Part shown: in pieces, positions 1 through 48,197 of the stretch | Numbering within the stretch: the stretch's first letter is position 1 | How the letters are laid out: each line of letters begins with the position of its first letter | Virus record (IMG/VR): IMGVR_UViG_3300045240_000024 | Location: 1-48,197 of that record | Source: a virus | Direction: 5' to 3' (one strand) | DNA: 48,197 nt | Translations under genes and position numbers: made by a program | The notes under the pieces: generated by a model | Told to the model about the DNA's origin: nothing | Seen by the model: the letters and a program-made list of their open reading frames with translations, nothing else | Databases searched by the model: none

Positions 1-232
1 CCGGGCCGTCGAGCGCCCCGGGCCGTCGAGCGCCCCGGGCCGTCGAGCGCCCCGGGCGGCGAGCGCCCCGGGCGGCGAGCGCCCCGGGCCGTCGAGCGCC
101 CCGGGCCGTCGAGCGCCCCGGGCCGTCGAGCGCCCCGGGCCGTCGAGCGCCCCGGGCGGCGAGCGCCCCGGGCGGCGAGCGCCCCGGGCCGTCGAGCGCC
201 CCGGGCGGCGAGCGCCCCGGGCGGCGAGCGCC
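1..232. repeat. GC-rich 16/17-bp tandem array, left end
   Basis: Fourteen head-to-tail units fill this stretch without interruption. There are two unit types, a 17-mer (ccgggccgtcgagcgcc, A) and a 16-mer (ccgggcggcgagcgcc, B), in the order AAABBAAAABBABB. The same units end the window, and the last right-hand unit abuts the first left-hand unit exactly at a unit boundary. This suggests a single array of about 447 bp on a circular or terminally redundant map. No gene lies in it. Possible roles are a packaging, replication or partition site, or only an assembly break point. Confidence 0.95.
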
Positions 233-333
233 CCACAGGAGCCCCACAGGAGCCCGCTGGACGGGGTTCACGGGTTGGCCGGTGCCGCCACCCCAAAAAC
301 CGGCGCGGGGCTTCCTGGGGCTTCTATGGGGCT
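233..333. other. Short spacer after the left array
   Basis: Non-coding spacer between the array and the 3' end of the first leftward gene. It opens with two direct copies of ccccacaggag (233-254 region), followed by an ordinary GC-rich stretch. I see no convincing gene, and no U-tract terminator for the leftward operon. Confidence 0.5.
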
Positions 334-477
334 TCAGGCGGCGAGGTAGGCCAGCCCCAACAAGGCGAAGCCAAGAGCCACGAGGCAACCGGATCGGTCG
401 CCCTCTCTCGCGGCGGCGCTCGCCCCCGCCAAGAGGGCGAAGCCCAGTGCGCCAAGCACAAAAGCCAAAATTATCAT
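334..477 (-). CDS. Small two-segment membrane protein
   Basis: A 47-residue protein starting at MIILAFVLG. It has two hydrophobic stretches (roughly residues 1-17 and 30-47) separated by a short charged loop (AREGDRSG), so it is probably an integral membrane protein. The start is chosen because GGAG lies 7 nt upstream on the minus strand; a longer upstream extension lacks such a site. It is the last gene of the leftward CobS/CobT-like operon, separated from the VWA gene by a strong hairpin. The function is unknown; size and topology would fit a small holin or membrane partner of the VWA/AAA+ pair, but nothing in the sequence proves this. Confidence 0.6.
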   Translation of the reverse strand: MIILAFVLGALGFALLAGASAAAREGDRSGCLVALGFALLGLAYLAA

Positions 478-503
478 GGGAAAGCTCCAATCGCTCGCCG
501 CTA

Positions 504-529
504 ACGGCGGGGGCAAAAGCCCCCGCCGT
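504..529 (-). terminator. Strong GC hairpin between VWA gene and small membrane gene
   Basis: A perfect 11-bp inverted repeat (ACGGCGGGGGC / GCCCCCGCCGT) closes on an AAAA loop. It sits between two leftward genes, about 14 nt after the stop of the VWA gene. No U-tract follows, so it may be an mRNA-stabilising or attenuating hairpin rather than a classical terminator. Confidence 0.6.
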
Positions 530-542
530 CACAAGCCAACGA

Positions 543-2531
<1,989 letters not shown>

Positions 2532-2552
2532 TTGCTTCTCTCCAAAGGGGTT

Positions 2553-2575
2553 CGGGCGCGCCACAGGCGCGCCCG
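2553..2575 (-). other. Intergenic hairpin between AAA+ and VWA genes
   Basis: A perfect 10-bp inverted repeat (CGGGCGCGCC / GGCGCGCCCG) has a 3-nt ACA loop. It lies in the 51-bp gap between the two leftward genes, just upstream of the VWA ribosome binding site. It could tune the relative expression of the two subunits or protect the mRNA 3' end. Confidence 0.6.
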
Positions 2576-2582
2576 GCGTTCG

Positions 2583-4253
2583 TCACAGAGTGTCGTTGTC
2601 GTCCGGGAATTGCAGCGCCGTTGCGCCAACGCTCCCTTGCGCGTGAGGGTCAATCTTGGGCGCGTCCGGGTCCAGCGTCCCGCGCACAATCGCGTCGATG
2701 TCCAGATGCGCGCTCGCCAGCGAGGTTGTCGCCAAGCTTTCCAGAACGGCGCGATCTTCCGGCGCAGCCGCCGCGATGATGATCGCATGGAACGCTTTCG
2801 CGCTCGGCACGCCAACGCGCACCGTGCGCGCCCACGCCAACAATCGCCGGGGCGTGACGCCCATTGTCAGCTTACCGCTATCAGCTTGCGCCCGCGTGAG
2901 GTTGGCGTAGTCAACCATTGGCTTGGCAATCGCCGCGTGAACGCTCGCCCGGTGCGCCAGCATCGAAGTCTCTTGCGCCGCCGTGAGATACGAAAATTCG
3001 GTTCGCATCGCGAAACGATCCAAAAACGCCGCGTTGACAGGAGCCGTGTCCACATAGCGCCCGGTGTCGTCACCTGTCCCGTTGGTGTTGTCAGCCGCGA
3101 TCACAAAAACGCCGGGCGCAGCGTCAACAACTTCTCCGCTCGCGAGCCACAAACGCCGCTTGTCGAGCGCTGTCTGTAGCACCGCGAGCGTGCCGCTTCG
3201 AAGCAACGTGGGCTCGTCAATCAAGATCACGCAATGCGCGATCCGAAAGGCGCGCGTGAGCTTGCCATCCTCCCAAACCATGCCACCCGATTTTGAAGGC
3301 ACCATTTGCCCGATTAGCTCGGCGGGCTCGGTCGTTCGTTCAATCGCGATGCGAACGAAGGGGCGCACGAGCCTAGCGGCGTATTGCTCGCAACCATCGG
3401 TTTTCCCAATGCCAGCGGGGCCGAAAATCCAAGCGTTTAAGCCGCAATCGTCTTGCGCCGCGATTTGCGCCAGCGTCTCAGGGTTCCACACATAGTCGGG
3501 ATCGACGGCGGGCGCGCCCGCGTAGTCGCACACATTCACGAGCAAGGTTTCGAGAACATGCTTCAGCGCTGCGCCGCCTTCGCCCTTGCGAAGCCCAAAG
3601 GCTTGGTACAAGGGCACGCGCTTCCGAATGGCGACGTTCGGCGGCGCGCTCGCGACCGTGGCTTCGCCCGGCGCGCCCGGTGCGCCGCCTTGAATGGTCA
3701 CGGTCTTGACGATTGTGCGCGGGCCTCGTGTTGCGGCTTCAGCAAGGGGCCGAATGAGCCCCGGCATCATGCTCGCAAGGTGAGGCGTCATATGCGGGCT
3801 CGCGGCCGCGAGCGCTTCAGCAATCACAGTCTCGACATCGCCGCCTTCGAAGCCTTCGCCCATGTCTTTGTCCTCCTCATCAGGGTCCATCGGAAAAGAG
3901 ATCGCGGCGGCGCTCGGCTCGCCCGGCGCGATATGCGCCAGCGCCTCGACGTTCGCGGGCTCATCGCCAGCGTCCGCGTCAACCATGTCCATCGCCGCCT
4001 CCAAAGCTTTCTGTCCAGCGCCGGGCGGGATTGCAGCCACGAGCCCGGTGACAAAGTCGCTCTTGGCGCGCACAAGATCGAAGCCCAAAGCCTCGCACGC
4101 CGCGATGATCTCAGCCCGCGTCAAAGCTTGCGTCCGGTTTTTCCAGCCTTGAGCAACGACATAGTCGCGCCAGCCGCTCGACGCTTTTAACCTTGGCTTA
4201 ACGTAATTCCGAAACTCGCGCCCCAGTTGCAGATGATCATATTTGCCTGACAT
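2583..4253 (-). CDS. CobS/MoxR-like AAA+ ATPase
   Basis: A 556-residue protein with a dynein-related AAA+ core in its C-terminal half. Walker A is GPAGIGKT (about residues 277-284) and Walker B is VILIDEP (about 341). After them come the NTNGTGDDTGRY segment and the FLDRFAM (arginine finger) motif typical of CobS ATPases. The N-terminal 200 residues are variable and acidic. CobS-type ATPases work with VWA partners such as CobT to remodel metal-chelatase or other complexes; the partner gene follows directly downstream. CobS-like genes are known in many tailed phages. The start is uncertain: ATG at 4253 (MSGKYD) is used here, while GTG at 4262 adds three residues and sits closer to a GAGG. The first gene of the leftward operon, it has no CAGACAC motif. 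Confidence 0.85.
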   Translation of the reverse strand: MSGKYDHLQLGREFRNYVKPRLKASSGWRDYVVAQGWKNRTQALTRAEIIAACEALGFDLVRAKSDFVTGLVAAIPPGAGQKALEAAMDMVDADAGDEPANVEALAHIAPGEPSAAAISFPMDPDEEDKDMGEGFEGGDVETVIAEALAAASPHMTPHLASMMPGLIRPLAEAATRGPRTIVKTVTIQGGAPGAPGEATVASAPPNVAIRKRVPLYQAFGLRKGEGGAALKHVLETLLVNVCDYAGAPAVDPDYVWNPETLAQIAAQDDCGLNAWIFGPAGIGKTDGCEQYAARLVRPFVRIAIERTTEPAELIGQMVPSKSGGMVWEDGKLTRAFRIAHCVILIDEPTLLRSGTLAVLQTALDKRRLWLASGEVVDAAPGVFVIAADNTNGTGDDTGRYVDTAPVNAAFLDRFAMRTEFSYLTAAQETSMLAHRASVHAAIAKPMVDYANLTRAQADSGKLTMGVTPRRLLAWARTVRVGVPSAKAFHAIIIAAAAPEDRAVLESLATTSLASAHLDIDAIVRGTLDPDAPKIDPHAQGSVGATALQFPDDNDTL

Positions 4254-4262
4254 ATCAATCAC

Positions 4263-4424
4263 TTAGCCTCTTGCGCCGTCGGCCAATCCTTGGGCGCAAT
4301 CCCTCACTAGCATGGATCGCAGCGCACAAGCAACAACAAACGAGGGCAACGATGGACCATTATCGGGTCGCTAATTCCCATGCCTGATTTGACAAATCGC
4401 CCGGCGCGCCCGTAGCTTCGCCGC
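4263..4424. promoter_or_regulatory. Divergent control region
   Basis: A 162-bp gap between the leftward AAA+ gene and the rightward HGG-protein gene, the only divergent junction on this side of the map. It should carry promoters for both operons. A clear TTGACA (4389-4394) faces right; I see only weak -35/-10 candidates facing left (TTGTTG with ATGCTA at 17 nt). Locally it is lower in GC than its surroundings. Confidence 0.6.
4389..4418 (+). promoter_or_regulatory. Putative rightward promoter giving a leaderless mRNA
   Basis: TTGACA at 4389-4394 is followed after 17-18 nt by a weak -10 (GTAGCT/TAGCTT, 4412-4418). Transcription would begin close to the ATG at 4425, and no Shine-Dalgarno sequence precedes that ATG. 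Both points suggest a leaderless transcript. Confidence 0.5.
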
Positions 4425-4712
4425 ATGGCCCAATTCACTCGCGAAACGTGGCGGCCCGGGCGCGACCGCAAGAGTTATCCAAGGGTTCGCGCATGGGGCG
4501 GCCAAACGGAGATTGCGCCCGCGATGGCGGCGCACGTCAAGCCCGGCGTGTTTGCGCCCGGCGCTCGGCGCTGCGATCATTGCGGCCGGGTCGCGATGCG
4601 CGACTTGCCGGTCTGCCGCTGGCACGGCGGCGCTCGGTGGGCGGCGCGCCTACGCCCCTACCTTGGCCGTCGGCACGTCGAAGCGCTTCGCGGCTATGGC
4701 GAGAGCCCCTAA
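4425..4712 (+). CDS. Small zinc-ribbon 'HGG' protein
   Basis: A 95-residue basic protein. Its hallmark is CDHCGRV...LPVCRWHGG (about residues 50-67), a Cys-x2-Cys...Cys-x2-His pattern ending in His-Gly-Gly, probably a zinc-binding knuckle. Proteins with this HGG motif are commonly encoded next to small terminase subunits in tailed phages, and here the next gene overlaps it by 17 bp and looks like one. It may bind DNA or assist packaging, which is inferred from context. There is no ribosome binding site; the ATG sits where a TTGACA promoter would start transcription. The start is supported by the preceding promoter and by the absence of a better in-frame candidate. Confidence 0.75.
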   Translation: MAQFTRETWRPGRDRKSYPRVRAWGGQTEIAPAMAAHVKPGVFAPGARRCDHCGRVAMRDLPVCRWHGGARWAARLRPYLGRRHVEALRGYGESP

Positions 4713-5013
4713 GCCGCGAGGGCGTTCCACGGGGCTCCCAAGGCCCGCCAAACGCGCCAACGCGCCACAAGGCGAGACGGGGCTGGACGATGTTTCGGAC
4801 CCGGTGGCGCTCGCGAAGTTAACCCTGCAAGCGATTTGTAGAAATATCGAAGCTCCTGCGGCTGCTCGCGCTCAATCCGCGAGGACACTTTTGGAGCTTG
4901 CGGGCGTGCTCAAATCGGGCGCGCCAGACACGCGCAAAGCCGCCAGCGAGATGACGCTCGGCGAGATCGACGAGCGCCTCGCGACGCTCGACGCGACGCC
5001 CGACGAAGTGTGA
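4696..5013 (+). CDS. Probable terminase small subunit
   Basis: A 105-residue protein from MARAPKPRG. It has a basic, disordered N-terminus and then an alpha-helical segment ending in a SEMTLGEIDERLATLD-like tail, typical of small terminase C-termini that contact TerL. The small subunit recognises phage DNA and loads the large subunit for packaging. It follows the HGG protein with a 17-bp overlap, an arrangement often seen in phages. TerL itself is 10 kb downstream, which is unusual but tolerated in mosaic genomes. A longer in-frame ORF begins at 4513 but would lie inside the HGG gene, so the internal ATG is preferred. It contains a copy of the CAGACAC motif. Confidence 0.6.
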   Translation: MARAPKPRGRSTGLPRPAKRANAPQGETGLDDVSDPVALAKLTLQAICRNIEAPAAARAQSARTLLELAGVLKSGAPDTRKAASEMTLGEIDERLATLDATPDEV

Positions 5014-5016
5014 TCC

Positions 5017-5037
5017 CAGACACCAGACACCAGACAC
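5017..5037. repeat. Triple tandem CAGACAC
   Basis: Three heptamers, CAGACAC, stand head to tail four bases after the stop codon of the preceding gene. The same heptamer is dispersed about 70 times over the window; this is its only tight cluster apart from the palindrome at 18957-18982. Confidence 0.9.
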
Positions 5038-5110
5038 CGCCTCGCGGGCGCGTGCCCGCTCGGGCCCGCGTTCGCAGGTGTGTGCGGGCGCTCGGGCTCG
5101 GGCGCGCGGG

Positions 5111-5180
5111 CGCGCGGCGCGTGTGCGCTCGGGCGCGCGGCGCGTGTGCGCTCGGGCGCGCGGCGCGTGTGCGCGCATGC
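5111..5180. repeat. 23-bp GC repeat, three copies
   Basis: Units beginning cgcgcggcgcgtgtgcgc start at 5111, 5134 and 5157, an exact 23-bp period. The surrounding 5040-5260 stretch is almost pure G/C with much alternating purine-pyrimidine sequence, so it could adopt non-B DNA. Confidence 0.85.
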
Positions 5181-5373
5181 GCCCGGGCGGGCGGGCGCGG
5201 GCGGGCGCGGGCGGGCGCGCGGGCGCGGCGCGTGTGCGCCCCCGGGGGTGCGCGCGCGGGTGCTCTGACCGCGTCCGGGCGCATGGAGGAAATTCGGCAT
5301 TTCCCAACTCGCACCGATGAGATTGGACGAGATCCGCGCAGAAAAGCCGAAAGCGGGGGGCGCGAGAAAGCGC

Positions 5374-5577
5374 GGGCGCAGGGGTTCTATAGAGGCACGC
5401 TGAGACACTCGGAGACGTACACCATGAGACATCGCAGAACGTAGGGTTTTTGGGGGTCGAAACAGGGGCGCAGGGGTTCTATCGAAGCACTCTGAGAAGG
5501 CGGGCGAACGCGCCCGACTTGGCGCTTCGGTGGTCGCGTGGAACACGAGAAACGCGCGGACACAGGGGTTCTACAGC
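5374..5577. repeat. Three elements at 92-bp spacing
   Basis: The core ggggttcta starts at 5381, 5473 and 5565, exactly 92 bp apart. The first two copies share gggcgcaggggttctat and a following CACxCTGAGA-like tail; the third is a shorter match (cacaggggttcta). Constant spacing with divergent filler suggests a regulatory element rather than a simple duplication. Confidence 0.75.
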
Positions 5578-5581
5578 GCCC

Positions 5582-5610
5582 TCGACACCGCGTGCGGCCC
5601 CGTATATAGA
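5582..5610 (+). promoter_or_regulatory. Putative promoter of the tail operon
   Basis: TCGACA (5582-5587) and TATAGA (5605-5610) are separated by 17 nt, a good sigma70-type match in an otherwise GC-rich region. The tail gene starts about 60 nt downstream. Confidence 0.5.
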
Positions 5611-5668
5611 GAATTCGCCGCTCTTGGATCGCTCGGCATGATCCGTCGCCCTCGGTACAGAGAGCGCC

Positions 5669-6619
5669 ATGCCGTTCCCGAACCCCCCGTCGAAGATCGT
5701 GCCCTTCAACTCGGGGCCGGTTGCGCCCCATGACATCGGGCGTCAGTTCGACGAGCACGCCCGCGCTTTCACCAATCTGATCAACTTCTTACGCTCGGTT
5801 CTGCGCGACGACGGCGTCGCCAGAATGAGCGCCGAAGTGCTGGAGTTCCCGGGCTCGCGCGCCGGAGTGCAGCCAGATCTCCCGACGGGCGCATTGGGGC
5901 CGAACGCAGGCGGCAAGTTCGCCGCAGACACGCTCGGCGCGGCCGCCGTCGCCGCGGACTACGCTCAAGTGTGCATTGATTGGGCAGAGCACATGCCCGA
6001 CACGATCCCCTTGCAAACGCTCGCGATTAACGCGATTACCGGGGATCATTGGTCGTCGCGCTGGTGGGCGAACCAAGCCGCGCGCCTCGTGTCTGTGCTC
6101 ACCAACGGCGGCGCGGGGCTCTTCGCAGAGCAAGTCACTGTCACGGGAACCAACACGCTTGCGCCGCTGGCGAACCCCCCGGTGGACGCGACGACCACGA
6201 TGCAACTGATCGTCACGGGCCGAGTTTTCTCGGGCTGCGTGACGCCTAAACCCTTCACCGTAAACGGGAATTCGATCACTTGGGCCTACGGCGGTCTGAC
6301 GCTTCATGCAGGCGACGAAGTCGTCGCGCGCTATCGCGCCGCCGTCACCGCGAGCACTTCGACCGGCAACGTCCATGCTGCGACGCTCTACTACCTCGGA
6401 AACGCCGCGCAGGCGACGTTTCCCCTTGGAACCCCTGATCGCTTTGGCTCGACCTACATCCTCGGCGTCAAATCCAAGGTCCAAGTTTCACGGGGAGGGG
6501 TGCTCCTGATGCCGGTCGATGGGACCGGGCAGGGGGGCTACTCCGTCGCGGGCAATTCCATCGTGCTCGCGTTCCCCACCGGCGCAGGCGAAACCGTAAT
6601 CGTGGACATCTGGGAGTGA
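5669..6619 (+). CDS. Tail/receptor-binding module protein
   Basis: A 316-residue protein with an N-terminal motif SKIVPFNSGPVAPHDIGRQF, then a Thr/Ala-rich beta-type region with many short strands (VTGTNTLAPLANPP). There is no signal peptide, unlike the three genes after it. Position at the head of the tail-fibre block and composition suggest a virion tail component or fibre-anchoring protein; no enzyme motif is visible. GAGAG lies about 5 nt before the ATG. Its stop overlaps the start of the next gene by 4 bp, so the two are translationally coupled. Confidence 0.6.
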   Translation: MPFPNPPSKIVPFNSGPVAPHDIGRQFDEHARAFTNLINFLRSVLRDDGVARMSAEVLEFPGSRAGVQPDLPTGALGPNAGGKFAADTLGAAAVAADYAQVCIDWAEHMPDTIPLQTLAINAITGDHWSSRWWANQAARLVSVLTNGGAGLFAEQVTVTGTNTLAPLANPPVDATTTMQLIVTGRVFSGCVTPKPFTVNGNSITWAYGGLTLHAGDEVVARYRAAVTASTSTGNVHAATLYYLGNAAQATFPLGTPDRFGSTYILGVKSKVQVSRGGVLLMPVDGTGQGGYSVAGNSIVLAFPTGAGETVIVDIWE

Positions 6620-9429
6620 GCGTGTTTCGCAAGACTTTACTGGCTCTTAGCGCCGTTTGCTCGCTAATCGCTCCAACGTGGGCGCAAGTGCGACAGTCGG
6701 TGCCGGTGACGACGGTCCCTTCCGTGACGCCGCAAGAGTTCGACGTGACCGACAAGAATGGCGCGTTCGTGCCTCTCACGATAGGCGGGTCTTCGGGATC
6801 GACGCTTCTGGTCACAGATCCGACCGTCGGCATGAAATCTGCGGTGGACGGTTCGTTCGACAACGCGCCGAAAGTCTCGTCCCTGATGAGCACGCTCGGG
6901 CCGACTTCGGGCGCTGGCTACGATGCGCTTTTCCCCGGCGTAAGGGGCCAAGCCGTCACAACCTATTATTTTTCCGGCGATTTTGAACTCTCCCGTGGCT
7001 CGCGCATCCGCTGCGCCGGAATGAGCGCCATCGGCGTGACGAACTCGGTCCAACTGGTGTTCGCAGCGGGCGTCGATGGCGTCATTTCCGCCGACGGTTC
7101 GACTTCGCCCGACGGTGGTTCGGGCGGCGGCGGCATGCTCGAAGGCTGCGGCGTCACGTCGCTCGGGCATGGCGGGGGCCTGACCGCCTCGGGCGTGACC
7201 CAATTGATCAATGTCTTCCAGTATGGAGCGCCGGGCGGCGGGTTTTTCGCGACCCCGTGGGCGGTTGGCGACGGCATCCTGATTACGCCGTCGCGCGGAG
7301 CTTACCACACCCGCGCCGACGCGCCGCTGGCGAAACCCGGCGCTTATGTTTCAGCCGCCAGTTTGGGGAGCCTGTGGACCCTGACGCTCGCGCCGGGGTA
7401 CAAGATCGCGGACGACTTTTCGCAGTCTGCTCAACAGTTTATCAACAATCCTTCAAACAATTTCACCGTTGGCGACACGATCAAGATTGGCGCGAACACT
7501 TGGACGTTCGTGTCTGGAGCGCCCGCGACGGGTCAGATCCGGGTCGGCGCGAATTTCACCGTCAGCATCCAGAGCTTGGCGAGTTCGATCAAGACCAACG
7601 CCGCTGACCCCTCGTCGATCTCGCCGCAGTGGGGCGCGCCGACGACGACGCCGACGAACCTCCTCGCAAATGCCGGTCTGGACCCGGTTTTCTCGCGCTC
7701 GGCGCTCTCCGTCGTCGCCTTCGTCGGGGGTACGGTTGGCGACGCGATCCCGGTTTCCTACGTCCACGCCGGGGGCATCGCGACAGCAGCCGGGACTTGG
7801 GACGCGACTTTGTTCGTGCCGGGGCCGCGCGCCACCAACAATTTCGTCGATGGGCAGACCATGACCATCGGCAATTCGACCTTGCGCTTCAAGAACACGA
7901 TGAGCGCGGCGGGCGACGTTCAAATCGTCGCCAATGATGTCTATGGCACGATCCAGAACATCCACGCCGTCGGCCAGTTCACTTGCAATAGTTCTACCAA
8001 CTGCATCACGCCGATACCTACGCCGGATTGGCGTTCGGCAGTATTCCCAATGACCCAATTTGGCAGTGATAGCTGGCAGATGCGGTTCTACTCGCTCGTC
8101 GGTGGAGGCCCGACGACCTACACTGGAGCCGCCGCATCTTTTGGGACCGGGCCGCCAACGGCGTTCAACGCAGTGGGAAGCCACTTCAACAGCGGCGGCG
8201 GCATCGACAGCGTGGACATCTGGAAGCTCCCGGCGGGGATGGCCTACACGGGCGTCACTACGACTTCCGGCAGCGCGTCGATCACCGTGACGAACGGCCC
8301 GCGCCCGTTGCGCGAAGGCGATTGGATCTGGTCGAAGGACTTCGTCTACGGCGCGACCGTGGGGAGCGTGAACCAGCATACCTTTCCGCAAACCGTGTCG
8401 ATGTCGAACGCCTTCATGTCGGGGGCTTTGAACGCTCTCACCAGCGACAGCGGCGGCCAGCTTTGGGTGATCCCGACCGCCTACAAGCGCGAGACTTTTT
8501 CCACCACGGCCTACAACCAATTCAATGGTTTTCCCAATGGTTTGCAAATCAGTTGCGGGGGGTTCGTTTGCGCCGGAAACGACATCGGCAATGCCTACGG
8601 CGGGGTGATGATCGGGCACATCACGCAGGGGCATAACACCGCCGGAAGCAACTCTTTTGGCGAGTTCACCCACACCGCGACGCTGGCCGACATCATGGAG
8701 GGCGGCACCCTCGGCGGCATGTACTTCGGCTTCAGCGGCAACACCAACGACAACGGCAACTGGAACGCCGTCGGCAACTGCCAGAACCAGAACTATTCGA
8801 TGTTTCTCGGGGGATACCAAGAGAGCCTTCAGCCTTATTGCGCCGATCCAAACAACGGGATTTTCCCGACTTCGAACTCGGGCAACATGCCGATTTTCAT
8901 GGGCTCTTCGAGCGGAGCCGGGCCAACCGGCGCTCCCGGCATCAACGTCGGGCTCGGCTCGCAAATGAGCGTCCGGGGCGGGTTCACCTTCTCCAACGGC
9001 ACCAGCTTCTGTTTGAACGGCGGCGTCTTCACGTTCTCGTCCGATGGCAGCTGCGGCTCGCCCTACTCGTGGGATCTCGGCTGGGACGCGCAATATCACG
9101 CTTTCAGGCTCATTCATTCGCGTGGCTCCGGCGTTTCCCCGATGATGTTCGTTGGCGGCAACGATCCGACCGGCGTGCCGTATGTCGGCTACGCCGGTTG
9201 GGGGCTTGGCATGCCAATGTTCCCCTACGGGATGATCGTCGGCGGCGCGGAAGACGGAAACTGGACGCTCGACACGCGCGTCATGTGCATGCTGCCTTCG
9301 ATCCCCACCGCGACGTGGCACAAACGCGGCGATCTCTGCTTCAACACCGCCGCAGCGCATGGCTCCCCGATGGGCTGGGTGGATCTGAGCGACGGGGCTA
9401 ACTTCATACCATTGGCGAACGTCCCATGA
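6616..9429 (+). CDS. Large secreted-type tail spike/fibre protein
   Basis: A 937-residue protein starting at GTG in a GTGA overlap with its neighbour. The N-terminus is a clear Sec signal peptide: basic SVFRKT, a hydrophobic core LLALSAVCSLIA, and a cleavage-like TWAQ site. The rest is Gly/Ser/Thr/Asn-rich with repeated short beta strands (a DGSGSSPDGG-type loop region near 160), consistent with a parallel beta-helix spike. Tail spikes bind, and often degrade, surface polysaccharide. A signal peptide on a virion protein is unexpected, because phage tails assemble in the cytoplasm. No catalytic motif is recognised. GANTC-free like its neighbours. Confidence 0.6.
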   Translation: MSVFRKTLLALSAVCSLIAPTWAQVRQSVPVTTVPSVTPQEFDVTDKNGAFVPLTIGGSSGSTLLVTDPTVGMKSAVDGSFDNAPKVSSLMSTLGPTSGAGYDALFPGVRGQAVTTYYFSGDFELSRGSRIRCAGMSAIGVTNSVQLVFAAGVDGVISADGSTSPDGGSGGGGMLEGCGVTSLGHGGGLTASGVTQLINVFQYGAPGGGFFATPWAVGDGILITPSRGAYHTRADAPLAKPGAYVSAASLGSLWTLTLAPGYKIADDFSQSAQQFINNPSNNFTVGDTIKIGANTWTFVSGAPATGQIRVGANFTVSIQSLASSIKTNAADPSSISPQWGAPTTTPTNLLANAGLDPVFSRSALSVVAFVGGTVGDAIPVSYVHAGGIATAAGTWDATLFVPGPRATNNFVDGQTMTIGNSTLRFKNTMSAAGDVQIVANDVYGTIQNIHAVGQFTCNSSTNCITPIPTPDWRSAVFPMTQFGSDSWQMRFYSLVGGGPTTYTGAAASFGTGPPTAFNAVGSHFNSGGGIDSVDIWKLPAGMAYTGVTTTSGSASITVTNGPRPLREGDWIWSKDFVYGATVGSVNQHTFPQTVSMSNAFMSGALNALTSDSGGQLWVIPTAYKRETFSTTAYNQFNGFPNGLQISCGGFVCAGNDIGNAYGGVMIGHITQGHNTAGSNSFGEFTHTATLADIMEGGTLGGMYFGFSGNTNDNGNWNAVGNCQNQNYSMFLGGYQESLQPYCADPNNGIFPTSNSGNMPIFMGSSSGAGPTGAPGINVGLGSQMSVRGGFTFSNGTSFCLNGGVFTFSSDGSCGSPYSWDLGWDAQYHAFRLIHSRGSGVSPMMFVGGNDPTGVPYVGYAGWGLGMPMFPYGMIVGGAEDGNWTLDTRVMCMLPSIPTATWHKRGDLCFNTAAAHGSPMGWVDLSDGANFIPLANVP

Positions 9430-10592
9430 TGCGAAAAATCCTCGTCGCGCTTCTCCTCGGGTTGGCGCTCCCGTGTCTGGCCCCGTGTCTGTCGCCTGAA
9501 GTCGAGGCGGCGACGACTTCGAAGTTCGCGCTCACCAACACTGCGTGGACGAGCTTGGGCGCTGGCCCGCTCGTCCTGACCTTCCAAGGCGAAGGCGTCT
9601 ACGCCGTCAGCGACACGATCCCGGTCGGATCGTCGCCCCCGCTTGCCGAAGGGCTCAAGATCCCGTCGGGCACCACGATCACGGTGAACACGGCTTCGAA
9701 CGTCTGGGCGATGGCGACGACGCCGGCCACCACCAACGTCTATGCCGCGCCCTACGCAGCAGCGTCGGGCGGCTCTTTGACGTGGCCCGGCACGGCGGCC
9801 CTCACCAACTACGGAACCGCCCCCACGGGCACCGTGCCTGCGGTGAACGCCTTCGTCACCAACGCGATCAGCGCGTCGTTCGCATGGCCCGGCACCGCGC
9901 CCCTGACGAACTTCGGCAACGCCACCGCGCCCGTCGGAACCGCCCCCTCGGTCTTGGCGTCGAGCTACCAAGCCGGAACTTGGACGGTTCAGCCGGGCAA
10001 CACCGCGAACACGACGCCGTGGCTGATGTCTGGCGCGGTCACGCAATCAGGCGCGTGGAACGTCGGCCAAACCGGCACTTGGACGGTCCAGCCGGGCAAC
10101 ACCGCGAACACGACGCCTTGGCTGATCAACGAAAACCAGATCAACGGCGTCGCCCCCAACATGGGAACCGGCGCAAGCAGCACCGGCACTCAACGCGTCG
10201 CGGTTTCGACCGACAGCCCCGGCGGCGCGATTGGGAACCCCCTGTTCGCCACGGTTGTCGCCTCGACGACTGGCGGCGCGACGCCGGTAGTTCAGCCGAC
10301 GCTCACGACGCCGGTCGTGATCAAAGCCTCGGCTGGCGAAATCTATAAAGTTCAGTGCGACAACATCGCCGGCGCAGCCGCCGCGTGGGTCGAACTGTTC
10401 AACGTCGCCTCCGGCGCGACCTTGGGCACGGGCGTCACCGACTACATTCCGCTCCCGGTCGGCGGCACGGGCGGGTTCACCCTCGCCATCGGCGAAATCT
10501 TCACAACGGGAATTATGATTGGCGCGGCGGCCGGCCCGACGGGTTCGACCGCTGCTGCGACTGCTGTCAACTGCTCGGTGGCCTACAAGTGA
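9426..10592 (+). CDS. Repeat-containing tail protein with signal peptide
   Basis: A 388-residue protein. The N-terminus MMRKILVALLLGLALPC...VEA is a Sec signal peptide. The body contains two kinds of internal repeat: WPGTAxLTNxG segments (about residues 120-170), and a 33-residue tandem containing GTWTVQPGNTANTTPWL (encoded at 9978 and 10077, 99 bp apart). These Thr/Asn-rich beta repeats are typical of podovirus tail proteins. The C-terminal 120 residues form a compact, possibly beta-sandwich domain. It overlaps the genes on both sides by 4 bp. The role is probably tail or surface binding; secretion is a second possibility because of the signal peptide. Confidence 0.55.
   Translation: MMRKILVALLLGLALPCLAPCLSPEVEAATTSKFALTNTAWTSLGAGPLVLTFQGEGVYAVSDTIPVGSSPPLAEGLKIPSGTTITVNTASNVWAMATTPATTNVYAAPYAAASGGSLTWPGTAALTNYGTAPTGTVPAVNAFVTNAISASFAWPGTAPLTNFGNATAPVGTAPSVLASSYQAGTWTVQPGNTANTTPWLMSGAVTQSGAWNVGQTGTWTVQPGNTANTTPWLINENQINGVAPNMGTGASSTGTQRVAVSTDSPGGAIGNPLFATVVASTTGGATPVVQPTLTTPVVIKASAGEIYKVQCDNIAGAAAAWVELFNVASGATLGTGVTDYIPLPVGGTGGFTLAIGEIFTTGIMIGAAAGPTGSTAAATAVNCSVAYK
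9978..10125 (+). repeat. Intragenic 99-bp tandem duplication
   Basis: Nearly identical stretches of about 48 bp begin at 9978 and 10077, encoding the repeated GTWTVQPGNTANTTPWL segment. The copies differ only at a few third-position-like sites, so the duplication is recent or is being homogenised. Confidence 0.85.
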
Positions 10593-12112
10593 TCCTGAAA
10601 CGCGCTTTCGCTCTCGCTCTTTCGGCGCTCTTCGCTTGCGCTCCTGTCTGGAGCCAGCAACTCGAACTGCTCGGCGCGTCGAACTTCAAGCCTTCGACTG
10701 CGGTTGCGCTGAACGGCTTCGTCACGCCGCTCCCGGTCACGGCCAACACGAGCGCGCTGGTCGCCACCGCCAGCACAACATCGCAAAACTCGATGTTGAG
10801 CGTTCCGGCGGCGGGGACATGGGCGTCCAGTTCGACAAGCCGCAATTTTCCAGTGCCCATTCCCGGCACTTTCTTCGGCATGGAAGTTAATGGCCCGTCG
10901 CTCGGCCTTACCGGGGCGGGAACCGTCAATTTCAACATCAACGCTTTTGGCGGGACGTTTTCGGGGACTTCACCGAATTGCACGCTCGCCGCAGGCCAGA
11001 CAACCTGTGCAGACACGGCGGGTTGCGCCAGCGGCGTTGCTTTCTGCGCCCACAAGCTGACCGTCACAGGCGCGCCATGCGCGACCAAAGTTTCACTCGC
11101 GGCAACCAACAGCGCGACGGCTCTTGCCGGAACTTTGACCGGCCCGATCTACATGGGCACGGCTTTTCAGAGCGCCAACGCCAACGAAGGACTGATTTTT
11201 GGCTATACATTTAGCGTTCCCAATACTATTGTGGGGTGGTTCAATAACTTTTTGACATTTTCAGGTACAGCAGAGTATAACGTACAGCAAATTATGCCGA
11301 CATCCGGCACGCTGGACACGCTCTGTGTGTGGATGATGAACGGAGGGCCGTCTGCTGGCGCGACTTATACGGTAACGATGTTCAAGAACGGCCAAGCGAC
11401 GGCGGTCACTTGCACCGTTTCGAACCCGGCATCGACTTGCGACACGACGGCAGGATGCGCTCCCAGCGTAGCTTGCCCGTTAAACGTCGCGGTTTCCCCC
11501 GGCGATACGATTTCTTTCAAGTCTTGCCCGAGCAATGTCGCCGGTTGCCCAGCCGGAAGCGCAGCAAACGCTGGCGTTGGCTTTTCTTGGTCGATGCGCT
11601 GGCTCCCGGCCACTGCAAAAGAAGCGGTTGTCTGGGCGTCGCCTCTCGGTAATTCGGGAACCACCCCCGGCACAACGGCGAGCACCAACTACTATAACGC
11701 TTCGAACGGCAGCGGGAATTCGACCACGCCGCAAGGCGGCGCGAACGCCAACATCATTCCCTATGTCCCGACCAACATCACTTTCAAGGATTACACGGTC
11801 GCATGGTGCTGGGGAACCTCGTCCGACGCGGGCCGAACCTTCAGCGTCGAAGCAACCAACACCCCGGGTGCGATGCCTGCGACGGTCGCCGGAACCTCCG
11901 GCGTCAAATCGGGTGTGACGATTTCTTCGCCTTGCCAAACAGCAGGAAGCGCCCCGACCTATCTGGCCCGAGACACGACGACTACGTTCACGACGACGAC
12001 GCCCGTGACCGACAACACGCTATTCGATATCGTGACAGTCAACGGAACCGGGACGCACCAAACGATGGGCGGCGGCGGTCTCAAGCAGGCCTTCGTGATG
12101 GTGGTTCAATGA
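10589..12112 (+). CDS. Tail-associated protein with signal peptide
   Basis: A 507-residue protein starting at GTG in a GTGA overlap. The N-terminus MILKRAFALALSALFACAPVWSQQ is again a Sec signal peptide. The mature part is Thr/Ser/Ala-rich with several Cys pairs (CTLAAGQTTCAD, CTVSNPASTC) that could form disulphides, which fits export to an oxidising compartment better than cytoplasmic assembly. A patch at about 11200-11290 is much lower in GC than its surroundings and may mark recombination. It is the third consecutive exported-type protein, and the lysis genes follow directly with 4-bp overlaps. Function unknown. Confidence 0.55.
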   Translation: MILKRAFALALSALFACAPVWSQQLELLGASNFKPSTAVALNGFVTPLPVTANTSALVATASTTSQNSMLSVPAAGTWASSSTSRNFPVPIPGTFFGMEVNGPSLGLTGAGTVNFNINAFGGTFSGTSPNCTLAAGQTTCADTAGCASGVAFCAHKLTVTGAPCATKVSLAATNSATALAGTLTGPIYMGTAFQSANANEGLIFGYTFSVPNTIVGWFNNFLTFSGTAEYNVQQIMPTSGTLDTLCVWMMNGGPSAGATYTVTMFKNGQATAVTCTVSNPASTCDTTAGCAPSVACPLNVAVSPGDTISFKSCPSNVAGCPAGSAANAGVGFSWSMRWLPATAKEAVVWASPLGNSGTTPGTTASTNYYNASNGSGNSTTPQGGANANIIPYVPTNITFKDYTVAWCWGTSSDAGRTFSVEATNTPGAMPATVAGTSGVKSGVTISSPCQTAGSAPTYLARDTTTTFTTTTPVTDNTLFDIVTVNGTGTHQTMGGGGLKQAFVMVVQ

Positions 12113-12675
12113 TCGACCGGGAGAAATTCTTCACTTCGATCCGAGGAAGTTTGTTCAACGGCGTCCTGTCGCAGACACAGGTCGATGGGATGAACTACCT
12201 TCTCGATACTTGGGAAAATTACTTCGTGGATAGCGATATTCGTTGGCTCGCTTACGCGCTGGCGACGGCGTTCCATGAAACCGCCTACACCATGCAGCCC
12301 ATCGAAGAATATGGCCGGGGAGAGGGCCACGACTACGGCAAAACGACCGGCCCCTACGGCGAAAAATACTATGGCCGGGGGCACGTTCAACTGACTTGGA
12401 TCGCCAACTACGAGAAGGCGCAGGCGCGCCTGAAAGACATCTACGAAGTCGAAGCGCCTCTCGTCGAGTACCCGCACAGGATGCTCGAAGACGAGCCGAG
12501 CGCTCTTGTGCTTTTTGACGGGTCGATCCAAGGGTGGTTCACCGGCGTCGGCCTGCCCCAGTATTTCGACGCAGACACCGAAGACCCCTATAACGCCCGG
12601 CGCGTGATCAACGGCACCGACAAAGCCGACCTGATCGCGGGCTACTACACCCAGTTCAAGAACGCGCTTACATGA
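12109..12675 (+). CDS. GH19-type endolysin (chitinase-like muramidase)
   Basis: A 188-residue protein of the glycoside hydrolase 19 lysozyme family. The catalytic glutamate is in AFHETAYTM (Glu57), and the family signature YYGRGHVQLTW follows at about residues 84-94. These enzymes cut peptidoglycan glycan strands at the end of infection. There is no signal peptide or transmembrane segment, so it needs a holin; two small membrane proteins follow immediately with ATGA-type overlaps. It is the single domain usual for this phage family, without a cell-wall-binding module. Confidence 0.88.
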   Translation: MIDREKFFTSIRGSLFNGVLSQTQVDGMNYLLDTWENYFVDSDIRWLAYALATAFHETAYTMQPIEEYGRGEGHDYGKTTGPYGEKYYGRGHVQLTWIANYEKAQARLKDIYEVEAPLVEYPHRMLEDEPSALVLFDGSIQGWFTGVGLPQYFDADTEDPYNARRVINGTDKADLIAGYYTQFKNALT

Positions 12676-12860
12676 GCCTCGGATCAGCCGCCAGCGGGAC
12701 CATCGACGCGCTCAAGACGAGCCCGCTCCTGCTCGTGGTCGTCGTGCTCAATGCGGGCATGATTTTCGCGCTCCTGTACGTTGCCAACGTCCAGCGCGAC
12801 GAGCGCCAGACACTGACCAAAATGCTGATCGAAAACTGTCAGGGAGCGAAGCCGTCATGA
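12672..12860 (+). CDS. Small membrane protein, possible holin or spanin component
   Basis: A 62-residue protein with one transmembrane segment (about residues 19-40, LLLVVVVLNAGMIFALLYV) and a charged C-terminal tail (NVQRDERQTLTK). It lies between the endolysin and another tiny membrane protein, overlapping both by 4 bp. This lysis-cassette position suggests a holin or an inner-membrane lysis factor. One transmembrane segment with an outside N-terminus would fit a class III holin or an i-spanin-like protein, but no lipobox partner was recognised. Confidence 0.6.
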   Translation: MSLGSAASGTIDALKTSPLLLVVVVLNAGMIFALLYVANVQRDERQTLTKMLIENCQGAKPS

Positions 12861-13039
12861 GCATTCTGGGCGTCGTCCTCCTCGTCATCCTAATCCTGAT
12901 CCTGCTTGGCGGCATCGGCCCCTCGGTCTACCCCGGTTCGGCGTGGCCCTACGGTTACGGCCTCGGGCACGGTGGCGTCGGCATCGTCGGCGTCATCCTG
13001 ATCATCGTGCTCGTCCTCGCCCTGACAGGCAGGCTTTAA
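12857..13039 (+). CDS. DUF3309-like small membrane protein
   Basis: A 60-residue protein with two strongly hydrophobic segments (residues 3-19 and 42-58) joined by a Gly/Tyr-rich loop (YPGSAWPYGYGLGHGG). This matches the DUF3309 pattern, known mainly from alphaproteobacterial chromosomes. Context in the lysis cassette makes a holin role possible. Acquisition from the host is also likely, since the family is common there. It overlaps the previous gene by 4 bp (ATGA). Confidence 0.65.
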   Translation: MSILGVVLLVILILILLGGIGPSVYPGSAWPYGYGLGHGGVGIVGVILIIVLVLALTGRL

Positions 13040-13057
13040 GCGAAGGAGAACCTCCAA

Positions 13058-13522
13058 ATGCCTCAACTTTATTGGATCATCCCTCTCGAAGGGGGCCATC
13101 CCGACAACGCGCTTCCCGGCGGCCGCCCGCCTCACGTCGGCGGCGGCCCGATCTATCACCCCGGGCACCCGGATCACGGACTGCCGTCCTCGCCCGGCCA
13201 TCCGAGCAATCGCCCGCCGGGTTCGTGGGGCGGCCCGGTCGATCCGGGTTTCGGTCAGGGCGGCGGCAGCGGCGGCTACCCGATCTATCATCCGGGGCAT
13301 CCCAGCCACGGACTGCCGAGCGGCGGCGAGCGCCCCGACAACGCGCTTCCCTCCGGCGAAGAGATCCCGCCCGAGGCGATCCAGTTGCCGGAACCGCCGC
13401 CCGAGTATTCGGACAAGGTCGTCGTAGCGGTCAAACGCCCCGACGGGGAGTGGCAGATCACCGCCTACGACCCAGACACGCTTCCCGACAACGCACTGCC
13501 TCCGGCTCCCGAGCCGAAGTAA
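13058..13522 (+). CDS. Proline/glycine/histidine-rich repeat protein
   Basis: A 154-residue low-complexity protein with repeated modules PDNALP (three or four times), PIYHPGHPxHGLPS (twice) and GGG linkers, ending in a more ordered segment (KVVVAVKRPDGEWQITAYD). An excellent ribosome binding site (GAAGGAGAAC) precedes the ATG. It lies between the lysis genes and TerL in a run of structural-type genes. A virion accessory or scaffold-like role is possible; no family function is known to me. Confidence 0.6.
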   Translation: MPQLYWIIPLEGGHPDNALPGGRPPHVGGGPIYHPGHPDHGLPSSPGHPSNRPPGSWGGPVDPGFGQGGGSGGYPIYHPGHPSHGLPSGGERPDNALPSGEEIPPEAIQLPEPPPEYSDKVVVAVKRPDGEWQITAYDPDTLPDNALPPAPEPK

Positions 13523-13556
13523 GCGCGAAACCACTCCAGAAAAGGGAGTTCGACAG

Positions 13557-13970
13557 ATGGCATTTCCAATGCGTGGCGGCCCTCCTCCAATGGGCGCGCC
13601 GGGCGGCGCTCCCCCATTGGGGGGCGCAGGCCCGCCGATGGGCATGAGCGGCCTTCTGGCGAGCTTGGCGGCGTCGCATGGCGCTCCCGCCAGCCTGACG
13701 ATGCACCCGGGGGGCGGCGGCGGAATGCCGCCCGGCGTCCCCCCGGGCGGCGGGGGCGGGCCGCCCCCCATGCCTCCTCTCGCAGGGGGCGGCGGCCCCC
13801 CTTCGCCCATGATGGGCGGCGCACCCGGCGGCCCGCCGCCGGGCATGGGCGCGCCCCCGCCGCCGATGCGGCCGCCGATGCCCGTAGGCCGCCCCGCGCC
13901 GCGGCCCGCAGCCAAGCGCCCGCCGGGGCGCGGCATCAAGATCAAGTCGTCCCCGGTGCGCGTGTCCTGA
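13557..13970 (+). CDS. Gly/Pro/Met-rich low-complexity protein
   Basis: A 137-residue protein made almost entirely of Gly, Pro, Met and Ala (PPPMGAPGGAPP-like blocks), ending in a basic tail (KRPPGRGIKIKSS). It is expected to be disordered. The ATG has a good GGGAG site, and codon positions are strongly GC-biased in this frame. The opposite-strand ORF over the same DNA (12890-14008) is judged a shadow. Such proteins occur among structural genes of phages of alphaproteobacteria; the function is unknown. Confidence 0.55.
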   Translation: MAFPMRGGPPPMGAPGGAPPLGGAGPPMGMSGLLASLAASHGAPASLTMHPGGGGGMPPGVPPGGGGGPPPMPPLAGGGGPPSPMMGGAPGGPPPGMGAPPPPMRPPMPVGRPAPRPAAKRPPGRGIKIKSSPVRVS

Positions 13971-13983
13971 AGGGAGTTCTGAA

Positions 13984-14649
13984 ATGGTGACGACGCCGAT
14001 CTCCGCATCCGTGTCTGCCTCTCTGTCGTGGGGGCAGATCGTCAAGAATGTCGCCGTCGCCAACAACGGGACTTTGGTCGTCAACACGCCGGGGATCATC
14101 GGCCCGGAGAACTACGACTTCGCCAACGCCCAAGTGACGCAGGAAGGCACCGTGCTTCAGCCATCGGCGCAGTTCACGCTGGCATGGGCGGGAGATTTCT
14201 CTTCGGTCACCATCACCAACAAAACCGGCGCGCCGTGGCCCGTCAACAGCACGATCTATGTCGCGTTGATGCAGTTCCAAGCGCCCGACCACAACGCCGC
14301 CATCGCCAACCTGACGGCCCGCGTGGCTGCGCTCGAAGCCAAAACCACGACCGTTGTCCCGGTCGTCACGCCGCAAGCCGCCAGCATCAAAGCGGGCTTC
14401 GCTTTGAGCGCCGTCATGGCGACGATGACGGCCTCGGGAACCCCCACTTCGTGGGCGATCACCGGCCAGACGGTCAACAATGCCCCGACCGCAGGATACT
14501 GGGCCGTCAGCGCCGCGGGCGTCGTCACCGCGCTCGCGCCCGCCATCGCCGCGAACATCCCGAAAGGCGCGGTCGTCGCCATCCTGCTGACCGCGACCAA
14601 CGCCAACGGCACATCGACCCCCGGTCGCTTGACCATCAACGTCGGATAG
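13984..14649 (+). CDS. Virion surface protein with Ig-like C-terminal domain
   Basis: A 221-residue protein. The N-terminal beta domain ends in VTITNKTGAPWPVNSTIYV (about residues 76-94), followed by a short coiled coil (AAIANLTARVAALEAK) and a Thr/Ala-rich domain resembling bacterial Ig-like folds. The next gene repeats the same N-terminal motif and coiled coil, so the two are paralogues. The arrangement suggests a trimeric decoration or fibre protein. A GGGAG site lies 7 nt before the ATG. Confidence 0.6.
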   Translation: MVTTPISASVSASLSWGQIVKNVAVANNGTLVVNTPGIIGPENYDFANAQVTQEGTVLQPSAQFTLAWAGDFSSVTITNKTGAPWPVNSTIYVALMQFQAPDHNAAIANLTARVAALEAKTTTVVPVVTPQAASIKAGFALSAVMATMTASGTPTSWAITGQTVNNAPTAGYWAVSAAGVVTALAPAIAANIPKGAVVAILLTATNANGTSTPGRLTINVG

Positions 14650-14658
14650 GAGAGTTCA

Positions 14659-15087
14659 ATGGCGGTAGGCGATAAAAGCGCCCAATCCTACGGGTGGCCG
14701 AAGACGCTCGAAAAAGCGGTGCCGCCGGGCGACGAAGTGACTTATCCCGCGCCGGGGTTCGACCATCGTTACACGGATACGCGCTATGTCGATGTGAACA
14801 CTCCCGATGGCAAAGTCTACCGCGCCGGGGGCGACGGCAAGGGCGTCGATGTCATCTTCAACTCGACTTCGCACGACGAGCCGGTGACGGTCACTGTCGC
14901 CAACCACACCGGCGTAGAATGGCCCGTCGGGGGCTCGGTCTATGTCTTTTGCCCACACGTTCTTTCGGCAGGAGCCAACGAGTGGGATCTCAAAGAGCAG
15001 ATCTGGGATCTTCAGCAGCGCGTCGTCGTGCTTGAAGGGGGCGAACCCGTGATGGCGACGGTGAACTCCCCCGTGGGCGAAACTTGA
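14659..15087 (+). CDS. Paralogous virion protein (WPV motif plus coiled coil)
   Basis: A 142-residue protein. Its central part contains VTVTVANHTGVEWPVGGSVYV, matching the preceding gene's VTIxNxTGxxWPVxxxxYV, and is followed by a heptad-type helix (WDLKEQIWDLQQRVVVLEGG). It lacks the Ig-like C-terminal domain of its paralogue. It is probably a head or tail decoration protein, inferred from shared architecture and position just before TerL. The stop overlaps the TTG start of terL by 4 bp. Confidence 0.6.
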   Translation: MAVGDKSAQSYGWPKTLEKAVPPGDEVTYPAPGFDHRYTDTRYVDVNTPDGKVYRAGGDGKGVDVIFNSTSHDEPVTVTVANHTGVEWPVGGSVYVFCPHVLSAGANEWDLKEQIWDLQQRVVVLEGGEPVMATVNSPVGET

Positions 15088-16652
15088 GCGACCCGGGCGA
15101 ACTCCGGCAGCTTCTTCTGCGCCGCAAAGCGATCCTTGCGGCGCGCGAAGACTTGACCGCGTTCGCCCGTTTTATGATGCCGGTGCCAGACACGCCCGAC
15201 GACGTGTCTGTGTCTCTCTACCGGCCCGCAAAACACCATCGCGTGCTCGCCGCGGCGCTCGAGCAGATCGAAAAAGGCGCGTACAAGCGCCTCCAGATCA
15301 CGCTTCCGCCCCGTCACGGCAAGACCAAGCTCGCTTCGCACCTGTTCGCGGCTTGGTTTGCGGGCCGAAACCCGGAAAAGTCGATCATCGTGGCGACTTA
15401 CAGCGAAAAATTCGCTTGGGACCACGGTCGCGCAGTGCGCGACATCATTGAGAACCCCCTTTTTCGTCAAGTTTTCCCCGAAGTGCGCCTGAAAGAGGGT
15501 TCCGCGAGCATGGACCGGCTCGAAACCGAGCAAGGAGGCGTTCTTTTCTTCCTCGGGCGCGGTTCCGGCGCGACCGGACGCGGGGCCGACGTGATTTTGC
15601 TCGACGACCCGACAAAAGACCGGAAAGAGGCTGATAGTCCTACGATCCGCGAGCAACTTTGGTCGTGGTACACCCAAGTGCTCCAGACACGGCTGATGAC
15701 GAAGGCCGGGGCCATCGTGATCATCCAGACACGGTGGCACGAAGACGATTTGATCGGACGGCTCACCGACGCGACGAACCCCTGCTACTCGGTGCAGGAG
15801 GCGACGAAGTGGCGGGTGATCGACATGCCCGCGATTGCGCGCGACAAGGACGTTCTCGGGCGCAAGCCGGGCGAAGCGCTGTGGCCGGAGCGGTTCGACC
15901 GCGATTATCTCGACAGCCTGCGCGAAACCGATATTCGAGGCTTTCAGGCGCTCTATCAAGGCCGCCCGACGCCGGAAGAGGGCAGCTTCTTCAAGTCAGT
16001 TTCGATGCGGACCTACACCCGGATGCGCGAAATGCCGGGCAAAGAGCGTATGCGCTACTATGCCGCATCCGATCACGCCGTCTCGCTCGAACAGGGCCGC
16101 GACAAGACGTGCCTGATGATCATTGGCGTCGATGACCGCGACGACATCTGGGTCCAGCCCGACATCTTCTGGCAGCAGTCGGACACCGCGACCGTGGTCG
16201 AGAACATGGTCACGATGATGGAAAAATACCAACCCTTGTTCTGGTGGGCCGAGAAGGGTCACATCTCGAAGAGCATCGGGCCTTTCCTGCGAAAGCGCAT
16301 GCTCGAGAAGCGCGTGTTCGTGTCTATCGACGAGATCACGCCCCTTGGCGACAAGCAGACACGGGCTCAGTCGATGCAGGCGCGCATGACGATGGGCAAA
16401 GTGGTTTTCCCGGGCTTCGCCCGCTGGTGGCCCGAAGCGCACGACCAGATGTTGAAATTCCCGCAGGGCGCGCACGACGACTTCGTGGACACCCTTTCGC
16501 TCTTCGGCTACGGCCTCTACAAGCAGCGAGGCCAGCGCGCGGCGGCTCGCGAGGAAAAGAAGCCCAAGCTTTACACCTACGGCTGGGTGATCGAGAGCGC
16601 CAAGAAAGAGCGTGAGCGCGAGCGCGCGAACATGACGACCGGAGGCTGGTGA
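15084..16652 (+). CDS. terL: Terminase large subunit (packaging ATPase/nuclease)
   Basis: A 522-residue protein with both TerL domains. The ATPase has Walker A PPRHGKT (75-81), Walker B VILLDD (170-175) and the coupling-type motif IIQTRWHEDD (213-222). The nuclease has a first acidic residue in AASDHAV (about Asp330) and a late HDDFVDTLS cluster (about 466). It pumps DNA into the prohead through the portal encoded next. The start is TTG in a TTGA overlap with the previous gene; an upstream reading frame offers no better start. Length is usual for the family. Confidence 0.95.
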   Translation: MSDPGELRQLLLRRKAILAAREDLTAFARFMMPVPDTPDDVSVSLYRPAKHHRVLAAALEQIEKGAYKRLQITLPPRHGKTKLASHLFAAWFAGRNPEKSIIVATYSEKFAWDHGRAVRDIIENPLFRQVFPEVRLKEGSASMDRLETEQGGVLFFLGRGSGATGRGADVILLDDPTKDRKEADSPTIREQLWSWYTQVLQTRLMTKAGAIVIIQTRWHEDDLIGRLTDATNPCYSVQEATKWRVIDMPAIARDKDVLGRKPGEALWPERFDRDYLDSLRETDIRGFQALYQGRPTPEEGSFFKSVSMRTYTRMREMPGKERMRYYAASDHAVSLEQGRDKTCLMIIGVDDRDDIWVQPDIFWQQSDTATVVENMVTMMEKYQPLFWWAEKGHISKSIGPFLRKRMLEKRVFVSIDEITPLGDKQTRAQSMQARMTMGKVVFPGFARWWPEAHDQMLKFPQGAHDDFVDTLSLFGYGLYKQRGQRAAAREEKKPKLYTYGWVIESAKKERERERANMTTGGW

Positions 16653-18934
16653 TGGCCGTTCTCGATAACGACCCGCTGGCGCAGACACTGGCGGACACGC
16701 CCGCGGGCGAAGATCTTCAGACGCTCTTCGGCCTCGAAAAGAAGAACGAAGATCTCCTAGACCGCGATCCGCCCGATCCGCCCCAGCAGCGCAAGGAACT
16801 CGTCTCGGATTGGTGCGGCAAGGTCAAGCGCGCCAAGAAATACTGGGGGCCGGTCTACGACCGGATGAAGTCGGATCAGGACTTCGCCGCGGGCTACCAG
16901 TGGTCGAAGGAGGAGAAAGACGACCGATACACCGCGAACCTGACGCTTCGCATCATCTCGCAGCGCGTGGCGTTCTTCTACGCCAAGAACCCCAAGTTCG
17001 AAGCGCGGCGTCGCCAGCGGATCATGAATACCGTCTGGGACGGCGACCAGAGCACGCTGATGGCCCTTCAGCAAAGCGCAGCCCAAGTCTCGCAGCAAGT
17101 CGCGATGGGCGTCATGGACCCCGCTATGGCCCAACAGGCGCAGGCCACGGCCATGCCGATCATTCAGGATGCGGCCCGGGTCAAGCAGCAGGAAGAGACA
17201 CTGGGCAAGATCGGCAAGACGCTTGAGCTTTTCTTCCGTTCGCAGATCGAGGGAGCCGCGCACGACTTCAAGCAAATGATGAAGATGACGGTGCGGCGCG
17301 CCTCGACTACGGGCGTCGGCTACGTCAAGCTCGGGTTCGAGCGCGTCATGCAGAAGAAGCCCGACATCGAGCAGCGCCTCGCAGACATCTCGAACCGGCT
17401 CTCGACGCTCACTCGTCTCAGCGCCGATCTCCACGACGACGAAACCGACATCAACGGCCCCGAGGCCGAGCAGCTACGCCTCCTGATGCAGGATCTCAGC
17501 AGCCAGATGCAAGTCGTCGTGCGCGAGGGGCTCACGTTCGATTACCCAATGTCCACGTCGATCATCCCCGATCCGAAGCTCATATCGCTCAGGGAGTTCT
17601 TGGGCGCGGATTGGGTCGCGGAGGAGTACGTTCTTTCGCCAAACGACGTGAAGGAAATCTACGAGGTTGATGTCGGCAAATCCTTTAACGCCTACAAGGG
17701 CGTCGATGATGGCGTCACGGTCACTTCCCGCTCCGGGTTCGTGGTGCTGCAAGACAAAACCTCCAAGACCGACAGCCGCGAAGGGAACGACGGGCGCTCG
17801 TGCTGTGTCTGGGAAGTCTACAATCGCAAGGACGGGCTGGTCTACACGCTCTGTGATGGATACCCCGATTTCCTGCGCGAGCCCGCGTCGCCCGAAGTCT
17901 ACACCGACAGATTTTGGCCGTGGTTTGTTCTGACGCTCAACGAGATCGACCACGAGACGATGATCTTCCCGCCATCGGACGTGAAGCTGATCCGCGACAT
18001 GCAGATGGAGTACAACCGTTCGCGCCAAGGCATGCGCGAGCATCGGCGCGCCGCGCGGCCTAAGACCGTCGTCGCAAGCGGCATGGTGGACGCCGAAGAC
18101 CTGGAGAAGCTGTCGAACCACCCCGATAACGCAATCATCGAATTGAACGGGCTCCAGCCGGGCCAGAAGGTCGAGGATCTGCTCCAAGCTTTCAGAGGCC
18201 CGCCCATTGATCCGAACCTCTACGAAACCGAGCAGAACTTCACCGACATGATGCGCGTGTCTGGCATCCAAGACGCCAACATCGGAGCCACGTCGGGGTC
18301 GCCCAGCGCGACGCAGTCGAACATCGCTGAAGCCTCGCGCGCCACCGCGATGGGCTCCAACATCGACGACATCGACGATCTCCTGACCGGGATCGCCCGC
18401 GCCGGATCACAGATCCTGCTGCAAGAGTGCTCCGTAGACACGGTGAAGCGCATCGTGGGCGAAGGCGCGGCGTGGCCCGATCTCTCCAAGCAGCAAGTCG
18501 CTGACGAGATCTGGCTCCAGATCGAGGCGGGTTCCACCGGGCGGCCGAACCAAGCGCAGGAGATTGCCAACGCCGAACGGCTCTTCCCCCTCCTTCTCCA
18601 GATCCCGGGGATCAAGCCCGAGTGGCTGGCGAAGGAACTGATCAAGCGGCTCGACGACAAGCTCGATATTACCAATGCTTTCCAGAGCATGCTGCCGTCG
18701 ATCATCGCGCTCAACGGCATGGCGTCGCGTCAAGGGATCGGTCCCGAAGCGCCCGGCGGCCCGATGGACTTCCCCGGTCGAGGCGCTGCTCAGGGGCCAG
18801 CCGGAGCGTCGAACGCTCCGCGGGGCGCTCCCCCGGGCGCACAAAGACCCGGTGACCAGACCGGGCGGCCGCCCCCGCCGAGCCCGGTGCCCGGCCCCGT
18901 AGCGCCTCCATCGGGAGGCCACCCCATTGCGTAG
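16652..18934 (+). CDS. Portal protein
   Basis: A 760-residue protein that begins at ATG 16652 after GGAGG at a 6-nt spacing and overlaps the terL stop by one base. Its position directly after TerL, its length, and its helical Gln/Asp-rich central part are those of podovirus portals. They form the dodecameric ring at the capsid vertex. The segment PDIEQRLADISNRLSTLT is predicted helical, and the last 60 residues are Pro/Gly-rich and disordered. It carries several CAGACAC copies, including AQTLADT at the N-terminus, where the rare ACA codon is used. Confidence 0.88.
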   Translation: MAVLDNDPLAQTLADTPAGEDLQTLFGLEKKNEDLLDRDPPDPPQQRKELVSDWCGKVKRAKKYWGPVYDRMKSDQDFAAGYQWSKEEKDDRYTANLTLRIISQRVAFFYAKNPKFEARRRQRIMNTVWDGDQSTLMALQQSAAQVSQQVAMGVMDPAMAQQAQATAMPIIQDAARVKQQEETLGKIGKTLELFFRSQIEGAAHDFKQMMKMTVRRASTTGVGYVKLGFERVMQKKPDIEQRLADISNRLSTLTRLSADLHDDETDINGPEAEQLRLLMQDLSSQMQVVVREGLTFDYPMSTSIIPDPKLISLREFLGADWVAEEYVLSPNDVKEIYEVDVGKSFNAYKGVDDGVTVTSRSGFVVLQDKTSKTDSREGNDGRSCCVWEVYNRKDGLVYTLCDGYPDFLREPASPEVYTDRFWPWFVLTLNEIDHETMIFPPSDVKLIRDMQMEYNRSRQGMREHRRAARPKTVVASGMVDAEDLEKLSNHPDNAIIELNGLQPGQKVEDLLQAFRGPPIDPNLYETEQNFTDMMRVSGIQDANIGATSGSPSATQSNIAEASRATAMGSNIDDIDDLLTGIARAGSQILLQECSVDTVKRIVGEGAAWPDLSKQQVADEIWLQIEAGSTGRPNQAQEIANAERLFPLLLQIPGIKPEWLAKELIKRLDDKLDITNAFQSMLPSIIALNGMASRQGIGPEAPGGPMDFPGRGAAQGPAGASNAPRGAPPGAQRPGDQTGRPPPPSPVPGPVAPPSGGHPIA

Positions 18935-18956
18935 CGTCGTTCCCGCGCGTAATAGA

Positions 18957-18982
18957 CACAGACACGGACATCCGTGTCTGTG
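18957..18982. promoter_or_regulatory. Perfect palindrome built from two CAGACAC motifs
   Basis: Two 12-bp arms, CACAGACACGGA and TCCGTGTCTGTG, flank a CA spacer in the portal-scaffold gap. Each arm contains one genome-wide heptamer in opposite orientation. It is a candidate protein-binding operator, or an mRNA hairpin controlling scaffold translation. Confidence 0.8.
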
Positions 18983-18997
18983 GAGATCGTGACGTTT

Positions 18998-20041
18998 ATG
19001 GCAGACCCGTCCACTGCCAACCCAGAGAGCTTAGAGCAAGGCGCGCCAGACACAGGCGTGGTCGAGCACGAGGCCAAATCCGACGTAACCGCGCCCCCGT
19101 CAAGCGCTGAGAAGAGCGAAACTAAGGAGACGCTTCTCGAAGCGGTTCTGAAGGCCGTCCAGCCCGAGGAAACTGCCGAAGAGAAAGATCTCGCCGGGAC
19201 TTCGCCACCCTCGGAGAGCGCCACTAGTCCAGCCGACGCTACGAAAGCCGAAGCCGACAAAGGGCCAGACCTAACCAAAGACCCAACGCCCGAAGAACTG
19301 GCGGCGTACAACACACGCACCCGCCAGCGCATCGAGAAGTTGCTTGGAGAACGCAACGGCTTCCGGGCCGAGGCCGAAGTCACGCAGACACTGCGAAATT
19401 TTCTCGTCACGAACGACATCGCGCGCGAGGATTTCCAGTTAACGCTCGACTTGGCCGCGGCCATGAGACGAGGCGACTTCAAATCGTTTTTGGAAGGCGT
19501 CGGTCCCTACGTCCAATTGGCGACGCAGGCGTTGGGGGTGACGCTGCCGCCCGATCTCGACGCCGAGGTTAAGGCGCAGCGCTTGACGTTCGACGCGGCG
19601 GCCCAAATGTCGCGCGACCGATATGCGAGGGCTCTTGCCGAGCAGCGCGCCAGCCGCGCCACTCAGGTGATGGACACTCAAAAATCGACCGCGCAGCAAG
19701 AGCACCTAGCCCGTTCCATCGAGCAGACTGTCGCTCAGTGGGAAGCAGGCATCCGTCAGAGCGACCCGGATTATGGGCGCAAAGAAGAAACCGTTCGGCA
19801 ACTTCTTTGGTCCGTCGTTCAGGAGCAAGGCGCGCCCCGGTCCCCGGAGCACGCTGTCGAAATCGCGAAGGAAGCCTATAACCGGGCCAACAGCGCGCTT
19901 CGATCCTTCGTTCCCCAGAAGCAACCCACCAAAGCCGTTCCGAGCAGCGTCAACAACCGCGCCGCGTCAGGCGCACGCCCGGAACCGCGCTCCCTCATGG
20001 AAGCCGCAGAACTCGGACTTGCGCGTGCTCGCGGAGCTTAA
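18998..20041 (+). CDS. Capsid scaffolding protein
   Basis: A 347-residue acidic, highly charged protein (ETKETLLEAVLKAVQPEE and many Glu/Lys/Ala) with long helices and a Gln/Arg-rich C-terminal half. It lies between portal and major capsid, the classic scaffold position. Scaffolds guide capsid assembly and are then lost. The ATG at 18998 (MADPSTANPE) is chosen over the GTG at 18974, because that start would fall within the palindrome; GGAG lies 12 nt upstream, a rather long spacing. If the palindrome folds in mRNA it could limit scaffold translation. Confidence 0.75.
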   Translation: MADPSTANPESLEQGAPDTGVVEHEAKSDVTAPPSSAEKSETKETLLEAVLKAVQPEETAEEKDLAGTSPPSESATSPADATKAEADKGPDLTKDPTPEELAAYNTRTRQRIEKLLGERNGFRAEAEVTQTLRNFLVTNDIAREDFQLTLDLAAAMRRGDFKSFLEGVGPYVQLATQALGVTLPPDLDAEVKAQRLTFDAAAQMSRDRYARALAEQRASRATQVMDTQKSTAQQEHLARSIEQTVAQWEAGIRQSDPDYGRKEETVRQLLWSVVQEQGAPRSPEHAVEIAKEAYNRANSALRSFVPQKQPTKAVPSSVNNRAASGARPEPRSLMEAAELGLARARGA

Positions 20042-20061
20042 CGCTCTGACGGAGCAGTCTC

Positions 20062-21177
20062 ATGGCTTTCACAGCAGGCGAACTCGCGAGCATCGCTAAC
20101 TCGGCGCTCGACTTCTACTTCAACAAAGGCGGTCAGTTCGACCAGACGATCCAGAACAAGCCGCTTCTCAATCTGTTTGAGAGCCGCAAGAAGACGTTCC
20201 CGGGCGGCAAGGGCAACATCTCGCTCGCAGTCGTCGGCACCTACGGCGACGGCTCCGGCAACGATGTCGTCAAGGGCTACACCCACAACGACGCCGTCGG
20301 GTTCTTCACCCCGGCCAACGTCAAGCGGGCGAACTTCCCGTGGCGCGAACACCATCTTGGCTTGACGCTCACCCACACCGAACTGAAGATCGACGGCATC
20401 TCGGTCGTAGACACCAACGGCGAGAAGACCACCGAGCACTCCAAGCGCGAGATGACGGTTCTTGTGAACCTCCTCGAGCAGAAACTGTTCTCGCTGGGCG
20501 AGCAATACGCCCGAACGATGAACACGCTGATGTGGGCTGACGGAACCGGCGACGCAAAAGCTCTCGCCGGGATGCAGTCGATCATCAAGGCGAACCCCTG
20601 CACTGGCACGGTGGGAGGCATCGACCAGACGACCGCCACGGGGTTCAACTGGTGGCGCAACCGTGCTCGTACAGCGGCGATGGCGACCCAGATCGGTACG
20701 GTGCCTGCGGACGCGATCTCCGGCGGCGACGCGATCACGTCGGCGACGACCGCGGGCGGCGCGCTCCTTCAGGCGCTGCAACACGAGTATTTCCAGCTTA
20801 TCCGTTACGGCGGCAAGCCGACGGTCGCGTTCGCCGGAAGCGCTTTCCTCGACGCCCTGATGATCGAGCGCCGGGCGAACGGCTTCTACTCGATGACCGG
20901 GTTCTCGCAGTCGCAGGACATTTCGTCGGGCGACATCATCCTGCCCGGCGGAACGAAGGTGCAGTACGATCCGACGCTGGACGATCTCGGGTTCTCGAAG
21001 CGCATGTATTGGTTCGACCCGAGAAACATCTTCCTGATGGCGATGGAAGATGAATGGCGCAAGGACCACACCCCGGCGCGGCCCTACAACATTTTCGTCC
21101 TCTACAAGTCGATCACTTCGACCGGCCAGATCGTCGGGAGCCAGCTTAATTCGTCGCTGGTCATCGACATCAAGTGA
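20062..21177 (+). CDS. Major capsid protein
   Basis: A 371-residue protein, the usual length for short capsids of HK97 fold. It begins MAFTAGELASIANSALDFYF and has the GGIDQTTATGFNWWRNR element typical of one phage capsid family (about residues 186-203). It follows the scaffold gene at a 20-bp gap. Codon usage is the most regular of the window, as expected for a highly expressed gene. A hairpin pair downstream may end or attenuate the transcript. Confidence 0.85.
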   Translation: MAFTAGELASIANSALDFYFNKGGQFDQTIQNKPLLNLFESRKKTFPGGKGNISLAVVGTYGDGSGNDVVKGYTHNDAVGFFTPANVKRANFPWREHHLGLTLTHTELKIDGISVVDTNGEKTTEHSKREMTVLVNLLEQKLFSLGEQYARTMNTLMWADGTGDAKALAGMQSIIKANPCTGTVGGIDQTTATGFNWWRNRARTAAMATQIGTVPADAISGGDAITSATTAGGALLQALQHEYFQLIRYGGKPTVAFAGSAFLDALMIERRANGFYSMTGFSQSQDISSGDIILPGGTKVQYDPTLDDLGFSKRMYWFDPRNIFLMAMEDEWRKDHTPARPYNIFVLYKSITSTGQIVGSQLNSSLVIDIK

Positions 21178-21184
21178 CGCTAGG

Positions 21185-21273
21185 ATCGCTGGGTAGGCCA
21201 GCGATAGCGACCCCCCTAAGTCGTGTCTGGTGTTTCTGAGAACCGGGGCCGGGGAACGGACAAAGCTCCCCGG
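21185..21273 (+). terminator. Two hairpins after the capsid gene
   Basis: An 8-bp stem (ATCGCTGG / CCAGCGAT, 21185-21205, loop GTAGG) and a second 7-bp stem (CCGGGGA / TCCCCGG, 21249-21273). Neither has a U-tract, so partial termination or mRNA processing is more likely than full termination. A GTGTCTG heptamer lies between them. Confidence 0.5.
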
Positions 21274-21295
21274 AACCCGATGCGGGAGTTCAGTC

Positions 21296-21478
21296 ATGGC
21301 AAAAGGCTCGATCAAGAAGTCAGGGACGTTCCAAGGCAAGAGCAACAAGTTGGGTCACGGCGGCCGCGCCGCCCAGCTTGAAGCGAAGGGCGTACCCGGA
21401 GGCGTGATCGGGGACTTGGCCCGCAAAGCGCAGGCCGCGCCCGGCCAGAAGAATTACCACGGAGGGCGAAAAAAGTGA
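21296..21478 (+). CDS. Small basic protein
   Basis: A 60-residue Lys/Gly-rich protein (MAKGSIKKSGTFQGKSNKLGHGGRAAQLEAKG) ending in HGGRKK. A GGGAG site lies 7 nt before the ATG. It starts a tightly overlapping set with the two anti-defence candidates after the capsid gene. The high positive charge could suit nucleic-acid binding or a capsid-associated role. I do not recognise a family. Confidence 0.65.
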   Translation: MAKGSIKKSGTFQGKSNKLGHGGRAAQLEAKGVPGGVIGDLARKAQAAPGQKNYHGGRKK

Positions 21479-21702
21479 CCGGAGAGACCATCGGCTGGGC
21501 CGTCAAGCAAATGCACAACGGCGACAAAGTTCGACGCGCAGGCTGGAACGGCAAGGGCATGTGGCTCGAATTGCAGACACCGGACGCGCATTCCAAGATG
21601 ACGTTGCCCTACGTCTATATGTCCACGGCGCAGGGCGATCTGGTGCCGTGGCTGTGCAGCCAGACCGATTTGCTGGCGACCGATTGGGAGACTGCAAATT
21701 GA
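21475..21702 (+). CDS. tad2: Tad2-family (DUF2829) anti-Thoeris protein
   Basis: A 75-residue protein matching the DUF2829 pattern along its length: TIGWAVKQMHNGDKVRRAGWNGKGMWLEL at the start, and a C-terminal LVPWLCSQTDLLATDWE. Tad2 proteins of this family bind and sequester the cyclic ADP-ribose-type messenger made by Thoeris, so they block NADase activation. Assignment rests on family resemblance, not on tested activity. The GTG start overlaps the upstream stop in GTGA, and the next gene (TTG in TTGA) follows the same way, so the two probable sponges are translated together. Confidence 0.8.
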   Translation: MTGETIGWAVKQMHNGDKVRRAGWNGKGMWLELQTPDAHSKMTLPYVYMSTAQGDLVPWLCSQTDLLATDWETAN

Positions 21703-21926
21703 GCATTTCTAGCGAGAGCGACGAGCGCACCGCCAACAACACGGTGCGCCACCAGTACCGGACGCTCACCGAGGAAGAGAAGAAAGCGATGATCGCCGTC
21801 AAGGACGCGGGCCTTGCGCTTCTCGAAACGCTCGACCGTTTTTGCCACCCGGGGCGTGAGACATCGCTCGCCAAGACCAAGGCCGAAGAAGCCGTCATGT
21901 GGGCGGTCAAAGGGATCACCGGGTAG
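21699..21926 (+). CDS. acb2: Acb2/Tad1-family small protein
   Basis: A 75-residue protein from TTG 21699. It carries the hairpin-domain signature RHQYRTLTEEEKKAMIAVKD and the closing SLAKTKAEEAVMWAVKGITG, typical of small phage Acb2/Tad1-domain proteins. Family members act as sponges for cyclic nucleotides made by CBASS (and, for Tad1, Thoeris). Lying 4 bp into the end of the Tad2 gene, it completes a two-sponge pair placed between capsid and tail-adaptor genes. Some Acb2-domain proteins have no proven anti-defence role, so function is probable, not certain. The TTG is the only start between the two stops that fits. Confidence 0.72.
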   Translation: MSISSESDERTANNTVRHQYRTLTEEEKKAMIAVKDAGLALLETLDRFCHPGRETSLAKTKAEEAVMWAVKGITG

Positions 21927-21983
21927 GGCAACCCCTCTCGGTGTCTGCGCGTTGATAGTGCGTTCGACACAGGAGAACCCATC

Positions 21984-22631
21984 ATGGCTTTCAAAGACAA
22001 CCACAAGCCCCCGGCTCCCCCGGTCAAGGGGTTCCCCGGCCAGAAACACTCGCCGTCGCCCAGCGCGTCGCAACCGCCCCGGCCTCCGCAGCAACCGCCG
22101 GGATCGCCGCCCAAGCCGTCCGATCCAGCGCCCCGGCCCGGGCAACCGGCTCATAGCGGATCGGCTCCCCGCGATCCTGTGCTGGGAGACGTTGAACCGT
22201 TGCGACGCGAAACTGAGACGCTTCCCGTGGCGGCGCATCCCGGCCCTGATCGCGACGAGCCCGTCGGCCACGCGCGCCACGCCGAGACACCCGAGGAAGT
22301 CGAGAAGATCTCGGCTATGGAAGGCTTCGGCGCTTCCAGCAATCGTCGCGTTCCGCCTCCGGGTTCGCCCCACTATGTCGCGGGGCAACCCGTCGATGAC
22401 GAAGAGTGGGAGAAGACCGAGCGCGAAGCCAATCGCCTCGCTGAAAAAGGCAGGGAGCAGCGCAGCGAAGCCGAGAAGCGGATCGCTGAGAACAATCAGG
22501 GCGATCCGAATTATCACCCGGCGGACCCGGACCACCGCGATCCGCAAGCCGGTGGAAAGCGCGGAGAACTCAACCCTGATCCGCACACCAAAGACGAAGA
22601 CGACGACAGGAAGAACAAGGGGAAAAAGTGA
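21984..22631 (+). CDS. Disordered proline-rich protein
   Basis: A 215-residue protein, Pro/Gln/Ser-rich over the first 100 residues and highly charged after (EKTEREANRLAEKGREQRSEAEKR), ending in Lys. A strong AGGAGAAC site precedes the ATG. A longer frame across the same DNA gives a Ser/Arg-rich shadow and is rejected. Its place in the head-completion block suggests a minor structural or assembly protein; no domain is recognised. Confidence 0.6.
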   Translation: MAFKDNHKPPAPPVKGFPGQKHSPSPSASQPPRPPQQPPGSPPKPSDPAPRPGQPAHSGSAPRDPVLGDVEPLRRETETLPVAAHPGPDRDEPVGHARHAETPEEVEKISAMEGFGASSNRRVPPPGSPHYVAGQPVDDEEWEKTEREANRLAEKGREQRSEAEKRIAENNQGDPNYHPADPDHRDPQAGGKRGELNPDPHTKDEDDDRKNKGKK

Positions 22632-23038
22632 ACGAACGCGAAGAAGGCTACATGCAGCAGCATCTTTGCTCCTGCATGATCGACATTGCGGGCGAGGGTC
22701 TTACCGTCGTCAACCGCGACGCCGACAATCCGGTGGCGTGGCCCGAGATCCTCGTCCTGCAATCGCTCCACGGCGACCAGAGTGTGTTCGACATCAAGCC
22801 GGTGGCTCTTGGCCCGCGTGAGACGCAACTGCGCGAAAAAGACCGCATGATGTCGATCTACGGGCGCGACGCGGTCGAGGCGGTCTACGCGGGCAAGGGC
22901 TTCACGATGGAGTGGTTCATGCCCGGGTGGCCCATCGACCCGGCGAAGGCGTCGAAGCGCCAGCAAAAGACGCTGGCGCGGGAAAAGCGTGTCCAGAGGC
23001 ACGAACCGGACGAAGAGGCGGCTGACGCCCGCATCTGA
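22628..23038 (+). CDS. Conserved-type hypothetical structural-region protein
   Basis: A 136-residue protein starting at GTG in a GTGA overlap. It has a well-mixed composition with alpha/beta character (VLQSLHGDQSVFDIKPVAL, MMSIYGRDAVEAVYAGKGF) and a basic helical C-terminus. It sits between the disordered protein and the adaptor gene. A head-completion or minor capsid role is inferred from position only. Confidence 0.6.
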   Translation: MNEREEGYMQQHLCSCMIDIAGEGLTVVNRDADNPVAWPEILVLQSLHGDQSVFDIKPVALGPRETQLREKDRMMSIYGRDAVEAVYAGKGFTMEWFMPGWPIDPAKASKRQQKTLAREKRVQRHEPDEEAADARI

Positions 23039-23055
23039 CACAGGAGGGTTCTGTC

Positions 23056-23841
23056 ATGGCCCCGCGCTCGATGGAAGTCGGCGTCGCGCTGAGTGAGCTT
23101 CGCCGTCGCCTGATGGCCGAGACGTTTCAGTCCCTCAACCCGAACCAGACGACATCCTCAGTCCCGTTCTACAACTACCAGCTTGACCGCGTGCAGCGCG
23201 AGCAGTGGAACGAGATCGAGTGGCCGCACCTGACGATTTACAAAGACATGCCGATGGTCGCAGGCCAGCGCTACTACGACTATCCGCCACAGTTGCCGTT
23301 CGACAGCATCTTCAGGATCTGGTGGCCGCAGGGCGTGACGTGGGTGCCTCTCGACTATGGCATTACCCCCCAGACCTACGCGACGATGGGCGGCGAGAAC
23401 ATTCAGGCGTGGCCGCCCCGGCGCTGGCGCAACTGCGCGCTCTACGACGAAGTCTCGGGACAGACACAGCCCGCGGCGCAGTTCGAAGTGTGGCCGACGC
23501 CCGGACCCAGCACGCCCTTCTCGCTTCGCATCGAGGGCAACGCGCCGTTGAACACCCTCGTCGAAGACACCGACATCTGCGTGATCGACGCGACGCTGAT
23601 CGTCTTGTTCGCTGCGTCCGAGATCCTCGCCCAGCAAAAGAGCGAGAGCGCTTCGCTCAAGCTCCAGAAGGCCAACCAGTACCGGCGTCTCTTGGTGGCG
23701 CGCCTCGGCGCGCAGCAGCGCTCGATGAAGTCGCTCTCCAAAGATGGCGGCCACATGGGACCGATTGCCGACGGGCGTCGCCTGACGCCCTATCTCGACT
23801 TCGTGCCTGCGTACCAGCAACTCGGAGGACCGGGTAGCTGA
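23056..23841 (+). CDS. Head-to-tail adaptor-like protein
   Basis: A 261-residue protein with mixed helices and a beta domain. The segment ALSELRRRLMAETFQSLNPNQTTSSVPFYNY opens it, and the central part contains LTIYKDMPMVAGQRYYDYP. Length and position, before the nozzle-like gene, resemble podovirus adaptor proteins (gp11-type) that join the portal to the tail. An AGGAGGG site lies upstream. It overlaps the next gene by one base. Confidence 0.65.
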   Translation: MAPRSMEVGVALSELRRRLMAETFQSLNPNQTTSSVPFYNYQLDRVQREQWNEIEWPHLTIYKDMPMVAGQRYYDYPPQLPFDSIFRIWWPQGVTWVPLDYGITPQTYATMGGENIQAWPPRRWRNCALYDEVSGQTQPAAQFEVWPTPGPSTPFSLRIEGNAPLNTLVEDTDICVIDATLIVLFAASEILAQQKSESASLKLQKANQYRRLLVARLGAQQRSMKSLSKDGGHMGPIADGRRLTPYLDFVPAYQQLGGPGS

Positions 23842-24134
23842 TGGGCGAGGCGAAGCGCAGACACGAGCTTGGCGACCAGCCCATTCAGGCGCAATACACC
23901 GCGGCGATGAACATGGTCGCGCGCATCCTCGACCAGTTCTTCAACCCCGGTGTCGCAGGCAAAGACCGCAAGACCGGCTTCGTCCTGATGGTGTTCCCCT
24001 ACAACGAAGTTCTCAACGAAGACGGACGCTGCAACTACATTTCGAATGGCGCTGACCGCCGCGAGATCATCACCCTGATGAAAGAGCAGATCAAGCGCTT
24101 CGAAGGCCAGCCCGACATCACCGGACACGCCTGA
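23841..24134 (+). CDS. Small conserved structural-region protein
   Basis: A 97-residue protein (MGEAKRRHELGD...) with an amphipathic helical N-terminus and an ordered centre (KTGFVLMVFPYNEVLNEDGRC). It is tightly packed between adaptor and nozzle genes. Family and function are not recognised; a small tail accessory factor is likely from location. Confidence 0.6.
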   Translation: MGEAKRRHELGDQPIQAQYTAAMNMVARILDQFFNPGVAGKDRKTGFVLMVFPYNEVLNEDGRCNYISNGADRREIITLMKEQIKRFEGQPDITGHA

Positions 24135-24135
24135 A

Positions 24136-25908
24136 GTGGCCGCTTCGCAAAAATCCGGGGGCGGCGGGGGCTCGCTCTACTACGAGATCGCCAATTTCCA
24201 AGCGGGAATGGATCTTCGCAAGAGCGCGCTCACGGCTCCGGCGGGCACCCTTCGCTTGTTGCAGAACGCCCACATCACCCAAGGGGGCGAGATCGAGAAG
24301 CGTTCGGCATTCAAGTATTGGTGCGACGCCCCGGCGGGCTCCTTCGGGCTCATCTCGATTGACGCTCAAGCCTATGTGACGGTGAACAACCCCAGCCGTG
24401 CGACCCAGTACGACCCGCCGACAGACACCGCCATCGGCGTCATGTACATCGGGCACCCCAAGCACCAGATCAAAGTGTCAGCCGCGATCTACGACGGGAG
24501 TTCTGGAACGTCGCCGGGCGCAGGCACGGTGATGGAAGTCTATGACATCAGCTTCCCGGACGAGGACATCACTGGAGGCACCGGAACCTACCCCCTCGCG
24601 GTTGGTTCGACGGTTCGCGGCACCGGCGTGTCTCCCGGCACCGTGATCACCGCAATCCCTTCGGGTGGCGGCATAGGTACTTACACCGTCAATATCTCGC
24701 AACTTAGTTACCCCAGCAGCATAGACGGGCCGGAGACAGGCGAAGTCATCGACAGGCAACTGTCTTTCGACATTTTTCAGGATGGACCCTTTGTTGTTTA
24801 CTATGCGTCGTCTACAAACATACTGACTTATTCCTACTATGACGTTGACCAAGTTCCCGAGATCAACGGCATCGTCACTTGCAAGACTTATAAAGAGAAG
24901 ATGTACGGCCTCGCGGATCGCTACTTGCTCTTCAGCGCCGTTGGCGATCCGAGCGTTTGGAGCGATCCGAGCCCCGATGTGCTTGGCAACGTCGCGGCGA
25001 ATGGCTCCGGCTACATCGACATCAGTTCCAACGACGCCGACAGCTTCAACTTGAACGGAATGGAAGTCTACTACGACAAGATGGCGATTTTCTCGAAGCT
25101 GTCAGCACAGCTTTGGTTCCTCGACCCCGATCCCAGCCTGAACCAGTATTACCAGACACTGCGCGATGCGGGCTCGCTCGCCCCGGGCAGCGTGCGCCAG
25201 TACGTCGCCAACGATGTGTATTTCTTGGGTTCGCACGGGGTCAGATCGCTCCGGGCGCGCGACTTGACGACCACGGCGGCCGTGGCTGACGTGGGCTCCG
25301 CTATTGACGCCCCGATCCAAGACAAGATCGCTCAACTCGGCTCGAACTCCGACGACATCTACGGCGTGAAAACGATCCTCGATCCGCGCACCGGCCGGAT
25401 CTGGGTGTGCTTCAAGGACATCGTCTACGTCCTGTCGAACTGGGCTTCGCCCAATATCTCCGCGTGGAGCGTCTACATCCCCGAATTCGAGATCGACATT
25501 CCCCACGTCGTCTACGCTGACCCTTATCTCGTTTTGCGCGCCACCGACGGCAGGATCTATCGCTTCGGGGGAGACACCGAACCCGTCTTCGACAGTTGCC
25601 CGGTCAGCATCACCCTCCCCTTCCTGAGCTTCGACAAGCCCGCCACGAACAAAGTCTATCAGGGCTTCGACGCGATTTGCTCGAACGACCCCGGCTCGAC
25701 ATGGAGCGTTCAAGCGAGTTTCGATCCGACCGTGACGCCCGTGCCCTTCGACCAGATCTGCACGCTCGACGGCGCGACCATCATGGGCGGGCGCATCCCG
25801 ATCAGCGGGCGGGGCACGCATATCCAGTTGCAGATCGACCACGCGGCCCCCGGCCCCGCGACGTTTTCGAAGCTCTTCATCCACTACGCGCCGAGTGACA
25901 CCGGATGA
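24136..25908 (+). CDS. Tail nozzle-like protein (tubular tail B type)
   Basis: A 590-residue protein, beta-rich throughout, starting at GTG with one base between it and the previous stop. The motif FQAGMDLRKSALTAPAGTL is typical of podovirus nozzle proteins (gp12-type), as is the following LLQNAHITQGGEIEKR. Proteins of this kind close the tail tip and hold the spikes. Repeated blades (YASSTNILTYSYYD, WFLDPDPSL) suit a propeller fold. An AT-richer patch lies at about 24660-24850. Confidence 0.72.
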   Translation: MAASQKSGGGGGSLYYEIANFQAGMDLRKSALTAPAGTLRLLQNAHITQGGEIEKRSAFKYWCDAPAGSFGLISIDAQAYVTVNNPSRATQYDPPTDTAIGVMYIGHPKHQIKVSAAIYDGSSGTSPGAGTVMEVYDISFPDEDITGGTGTYPLAVGSTVRGTGVSPGTVITAIPSGGGIGTYTVNISQLSYPSSIDGPETGEVIDRQLSFDIFQDGPFVVYYASSTNILTYSYYDVDQVPEINGIVTCKTYKEKMYGLADRYLLFSAVGDPSVWSDPSPDVLGNVAANGSGYIDISSNDADSFNLNGMEVYYDKMAIFSKLSAQLWFLDPDPSLNQYYQTLRDAGSLAPGSVRQYVANDVYFLGSHGVRSLRARDLTTTAAVADVGSAIDAPIQDKIAQLGSNSDDIYGVKTILDPRTGRIWVCFKDIVYVLSNWASPNISAWSVYIPEFEIDIPHVVYADPYLVLRATDGRIYRFGGDTEPVFDSCPVSITLPFLSFDKPATNKVYQGFDAICSNDPGSTWSVQASFDPTVTPVPFDQICTLDGATIMGGRIPISGRGTHIQLQIDHAAPGPATFSKLFIHYAPSDTG

Positions 25909-26069
25909 ACGCAGATTGGCGGCGCTTCTGCGCCAGACTTCGGGCGATCCACCGCGAGATCCGAAGCGATTTCGACAGAAGGAACCCGGCGCAAGAATGG
26001 AGTTGCTCCCTCAAAGGGGTCACAGCGCATGACAGACACGCCCATCGAAGCCCGCGTCGCCAAGCTTGA
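25905..26069 (+). CDS. Possible 54-residue small protein
   Basis: An ATG in an ATGA overlap with the nozzle gene opens a frame of 54 Arg-rich codons (MNADWRRFCARLRAIHRE...). It runs 41 bp into the next gene. The overlap is as in neighbouring gene junctions, but the length and composition (many Arg, a Gln-Glu-Trp-Ser stretch) give little support. Possibly a real small membrane-free protein, or only a coupling leader for the next gene. Confidence 0.3.
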   Translation: MNADWRRFCARLRAIHREIRSDFDRRNPAQEWSCSLKGVTAHDRHAHRSPRRQA

Positions 26070-26331
26070 AAGCGAGTTCATCGAGATCAAGGGATCTCTC
26101 GACCGGATCGAGCAGAGCGTCACAGACACGCGGCAAAGGATCTCCGAGATCCGAAACCAGATCGCCCGTTCGGTCGCGCCCGGGCTTAACGCTGCGCCCG
26201 ATGGAACCGTCGCGATACGAAACCCCGACGTGATCGCGCAGCAGTTCAGAATGCGCGTTCGGGGCCGCGCGCCCAGCGTCCTGCCGGGGCCGTGGCCGCC
26301 GCCGTGGGCATCGTCGAAAAGCGAACCATGA
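26029..26331 (+). CDS. Small coiled-coil protein
   Basis: A 100-residue protein whose first 50 residues form a heptad-type helix (EARVAKLESEFIEIKGSLDRIEQ). The rest is basic and Pro/Ala-rich. The ATG contains a CAGACAC copy just downstream (MTDTP). It ends in an ATGA overlap with the first GNAT gene. A trimeric linker or tail-tip spacer is likely, by analogy with coiled-coil genes in phage tail operons; this is inferred. Confidence 0.6.
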   Translation: MTDTPIEARVAKLESEFIEIKGSLDRIEQSVTDTRQRISEIRNQIARSVAPGLNAAPDGTVAIRNPDVIAQQFRMRVRGRAPSVLPGPWPPPWASSKSEP

Positions 26332-26834
26332 GCAAGATCACCGGCATCTCGGTCGATCCGCTGCTCTACGTCCTCGAACATCTCCGGCCCGAAGACCAAG
26401 AAGAGATCGACGCCGTCCGGGGCGTCGGCTTCGACACGTTCGAAGCCGCATGCCAGATCTGGGGGCTTTCCAAATCCACCGTCGGGTGGATCTTCTGGCG
26501 CGAAGACACCGGAGAACCGACCGCCGTCCTCGGGGGGTTCCCGATCACCCCGGCGGTCGCCGGATGCTGGGCGTTCGGCACGACCGGGTGGCCCAAAGTC
26601 ATGCGGAGCGTGACAAGGCACGCCAGACACGTTATGGTGCCCGCGCTCCTGAAAGCGGGGTTCCACCGAGCCGAGTGCCGGGCGCTGGCAAAGCGCCAAG
26701 ACACGCGGCTCTGGCTTGGCTCCCTCGGCTGGAAAGCAGAAGCCGTTTTGTCGGAATTCGGCATCCGACACGAAGATTTCACTCTCTTCGCGTGGCTTGC
26801 CGATGAACAGACCGATCACCTTCGACAACCTTGA
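26328..26834 (+). CDS. GNAT-like protein, gp13-type, in tail block
   Basis: A 168-residue protein from ATG 26328. The segment WAFGTTGWPKVMRSVTRHA and the following VPALLKAGFHRAECRALA...W resemble the phage GNAT-like proteins close to internal virion protein A (DUF2833-type). In T7-like phages such a protein is a packaging/assembly helper or is injected. The conserved acetyl-CoA pyrophosphate loop is not obvious, so catalysis is uncertain. Its end overlaps the next GNAT gene by 32 bp. Confidence 0.6.
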   Translation: MSKITGISVDPLLYVLEHLRPEDQEEIDAVRGVGFDTFEAACQIWGLSKSTVGWIFWREDTGEPTAVLGGFPITPAVAGCWAFGTTGWPKVMRSVTRHARHVMVPALLKAGFHRAECRALAKRQDTRLWLGSLGWKAEAVLSEFGIRHEDFTLFAWLADEQTDHLRQP

Positions 26835-27294
26835 CCGAAGGGTGGTGTTCCGCTTTGCGGGCGCCAGCGACGTTCCAGAGCTTCTTCTTCGCTACGAGCA
26901 ATTCTATGAGGAAGCCGTCTACAAGGACTTCCTCGAATGGGATCGCGCCCGTGCGCGGGATACGATCCTGAACGGGATCATCTCGGACAATCGCCCTCAC
27001 ATCCTCGCGATGGTCGAAGACCAGATCGCAGGCTTTCTCGCCTACATCCTCGACCACAGTTTCTCGGTAAAACCGTGTCTGGTGATGATGGAGTGCTATG
27101 TCACGCCCGAGTTTCGGCGCAGTGCAATAGGCCGAGCGCTCGTCGCGATGATGGTGCAAGAGGGCGAAGCCGCAGGCGCGGGCGCAGTTCATGCGCCGAT
27201 TGCGTCGGGCATGGAAGCCGCGCGCTCGTTCTTCAACCTGTTCGACAAAGCCGGGTTCAAGCAGTTCGGCTTCATTATGCGCCGAGGGCTTTGA
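26803..27294 (+). CDS. GNAT family acetyltransferase
   Basis: A 163-residue protein with typical GNAT order: FRFAGASDVPELL at the start, MVEDQIAGFLAYIL as the central strand, CYVTPEFRRSAIGRALVAMMV as the acetyl-CoA binding loop (RxxxxG/A), and NLFDKAGFKQFG at the end. GNATs transfer acetyl groups to amines or proteins. In a phage it could modify host proteins or a virion part. It is the second GNAT in tandem with the previous gene, and the two overlap by 32 bp. Confidence 0.75.
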   Translation: MNRPITFDNLDRRVVFRFAGASDVPELLLRYEQFYEEAVYKDFLEWDRARARDTILNGIISDNRPHILAMVEDQIAGFLAYILDHSFSVKPCLVMMECYVTPEFRRSAIGRALVAMMVQEGEAAGAGAVHAPIASGMEAARSFFNLFDKAGFKQFGFIMRRGL

Positions 27295-27295
27295 G

Positions 27296-28264
27296 ATGGG
27301 CGGCAAGGGACCCACCGGGCCACAGTCCGACAACCAGCAACTGGTCAATCTCCAGATGCAGGACAGCGCCGACGCGGCGGCGAAAGAGACACAGCGTCAG
27401 GCCCGGCTAACCAGCGGCTCCGACGCGATCCGAGCGCTGTTCGAAGGAACCCCCTCCGGGGCGACGCCCCTCGACCTGTCGTCGCTCGCCAGCATGCCGA
27501 CGCCCGATCCGTCCAACTACACGATAACCCCGGCGGCGGCGGCAATGTACGGCCAGACCGGCGCGCCCGTAGCGAAGGGGTCGCTGTCGAACGGCTACGG
27601 CTGGGAGCAGTTGCCCAGCGACAGCAGCGGCATGAACTACGGGATCACCGACGCCTCGGGCAACGTCGTCTCGACGGCGCGCACTCTCTCCGATCTCTCG
27701 AAATCCCAGATCATGGTCGGCGGCGATCCGAACAACCGGACTGGCGGCGTCAGCCCGGATTTCTACAACAAATATCGACAATCCATTATGGATTACTACA
27801 TGCCCCAAGAAGGGCAGCAGTATAACGACGCGCGGTCGAATTTGAGTTACTCGCTAGCCCGCGCAGGCACGCTCAACTCGTCCATCGCAGGCACCGACGT
27901 GGGCAAGCTCGCCAATCAGGATGCGATCAACCGCGCCCAGATCGCCGCGGGCGCAGACACCCAGACCGGCGCGCTCCGCTCGCAAGTCCAGAACGACGAG
28001 CAGACCGCGCTCAACCAGCTTTATTCGACCGAAGACCCGACGCTGGCGTCAAACACCGCGTCGAATTTACTCGCCAACGCGCAACTTACGAAGCCGTTGT
28101 TGAACCCCGCCGGAGCCCTGTTCGCGCCGATCACCGCGGGCGTCGGCAACGCGCTCACCGGGTTCCTCAATCCGACGGCTTACCTTAATCCGGGCGCGAC
28201 CAGCGCGGGCGGCGCGGCGACGCCCAGCGGCAATCAAAGCTCCGGCGTTCCGGGAGTTGGCTGA
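27296..28264 (+). CDS. Internal virion/ejection-type protein
   Basis: A 322-residue protein (MGGKGPTGPQSDNQQLVNLQ...), Gln/Asn/Ala-rich with long helical stretches (TGALRSQVQNDEQTALNQLY) and a Gly-rich tail. Size, composition and position before the MCDP-starting gene match ejection proteins that leave the head first in podoviruses. The ATG is directly after the previous stop. It overlaps the next gene by one base. Confidence 0.6.
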   Translation: MGGKGPTGPQSDNQQLVNLQMQDSADAAAKETQRQARLTSGSDAIRALFEGTPSGATPLDLSSLASMPTPDPSNYTITPAAAAMYGQTGAPVAKGSLSNGYGWEQLPSDSSGMNYGITDASGNVVSTARTLSDLSKSQIMVGGDPNNRTGGVSPDFYNKYRQSIMDYYMPQEGQQYNDARSNLSYSLARAGTLNSSIAGTDVGKLANQDAINRAQIAAGADTQTGALRSQVQNDEQTALNQLYSTEDPTLASNTASNLLANAQLTKPLLNPAGALFAPITAGVGNALTGFLNPTAYLNPGATSAGGAATPSGNQSSGVPGVG

Positions 28265-29079
28265 TGTGCGATCCAGTTGCCGCAATCACTCTCGTCGGCG
28301 CGGTCGCCTCGGCTGGCTTCGCGGCGCAACAAGGCATGGCGGCGTCGCAGGGCCTCCAAGAGACTAACGACGCTAACAACAACGCCAACAACCAGTGGCT
28401 CGCTTTTCAGCAGCGCGCCCGCCAGACACAGCAGGCGGCGGACGAAGCCGCGCGCCAGAAGGAAGACGCGGCGCGCGTCGCCACGCTCGCCAAAGTCTCG
28501 CCGGAAGCGCAAGCCGCGACGCAATCCGCCGAACAAGCGCGCCTCACGTCGCTCTATGGCGCGTCGCCCGGCGGCGCGGGGATGCCCGCCCCGGGGGCGA
28601 GCGCGCTCCTGTCAGGGCAGAGCGGCAGCAAGGACGTTGGGAGCCTGACCGAGAAGATCAACCAAGCCACGGCACAGGCGAGCGCGCGGATCAAGGCGCT
28701 GGCGGCCGCGAACTCCTACGGGGGTTCGTTCGGGGGCCTTGCGACCACGACGCCGATAGCCTTCGCCCAAGGCGGCAACGACATCAATTTGATGAACAAC
28801 ATCCGTCAGGGCAACCTCAAGACCTTCGGCGTCCAGCAAGCCGTGCAGCCTGTCCACTACACCGTCGGCCCCGGCACCGAAGCCGCGGCGACCCTCGGCA
28901 AGGCGGCGGGAAGCCTCGCAGGCTCGCTCGCCGCGATTGGCGGCCCGAGAGCAATCACTGATCTCCAAGGCGCTTCAACAGGTGTCGTGGATGCCAGCGG
29001 AAACCTGACGCCGGGTTTTGTGAACAACGCTTTGACCAGTTTCAACGATCCGTCGGCCAATTGGTCGCAGTGGGGCTAA
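28264..29079 (+). CDS. Internal virion protein (gp14-like)
   Basis: A 271-residue protein whose start MCDPVAAITLVGAVASAG is the N-terminal signature of T7 gp14-type ejection proteins. A long Gln/Ala-rich helix follows (QTQQAADEAARQKEDAARV), then a Gly/Ala hydrophobic segment able to enter membranes. gp14-type proteins form a channel in the outer membrane when the genome is ejected. No cleavage or enzyme motif is seen. Confidence 0.72.
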   Translation: MCDPVAAITLVGAVASAGFAAQQGMAASQGLQETNDANNNANNQWLAFQQRARQTQQAADEAARQKEDAARVATLAKVSPEAQAATQSAEQARLTSLYGASPGGAGMPAPGASALLSGQSGSKDVGSLTEKINQATAQASARIKALAAANSYGGSFGGLATTTPIAFAQGGNDINLMNNIRQGNLKTFGVQQAVQPVHYTVGPGTEAAATLGKAAGSLAGSLAAIGGPRAITDLQGASTGVVDASGNLTPGFVNNALTSFNDPSANWSQWG

Positions 29080-29080
29080 G

Positions 29081-30712
29081 ATGCCGTATCTTCGCATGGA
29101 GCCCGACAACACGCTGGCCCAGACACTGGGCGGCCTCGGCGCGAACCTCCAGCAGGCGTTCGACCCGATGCGCCAGATCCAAGCCGGGAACATCCTCTCG
29201 GAAGTCCAGCAGCGCCAGTGGGAGCTTCAACAGAAGCAGCGCATCGACGCGGCTAATCAGAACGCCGCCGAAGTCTACGGCAACGCTAATCCGCATGGTC
29301 AAAGCCCCGCGGATCTCGAAGTCTCCAAGGCTCAAATCCGCAGCGGCAATTTCAATCTCGCGCCGACTATCGACGCCCTCGTCGCCGCGGGCAATTTGCA
29401 GGCGCGCCAAAAAGCCTCCGCGCTCTATGCGTCCACACACTCTGATTTGCCTCCAGCGGATCTCGCTTCGGCGCAGGCCGATCTCGTGTCTGGGCGCAAG
29501 AACGCCAGCGAGATCGACAGCGACCGCGCCAACGCTAAAAGCACAATCAATAAAACTCAGAGCGTCATCGACGAAACCAACGCGGCTGTGACCCCAGCAG
29601 CGAAGGCCGCCGCCGCGAGCGGTCAGCCCGAAGTCGCGACCCAACTCGACGCGGCAGACACGCTTTTCCACAAACCGCCGATCACCGGGCCGCTCGAAGA
29701 CCCAAAAGTGCAAGCGAATATCGACCAGACGAACATCCTGCGGGGCCAAGCCAAGATCCCGGTCACTGCGGATATGCCCGTGTCTTCTGGCCTCGCCGCG
29801 CCCCAAGCGACAGCGAAGATCGTGCAGGGGAACCTCGCAGATCAATCGAAGTTTCATGCCCCGGATCTGGTGCGAAGCGCCATTCCGCCGACAGACCCAA
29901 TCACGGGTCTGCCAATTGCGCCCAACACTCCGGGCGGGTTCACCCAGACCGCCGCCGGGCCAGACACGGCGGCCACCATATCCACTGAAGCGGCAAAGAC
30001 ACAGGCGCATGAGATCGCGGCAGGCGACGTGAAAACTCTCGACGAAGCTATCGGTGAGAGCGGTTCGGCGCAGGCGATGAAATCCAAGCTGTCGCAACTC
30101 AAGGATCTTGCCGACGCCCTCGACACGTCGGGCGCGGGCCTCACATCACGGGCGCTTCGAACTCTTGCCGACTACAATGTCCACCCCGGCGACATCGGCG
30201 CGACCTACGCCGCGATCCAGCAAATCATCAACGCCGAAATTCCCGACGTTCGCCAGAAAGCGGGCATTCAGCGCCTCGCAGGCCCGGCAATTAAGGAAGA
30301 GCAACTTATTCTCGGCACCGCCAACATGCCGAAGAAGACACTGATGAACATCATCGCCAACGAAGAGGCCGCCGCGGATCTTCAGATTTCGCGCGCTACG
30401 CTCGCCTACCAAGCGCGCACCGGCCAACTTCCGATGAACGAATACTACAAGCAGTCCCTTGCTCTCGACGCCACGATCAAGCAGCACACCGATGAATTGC
30501 GTAAGCAGTACAAAGCCGTCGGCACCGAGGCGCAGCAACCGGCGCAGACAGAGCTTCCACAAGCGCCCCCACTCACCGGGGGCACGGTGATGGACGCGAT
30601 CCGCGCCTTGGTCGGCGCGCAGTCCGCGCCCGCCGTGTCTGCGCCCGCGGCTACTCAAGAGCCACAAGTCCGCTGGGACCCCCGGACTAAATCCGTCGTG
30701 CCGGTGCAATAA
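29081..30712 (+). CDS. Ejection protein, long alpha-helical
   Basis: A 543-residue protein of mostly Ala/Gln/Glu/Lys helices (LSEVQQRQWELQQKQRIDAANQN), with an ordered C-terminal third. It follows the gp14-like gene by one base. Lengths and order (gp14-, gp15-, gp16-like) fit a podovirus ejection machine, in which this would be the gp15-like tube component. Many CAGACAC copies occur here. Enzyme motifs are absent. Confidence 0.6.
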   Translation: MPYLRMEPDNTLAQTLGGLGANLQQAFDPMRQIQAGNILSEVQQRQWELQQKQRIDAANQNAAEVYGNANPHGQSPADLEVSKAQIRSGNFNLAPTIDALVAAGNLQARQKASALYASTHSDLPPADLASAQADLVSGRKNASEIDSDRANAKSTINKTQSVIDETNAAVTPAAKAAAASGQPEVATQLDAADTLFHKPPITGPLEDPKVQANIDQTNILRGQAKIPVTADMPVSSGLAAPQATAKIVQGNLADQSKFHAPDLVRSAIPPTDPITGLPIAPNTPGGFTQTAAGPDTAATISTEAAKTQAHEIAAGDVKTLDEAIGESGSAQAMKSKLSQLKDLADALDTSGAGLTSRALRTLADYNVHPGDIGATYAAIQQIINAEIPDVRQKAGIQRLAGPAIKEEQLILGTANMPKKTLMNIIANEEAAADLQISRATLAYQARTGQLPMNEYYKQSLALDATIKQHTDELRKQYKAVGTEAQQPAQTELPQAPPLTGGTVMDAIRALVGAQSAPAVSAPAATQEPQVRWDPRTKSVVPVQ

Positions 30713-32895
30713 TGGCGGCGTCTTCTCTCAAATCTCCCGGCCCCGGCTTCAAGTCGATGCGCTTCAGCGACGGCACGTCGATCTGGATGCCGCCTGACGC
30801 GACGCCCAAAGATTATGAAGAAGCCTACAACTACGGGGAAGCCGAACGCGACAAGAAATATATGGCGCAGGCAGCGCAACAGAACTCCCCCGTCACCACC
30901 GAAGGCAAGGTCTACAGCGCCACGGCGGCCCGGCCCCGCGGGCTCTACGGAGCCTATATGGCGTGGATCGACCACAATCTCGGCGGCAACGCGCTCAACC
31001 GGAGTTCCGCCGCGCCGATTATCAACGCCGCGCGCCCGGCGCTGACAGCGGGAGCACGCATCGCGACGGCGGCCCCGGACGCCAACCCGATCATCGGCGG
31101 GGCCGATCTCATCGGGACTGGCCTGAACGTCGGCAAACATCTCCTCGGGCGCGTTGCGCCAGCAGTGAACAGCATACCGGATTACCGGACGACGCCCGAA
31201 GTCTTGCGAAGCGTCACCGGCACGCCCGGGATCTCGCCGGATGCGCCCGTGCTCCAGAAGATCCTAGAGAACACCGCCGCGATGTCCGCCAATCCGCGCA
31301 ACATCGTGTCTGCGTTCCCGCGCGCCGTCGGCAGCGAAGTCGGCCAAGAAGTCGGTGAGCGCGTAGGCGGCGAACCGGGGGCCTTCGCTGGCGCGCTCGT
31401 CGGCGGCGCGCCCGGCGACATCAGCGGCAATCTGGCTCTGAGGCTCGCCAAGCTTTCGCTCGGCGGCAAGCAGGCGCAGACCGTCGCTGAAGCAGGCGCG
31501 CGGCAGGGCATTCAGCCCACAGCGGGGATGGTGATGAACCCGCCCGGGCGCTGGTTCGAAAAAGCCATCGGGTCCGTTCCGCTGATTGGCGGCCCCGTCA
31601 AAGCGGCGCAGGAACGCGCCTCCAGCCAGATCGCGGACATTCAGAGACAAATCGCTGAACAAGTCTACGGCGGCCCGATCAGCGATCAGCCCACAGACAC
31701 GTCGATAGGCGAAGATCTCCTCGCCGGAGCGCGACAGGGCCAAGCCAACATCACCCAGCGGGCAGGAGAGGAATTCAACCGCTGGAAGAACGATGTCGGC
31801 CCGAACCAGCCGACCAATATCCGGGGCGTCTACCGGCCCGCCGCGCAGGCGCGCTTCACCGAAGATCCGGCCACGTACGAACCCCTCCATGCCCGGCTTG
31901 CGAATTTGGTGCGGATGGCGGTCGAGGCGCAGCAACCTTCGTTCCAAGCCGTGTCTGGACCCATGCCTGCGGGCTACGCTCCGCTTCAGCGCGTGATGAG
32001 CGCCCGCTCCGGTATCGGGGCCGCGATCCCTGACGTAGCGGACTTGTCGGGGGGCCTGAAGAAGGATCTCTATGGCCGTCTCACCGACGCCATCCGCGCC
32101 GCCGCCGTCGCCAAAGACCCGGCGCTCGGCCCGGCCTTCGACACCGCCAACGAGCACTATGCCACGATGATGTCGCAGCGCGAAGCGCTCGAGAAAGTAG
32201 GCGGTCAACCCGAAGGCGGATATGGTCAGTTCTCCGGCCCCGGCGGCGTGACGCAACCTACGGCGGGAGCGGATTTCACTGGCGGCAAGCAGGGCGAAGG
32301 GCAAGCTTATAACTGGCTCACCGACAACCTGAGATCGCCCAGCAAGCTCGCGCCCTTTGCCGATCCGACCGTCGTTCCAAACGAGTATTGGCGTTCGGTC
32401 GCCGGGCAGTGGCTGGCGCGGCTCGGTCAGACCAAGGAGGGAACCTACCGGCCCGAGTGGATGGCCCGCGATTGGAGCGGCCCCGGCACTGGGGTCGATC
32501 CCGCAGTCCAGACACAGCTTTTCACCACGTCTTCGGGCCAGCCCGGTCCCGGCATCTCCGACATGAACGACCTTGCGACGATGGGGCGCAACACCGTCGT
32601 GCCGGTCGAGCGCGCTGGTCTATCGAACACCGCGGGCTCGGTTCTGGCGATGAAGTGGATACTCGACCGGATGAAAGACGCTGGTGGCCCCTTGGCTATG
32701 CTGGCGGGGGGTCGAAGTCTTGCTTCGGGGATGGAGAGCCCGACTTTCGTCAACGCCATGAGCGGCCGCATCACGCCTCTCACCGATGCGCTCTACGCGG
32801 GCGTGCCTGCCGCGACCCAGACCATCTTGCAGCGCCAGAGTGAAGACCCGCTCGGCTGGGGCCTCACGTCTTCGAGCGGAGCGAGCAATCAGTGA
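30712..32895 (+). CDS. Large DNA ejection-type protein
   Basis: A 727-residue protein, the largest of the ejection set. It starts MAASSLKSPGPGFKSMRF and has a MRFSDGTSIWMPPDATPKDYEEA motif, a Gly-rich hydrophobic centre (VGSEVGQEVGERVGG) that may insert into membranes, then helices. The C-terminal half contains the EYWRSVAGQWLARLGQ element, which I recognise from other phage DNA-transfer proteins. It is coupled to the transglycosylase gene by a 4-bp overlap. No peptidase or nuclease motif is visible. Confidence 0.6.
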   Translation: MAASSLKSPGPGFKSMRFSDGTSIWMPPDATPKDYEEAYNYGEAERDKKYMAQAAQQNSPVTTEGKVYSATAARPRGLYGAYMAWIDHNLGGNALNRSSAAPIINAARPALTAGARIATAAPDANPIIGGADLIGTGLNVGKHLLGRVAPAVNSIPDYRTTPEVLRSVTGTPGISPDAPVLQKILENTAAMSANPRNIVSAFPRAVGSEVGQEVGERVGGEPGAFAGALVGGAPGDISGNLALRLAKLSLGGKQAQTVAEAGARQGIQPTAGMVMNPPGRWFEKAIGSVPLIGGPVKAAQERASSQIADIQRQIAEQVYGGPISDQPTDTSIGEDLLAGARQGQANITQRAGEEFNRWKNDVGPNQPTNIRGVYRPAAQARFTEDPATYEPLHARLANLVRMAVEAQQPSFQAVSGPMPAGYAPLQRVMSARSGIGAAIPDVADLSGGLKKDLYGRLTDAIRAAAVAKDPALGPAFDTANEHYATMMSQREALEKVGGQPEGGYGQFSGPGGVTQPTAGADFTGGKQGEGQAYNWLTDNLRSPSKLAPFADPTVVPNEYWRSVAGQWLARLGQTKEGTYRPEWMARDWSGPGTGVDPAVQTQLFTTSSGQPGPGISDMNDLATMGRNTVVPVERAGLSNTAGSVLAMKWILDRMKDAGGPLAMLAGGRSLASGMESPTFVNAMSGRITPLTDALYAGVPAATQTILQRQSEDPLGWGLTSSSGASNQ

Positions 32896-33740
32896 CCACC
32901 GAAGACGAACTCTTCCACGCGATCTTCGGCCAAGAGAGCACCTTCGGCCAGAACGCCAAGACGAGCAGCCGCGACGCTCACGGCCCCATGCAGATCACAC
33001 CCGGCACCTTTGCCGAATACGCCAAGCCGGGCGAGCGCCTCGACAACTACGACGACAACCTCGCCGTCGGGCGCCGGATCATCCACGATCTCTACACCCG
33101 ATATGGAGGAGATCCGGGCCGGGTCGCCGTCGGCTATTTCTCAGGCAAAGGCAACGTCGCGCCGATGGCGTTCAACACGCCTTACAAAGTGGACAGCAAT
33201 GACGGAACAACGAAAACTTCGGAGTACGTCAACGGAATTCTGAAGCGCCTTGGTACACCCGGAACAAGCACGGCTACGACGAAAACAAATGCGACCACAA
33301 CACCCCCAGCCTCGGCGACGCAGACACCGCAGACACCGGCCCCCGCAGATCCGTGGGCGCAGGCACGCTCGGCGCTGGGCCAAGCTCTCAGCAGCATCTC
33401 GACCGGAGAAAGCGTCTCCGCGGGCGGCGGAAGCCGGGTCATCGACCCGGTCTACTCACCCAGCGCACCGTCGCAGGCGCTGATGGAGAACTTCGCGGCT
33501 CCTCCCGCCAATCCGGTTCCGATGAAGTTCGCAGGCGGGGGCGGCGCGCTCGCGCCCCAGCTTGGATCGCTGGCGATGACGCCGCAGACACCCTCGTATG
33601 TCGATCCCAGCATCACGCAGGGCGCGCCCAGCATGACGGCGATGGTGCAGGCGGGTTTCCCCAACGATCCGACGATGATCGACCCCCGTAGAACCGGCGC
33701 GATCACCCCCTACCCGCGCGCTTTCTCACGGCTCGGATAA
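32892..33740 (+). CDS. Virion lytic transglycosylase
   Basis: A 282-residue protein with an N-terminal SLT-type domain. The catalytic glutamate is Glu15 in FGQESTFG, followed by GPMQITPGTF (about residues 35-44) and AVGYFSGKGNV near 75. It cuts peptidoglycan to let the ejection tube pass the cell wall. The C-terminal 180 residues are Thr/Pro/Ala-rich and disordered. In this phage the domain is a separate gene, not fused to the large ejection protein as in T7 gp16. Start GTG in a GTGA overlap. Confidence 0.85.
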   Translation: MTTEDELFHAIFGQESTFGQNAKTSSRDAHGPMQITPGTFAEYAKPGERLDNYDDNLAVGRRIIHDLYTRYGGDPGRVAVGYFSGKGNVAPMAFNTPYKVDSNDGTTKTSEYVNGILKRLGTPGTSTATTKTNATTTPPASATQTPQTPAPADPWAQARSALGQALSSISTGESVSAGGGSRVIDPVYSPSAPSQALMENFAAPPANPVPMKFAGGGGALAPQLGSLAMTPQTPSYVDPSITQGAPSMTAMVQAGFPNDPTMIDPRRTGAITPYPRAFSRLG

Positions 33741-33743
33741 GTC

Positions 33744-34190
33744 ATGGCCTCGAACATCGCCAGCGATCTCTCGGGCATAGCCAGCGGCGGCGGCTCGGTT
33801 CAAGCTCCCGCTAACGCCGGGAAAAAACCCACTTCGGGGAGCGGAGTGAAGGGCGCAGCGAAGAGCGTGCGAGCGCCCGCGGCCGCGCCCGGCTTACGAG
33901 CACCCTCCCCGCCGCTCCCGCCGCCACAATCCGTGAGACATCCTCCTACGCCCCACCCGCAGGCACGCCCCCAGTTCAGCGCCAACAATCCGATGCTGAT
34001 GGTGCAGCCTCCTCCAGCGCCGCATCCCGGGGTGATGCCGCCTTACCCCGATGCGCGGACGCCCGCGACGCCCATGATGCTGAACGGGCAGATCATCATG
34101 CCGCCCACAGCGGGGTTCATTGGAGCCGGGATGCCTCCGCGCGTGCCTGCGACCTTCATTCCAGGCATGACCGGGCTCTTGGGGCGCTGA
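33744..34190 (+). CDS. Proline-rich disordered protein
   Basis: A 148-residue protein rich in Pro, Ala and Gly, with stretches such as PSPPLPPPQSVRHPPTPHPQA, ending in a more ordered tail (PATFIPGMTGLLGR). It lies between transglycosylase and ADP-ribosyltransferase-like genes. Such proteins are often minor virion components in alphaproteobacterial phages; the function is unknown. Confidence 0.55.
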   Translation: MASNIASDLSGIASGGGSVQAPANAGKKPTSGSGVKGAAKSVRAPAAAPGLRAPSPPLPPPQSVRHPPTPHPQARPQFSANNPMLMVQPPPAPHPGVMPPYPDARTPATPMMLNGQIIMPPTAGFIGAGMPPRVPATFIPGMTGLLGR

Positions 34191-34191
34191 A

Positions 34192-35316
34192 ATGGCTTGG
34201 GGCGCGCTCACCGACGACAACAGCGTCTGGCCCGAAGACCAGCCAGCGCAGCCGAACCCCCCGCCTGACGCGGGGTTCAAATGGAGCCCGGGGAGCATCC
34301 CGGGAATTCTGGCGAGCTTGTGGAGCGGCGCGACGCTTCCCGGCGATGTCGCGACGGGCAAAGCCAGCATGGCCGACCCGCAGACACAGGCGCGCGTCGG
34401 GGACTTGACGGGCGTCTCGATGCTGGGCGCAGGCGCAGCCCCGGCGGCGTCTTCGGACGCCATGAACATGGGCTTCCGGCTCTATCACGGCACGGCGGCG
34501 AATTTCGAGAAGCCCTCGACCAAGTTCATCAACACCGGGCAGGGCGCGCAAACCTATGGCTGGGGGCTCTACGGAGCCCAAGCCGAACCCGTCGCGCTCG
34601 ACATGCGCGACCAGTTGGCGACCGATCCCCGGCAAATCGTGAACAAAGCTCTTCACACGGCAGCAAACATCAAGAACACAGCGCTTCCAGACGACGATCC
34701 AACGCACATTCTTGGTTTGGTAAAGCAATACCTCACGCCTTACCTCCCAGACACAGAACTGCGCGATCTCGCGACCAAAGCTGTCTATGGAACTAACCCC
34801 GACGGGACTTACACCCAAGAAGGGATCAACGCTTTCCGCCAATTGGATACGCGACTACCCCCGCCTAATCGCGGCCACATGCAAGAGTGGAACGTCAACG
34901 CGGACCCCGAACACTTTCTTGAGTGGGAGCAACATCTAAGCGATCAATCGCCCTACGTTGAGAACGCCGCTGCGGATCTAGCGGCAAAGATGCGTTTACC
35001 TATGGGCAACGCGACCGGGCAGCATCTATACCAGCGCTTGAGAGAAGCGACCGGCGGCCCGCAAGAAGCTTCGCAAGCGCTGGGCGAAGCGGGTATTCCG
35101 GGCATTCGAGTGCTCGATCAGCTTTCACGCCGCAAGATGGAGCGTTCCATCGCGCCGCCCGAGAGCGAACTGAGCCGGAATTTCGTGATCCCTGACGAGA
35201 ACCTGATCGAAGTCGTGCGGCGCTACGGCCTCGCCGGGCTTGGCGTTGCCCTTGGCGCGGGCGCGCTCACCCAGCAGCCGACGCCCGCTACGGCAGCGCC
35301 CGCCACGTCACGTTAA
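34192..35316 (+). CDS. Putative virion ADP-ribosyltransferase (PolyVal-type toxin domain)
   Basis: A 374-residue protein. The central region has FRLYHGTAANFEK followed by NTGQGAQTYGWGLYGA (about residues 97-130), the pattern of ADP-ribosyltransferase domains in phage polyvalent proteins (YHGT, then GxGxQxYGWGLY). Near the C-terminus is SRNFVIPDENLIEV, matching the closing strand of such domains. A hydrophobic C-terminal segment (GLAGLGVALGAGALT) follows. Such enzymes attach ADP-ribose from NAD to host proteins. As the last gene of the ejection block it may be packaged and injected, comparable to T4 Alt. The catalytic Glu is not pinpointed, so activity is unproven. Confidence 0.65.
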   Translation: MAWGALTDDNSVWPEDQPAQPNPPPDAGFKWSPGSIPGILASLWSGATLPGDVATGKASMADPQTQARVGDLTGVSMLGAGAAPAASSDAMNMGFRLYHGTAANFEKPSTKFINTGQGAQTYGWGLYGAQAEPVALDMRDQLATDPRQIVNKALHTAANIKNTALPDDDPTHILGLVKQYLTPYLPDTELRDLATKAVYGTNPDGTYTQEGINAFRQLDTRLPPPNRGHMQEWNVNADPEHFLEWEQHLSDQSPYVENAAADLAAKMRLPMGNATGQHLYQRLREATGGPQEASQALGEAGIPGIRVLDQLSRRKMERSIAPPESELSRNFVIPDENLIEVVRRYGLAGLGVALGAGALTQQPTPATAAPATSR

Positions 35317-35648
35317 ATCAGGTCAGTGCGCCTAAGAACCTGTGATTTTCGTGCATGGCCCTTCGGGTCGATCATGTGCCCCATCGCCAAGGGGAGCCGC
35401 ACTTCGAGAACACCCAGACGAAGCGCCGTCATGCAAGCCGATCCCCAGCTATTGCTCGATTTGGCGCGGAAACCCGCGCGCTCGGCTTCGAGCCGGATTT
35501 CCTCGAAGATCCCTTCCCAGCCTACCGGAAACTCAAAAATCACTTTCTGGACTGCGGCTTTCCATTGAGGCGTCTCGCCTTTGATAACGCGATGAATGCC
35601 CTCATCCCGGAGCGTTTGCCCATTCACAGTCGCAAGGTGCGGGAACAA
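35313..35648 (-). CDS. Winged-helix-like small protein
   Basis: A 111-residue protein encoded on the minus strand; the 3' end overlaps the converging ART gene by 4 bp. The C-terminal half (GIFEEIRLEAERAGFRAKSSNSWGSACMTALRLGVL...HARKSQVLR) resembles a small winged-helix often found beside phage primase genes. The start is uncertain: TTG at 35648 lacks a clear ribosome binding site, and a GTG about 21 nt further in (VNGQTL) is an alternative. A DNA-binding helper is likely, but I cannot name the family. Confidence 0.6.
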   Translation of the reverse strand: MFPHLATVNGQTLRDEGIHRVIKGETPQWKAAVQKVIFEFPVGWEGIFEEIRLEAERAGFRAKSSNSWGSACMTALRLGVLEVRLPLAMGHMIDPKGHARKSQVLRRTDLI

Positions 35649-35677
35649 ATCGTGAACCTAGTTTTTGAGGGGAAGCG

Positions 35678-35715
35678 CCCGGGGGCTAAGGCTTGCAAGC
35701 CATCGCACCCCCGGG
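35678..35715. repeat. Nested inverted repeat between two leftward genes
   Basis: An outer CCCGGGGG / CCCCCGGG pair (35678-35685 and 35708-35715) encloses a perfect 12-bp palindrome, GGCTTGCAAGCC (35690-35701). There is no U-tract on either strand at the expected place. It may be an operator for the neighbouring HTH proteins or an mRNA-processing hairpin. Confidence 0.55.
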
Positions 35716-35757
35716 GCTCCACGCAAGCGGCGCTCGATTGGCGCACGCCGCTCGTGT

Positions 35758-35997
35758 TCAGACAAAGTCGAACGCCAGCCGGTTCCCCGCGCGCGTATCG
35801 ACGCGCACCGCGGCGTCAGCGATGCGCGCGGCTTCGGCAGGGGTGACGACGAGGCTCCCCGACAAAGTCGTGGTTCGGATCTCGCCGCGGCGGATCATGT
35901 TGTAGACGCGCTGACGCGAGATCCCCAGATGGTCCGCGAGAACCGCGATAGAGACAGGGTGATCGAAGTTGGGCGTTTTGCGCTTGGCGCTGGGCAT
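35758..35997 (-). CDS. Excisionase/MerR-like helix-turn-helix protein
   Basis: A 79-residue protein from MPSAKRKTPN. It holds a helix-turn-helix core VSIAVLADHLGISRQRVYNMIRRGEI, followed by a winged segment (TTTLSGSLVVTPAEAARIADA), typical of excisionase-like DNA-binding proteins. AAGGAG lies 11 nt before the ATG. A TTGACA promoter and a TGACA-TGTCA palindrome lie just upstream, so autoregulation is plausible. No integrase is present; a transcription regulator is more likely than an excisionase. Confidence 0.75.
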   Translation of the reverse strand: MPSAKRKTPNFDHPVSIAVLADHLGISRQRVYNMIRRGEIRTTTLSGSLVVTPAEAARIADAAVRVDTRAGNRLAFDFV

Positions 35998-36021
35998 TTC
36001 AGAGAGTTCTCCTTGTCTATG

Positions 36022-36050
36022 GAAGTAGTCGCTTTGTGTGACAGTGTCAA
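36022..36050 (-). promoter_or_regulatory. Putative promoter/operator of the HTH gene
   Basis: On the minus strand TTGACA (36045-36050) is followed after 17 nt by TACTTC (36022-36027). The -35 overlaps a palindrome, TGACA-g-TGTCA (36040-36050). That overlap suits control by the HTH protein encoded just downstream. Confidence 0.5.
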
Positions 36051-36052
36051 GA

Positions 36053-38623
36053 TCAGACGGGCTCTTCCTTCGAGGCGTCGTCGGGGTAATCCTCCGGCGA
36101 CACCGGCTTTTTGAGCGGGATGACCGTGGCCGAGGGGAGGTTCTTCCAGATCGCGACGATCTCACTGACCGAGAGTGCGCTCCAAAGTCGGCCGTCTTGC
36201 GTTTTGTCGCTCAAAACCCATAGGCGTCCAGCGTACCGAACCCCCGCGATGGTCGTGTCCACAACCCCGCACATATGCGGGTGTTTCGGGTCGATCCTGA
36301 CCCGGCGGACGCCAGTTTTCAGGCGCTCCATGTCGAGCAGCCACGTCCGCATGATCTGGGGCGACGGCGGGGTCTGGAACCCTTTTATCTTGACGAACGC
36401 AGCCAGTTGCTCGGCGTTCGCCACGAGCGTGTAAGGGGTGTTTTCCGTGATCCCTTTGCGGGCGTCGTCGATAATGTCTTCGAGCGCCGCAAGCTGGGGG
36501 TGAGTGTTCTGATGCTCAAGCTCGATCTTGTCGTCGCTCTCGGGCGCGTGACCCCCGATCAGTTCGTGCTTCTCGGCTTGGGTCAGGGGGTAAGCCATGA
36601 GGAAACTCGCCGCGAGTTCGGCTCCCCCCTTGTTGTGCAGCCAATCCTGAAGCGGCTGGTAATACTCGATCACGTCGGGCTTGGCCCCGAGGCGGTTGAC
36701 GACGTGGACCCGGCGCGAGCCCCGCTCCAGAAAGAGCGGATTGCGGTCGTTGGAAAACATGATCACGGCGAGGCGGTTGGGGATCTCGTAGGGGGCTTGG
36801 AACTTCTTGTTGATCGTGATGAACTCTGGCGGCTGCGCCAGAAGAGGCTTGAGCCGGGTGCCAAAGTCCTGTGCAGACACCATGCCCGACTTTGGCTGCG
36901 CAGTTTCCCCCACGATCAAGAATTTTCTCTCGACCACTTCGTTGAAGTTGTTCGCCAGCGAGTAGATAAGCTCTTCTTTCCAATTGCCCGCCCCCACTGC
37001 GAACTTGATCGGCGCGACCATCGTGTCTTTGCCCAACCCGGCCATCGACATGATCAGGTAATGCCAGTTTGGCTTTAGTTCGGGGTACTGACTGACGAAG
37101 GCGCACCATCGTAGAAAGCGTGTTCGTTCTTCTTTTGTACCTAAAACGAAGAGAAGATGATCGAGCCACGGCTTGATCTGATCTTCAGTGACGCCTCCCG
37201 CGGTGATCGTCGTGCGCCGCCAGTGATTGAACGTCGGCAGGAACGGGTCTTTCGACGGCACGAAGCTCGGATCGCCGGGCGCGTAGGTGATGCCGAACAC
37301 CCGGATATGGTCCGGGCGGACCAAGAACATATCGCCCGCCTTGGGGTGGTTCCGGCGCGGAACGCCCAGTTCGCGACGGAGCGCGGGCGCGAGATGGGTG
37401 TGGCCGTCCGAGAACTTCTGCTTGTCGATCACCAGCCCGGTCTGCATGTCGATGAAGCCCTGCGCCATCGAGAACGCCCATCTTGCTTTGAGGGCGTCCC
37501 ACACGGGTGTCTGGGTCTGGAGATCGGGGTCGTCAGGCTCGAGATCGGGGAAGTCGTCTCGGGCCTTCACAGGGACCAGCGAGCGCACGAGGTACACGAG
37601 GCTGATCGCGCCCGACTTCAACGGCTGAAGGAGCACGCTCTTCCAGACGCTCTCCGAGGTTTGGGTGTCTTGTGTCCGACCGTCGGACCAGTAGAGCCAT
37701 AGCTCCCGGGCTTCGGGCGTGTGGGCGTAGACGCCCAAGAACGCTGCGAGCGCGTAGGCGACGCGGGTCCAGTTCTCGTAGTCGTCGAGCCATTCGTCGA
37801 TGGCGTTGGGCTTCTCGCCCGGCGGAACGTCGCGGTTGGGGATCAGATCGAGGAGCGCTTTGGCTTCGGCCATGATCGAAGCAAAAATTTCTGGATAAAA
37901 TGTCTGAGAAGCTGATTGGGGACTTCGACCCCCGGATCGGGGAGCCGCGGGCTCCGTGTCTGCGCCCGTGTCTGCGCCCGGATTGGCGAGCGCCCACCCT
38001 TCGCTCGTTGCCTCGAGCACAAACTTTCTTACTATTTCGTCGAATTCGTCATGTGAGATCACCGGGATCTCGTCGAGTTCGCGGTCCCAGACGTAGGGCG
38101 CGCGTGTCCCCGGGTGAACTCCCCCGACCACGAATTGCTTGCCGTGGGCGAGGATCTGGACTTCGGTTCTCAGGATGCCCTTGGCGAACTTCAGGGTGCG
38201 GTTCGGGAGCGCGACCGGCTCGCCAATGAAATCGACGACGCGCACGATGAAAGCGTCACGAAAATGCTTGGGGTCCGCGACGAAGCGCCGAGGGAAGCGA
38301 TCTCTCGTGATCTCGCGGAATATCTGCGAAAAGATCTCACCCTGATCGTTGTCGAACGCGATGTAGCCGTCGCCCAGCACGAAGCCGACGTTTGCGCCCC
38401 AATCGCCCCACAACTTCGCTGTCTGGTAGTCGTGGCACCTGTGTTTGGGAAGGTTGAGATCGAACGACACCCAGCCCGAATTCGCCGGGTAACCCGGAGC
38501 TTTGCCTTTGCTTTTGGGGTGTAGCGAAGAGTGGGGCGAGAGATCGCAGACAGGGGGCGTCACCGGAACGAGGTAGGGGCCGAGGCCCTTGTCGTATAGC
38601 TGAACAGCGCTGTACGAAATCAT
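36053..38623 (-). CDS. Primase-polymerase/SF3 helicase (D5-like)
   Basis: An 856-residue protein. The N-terminal prim-pol-like domain has FVLGDGYIAFDNDQG (acidic pair near residues 86-90) and GKQFVVGGVHPGT further on. The C-terminal helicase has Walker A MSMAGLGKDT (about 528), a Walker B-like KFLIVGE segment, and IMFSNDRNP (about 622), followed by the arginine of SRRVHVVNRLG. This layout is known for phage primase-helicases (DUF5906-type) that start and drive replication. The start MISYSAVQLY at 38623 is preferred to an upstream ATG, because the extra N-terminal stretch lies in the next gene. The protein carries GADTGADT, encoded by tandem copies of the CAGACAC motif. Confidence 0.82.
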   Translation of the reverse strand: MISYSAVQLYDKGLGPYLVPVTPPVCDLSPHSSLHPKSKGKAPGYPANSGWVSFDLNLPKHRCHDYQTAKLWGDWGANVGFVLGDGYIAFDNDQGEIFSQIFREITRDRFPRRFVADPKHFRDAFIVRVVDFIGEPVALPNRTLKFAKGILRTEVQILAHGKQFVVGGVHPGTRAPYVWDRELDEIPVISHDEFDEIVRKFVLEATSEGWALANPGADTGADTEPAAPRSGGRSPQSASQTFYPEIFASIMAEAKALLDLIPNRDVPPGEKPNAIDEWLDDYENWTRVAYALAAFLGVYAHTPEARELWLYWSDGRTQDTQTSESVWKSVLLQPLKSGAISLVYLVRSLVPVKARDDFPDLEPDDPDLQTQTPVWDALKARWAFSMAQGFIDMQTGLVIDKQKFSDGHTHLAPALRRELGVPRRNHPKAGDMFLVRPDHIRVFGITYAPGDPSFVPSKDPFLPTFNHWRRTTITAGGVTEDQIKPWLDHLLFVLGTKEERTRFLRWCAFVSQYPELKPNWHYLIMSMAGLGKDTMVAPIKFAVGAGNWKEELIYSLANNFNEVVERKFLIVGETAQPKSGMVSAQDFGTRLKPLLAQPPEFITINKKFQAPYEIPNRLAVIMFSNDRNPLFLERGSRRVHVVNRLGAKPDVIEYYQPLQDWLHNKGGAELAASFLMAYPLTQAEKHELIGGHAPESDDKIELEHQNTHPQLAALEDIIDDARKGITENTPYTLVANAEQLAAFVKIKGFQTPPSPQIMRTWLLDMERLKTGVRRVRIDPKHPHMCGVVDTTIAGVRYAGRLWVLSDKTQDGRLWSALSVSEIVAIWKNLPSATVIPLKKPVSPEDYPDDASKEEPV

Positions 38624-38838
38624 GCGACTGCGCTCCGGGCATAACGCCGAATATCGCTGGCCGCTTTCCACGTTCCGCGCACCGACCGGCTGGAGCCCGC
38701 TGCGACGTAGATGAACTTGTGGCTGCGGATCGACCAATACACCTTCCAGTGGTTGCCGTGAATGATCTCGTCCACGGTTCCACCGACTTCTTCGATGGTC
38801 GCCAAAACCGCTTTGATGTGTTGATCCCGATTGCTCAT
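38620..38838 (-). CDS. Small HicA-like fold protein
   Basis: A 72-residue protein (MSNRDQHIKAVLATIEEVGG...) with HGNHWKVYWSIRSHKFIYVAAG and a basic helix TWKAASDIRR, a pattern like small phage proteins with a double-stranded RNA-binding-like fold. It lies between the primase-helicase and the signal-peptide protein, overlapping both by 4 bp. The function is not established; a role in replication or RNA binding is possible. No partner antitoxin is seen, so it is not called a toxin. Confidence 0.6.
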   Translation of the reverse strand: MSNRDQHIKAVLATIEEVGGTVDEIIHGNHWKVYWSIRSHKFIYVAAGSSRSVRGTWKAASDIRRYARSAVA

Positions 38839-39158
38839 TTCGCGGCTCCCTGAAGCTCCAATTGCAGCTTGGTGAGGGCGATGATCCGTTGCAGATCTTC
38901 CCACGGCTGGAGATCGGGAATGGGCATCGGTTTTGGGGGCTCGGTCAGCTTCGGGACAGGAGGCGGCGCGCCAACCTCCAAACGGACCACGCGGGCTGCT
39001 GGGACGTATCTTCGGGCGGCGTGTCTGTGAATGACCGGCGCGCGAACCCCCCAGCCACAAGCTGCCTGTGGCCGCGGAAAGCGCCAATACCGAAAACAGT
39101 GCGCTTCGGCGCTCGACGCGACCAGAGTGAGGACGATGGCGAGTGAAGCCCGGGTCAT
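38835..39158 (-). CDS. Small exported protein
   Basis: A 107-residue protein with a Sec signal peptide (MTRASLAIVLTLVASSAEA, cleavage after AEA), then a basic Arg/Pro/Cys region (CFRYWRFPRPQAACGWG) and a Pro-rich tail. It is embedded in the replication operon, with 4-bp and 1-bp overlaps to its neighbours, which is odd for an exported protein. Perhaps it changes the host envelope or blocks superinfection; that is inferred only. The start and the signal peptide agree well. Confidence 0.6.
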   Translation of the reverse strand: MTRASLAIVLTLVASSAEAHCFRYWRFPRPQAACGWGVRAPVIHRHAARRYVPAARVVRLEVGAPPPVPKLTEPPKPMPIPDLQPWEDLQRIIALTKLQLELQGAAK

Positions 39159-41146
39159 CAGAGTTTGCCGTACCGGTCAACGATGCTGCCGTTGCACGAA
39201 AGAGGAAGCCCCACGCCCCACGCCGGAGGCGTGTTCATCTTGCGGCGCATCACGTCGAACAGAGCAGTCGTGTCCCACTCTTCGGTCATCGCCACGATCT
39301 CGTCGTGGACTGTGGTCAGGAGCGCCTTCGGGTAGACGCTCTCGATGCCGACAATGGCCTCGGCCAAGAGATCGCGGGCGACGGCTTGGGTGGCGTTCTC
39401 GACCAGCTTGCCGCCGTAGGTGTCCATCTCGCACCAGCGCCGGGTGTACTGGTTGACGCCCCAGAATATGATCCGGTCGTTCTCGATCCGGGCGTTCCGA
39501 TAGACGAGGTTTCGTCCGCTCGGGAGTTCCATCAGGAGAGCGCCCGCGAGCGCCTTGTCGGGGCGCGCCATGCGGAACTTCAAGCGATTGAAAGGGAAAA
39601 CGTGGCTGGGATCGAAGATCGCGCTCTTGGCGGTTGCTTCGACGCCATACCAGAGCTTGACGATGGGCATGTTGGCGCGCCGGAAGTCCGTCACATGGCC
39701 CGTAGCTTCGTTAAGGGTCAGGGTCAGATTGTACTTCGCGGCGCTTTCTTGAAACTTGGCCCCGCCCATGCCGTAGCCGCACGCGAGGCGCAGGACTTTA
39801 CCCAACATCCGGCTGGTCGAGCCGACGCCCGCGGCGGTGAACGTGTAGATGTCTTCGCCCCGGCGAAACACGTCGAGCATCTCGTCGAAGTCGGCGAGCC
39901 ACGCGAGGACCACGGCTTCGATGGCGTGGTAGTCGGCAATGACGAACTTGAACCCCGCCGGAGGCGCGAAGACACCGCGCAGACACGAAGACACCACGTC
40001 GAGCGGATTGCCGAAAAGAACCCTCAACGAGTTCGCGTCGAGCCCAGCTTTGATCGCGTCAATCGCTTCGGGGACATACTTGACCACGGGGCGGGGGAAA
40101 TTCTGGATCTGCGGGCCGCGGCCAGCCCAGCGAAGCGTCCTGACCGCGCCGCCGTACTGGACAAGCCCCCGGACGACGCCGTCAACGAGCGCGTAATTCG
40201 CGATGGCGTTCAGTTTCGCCGTCGAAGTCTTGGCGGCTTCGGCCCGGAGCTTCAAGACGGTTTGCGCCGCCGGGTTCATCTGGGCGAATTGGATCGTATG
40301 GGTAAAAGCGTCGAGCGTCTCGCGCTCCAGCGTATCATGCGGGTAACCCCGGTTCTTGACCCACTGCAAGAGCGCGCTCACTTGCGTCGTGCTGGTGATC
40401 GCGCCCGCCGTCCACTTGCTGATCAACCAATTGAGATCAAGCAATTCCTGAAGCGTGATCGCTTGCAGCGCGACGAGCAATTCCCGGTCCACCGGGAGCC
40501 CGCGCTGGTTCATGGCTTGATCGACGAGCCAGATCTGGCGCTCGCGAGGCGTCATGCGCGGCGTGCGCCGATGAACTTCGCGCTCGGCTCGAACGTCGTC
40601 GAGGTTGTAGGCGATCAGCGTCGCGAGCTTGGCGGGATCTTCGCGATGCCACCAGTGAACGACGCCGTAAGCTTCGACGCTCCGGGGCTTCGACATTCGC
40701 AGCATCACGCGATGCCCGGCGATGTCTTTCAGGTGAGGCGAGCCCACGGCTTTGCCCGCGTCGTTGAGCGACATCGGGAGCCCGGCGCATGCGGCTGCGG
40801 CCATCGTGCAGTGGAACCTGTCGATGGGCAGCGGGGGAAAATTGAAACGGGGAACACAGATGTTGTTCCAGACTGCGAATTCGAAAGCCGCGTTCCAAGC
40901 ATGGATCTCTGCGCCATTGGCGACAGCGTGCAGGAGGGAATTCCGATTGACCACCGCCGTCGCTGAACCGATAGACGGCGGGGCGTCGAGAAGATCGAAT
41001 ACGATCACCAGCGGCTCGTCGTGATCGAGCGCGAAGCCCGCCACAATGGGCAAAGTCGTCGGCGCTTTCGTCCACACGTCAGCGCCCACGTCCTTGAGAT
41101 TGAGGACACCGCACAGTTCGAAGTCGAGCGAGATGACTTTGGTCAT
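39158..41146 (-). CDS. Family A DNA polymerase with 3'-5' exonuclease
   Basis: A 662-residue protein. The exonuclease has SLDFELCG (Asp8, Glu10), AWNAAFEFAVWN and a YNLDDV third motif. The polymerase has motif A DYHAIEAVV (about 403), motif B GKVLRLACGYGMGG (about 447) and motif C VHDEIVAM (about 613). It copies phage DNA with proofreading. Motif A reads DYHAIE where most polymerases have DYSQIE; the Glu is kept. ATG at 41146 is used, with its stop-overlap to the GcrA-like gene; an upstream ORF extension to 41299 is rejected. This polymerase is found with DUF2815/DUF2800 in other phages, as here. Confidence 0.9.
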   Translation of the reverse strand: MTKVISLDFELCGVLNLKDVGADVWTKAPTTLPIVAGFALDHDEPLVIVFDLLDAPPSIGSATAVVNRNSLLHAVANGAEIHAWNAAFEFAVWNNICVPRFNFPPLPIDRFHCTMAAAACAGLPMSLNDAGKAVGSPHLKDIAGHRVMLRMSKPRSVEAYGVVHWWHREDPAKLATLIAYNLDDVRAEREVHRRTPRMTPRERQIWLVDQAMNQRGLPVDRELLVALQAITLQELLDLNWLISKWTAGAITSTTQVSALLQWVKNRGYPHDTLERETLDAFTHTIQFAQMNPAAQTVLKLRAEAAKTSTAKLNAIANYALVDGVVRGLVQYGGAVRTLRWAGRGPQIQNFPRPVVKYVPEAIDAIKAGLDANSLRVLFGNPLDVVSSCLRGVFAPPAGFKFVIADYHAIEAVVLAWLADFDEMLDVFRRGEDIYTFTAAGVGSTSRMLGKVLRLACGYGMGGAKFQESAAKYNLTLTLNEATGHVTDFRRANMPIVKLWYGVEATAKSAIFDPSHVFPFNRLKFRMARPDKALAGALLMELPSGRNLVYRNARIENDRIIFWGVNQYTRRWCEMDTYGGKLVENATQAVARDLLAEAIVGIESVYPKALLTTVHDEIVAMTEEWDTTALFDVMRRKMNTPPAWGVGLPLSCNGSIVDRYGKL

Positions 41147-41649
41147 CGCGGTTGCCCGGCAAAGGCGACAAGCCGACCGGCATAGCGAATGTTGGACGTG
41201 CAGAGCGACGTATGCTCTTGGCAGTAGGACGAACCCGGGCGCTTGGGCTTCGCGCAAAACCGTTGCTCGCCTTCGCGCTCGCCAGTGGGGTAACGGCAAG
41301 CGTTCTCTCGAAGTTCGTAGATCCGGGGATAGAGCAACAGCGCCGGATTGAGCTTCGGCTTCGGCGCAGACACGGGCCGAGGCTTCAGCCGCGCGGGCTT
41401 GGAGCGCGGCTTCTCGGCTTTCAGCTTCGGCTCTTTCGGCGTACGAGGCCCACGCTGGGGCGCGAACACGCGCGCGGGAAATCGCTCGTCACCCCGGAGC
41501 CGCGCGAGGCGCGCGAGCCGACAGGCAGAGCCGTGCGGGATCTTGAGCTTGCGGGCGATCTCGGTGGTCGTGACGTTCTTGGCCCACAACGCCGCGATCT
41601 TGTCGAGCATGTCTGCGCCATAGATCGTGTTCGATGGCCGGTTGCTCAC
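41143..41649 (-). CDS. GcrA-like transcription regulator
   Basis: A 168-residue protein. The N-terminus (MLDKIAALWAKNVTTTEIARKLKI, then ACRLARLARL) matches the GcrA DNA-binding domain, and the C-terminus (CRYPTGEREGEQRFCAKPKRPGSSYCQEH) matches the Cys/His motif of GcrA. A basic Lys/Pro linker joins them. GcrA acts with sigma70 at promoters carrying GANTC methylated by CcrM in alphaproteobacteria. A phage copy could redirect host RNA polymerase to phage or host genes. GTG at 41649 is chosen because GGAGG lies 9 nt upstream; a GTG at 41658 is possible. The few GANTC sites in the window make the target question interesting. Confidence 0.78.
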   Translation of the reverse strand: MSNRPSNTIYGADMLDKIAALWAKNVTTTEIARKLKIPHGSACRLARLARLRGDERFPARVFAPQRGPRTPKEPKLKAEKPRSKPARLKPRPVSAPKPKLNPALLLYPRIYELRENACRYPTGEREGEQRFCAKPKRPGSSYCQEHTSLCTSNIRYAGRLVAFAGQPR

Positions 41650-41654
41650 TTTTC

Positions 41655-42047
41655 TCACCCTCCGCTTCCTTGCGTATGCCCTGCGGCGGCGAGGGCGCGT
41701 GCTTGGCGGATGCTCTCAGCACAATGATCGCAGCCGCGCGACACGGCTAAATTGAGCGCCTCTCGCAGCCGCTCATTCTCGGCGCGGAGGGCGGCGAGTT
41801 TTTCCGAATACGGGAATAGCTCCAAAGCAGCCTTCTCTAGCTCTGCCACGCGGGTTTCCAGCCGTTCAATGACGGCTCCACGACGATCCACGAACGAAGT
41901 CGCTTTTAGGTTCTTGGCCCAGCGAACCAGTTGCGCGGCGGATTTTTCCCCGCGCTGTTCGAGGCCCATAGCGAGGCCCTCCAATTTCGCCAGTTCTTGG
42001 TCGAGCGCATGCCGGAACTTATCGGCGTCAACCTCGGACTTGTTCAT
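41655..42047 (-). CDS. Coiled-coil protein
   Basis: A 130-residue protein, mostly helical with heptad repeats (ERLETRVAELEKAALELFPYSEKLAALRAENERLREAL), and a C-terminal CDHC. It lies between the GcrA-like and DUF6378-like genes, with short overlaps. No catalytic motif; it might form a dimeric or trimeric adaptor. I do not recognise the family. Confidence 0.6.
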   Translation of the reverse strand: MNKSEVDADKFRHALDQELAKLEGLAMGLEQRGEKSAAQLVRWAKNLKATSFVDRRGAVIERLETRVAELEKAALELFPYSEKLAALRAENERLREALNLAVSRGCDHCAESIRQARALAAAGHTQGSGG

Positions 42048-42520
42048 CGCGCTAATCTCGTTTCGACCAAGCGGGGATAGCCCTGAAGATCACGCCAGTG
42101 ATCGGGATAGCTCGGATCGCCCGACAAGATCCGCGCGATCTTGGTCTGCATCTGTTCGAGCGCCTCGCGCATGAACGACGGCATGTCGTCCCAGTTTTTG
42201 CCTTGGCGCATGACGTATTTGAGCGCTTGCGCGGTCTGGGCATCGTCGGTGAAATCACCGTGAACGGTTTGGCGTTGCTCCAAGATCGCCAGAACCGTGT
42301 CCATCTCGTCAGCAGGAATTTGGACGGCTTCGCCGGGCTCGGCGCGCAACACGTCTTCGACGGCGCGCATCGCATCGACGCTCGGGTGTCTGGGTGCTTC
42401 GTTCATTGGAACATCCTTGGTTTCAAGTTTGTGGTGCATGTACTCTTCGGCGCGGCGCATCGCTTCGCGAAGCTTGATGGCTTCTTGATCGGCGGGGCCA
42501 AAGTCGAATTGATCGCTCAT
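42044..42520 (-). CDS. DUF6378-like protein
   Basis: A 158-residue protein. The C-terminal half has the DUF6378-like run VLAILEQRQTVHGDF, then LKYVMRQGKNWDDMPSFMREALEQM and a final KIARILSGDPSYPDHWRDLQGYPRLVE. The family is common in phage replication blocks, and its fold resembles MazG-like nucleotide pyrophosphohydrolases, although clear metal ligands are not evident. The N-terminal 60 residues are variable. The start has a normal overlap with the 32-residue gene. Confidence 0.65.
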   Translation of the reverse strand: MSDQFDFGPADQEAIKLREAMRRAEEYMHHKLETKDVPMNEAPRHPSVDAMRAVEDVLRAEPGEAVQIPADEMDTVLAILEQRQTVHGDFTDDAQTAQALKYVMRQGKNWDDMPSFMREALEQMQTKIARILSGDPSYPDHWRDLQGYPRLVETRLAR

Positions 42521-42615
42521 TGCCAGTAGCCGCTCAGGTTCGCGGCATAGGCAAAGATCGAGAACAGGACGATCACCGCAGTGAGCGCAAGAACACTGAA
42601 ATCTCTAAGGGTCAT
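42517..42615 (-). CDS. 32-residue single-span membrane protein
   Basis: A tiny gene with an excellent GGAGG ribosome binding site 8 nt before its ATG. It encodes MTLRDFSVLALTAVIVLF and on to a Tyr-Trp-Gln end: one transmembrane helix (about residues 6-24) with a short N-terminus. Its stop overlaps the start of the DUF6378-like gene. The strong ribosome binding site and the large hairpin just upstream argue that it is expressed. Function unknown. Confidence 0.6.
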   Translation of the reverse strand: MTLRDFSVLALTAVIVLFSIFAYAANLSGYWQ

Positions 42616-42634
42616 GGGAGTTTCCTCCGGTAGC

Positions 42635-42686
42635 GGCGCGAACGAGGGATCACCGGGGGGACGGAAACGCATCCCCCGCTCGCGCC
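42635..42686 (-). promoter_or_regulatory. RNA-like hairpin that pairs better on the minus strand
   Basis: Two 16-nt arms (42635-42650 and 42671-42686) pair perfectly in the leftward transcript if two G-U wobbles are allowed; on the plus strand the same positions are A-C mismatches. The loop is 20 nt. The hairpin ends a few bases before the GGAGG of the 32-residue gene, so it could control its translation or stabilise the mRNA. No U-tract. Confidence 0.65.
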
Positions 42687-42718
42687 TGATCTGAGCTTAA
42701 CCAGCGACGGTTTGGGGC

Positions 42719-43612
42719 TCAGACCATCTCGTCTTCGTTCTCGGCGTCGTCGGGGAACTGTTCCGCCGCGGGCTTGCGCCCGTCGAGACGCGGCCCCGGG
42801 CGCAGGAACTGCACGCTCTCAAGGAAGAACGAGCAGCCCTTTTTACCCGCCTTGTCGTAAGCAAAGGGGCGCACGTTCGCCCGGATCACCCAACCGGCGT
42901 AGAACTCGGACCAATCAATGATGTCTTCCTTGCGCGAGTTGATGCAGCCCGGCGCGATCTTGCTCCACGGCGAAATGTAGATCTCGCCCGGCTTGTAGCC
43001 GTCGTACTGGGCCGCTTTGTCGCCGCAGTCGTGGAACGGCGAGATCAGCCCGACCGGGAGCTTCGCGGGCCACTTCTCCTTGAGCGCGGCGTCCACGCCC
43101 ACCTGAAGGTTGCGGAACTCGGCGGTCGCTTGCGCGGCCTTGTCGAAGATGATGTTGACCGAGTATTTCGGCTCGGCCCCTTCGCTGATCGCCTTCGGCT
43201 TCTGCAACTGAAGAAAACTGGCGATGCCGCGGGGAGTGAGGATTTTCTGCACAGTCATAGCGTGTTCCTTTGGGTCCAATTCAACCAATTCATCCGTTAG
43301 GTCTTTGAGCGTCGTCCACACGAACGGACTGTCGCGGGCTCGCTTGGGCGAGAGGATTTCGAAAATATGATCCGTGGCTTCGATCCTGTCGAACTTGTTT
43401 TGAATTCGATCCAGTAACACACCAAGGTTGAAGCGGTTCGGATCATGCCGAAAACTGCGGATTGCGGCGTTGAACTCTTCCTCGTGCCTCACTCTGTCCC
43501 GGTATTCTTCGAGGCCCTTTTCCACCGCTGCGAACATGCCCGGGTTGTGCGGCTTTGGCTCGTACGGCAGCGTCTCCAGATGCTCGACGGGTAAAAAGCT
43601 CCATTTCGCCAT
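42719..43612 (-). CDS. DUF2815 protein with 118-residue N-terminal extension
   Basis: A 297-residue protein. Residues 119-297 (from MTVQKILTPRG) are the DUF2815 family, phage single-stranded DNA-binding-like proteins usually of about 180 residues, with the motif ISPWSKIAPGC and a Glu/Asp-rich acidic tail. The first 118 residues (MAKWSFLPVEHLETLP...) are an extra helical domain without stop or frameshift. An internal ATG at 43258 has AAAGGA 7 nt upstream, so a separate short form may be made. The ATG at 43612 is used in a TGATG overlap with the DUF2800 gene. Co-occurrence with DUF2800 and a family A polymerase supports a replication/recombination role. Confidence 0.78.
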   Translation of the reverse strand: MAKWSFLPVEHLETLPYEPKPHNPGMFAAVEKGLEEYRDRVRHEEEFNAAIRSFRHDPNRFNLGVLLDRIQNKFDRIEATDHIFEILSPKRARDSPFVWTTLKDLTDELVELDPKEHAMTVQKILTPRGIASFLQLQKPKAISEGAEPKYSVNIIFDKAAQATAEFRNLQVGVDAALKEKWPAKLPVGLISPFHDCGDKAAQYDGYKPGEIYISPWSKIAPGCINSRKEDIIDWSEFYAGWVIRANVRPFAYDKAGKKGCSFFLESVQFLRPGPRLDGRKPAAEQFPDDAENEDEMV

Positions 43613-44415
43613 CACACCGGCTCCATCTCGTCGAGCGTCAAGTCGTCGGGGAAACTGTCAGCGTGCCGGAGCGAACGATAGCTCCGATAGGCTTCGCAAT
43701 CCATGCTCGCGGCGCAGAAAAAACAGTGTGAACCGGGCGTCAACGGAAGAGGGTGGTTCGACAGGATCGCTTCGACTGCGGGCTTGAAGACGCCGTACGC
43801 CCAATAGAGAAGCTCGCCCACGCTGATCGTCCAGACACGGATCGCGTCGCCTCCGGCGCGAGGCTGTACGATCATCAGAACGACCGTTTCGAGCGTCTTC
43901 GCCAACTCGGGCTGCTCGGCCAGAAGCTTGCCCAGCAAGCCCACGGCGTAGCAAAGCAACTGCGTGTTTTCGACCACGTTCACCGCTTTGCCCGCACCGT
44001 ATTTGAGATCGCAGACATAGAGCGTGAACCCGTCGCACGCGCCGAAATCGACGGTGCCAAAGACTTCTTCAGCGGGGCGCGTCGCCCACAGCCAAGTGAG
44101 CGCGACTTCGGTTTCGATCACCCGCCACAGGCACGCTTCGGAGAGCGAGTTCGCCATCGACGTGAACAGCTTCACCGCGTCGAGCATCTCGTCGGTGACG
44201 GGCACTTGCGAGCCATCGACATCGAAGCTCATGCCCGCCTTCCACGGAATCGCGTTGATGGTGAGCGCGCCTTCGCACAGAGCGTGAGCGAGCGTTCCCT
44301 CGTGCGCGGCAAAGCCCACTTGCTTCCGGGGCCGCTTGGCCCACTCGGCAGGCGCGCCAAGGCAAGCGAGCCAGATGTCGCTTGACGATGGGCCAAGGCG
44401 CGCATGCCGGGTCAT
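43612..44415 (-). CDS. DUF2800 nuclease (RecB/Cas4-like)
   Basis: A 267-residue protein. It has the start HARLGPSSSDIWLACLGAPAEW, a first acidic motif VDFGACDGF, VCDLKYGAGK as the D-x-K core, and a later NTQLLCYAVGLL (Q-x3-Y), the PD-(D/E)xK nuclease set. A final CFFCAASMDCEAY could bind a metal or Fe-S cluster as in Cas4-like enzymes. DUF2800 proteins are 5'-3' exonuclease-like recombination factors in phages with DUF2815. The ATG at 44415 is one base after the previous stop; the upstream extension to 44445 is rejected. Confidence 0.82.
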   Translation of the reverse strand: MTRHARLGPSSSDIWLACLGAPAEWAKRPRKQVGFAAHEGTLAHALCEGALTINAIPWKAGMSFDVDGSQVPVTDEMLDAVKLFTSMANSLSEACLWRVIETEVALTWLWATRPAEEVFGTVDFGACDGFTLYVCDLKYGAGKAVNVVENTQLLCYAVGLLGKLLAEQPELAKTLETVVLMIVQPRAGGDAIRVWTISVGELLYWAYGVFKPAVEAILSNHPLPLTPGSHCFFCAASMDCEAYRSYRSLRHADSFPDDLTLDEMEPV

Positions 44416-44416
44416 C

Positions 44417-44884
44417 TCAGAGCTTGGCCTCGTTGACCAAGCCAAAGAGCGCCGCGCGATGCTCTTCCTTGGCGTGCATGATGAACTCGAGCCCGGTCTT
44501 GGCTTTGAACGCCGGAAGCAGATCGAGGATCAGGCGCGAGCCTTCTTTGTTCTGGGCGGCGCGCACCGCCTTGGTGATCGTCGCCTTGAGGGCTTCGAGC
44601 GTCGGCAACTCGGCGGCGGCGGGTTCGGGCTCGGGCTCAGGCTCGGGCTCGGGCTCGGTCGCTGGGGGTTCAGTCGCCTTGATCATTTCGGCTGGCGTCG
44701 GAAGCGCCTTGCCGCGGCCCTTTTTGTTTTTGGGCGCGGGCAGACCTTCTTGATCAGGGCCAATCGCCGGGAGTTCGACCGCGTCAGCCGTAGAGGGCCG
44801 GGCCAGTTGGTCGAGCCCCAGCGCATCATACATCAAGTTCTTAACGTGATACCAGCTTGAGGCTTCGAACGTCACGGAAATCAT
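44417..44884 (-). CDS. Protein with poly-Glu-Pro linker
   Basis: A 155-residue protein with an N-terminal segment (MISVTFEASSWYHVKNLMYD), a middle linker of about six Glu-Pro pairs (near residues 76-88) and a helical C-terminus (LKATITKAVRAAQNKEGSRLILDLLPAFKAKTG). It lies between the SNF2-type helicase and the DUF2800 nuclease. The linker is coded by the same GGGCTC hexamer as the one in the VWA protein. The function is unknown; the C-terminus looks like a small domain common in phage replication blocks. AGAGGA precedes the ATG. Confidence 0.6.
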   Translation of the reverse strand: MISVTFEASSWYHVKNLMYDALGLDQLARPSTADAVELPAIGPDQEGLPAPKNKKGRGKALPTPAEMIKATEPPATEPEPEPEPEPEPAAAELPTLEALKATITKAVRAAQNKEGSRLILDLLPAFKAKTGLEFIMHAKEEHRAALFGLVNEAKL

Positions 44885-44915
44885 CGTTGGGTGTCCTCTC
44901 TTGTTGCGCTATGTA

Positions 44916-46346
44916 TTACACTGTGTCGGGGAAGTCAACCCCCACAGCCGGGGTTTTCACAGGAGCTACGCCAGCGTCCACGATCTTGGCGATGTCGCGG
45001 GTCTTGCGCGCGACGATGCTCATAAGCCGGGCGTCGAGCGTCCCGGGCAATAGAACGAACCTCGCCAGAACCGGGTGGATTTGCCCCTTTCGATGGGCGC
45101 GGGCAATCGCTTGGAGGTTCTTGGCCGGGACGGGCGACGGCTCGGCTATGACCACGTTGTGCGAAGCGTGAAGCGTGATGACTTCGCCCGCGGCCTCGAT
45201 GGCGAGGATGATCAAGCGCAGTCGCGTGTCTGTCTGGAAAAGCTGGATCGAGTTTTCACGCACACTTTGGGAAGTCGACCCCGTGATCACTAGTGGCGAA
45301 TACTTCTTGAGCGCCTCGGCTAAGTCTCTAATCACTTCACGGTGGTGCGCGAACACGATGACTTTGTCGTCCTCGGCGTCGTCGAGCATGTCGCTGACCA
45401 TGTCTGCGACGGGTTTGACTTTGGCTCGCCCGATCAATCGCCGGATCGTCGAGAACCCGACGGAGTTCGCTTGGACCGCGTTCAAGAGAGCGTCGTCGTC
45501 GAGGGCTTCGAGATCTTGGTCGCCCAGCGCGGCCGCGATCTCAGCTTTGAGAACGGGTTCGATCTCGGTGTCTGCGGGCAGCGGGTGATCGACGATCCTG
45601 AGCGGGGGCATGTCAGTGAGAACGTCCTTGAGACGCTTGCGATCTGTGAAACCTTTGATCCTCGCGGCAAGCTCGTGCGCGTTCCGGCCCCCCAAGATAC
45701 GAACGCCATAGGGTGTCTGGACAGCGACACAAAACCGATCCGTGAAGACGCCCTCAGGCATCACCGGCTGGAGCCCAAGCTGGGAGAGCATGATTGTCTG
45801 CGGCGCGAGCGCGTGAAGGTGGGTCCAGAACTCCGCGGGGTGGTTCAGAAGGGGCGTCCCGGTCAGGCACCAGATGTGATCCACGAACTCCAAGGGCGAG
45901 CCCTTCAAGTCGATCTTGGGGCCGTAGATCGCCCGGGTGCGCTGGGCGCTGGAATTCTTGAGGTAGTGGGCTTCGTCGATGATCACAGCGTCCCAATCCG
46001 AGGAAGAGATCGCGGCCTTGAAGATCGCGGTGTCTGGGCGGCAGCGCGAGTAGGGCACGATCCTGACGCCTCGCCCTTCGAAGAACGCATAGGGCCGCGC
46101 CGCATAGGCCGTGTCCATCACCTTGACCGGGTAGTGCGACCAATCCTCGAAGTGCTTGCGCCAGACGGCGCTTCCAATCGGGGGACAAAACACCAAAACG
46201 CGACGGGCGCTGGCCTTGAGACACGCGCGAACCGCGGTGGGGGTCTTGCCGACGCCCGGGTCCCACACCAGCATTGCGCGGTTTGTCTGCGAGAGCAGGG
46301 TCGCGCCGACTTCCTGAAAGGGCATCAGCTTGAGATCGGGGTTCAT
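44916..46346 (-). CDS. SNF2-type helicase/ATPase
   Basis: A 476-residue protein with the superfamily 2 set: Walker A DPGVGKT (about 30), DEAH (about 122), LTGTP (about 160) and a motif VI-like QAIARAHRKGQ (about 409-419). SNF2-type phage helicases move on double-stranded DNA and act in replication or recombination; many occur next to DUF2800/DUF2815. It lies between the small 84-residue protein and the Glu-Pro protein. The ATG overlaps the stop of the previous gene by 4 bp. Confidence 0.88.
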   Translation of the reverse strand: MNPDLKLMPFQEVGATLLSQTNRAMLVWDPGVGKTPTAVRACLKASARRVLVFCPPIGSAVWRKHFEDWSHYPVKVMDTAYAARPYAFFEGRGVRIVPYSRCRPDTAIFKAAISSSDWDAVIIDEAHYLKNSSAQRTRAIYGPKIDLKGSPLEFVDHIWCLTGTPLLNHPAEFWTHLHALAPQTIMLSQLGLQPVMPEGVFTDRFCVAVQTPYGVRILGGRNAHELAARIKGFTDRKRLKDVLTDMPPLRIVDHPLPADTEIEPVLKAEIAAALGDQDLEALDDDALLNAVQANSVGFSTIRRLIGRAKVKPVADMVSDMLDDAEDDKVIVFAHHREVIRDLAEALKKYSPLVITGSTSQSVRENSIQLFQTDTRLRLIILAIEAAGEVITLHASHNVVIAEPSPVPAKNLQAIARAHRKGQIHPVLARFVLLPGTLDARLMSIVARKTRDIAKIVDAGVAPVKTPAVGVDFPDTV

Positions 46347-46597
46347 TGGCGCGGAACCCCAAAGCCTTCTTCCTCAATCATCTCGTTGACGGTTTCGGTC
46401 AGGAGCCCGACGAACTTGAACACGCTATGCGCGAGCTTTTCGGCGTCGTTCTTGGCGTCGTCCACCAGCAACCGGGCGGTCATGACGACCAGCATGGGGG
46501 CCAGAAGCTCGATGGGCGAGCCTTCAGCGGCTTCCTGCAAGCGCGCCATCAGCGCGATCTGTCGCTTTTCGTCTTCAGCGTTTGGCGTCACGAACAT
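46343..46597 (-). CDS. Small helical protein
   Basis: An 84-residue protein (MFVTPNAEDEKRQIALMARLQEAAEGSP...) made of helices (MLVVMTARLLVDDAKNDAEKL...VGLLTETVNEMIEEE). It starts in a TGATG overlap with the resolvase gene; a longer ORF extension to 46819 is in another gene and is rejected. No motif is recognised. It could be a small accessory factor for the resolvase or helicase. Confidence 0.6.
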   Translation of the reverse strand: MFVTPNAEDEKRQIALMARLQEAAEGSPIELLAPMLVVMTARLLVDDAKNDAEKLAHSVFKFVGLLTETVNEMIEEEGFGVPRQ

Positions 46598-47073
46598 CAG
46601 ATTGGCCCCTTCGTGAGCGAATAGAGCGCCAACAAGAGCGCGTCGGCCCGGCCAACGTCGCGTTTGAGCTTCAGACAGTGGCTGGCTTTGGGGAATTTCT
46701 CTGTCGCGAGTTGTCGCGCAGCGTCTTTGGACTTGTTGAGCAGGCCAAAATGACGCTTCCAAACTCCGGGTTGCACGAGTGAAACCGGTATCCCAGCGCC
46801 TCCTAGCACCCCCAAGCACATGCCGTAGGACGCGCCAAAGTTGAACATGGATGTTACGCCCTGTCCCGGCATGGCTCCAACTCGCTCGACCACGGCTCGA
46901 TCCGGGGCGTAGCCAGACACTAATTTACCGAGTTCAACAGCGTTCAATGTCTTCTCGAAACGGGGAAGATCGCCGCAGCCGAGGTACTCGCCAGACCAAT
47001 CCAACACGGCAAAAGCCCCGTTAATTCCGGGATCTACCGCAAAAATATACGAGCGAACGTCTTCACTGGGCAT
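46597..47073 (-). CDS. RuvC-like Holliday junction resolvase
   Basis: A 158-residue protein. The first acidic residue is in IFAVDPGINGAFAVLD (Asp14), the second is the Glu of VVERVGAMPGQG (about 61), and the last Asp lies in KRDVGRADALLLALY (about 144). This is the RuvC/RNase H-type fold used by phage resolvases to trim branched DNA before packaging. It is the first gene of the leftward replication block. The ATG at 47073 falls at the position where a TTGACA/TTAACT promoter would begin transcription, so the mRNA may be leaderless; a GGGAG 11 nt upstream could alternatively serve. Confidence 0.85.
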   Translation of the reverse strand: MPSEDVRSYIFAVDPGINGAFAVLDWSGEYLGCGDLPRFEKTLNAVELGKLVSGYAPDRAVVERVGAMPGQGVTSMFNFGASYGMCLGVLGGAGIPVSLVQPGVWKRHFGLLNKSKDAARQLATEKFPKASHCLKLKRDVGRADALLLALYSLTKGPI

Positions 47074-47078
47074 CCGCG

Positions 47079-47107
47079 AGTTAACTCCCTTCGTCTCCGA
47101 CTGTCAA
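47079..47107 (-). promoter_or_regulatory. Putative leftward early promoter
   Basis: On the minus strand TTGACA (47102-47107) and TTAACT (47079-47084) are separated by 17 nt. The -10 ends six bases before the ATG of the resolvase, which would put the transcript start at or one base before it. This should drive the whole leftward replication operon. Confidence 0.6.
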
Positions 47108-47350
47108 GGTAGAACTTCGCTGTCGCGAGGAAAAACTCCCAAATCCCACTCAAAATCGACCACACTCAATAATTTTGTGTCTCGGTTTGTCACTCTGGGG
47201 ACAAAAAGCTCAATTCTTTCTATATATATCCCATTGATCCCATTCAATCTTCAAAGAAAAATCAATTAGTAAGAGAGATGTAGTAAGAAAATGGCCCTCA
47301 CGCATATGCGCGCGACACGCGCACACGCGCCTGCGCATGCGCGTATGCGA
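47108..47350. promoter_or_regulatory. AT-rich region with hairpins, candidate origin/early control
   Basis: A strikingly AT-rich stretch (47108-47290) in a GC-rich genome, with ctatatatatccc, a direct repeat of ATCCCATT (from about 47230), and a small TTTGTC/GACAAA hairpin (47187-47206 area). It ends in a 50-bp block of alternating purine-pyrimidine sequence (47298-47348) with an imperfect inverted repeat (ccctc..gcata and its complement). Such composition fits an origin or strong promoter region. I see no gene. Confidence 0.5.
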
Positions 47351-47727
47351 GGGTTTCACCACCGATTGGCACGATTGAATGTGGAAGCCTTGATTTCGTT
47401 TGGCTTTTTGGCTCTCAGTTTACGTTAGAAGACAACTGGGAGGCAACGATTAAGTGGGATCGCCTAGAAATCAGAAAGGATGCCGCCCGAATTTCGGGAA
47501 AGCATCCTCGACACCCGGGGTAGCATGCGGGGGATCTCGGGTCAAGAATTATTTTCGGCTCGACTTCCTCGGGGCGAATTCCAATTCGCAAGGAAATCCC
47601 GCCTGCGGCCCGGGGCCACTCGGCCCTATAAGGCGTTTTTGAAAAGTACGGGAAATTTCTACTAAAAATCTGGGTCGAATTCGTCTATAAGGCGCTGACC
47701 CCAGCCTCGTGCCCGCGGCGCGCGCGC
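47351..47727. other. Non-coding region with two TATAAGGCG repeats
   Basis: No convincing gene: two overlapping 61-62 codon frames lack family features. The notable parts are two TATAAGGCG copies (about 47627 and 47684, 57 bp apart), a GCGAATT/AATTCGC inverted repeat (about 47573-47588) and a second CGAATTCG palindrome just before the second copy. These resemble paired operators or promoter -10 elements. Confidence 0.5.
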
Positions 47728-47972
47728 GTGCCTGCGCCTGCGTGCGTGCCTGCGCCCGCGTGCGTGCCTGCGCCCGCGTGCGTGTCTGCGCCCGTGCGTG
47801 TCTGCGCCCGTGCGTGCCTGCGCCCGCGTGCGTGCCTGCGCCCGCGTGCGTGCCTGCGCCCGCGTGCGTGCCTGCGCCCGCGCGTGCCTGCGCCCGCGTG
47901 CGTGCCTGCGCCCGCGTGCGTGCCTGCGCCCGCGTGCGTGCCTGCGCCCGCGTGCGTACGTGCCTGCGCGCC
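47728..47972. repeat. Tandem array of an 18/14-bp CGTGCCTGCGCC unit
   Basis: About fourteen units of cgtgcctgcgcccg with a variable TG-rich spacer, giving 18-bp and 14-bp periods. Two units read GTGTCTG in place of GTGCCTG, so the array is related to the genome-wide heptamer. It is strongly alternating purine-pyrimidine. It lies directly next to the end array. Confidence 0.9.
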
Positions 47973-47982
47973 CGCGAGCGCC

Positions 47983-48197
47983 CCGGGCGGCGAGCGCCCC
48001 GGGCGGCGAGCGCCCCGGGCGGCGAGCGCCCCGGGCGGCGAGCGCCCCGGGCGGCGAGCGCCCCGGGCGTCGAGCGCCCCGGGGCCGTCGAGCGCCCCGG
48101 GCCGTCGAGCGCCCCGGGCGGCGAGCGCCCCGGGCCGTCGAGCGCCCCGGGGCCGTCGAGCGCCCCGGGCCGTCGAGCGCCCCGGGCGGCGAGCGCC
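47983..48197. repeat. GC-rich 16/17-bp tandem array, right end
   Basis: Thirteen units of the same type as the left-end array: five 16-mers (B), one variant (ccgggcgtcgagcgcc), then A, B and an 18-bp variant (ccggggccgtcgagcgcc) mixed. The final unit ends exactly at the last base of the window. Joined with positions 1-232 it makes one continuous array of 27 units. Confidence 0.95.

Follow-up and report, generated by a model that had tools for sequence, protein, structure and literature searches.

A recurrent two-gene cassette of Tad2-like and Acb2-like proteins in the head module of a virus genome

The analysed DNA, here called the window, is a 48,197-base IMG/VR record of a soil phage with genes for terminase, portal and major head protein. 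It contains two overlapping genes, one of the Tad2 and one of the Acb2 family, which together make up a cassette at a site in the head module whose content varies. The same pairing recurs in many unrelated phages. The cassette is probably a counter-defence device, with Tad2 directed against the ADP-ribose signals of Thoeris and Acb2 against the cyclic di- and trinucleotides of CBASS. The two families are already known. No report of the recurrent coupled cassette was found in the literature searched, the coverage being incomplete. The features of the region are listed below.

20062..21177, plus strand: major head protein (PHROG 9953, E 3e-34), upstream of the pair, with 78 relatives in IMG/VR
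21296..21478, plus strand: small basic backbone protein of 60 aa, coupled in translation to Tad2, which lies downstream; not of a sponge family
21475..21969, plus strand: inserted cassette of Tad2 and Acb2, carried by the window and lacking in the related locus L002, where the site is empty
21475..21702, plus strand: Tad2-like sponge of the short class, 75 aa (PF11195, PDB profile matches, AlphaFold model)
21699..21926, plus strand: Acb2-like cyclic-oligonucleotide sponge (Acb2_Tad1_hairpin), 75 aa, TTG start (PF24729, profile matches, residues)
21984..22631, plus strand: proline-rich 215-aa backbone protein, 3' of the cassette, conserved in L002, L004 and other loci
23056-23841: downstream head/tail gene, adaptor-like by synteny with Microcystis phage Mae-Yong1326-1

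The Tad2 ORF starts with GTG at 21475 and ends with TGA at 21702; the Acb2 ORF starts with TTG at 21699 and ends with TAG at 21926, so that the two overlap by 4 bp (TTGA). Their Pfam matches are far above the curated cut-offs (PF11195, 85.8 bits against 25, E 3e-24; PF24729, 68.2 bits against 27, E 7e-19). An earlier sequence-only reading had proposed such an overlapping pair of Tad2 and Acb2/Tad1-domain genes and had placed it between capsid and adaptor genes, and both statements hold. The 60-aa ORF, from ATG at 21296 to TGA at 21478, overlaps the Tad2 start by another 4 bp (GTGA). All three starts are preceded, at 6-10 nt, by purine-rich Shine-Dalgarno-like stretches (gggag, ggaggg, gggaga). 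Neither sigma-70 promoter-like sites around the pair nor terminator-like sites on the plus strand were seen. Both genes evolve under purifying selection, with dN/dS against relatives of about 0.07-0.13 for Tad2 and about 0.12-0.27 for Acb2. The stop-start overlap would couple translation of Tad2 and Acb2, and one small insertion may thus cover both signalling chemistries.

The boundaries of the cassette follow from comparison with L002, a relative whose head protein is 92% identical to that of the window. Two blocks are aligned by blastn, window 21288-21474 with L002 6238-6424 and window 21970-22957 with L002 6457-7429. The blocks carrying the 60-aa and the 215-aa genes are separated by 32 bp in L002 (6424/6457) and by 495 bp in the window (21474/21970), and the latter segment encloses Tad2 and Acb2 and nothing else. 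No GC shift marks the inserted pair. Since L002 has the 60-aa gene beside the 215-aa gene at an empty site, the 60-aa gene belongs to the backbone and the insertion is a cassette of two genes rather than a triplet. The suggestion that gene 21296 could be a third sponge is therefore abandoned: its product has no match to Pfam or PHROG families and none to sponge families, and its homologue occupies the same place in L002, where the pair is absent. Another homologue was found in archaeal phage vir526. A search for the same triplet in other genomes, which the earlier reading had proposed as a check, recovered the pair in other phages and no identical triplet; among 197 loci the 60-aa protein matches only two, L002 and that of the window itself. 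The 215-aa protein likewise has no family match in Pfam or PHROG.

No relatives of the window among sequenced phages were found by megablast. Judged by the head protein, the closest isolated relative is Microcystis phage Mae-Yong1326-1 (56%), followed by Rhizobium phage RHph_N65 (41%). In the 78 loci with related head proteins, the interval between the head protein gene and the downstream genes varies both in length and in content: up to the adaptor gene it spans 0.02-1.5 kb and holds differing small genes. At this cargo site (20062-23038 of the window and loci L002-L027), Acb2 alternates with Ig-like-looking proteins (L010, L023), small basic "MPKILD" proteins and proteins rich in proline. 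In locus L019, Acb2 occurs without Tad2 and at another point of the interval.

The pairing was analysed in the best 80 relatives of the window Tad2 in IMG/VR, which form 61 clusters without the window. Records of 28 of these 61 clusters contain PF24729 above the cut-off somewhere. By a custom HMM, 17 clusters have a same-strand Acb2-hairpin gene within 85 bp of Tad2, and both orders occur; 0.36 clusters would be expected under uniform placement, a simple null model that ignores the clustering of small accessory genes. Independently of this HMM, the ORFs directly adjoining Tad2 in 60 dereplicated loci were compared with Pfam: 20 of the 115 ORFs match PF24729, and the second commonest family occurs twice; the three loci beyond the 17 are L132, L152 and L185. 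In nearly all pairs a start codon lies at -8 to +4 nt from the upstream stop, and no fusion of Tad2 and the hairpin in one ORF was seen among the pairs examined. The pairs, in both gene orders, fall into about 16 contexts sharing fewer than two flanking homologues; these include mycobacteriophage MalagasyRose and a few loci with long Tad2. Of the nearest 30 relatives of the window Acb2, only one adjoins a Tad2, and thus this Acb2 lineage often travels alone.

All arrangements are observed at one site between the terminase gene terL and the portal gene of related soil phages. The pair occurs there in either order (L123, L127, L176 and, on the other hand, L141-L143, L148, L150), and the same site may hold Tad2 alone (L119, L126, L136) or Acb2 alone (L088). 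Thus assembly of the pair is dynamic, and the data suggest that phages keep assembling a double Tad2 and Acb2 counter-defence. One possibility, which has an appreciable chance although we do not favour it, is that two independent sponge genes have accumulated in permissive cargo sites, their adjacency reflecting insertion hot spots and no functional pairing. The variable head-to-adaptor interval, the lone Acb2 of L019 and the mixture of states at the terL-portal site are all in line with this. However, other cargo families show no such association with Tad2 (two occurrences for the next commonest, 20 for the hairpin), and the tight spacing of stop and start codons in nearly all pairs also speaks against mere accumulation.

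The counter-defence cassette, which remains the preferred reading, can be extended to a more ambitious proposal that we regard as tentative and rather doubtful. It would be a repeatedly assembled module in which a coupled Acb2 systematically makes up for the pocket for cyclic dinucleotides (CDNs) that short Tad2 proteins have lost or never had, and its place within head gene clusters would let the sponges be made at the same time as the head proteins that set off the defences. In favour of the counter-defence cassette itself, Acb2 is adjacent in 20 of 60 loci with short Tad2 and in approximately 4 of 47 clusters with long Tad2 (Fisher p 0.002; adjacency cut-offs of about 135 bp and about 160 bp, respectively). 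Phage lineage is an uncontrolled confounder of this contrast, which may stem from lineage and environment and not from function.

The assignment of the first protein to Tad2 is supported by Pfam, by profile searches of PDB and by the predicted structure. The profile built from 62 relatives matches only Tad2/AcrIIA7 chains in PDB, with E from 4e-22 to 6e-20. The AlphaFold model (pLDDT 91) is superimposed on SPO1 Tad2 (8wje_B) with TM 0.86, and all 24 matches at E <1e-3 in the structure search are Tad2/AcrIIA7 structures; the comparison with Tad2 structures that the sequence-only reading had proposed thus gives a match. SPO1 Tad2 (gp34.65; 8smf/8wje), HgmTad2/AcrIIA7, SptTad2 and ModTad2 share with the window protein PF11195 and the motifs GWNGK and SQTDxLAxDW, and the TM values of the predicted fold against known Tad2 structures are 0.77-0.86.

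The main difference is in the spacing of these motifs. The distance between GWNG and SQ is 41 residues in the window Tad2 and is nearly constant at 41 across the short class, whereas in relatives of a long Tad2 it is 41-70, mostly 48-70. In this gap SPO1 Tad2 has 13 extra residues and the CDN-binding SptTad2 and HgmTad2 have 24 and 30, the inserted loop being missing from the window protein. According to a review (PMC12043709), Tad2 proteins bind CDNs via an insertion that is located between beta2 and beta5 and is distinct from the pocket for gcADPR. This insertion is present in some Tad2 members and is not required for membership in PF11195. Judging from the alignment and the motif spacing, it is lacking in the window Tad2 and throughout its short class. 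SPO1 Tad2, in which the gap is longer than in the window class, fails to bind 3'3'-cGAMP (PMC11722364). Because the loop insertion that holds CDNs is missing, the prediction for the window Tad2 is that it accepts only signals of the ADP-ribose type, most likely sequestering gcADPR or His-ADPR of Thoeris rather than CDNs. The short-class protein would most likely form a tetramer.

The second protein is modelled as an antiparallel hairpin of two helices, 25-48 and 53-74 (pLDDT 93-99), preceded by 20 N-terminal residues of low confidence. The profile of its relatives matches in PDB T4 Vs.4 (Acb2), a recent Acb2 homologue, p26 (Acb2), and then Tad1. Foldseek also ranks T4 Vs.4 and Acb2 first (probabilities 0.99 and 0.93), with E of only 0.25 and 0.84, as a bare two-helix hairpin is generic; pairwise sequence similarity to T4 Vs.4 is weak (E 0.3). 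The PF24729 helical hairpin is common to the window protein, Acb2 of Pseudomonas phage p26 (8h2j) and T4 Vs.4 (7uq2), and the four residues Y20, K35, R53 and T60 of the window protein align with Acb2 Y11, K26, R67 and T74. The window protein also shares with 8h2j the N-terminal segment Y-R-x-L, whereas its loop between the helices is approximately 20 residues shorter. Y11, K26 and R67 are ligand-contact residues in Acb2 of the PaMx33 type. In T4 Acb2, Y8A is deficient in binding and T68M weakens it (PMC12657230); allowing for a numbering offset of one residue in the PDB chain, the equivalents of Y8 and T68 are kept as Y20 and T60. By its length and model, the hairpin gene is Acb2-like rather than Tad1-like. 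Tad1 (7uav, 8kbe) has the C-terminal hairpin in common with it; the Tad1 identity was rejected, as the 75-aa product has no predicted strands and no room for the N-terminal beta-sheet domain of Tad1. The window Acb2 would most likely form a hexamer and sequester the cyclic di- and trinucleotides of CBASS.

The hairpins paired with Tad2 in loci L130, L141, L140 and L123 form a divergent class that lacks the N-terminal Y-R-x-L segment in the aligned part. This segment holds the ligand tyrosine of Acb2, and therefore the ligand of these proteins may differ.

Blocking of both signal types, as the earlier reading had it, is plausible, and is consistent with a short Tad2 devoid of the CDN insertion. 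It is improbable that the two proteins target one signal class, for instance CDNs, as redundant or broadened binders. Some Tad2 proteins indeed bind CDNs in addition to gcADPR, and Tad1 binds both (PMC12043709), but the absence of the CDN-binding insertion throughout the short class argues against such an overlap here. Very little credence can be given to the idea that these are small structural or head-completion proteins sharing sponge folds: despite the head-module location in the window and many relatives and one weak fold match to the neck protein of a phage (8qkh, E 0.37), almost no phage that shares the head protein carries the two genes, the close backbone of L002 lacks both, and the only credible matches of the Tad2 model, at E <1e-4, are Tad2 structures.

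The location of the cassette in the window conforms to a more general pattern. In 10 of 15 contexts examined (L134, L150, L125, L197, L161, L190, L173, L236, L267, L206), the large neighbours are genes for terminase, portal, head-tail adaptor or major head protein, the placement being counted over contexts of the pair alone. In the remaining five the neighbours are a tail gene (L157), a DNA polymerase (L159), an ATPase (L135), or have no assignment (L192, L094). In MalagasyRose the pair is found just 5' of the terminase genes. Thoeris ThsB1 senses a major head protein (PMC12043709), and escape from CBASS is accompanied by capsid mutations (PMC10419184). Given these ties of head proteins to both systems, production of the sponges together with head proteins, as the position just behind the major head gene would allow, may be sensible timing and of benefit to the phage.

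Simultaneous action on several signals has precedents. In SPO1 (Tad2 and Acb4) and T4 (Acb1 and Acb2), a single phage counters at least two nucleotide signals, or uses at least two means of doing so (PMC11722364); in the window, by contrast, two overlapping genes make one cassette, and the SPO1 and T4 genes are not known to be arranged in this way. Sponges acting singly have been studied in detail. Here two unrelated families recur as a coupled pair, in either order and in a wide range of contexts, and this recurrence may mean that ADP-ribose and cyclic-oligonucleotide signalling are met together often enough to select for a combined blockade. A biochemical prediction is that Tad2 proteins devoid of the insertion bind ADP-ribose-type signals only. 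A practical rule is that the neighbours of Tad2 or Acb2 genes should be inspected for further anti-signalling genes. In Mycobacterium phage Curiosium (517-1216 of locus L115), Tad2 is found upstream of the terminase in a run of small genes that overlap by 4 bp and have no family assignment. No match to PF24729 was observed in this phage, and hence the neighbours of its Tad2 may be other anti-signalling genes.

A separate observation concerns the opposite strand of the window. At 543-4262 on the minus strand, a gene for a CobT-like VWA protein (PF11775/VWA) adjoins a gene for a CbbQ-like AAA ATPase (PF07728, PF08406), and the two constitute an ATPase-VWA pair of the MoxR/CobST type inside a phage genome.

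Follow-up and report, generated by a model that had tools for sequence, protein, structure and literature searches.

The window, by which we mean the entire 48,197 bases of the IMG/VR virus record analyzed here, carries a minus-strand replication operon in the order SNF2 helicase, DUF2800 exonuclease, ssDNA-binding protein, o158, o130, a gcrA-like gene and family A DNA polymerase (PolA), with a DNA primase further downstream (Table 1). The gcrA-like ORF matched PF07750 (GcrA) over the whole protein with 45 bits (E=1.9e-11; gathering cut-off 26.9) and was recovered again in a genome-level search (6.1e-13), bearing out the phage GcrA-like regulator that a sequence-only reading of this DNA had placed here. 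The GTG at 41649, the start given in that reading, is a better fit than the GTG at 41658, which also lies in the open gcrA frame, since a GGAGG Shine-Dalgarno-like stretch (41659-41663) is well spaced from the former (9 nt) and touches the latter. At its other end, the gcrA stop codon overlaps the PolA start in an ATGA junction.

Table 1 Features of the replication operon, the GcrA-like protein and the GANTC motif in the window
Feature	Position	Strand	Basis and remarks
gcrA-like gene, 168 aa	41143..41649	-	GTG start 41649; PF07750; GGAGG upstream; ATGA overlap with PolA gene
Helix-turn-helix region at the N-terminus, divergent from the DNA-binding domain of GcrA	41494..41610	-	No PF07750 match alone; HTH_23 E 0.02; 7.6 bits against phage GcrA profile
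Recognition-helix stretch, IPHGSACRLARLARL replacing VTRNAVIGKVHRLGL	41497..41541	-	Alignments A1 and A3
Stretch within C-terminal domain, with Cys/His signature	41212..41298	-	PF07750 36 bits alone; alignment of 26 sequences
Family A DNA polymerase (PolA)	39158..41146	-	PF00476, phrog_17; downstream of gcrA, overlapping gcrA stop
o130, protein of no assigned function	41655..42047	-	Upstream of gcrA; missing together with gcrA from relative G006
Remaining replication operon: o158, ssDNA-binding protein, DUF2800 exonuclease, SNF2 helicase	42044..46346	-	Annotation scans
Sole GANTC site of the window (GAATC)	44247..44251	.	Motif count

The window ORFs that were scanned include no RNA polymerase or sigma factor, and the phage therefore probably relies on host RNA polymerase. 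PF01555 (CcrM-type), the only methylase family searched, was absent from the window and present in one of 50 records (G037). K-mers common to the intergenic regions of the window yielded no convincing promoter motif, and the count of promoter-like sites did not exceed chance. Elsewhere in the window, positions 543-4262 encode an AAA+ ATPase and a VWA-domain protein that together resemble cobaltochelatase CobS/CobT; most relatives have the pair too. GC-rich tandem arrays with units of 16-18 bp occupy positions 1-234, 47708-47957 and 47974-48197; the arrays at both ends have a common unit on the same strand and may thus represent terminal repeats or an assembly effect.

In host GcrA, methylated DNA is read by the N-terminal domain and sigma2 is bound by the C-terminal domain (reviewed in PMC7403470). 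The two halves of the window protein were found to differ sharply in conservation. The C-terminal 68 residues retained their PF07750 match when scanned alone, and three Cys were invariant and a His nearly invariant across the aligned sequences, whereas the N-terminal 72 residues did not match GcrA, and their helix-turn-helix matches were weak and generic. When a profile built from 25 other phage GcrAs was used, the N-terminus of the window protein scored 7.6 bits, compared with 87.6 for Caulobacter GcrA and 42.4 for phiCbK, while its C-terminal domain scored 39.4 bits. The corresponding values for the GcrA-like protein of Rhizobium phage RHph_X2_24 were 15.0 bits (N-terminus) and 37.3 bits (C-terminus). 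In the alignments, VTRNAVIGKVHRLGL of host GcrA is occupied by IPHGSACRLARLARL in the window protein, and both alignments and profile scans indicate that the [TS]RN-A-V-I-G-K recognition signature is absent from its N-terminal domain; the basic Pro/Arg/Lys-rich linker is retained. DNA-contact residues were judged from conservation rather than from a GcrA structure. As for the DNA-binding helix, the loss of which the sequence-only reading had held to count against its own proposal, the canonical recognition residues are gone and a weak generic match is kept (PF13384 HTH_23, E 0.02). The missing helix was not attributed to a frameshift, because the other listed minus-strand ORFs over this stretch contain no RNAV/IGK-like string. 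As judged by homology, the putative sigma-interacting C-terminal domain is retained and the methyl-GANTC recognition signature is lost, and because that signature is missing we file the protein as a GcrA-family relative and not as a canonical methyl-GANTC-reading GcrA.

A tblastn search of the phage collection with the window protein returned no match, and phmmer against PDB gave chance hits only. A consensus C-terminal-domain query for related loci returned one locus. ORFs comprising the GcrA C-terminal domain only were seen in contig L007 (71 aa, 30.4 bits) and, at a sub-threshold 19.9 bits, in Rhizobium phage RHph_N65. Searches for related loci with PolA found nothing, and those with RHph_X2_24 GcrA confirmed no relative.

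Relatives found through TerL included RHph_N65 and Microcystis phage Mae-Yong1326-1, IMG/VR contigs with up to 83% identity, and, in genome assemblies, contigs from a Rhizobiales bacterium (57%) and from a Devosia MAG (52%). These TerL relatives make a Rhizobiales-like alphaproteobacterium the probable host. Mae-Yong1326-1, recorded as a cyanobacterial phage, has a TerL with roughly 50% identity to that of the window and nearly lacks GANTC (see below); an alphaproteobacterium present in the culture may be what it actually infects. The Devosia contig G050:C23 contains an apparent prophage at about 15-68 kb (L241-L244) with related TerL and PolA. This prophage has its own gcrA with an SRNAVIG reader, less than 1 kb from its polA, and holds 0-4 GANTC in each 5 kb, whereas most flanking segments of that size have 7-8.

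GANTC occurs once in the window. Dinucleotide shuffles predicted 244.5 +/- 14.7 sites, a maximal-order Markov model about 97, and a synonymous-codon shuffle within genes approximately 70-72 (70.2 +/- 6.6; also calculated as 71.6), and among the palindromes tested GANTC showed the most significant depletion. The claim that this genome is stripped of GANTC was thus upheld under every null. Alphaproteobacterial host DNA is itself GANTC-poor, at about 0.28-0.43 of Markov-1 expectation, so that a fair host-like expectation for the window is roughly 70-100 sites; with host DNA at about 0.3-0.4 of Markov expectation, the phage lies roughly 70-100 fold under the host level.

The depletion extends well beyond GANTC. 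In the window, observed over expected counts were 3/93 for CCWGG, 2/51 for GGCGCC, 0/46 for CGATCG, 3/51 for GCCGGC and 0/22 for GACGTC, and 23 of 43 testable 6-bp palindromes fell below 0.2 of expectation, versus 1-2 in each of two host sets. Under the codon-shuffle null over genes, CCAGG was observed once against 101.8 expected and GGCGCC once against 40. Motif loss therefore exceeds composition and protein constraint and acts at the DNA level. Asymmetric motifs are also nearly gone from the window (GACCTC 0/31, CAGCTC 0/23, GAGACC 0/18). The set of stripped motifs differs between relatives, with loss of CCWGG common to G028 and G024 and not seen in G036 or G006, and host DNA does not have the multi-motif loss, GANTC itself standing at the reduced host level given above. 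One relative (contig G014, loci L122 and L123) has been stripped of a different motif, with GATC at 1/157 expected and GANTC in the normal range (99/147), and L025 and L007 are also nearly without GATC. Well-known Type II enzymes recognize GANTC, CCWGG and several of the depleted hexamers. Restriction-site avoidance, a phenomenon described in phages (PMC4687349), would be expected to leave just this pattern: the loss of many restriction-type motifs, in a set specific to each phage and not in host DNA. Escape from restriction enzymes would best explain the loss of GANTC.

Among large relatives (44-50 kb) lacking gcrA, GANTC was near zero in five (observed/expected 0/211 in G017, 0/164 in G028, 2/218 in G036, 1/174 in G024 and 1/153 in Mae-Yong1326-1), and four others keep more (50/238 in G006, 33/198 in G010, 35/229 in G037 and 59/256 in G018). 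A PF07750 search of the 50 records gave two above cut-off, both fetched by the GcrA search and none by the TerL search. A tblastn match in G018 (316-438) was rejected as gcrA: the motif is not visible in the frame inspected, and G018 is not among the PF07750 matches. The closest near-complete relative, G006 (TerL 80%, PolA 63%), lacks gcrA and o130, and its o158 directly adjoins PolA, so these two genes were either inserted in the window or lost from G006. Eighty IMG/VR contigs fetched with Caulobacter GcrA, a set biased to canonical sequences by the search patterns and mostly bearing the canonical reader, had a host-like median GANTC observed/expected ratio of 0.28, with none below 0.06. A diverged reader and GANTC loss were found together in the window (0.004) and RHph_X2_24 (0.03). 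L007, with its C-terminal-domain-only ORF, shows no loss (0.51 over the contig) and breaks the pattern, so any association is based on very few cases. A link between GcrA and GANTC is not supported, given the relatives that have almost no GANTC and no gcrA and the many other stripped palindromes; the near-absence of GANTC is a trait separate from the gcrA-like gene.

The sequence-only reading had combined acquisition of GcrA and loss of GANTC into one strategy for rewiring host transcription. Both features do occur in the window, and RHph_X2_24 offers a second pairing, but the gcrA-less relatives, the host-like GcrA-bearing contigs and the loss of many unrelated motifs render this combination very improbable. 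What stands of that reading is its suggestion of a GcrA relative working without the methyl mark, which is plausible given the missing signature and the apparently conserved sigma-interacting domain; what falls is the tie to GANTC. The protein might, on the other hand, perform ordinary GcrA function at host promoters with methylated GANTC and drive the host into S phase, a role suggested for the phiCbK homologue (PMC3556154). It belongs to the same Pfam family, and such a function needs no GANTC in the phage genome; yet the signature shared by host GcrA and most phage GcrAs is absent from it and its N-terminus scores far below that of phiCbK, and we regard this as improbable. Alternatively, the protein could be a sigma70 decoy: bound through its C-terminal domain, it would compete with host GcrA and depress cell-cycle transcription in the host, and its N-terminal half would be a relic. 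The diverged N-terminus beside a retained C-terminal domain and the C-terminal-domain-only ORFs would fit, but the latter are few and putative, the N-terminus is still helix-turn-helix-like and the basic linker is retained, leaving the decoy unlikely.

A further proposal concerns the loss of GANTC only, as avoidance of CcrM methylation or of capture by host GcrA and not of restriction. GANTC is the motif most often lost in the clade, regardless of other motifs, as would be expected for a near-universal alphaproteobacterial mark if CcrM or GcrA were avoided, and PMC9516812 describes pelagiphages as GANTC-poor though SAR11 has no reported restriction system. Many motifs untouched by CcrM are lost just as completely in the same genomes, however, and we hold this proposal to be possible but short of likely; it is compatible with the other models, and the confidences do not sum to one.

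We favor, at a probability of about 0.55, a sigma70 cofactor encoded in the replication operon that docks through its C-terminal domain, has lost the reader signature and contacts DNA independently of methylation, with GANTC loss a separate outcome of restriction pressure. The protein would be made together with the replication proteins, as the gene order and the overlapping junctions inside the operon suggest, and by homology its C-terminal domain would dock on host sigma70-RNA polymerase. The N-terminal reader would have been re-specified or have degenerated; a reader lacking the methyl-GANTC signature implies that the protein most likely works without methyl-GANTC, steering or modulating host RNA polymerase through a different, methylation-independent contact. 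GANTC would be one of many Type II-like sites removed by restriction pressure in alphaproteobacterial hosts. Against the favored reading, the N-terminus could read methyl-GANTC through other residues; a methylation-independent GcrA-like factor is nonetheless plausible from its sequence. More tentatively, some alphaproteobacterial phages may have turned the sigma70-binding domain of GcrA into a general phage sigma70 cofactor, with the methyl-GANTC reader replaced or dropped and the factor freed from CcrM, and the window protein, RHph_X2_24 and the C-terminal-domain-only ORFs may be steps on that path. If sigma70 is still bound and methyl-GANTC no longer read, the two functions of GcrA would stand separated in nature, and the window protein would show how a phage can use an epigenetic cofactor of its host although the phage genome lacks the mark. 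The mosaic palindrome loss across relatives could record the restriction systems carried by their hosts.

GcrA homologues have been published for phiCbK-like phages, with a cell-cycle role proposed (PMC3556154), and annotated in cyanophage Pam5 (PMC9382816), phiLM21-like prophages (PMC12429752) and a phage linked to Rhizobiales (PMC11309003). In a literature search that was not exhaustive, the loss of the reader signature with the sigma-interacting domain retained and the breadth of palindrome loss seem to be new. Like Caulobacter crescentus GcrA (PF07750; PDB 7ye1, 5yiu, 5yix), the window protein has an N-terminal HTH, a basic linker and a C-terminal, presumptively sigma-interacting domain with a Cys/His signature; unlike it, the window protein has IPHGSACRL for [TS]RNAVIGK, an N-terminal half that alone lacks a GcrA match, and a place in a phage operon. 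The phiCbK homologue gp222 (PMC3556154) is likewise phage-encoded and its gene adjoins a DNA polymerase fragment, but its N-terminus is recognizable (TKSAVCGK) and the depletion of GANTC is milder (18/118 over the 20 kb examined). RHph_X2_24 (QWY83191.1) resembles the window in its conserved C-terminal domain, diverged N-terminal HTH and GANTC-poor region (2/67), and differs in phage group, gene neighborhood and a partial SRSAISG signature. Clade-dependent near-loss of GANTC in alphaproteobacterial phages is described for pelagiphages in PMC9516812, in passages that do not discuss GcrA; the window also loses CCWGG and many 6-bp palindromes. Compared with restriction-site avoidance in other phages, in which short palindromes are likewise selectively lost (PMC4687349), the window is unusually broad, combining GANTC and CCWGG with more than half of the testable 6-bp palindromes.
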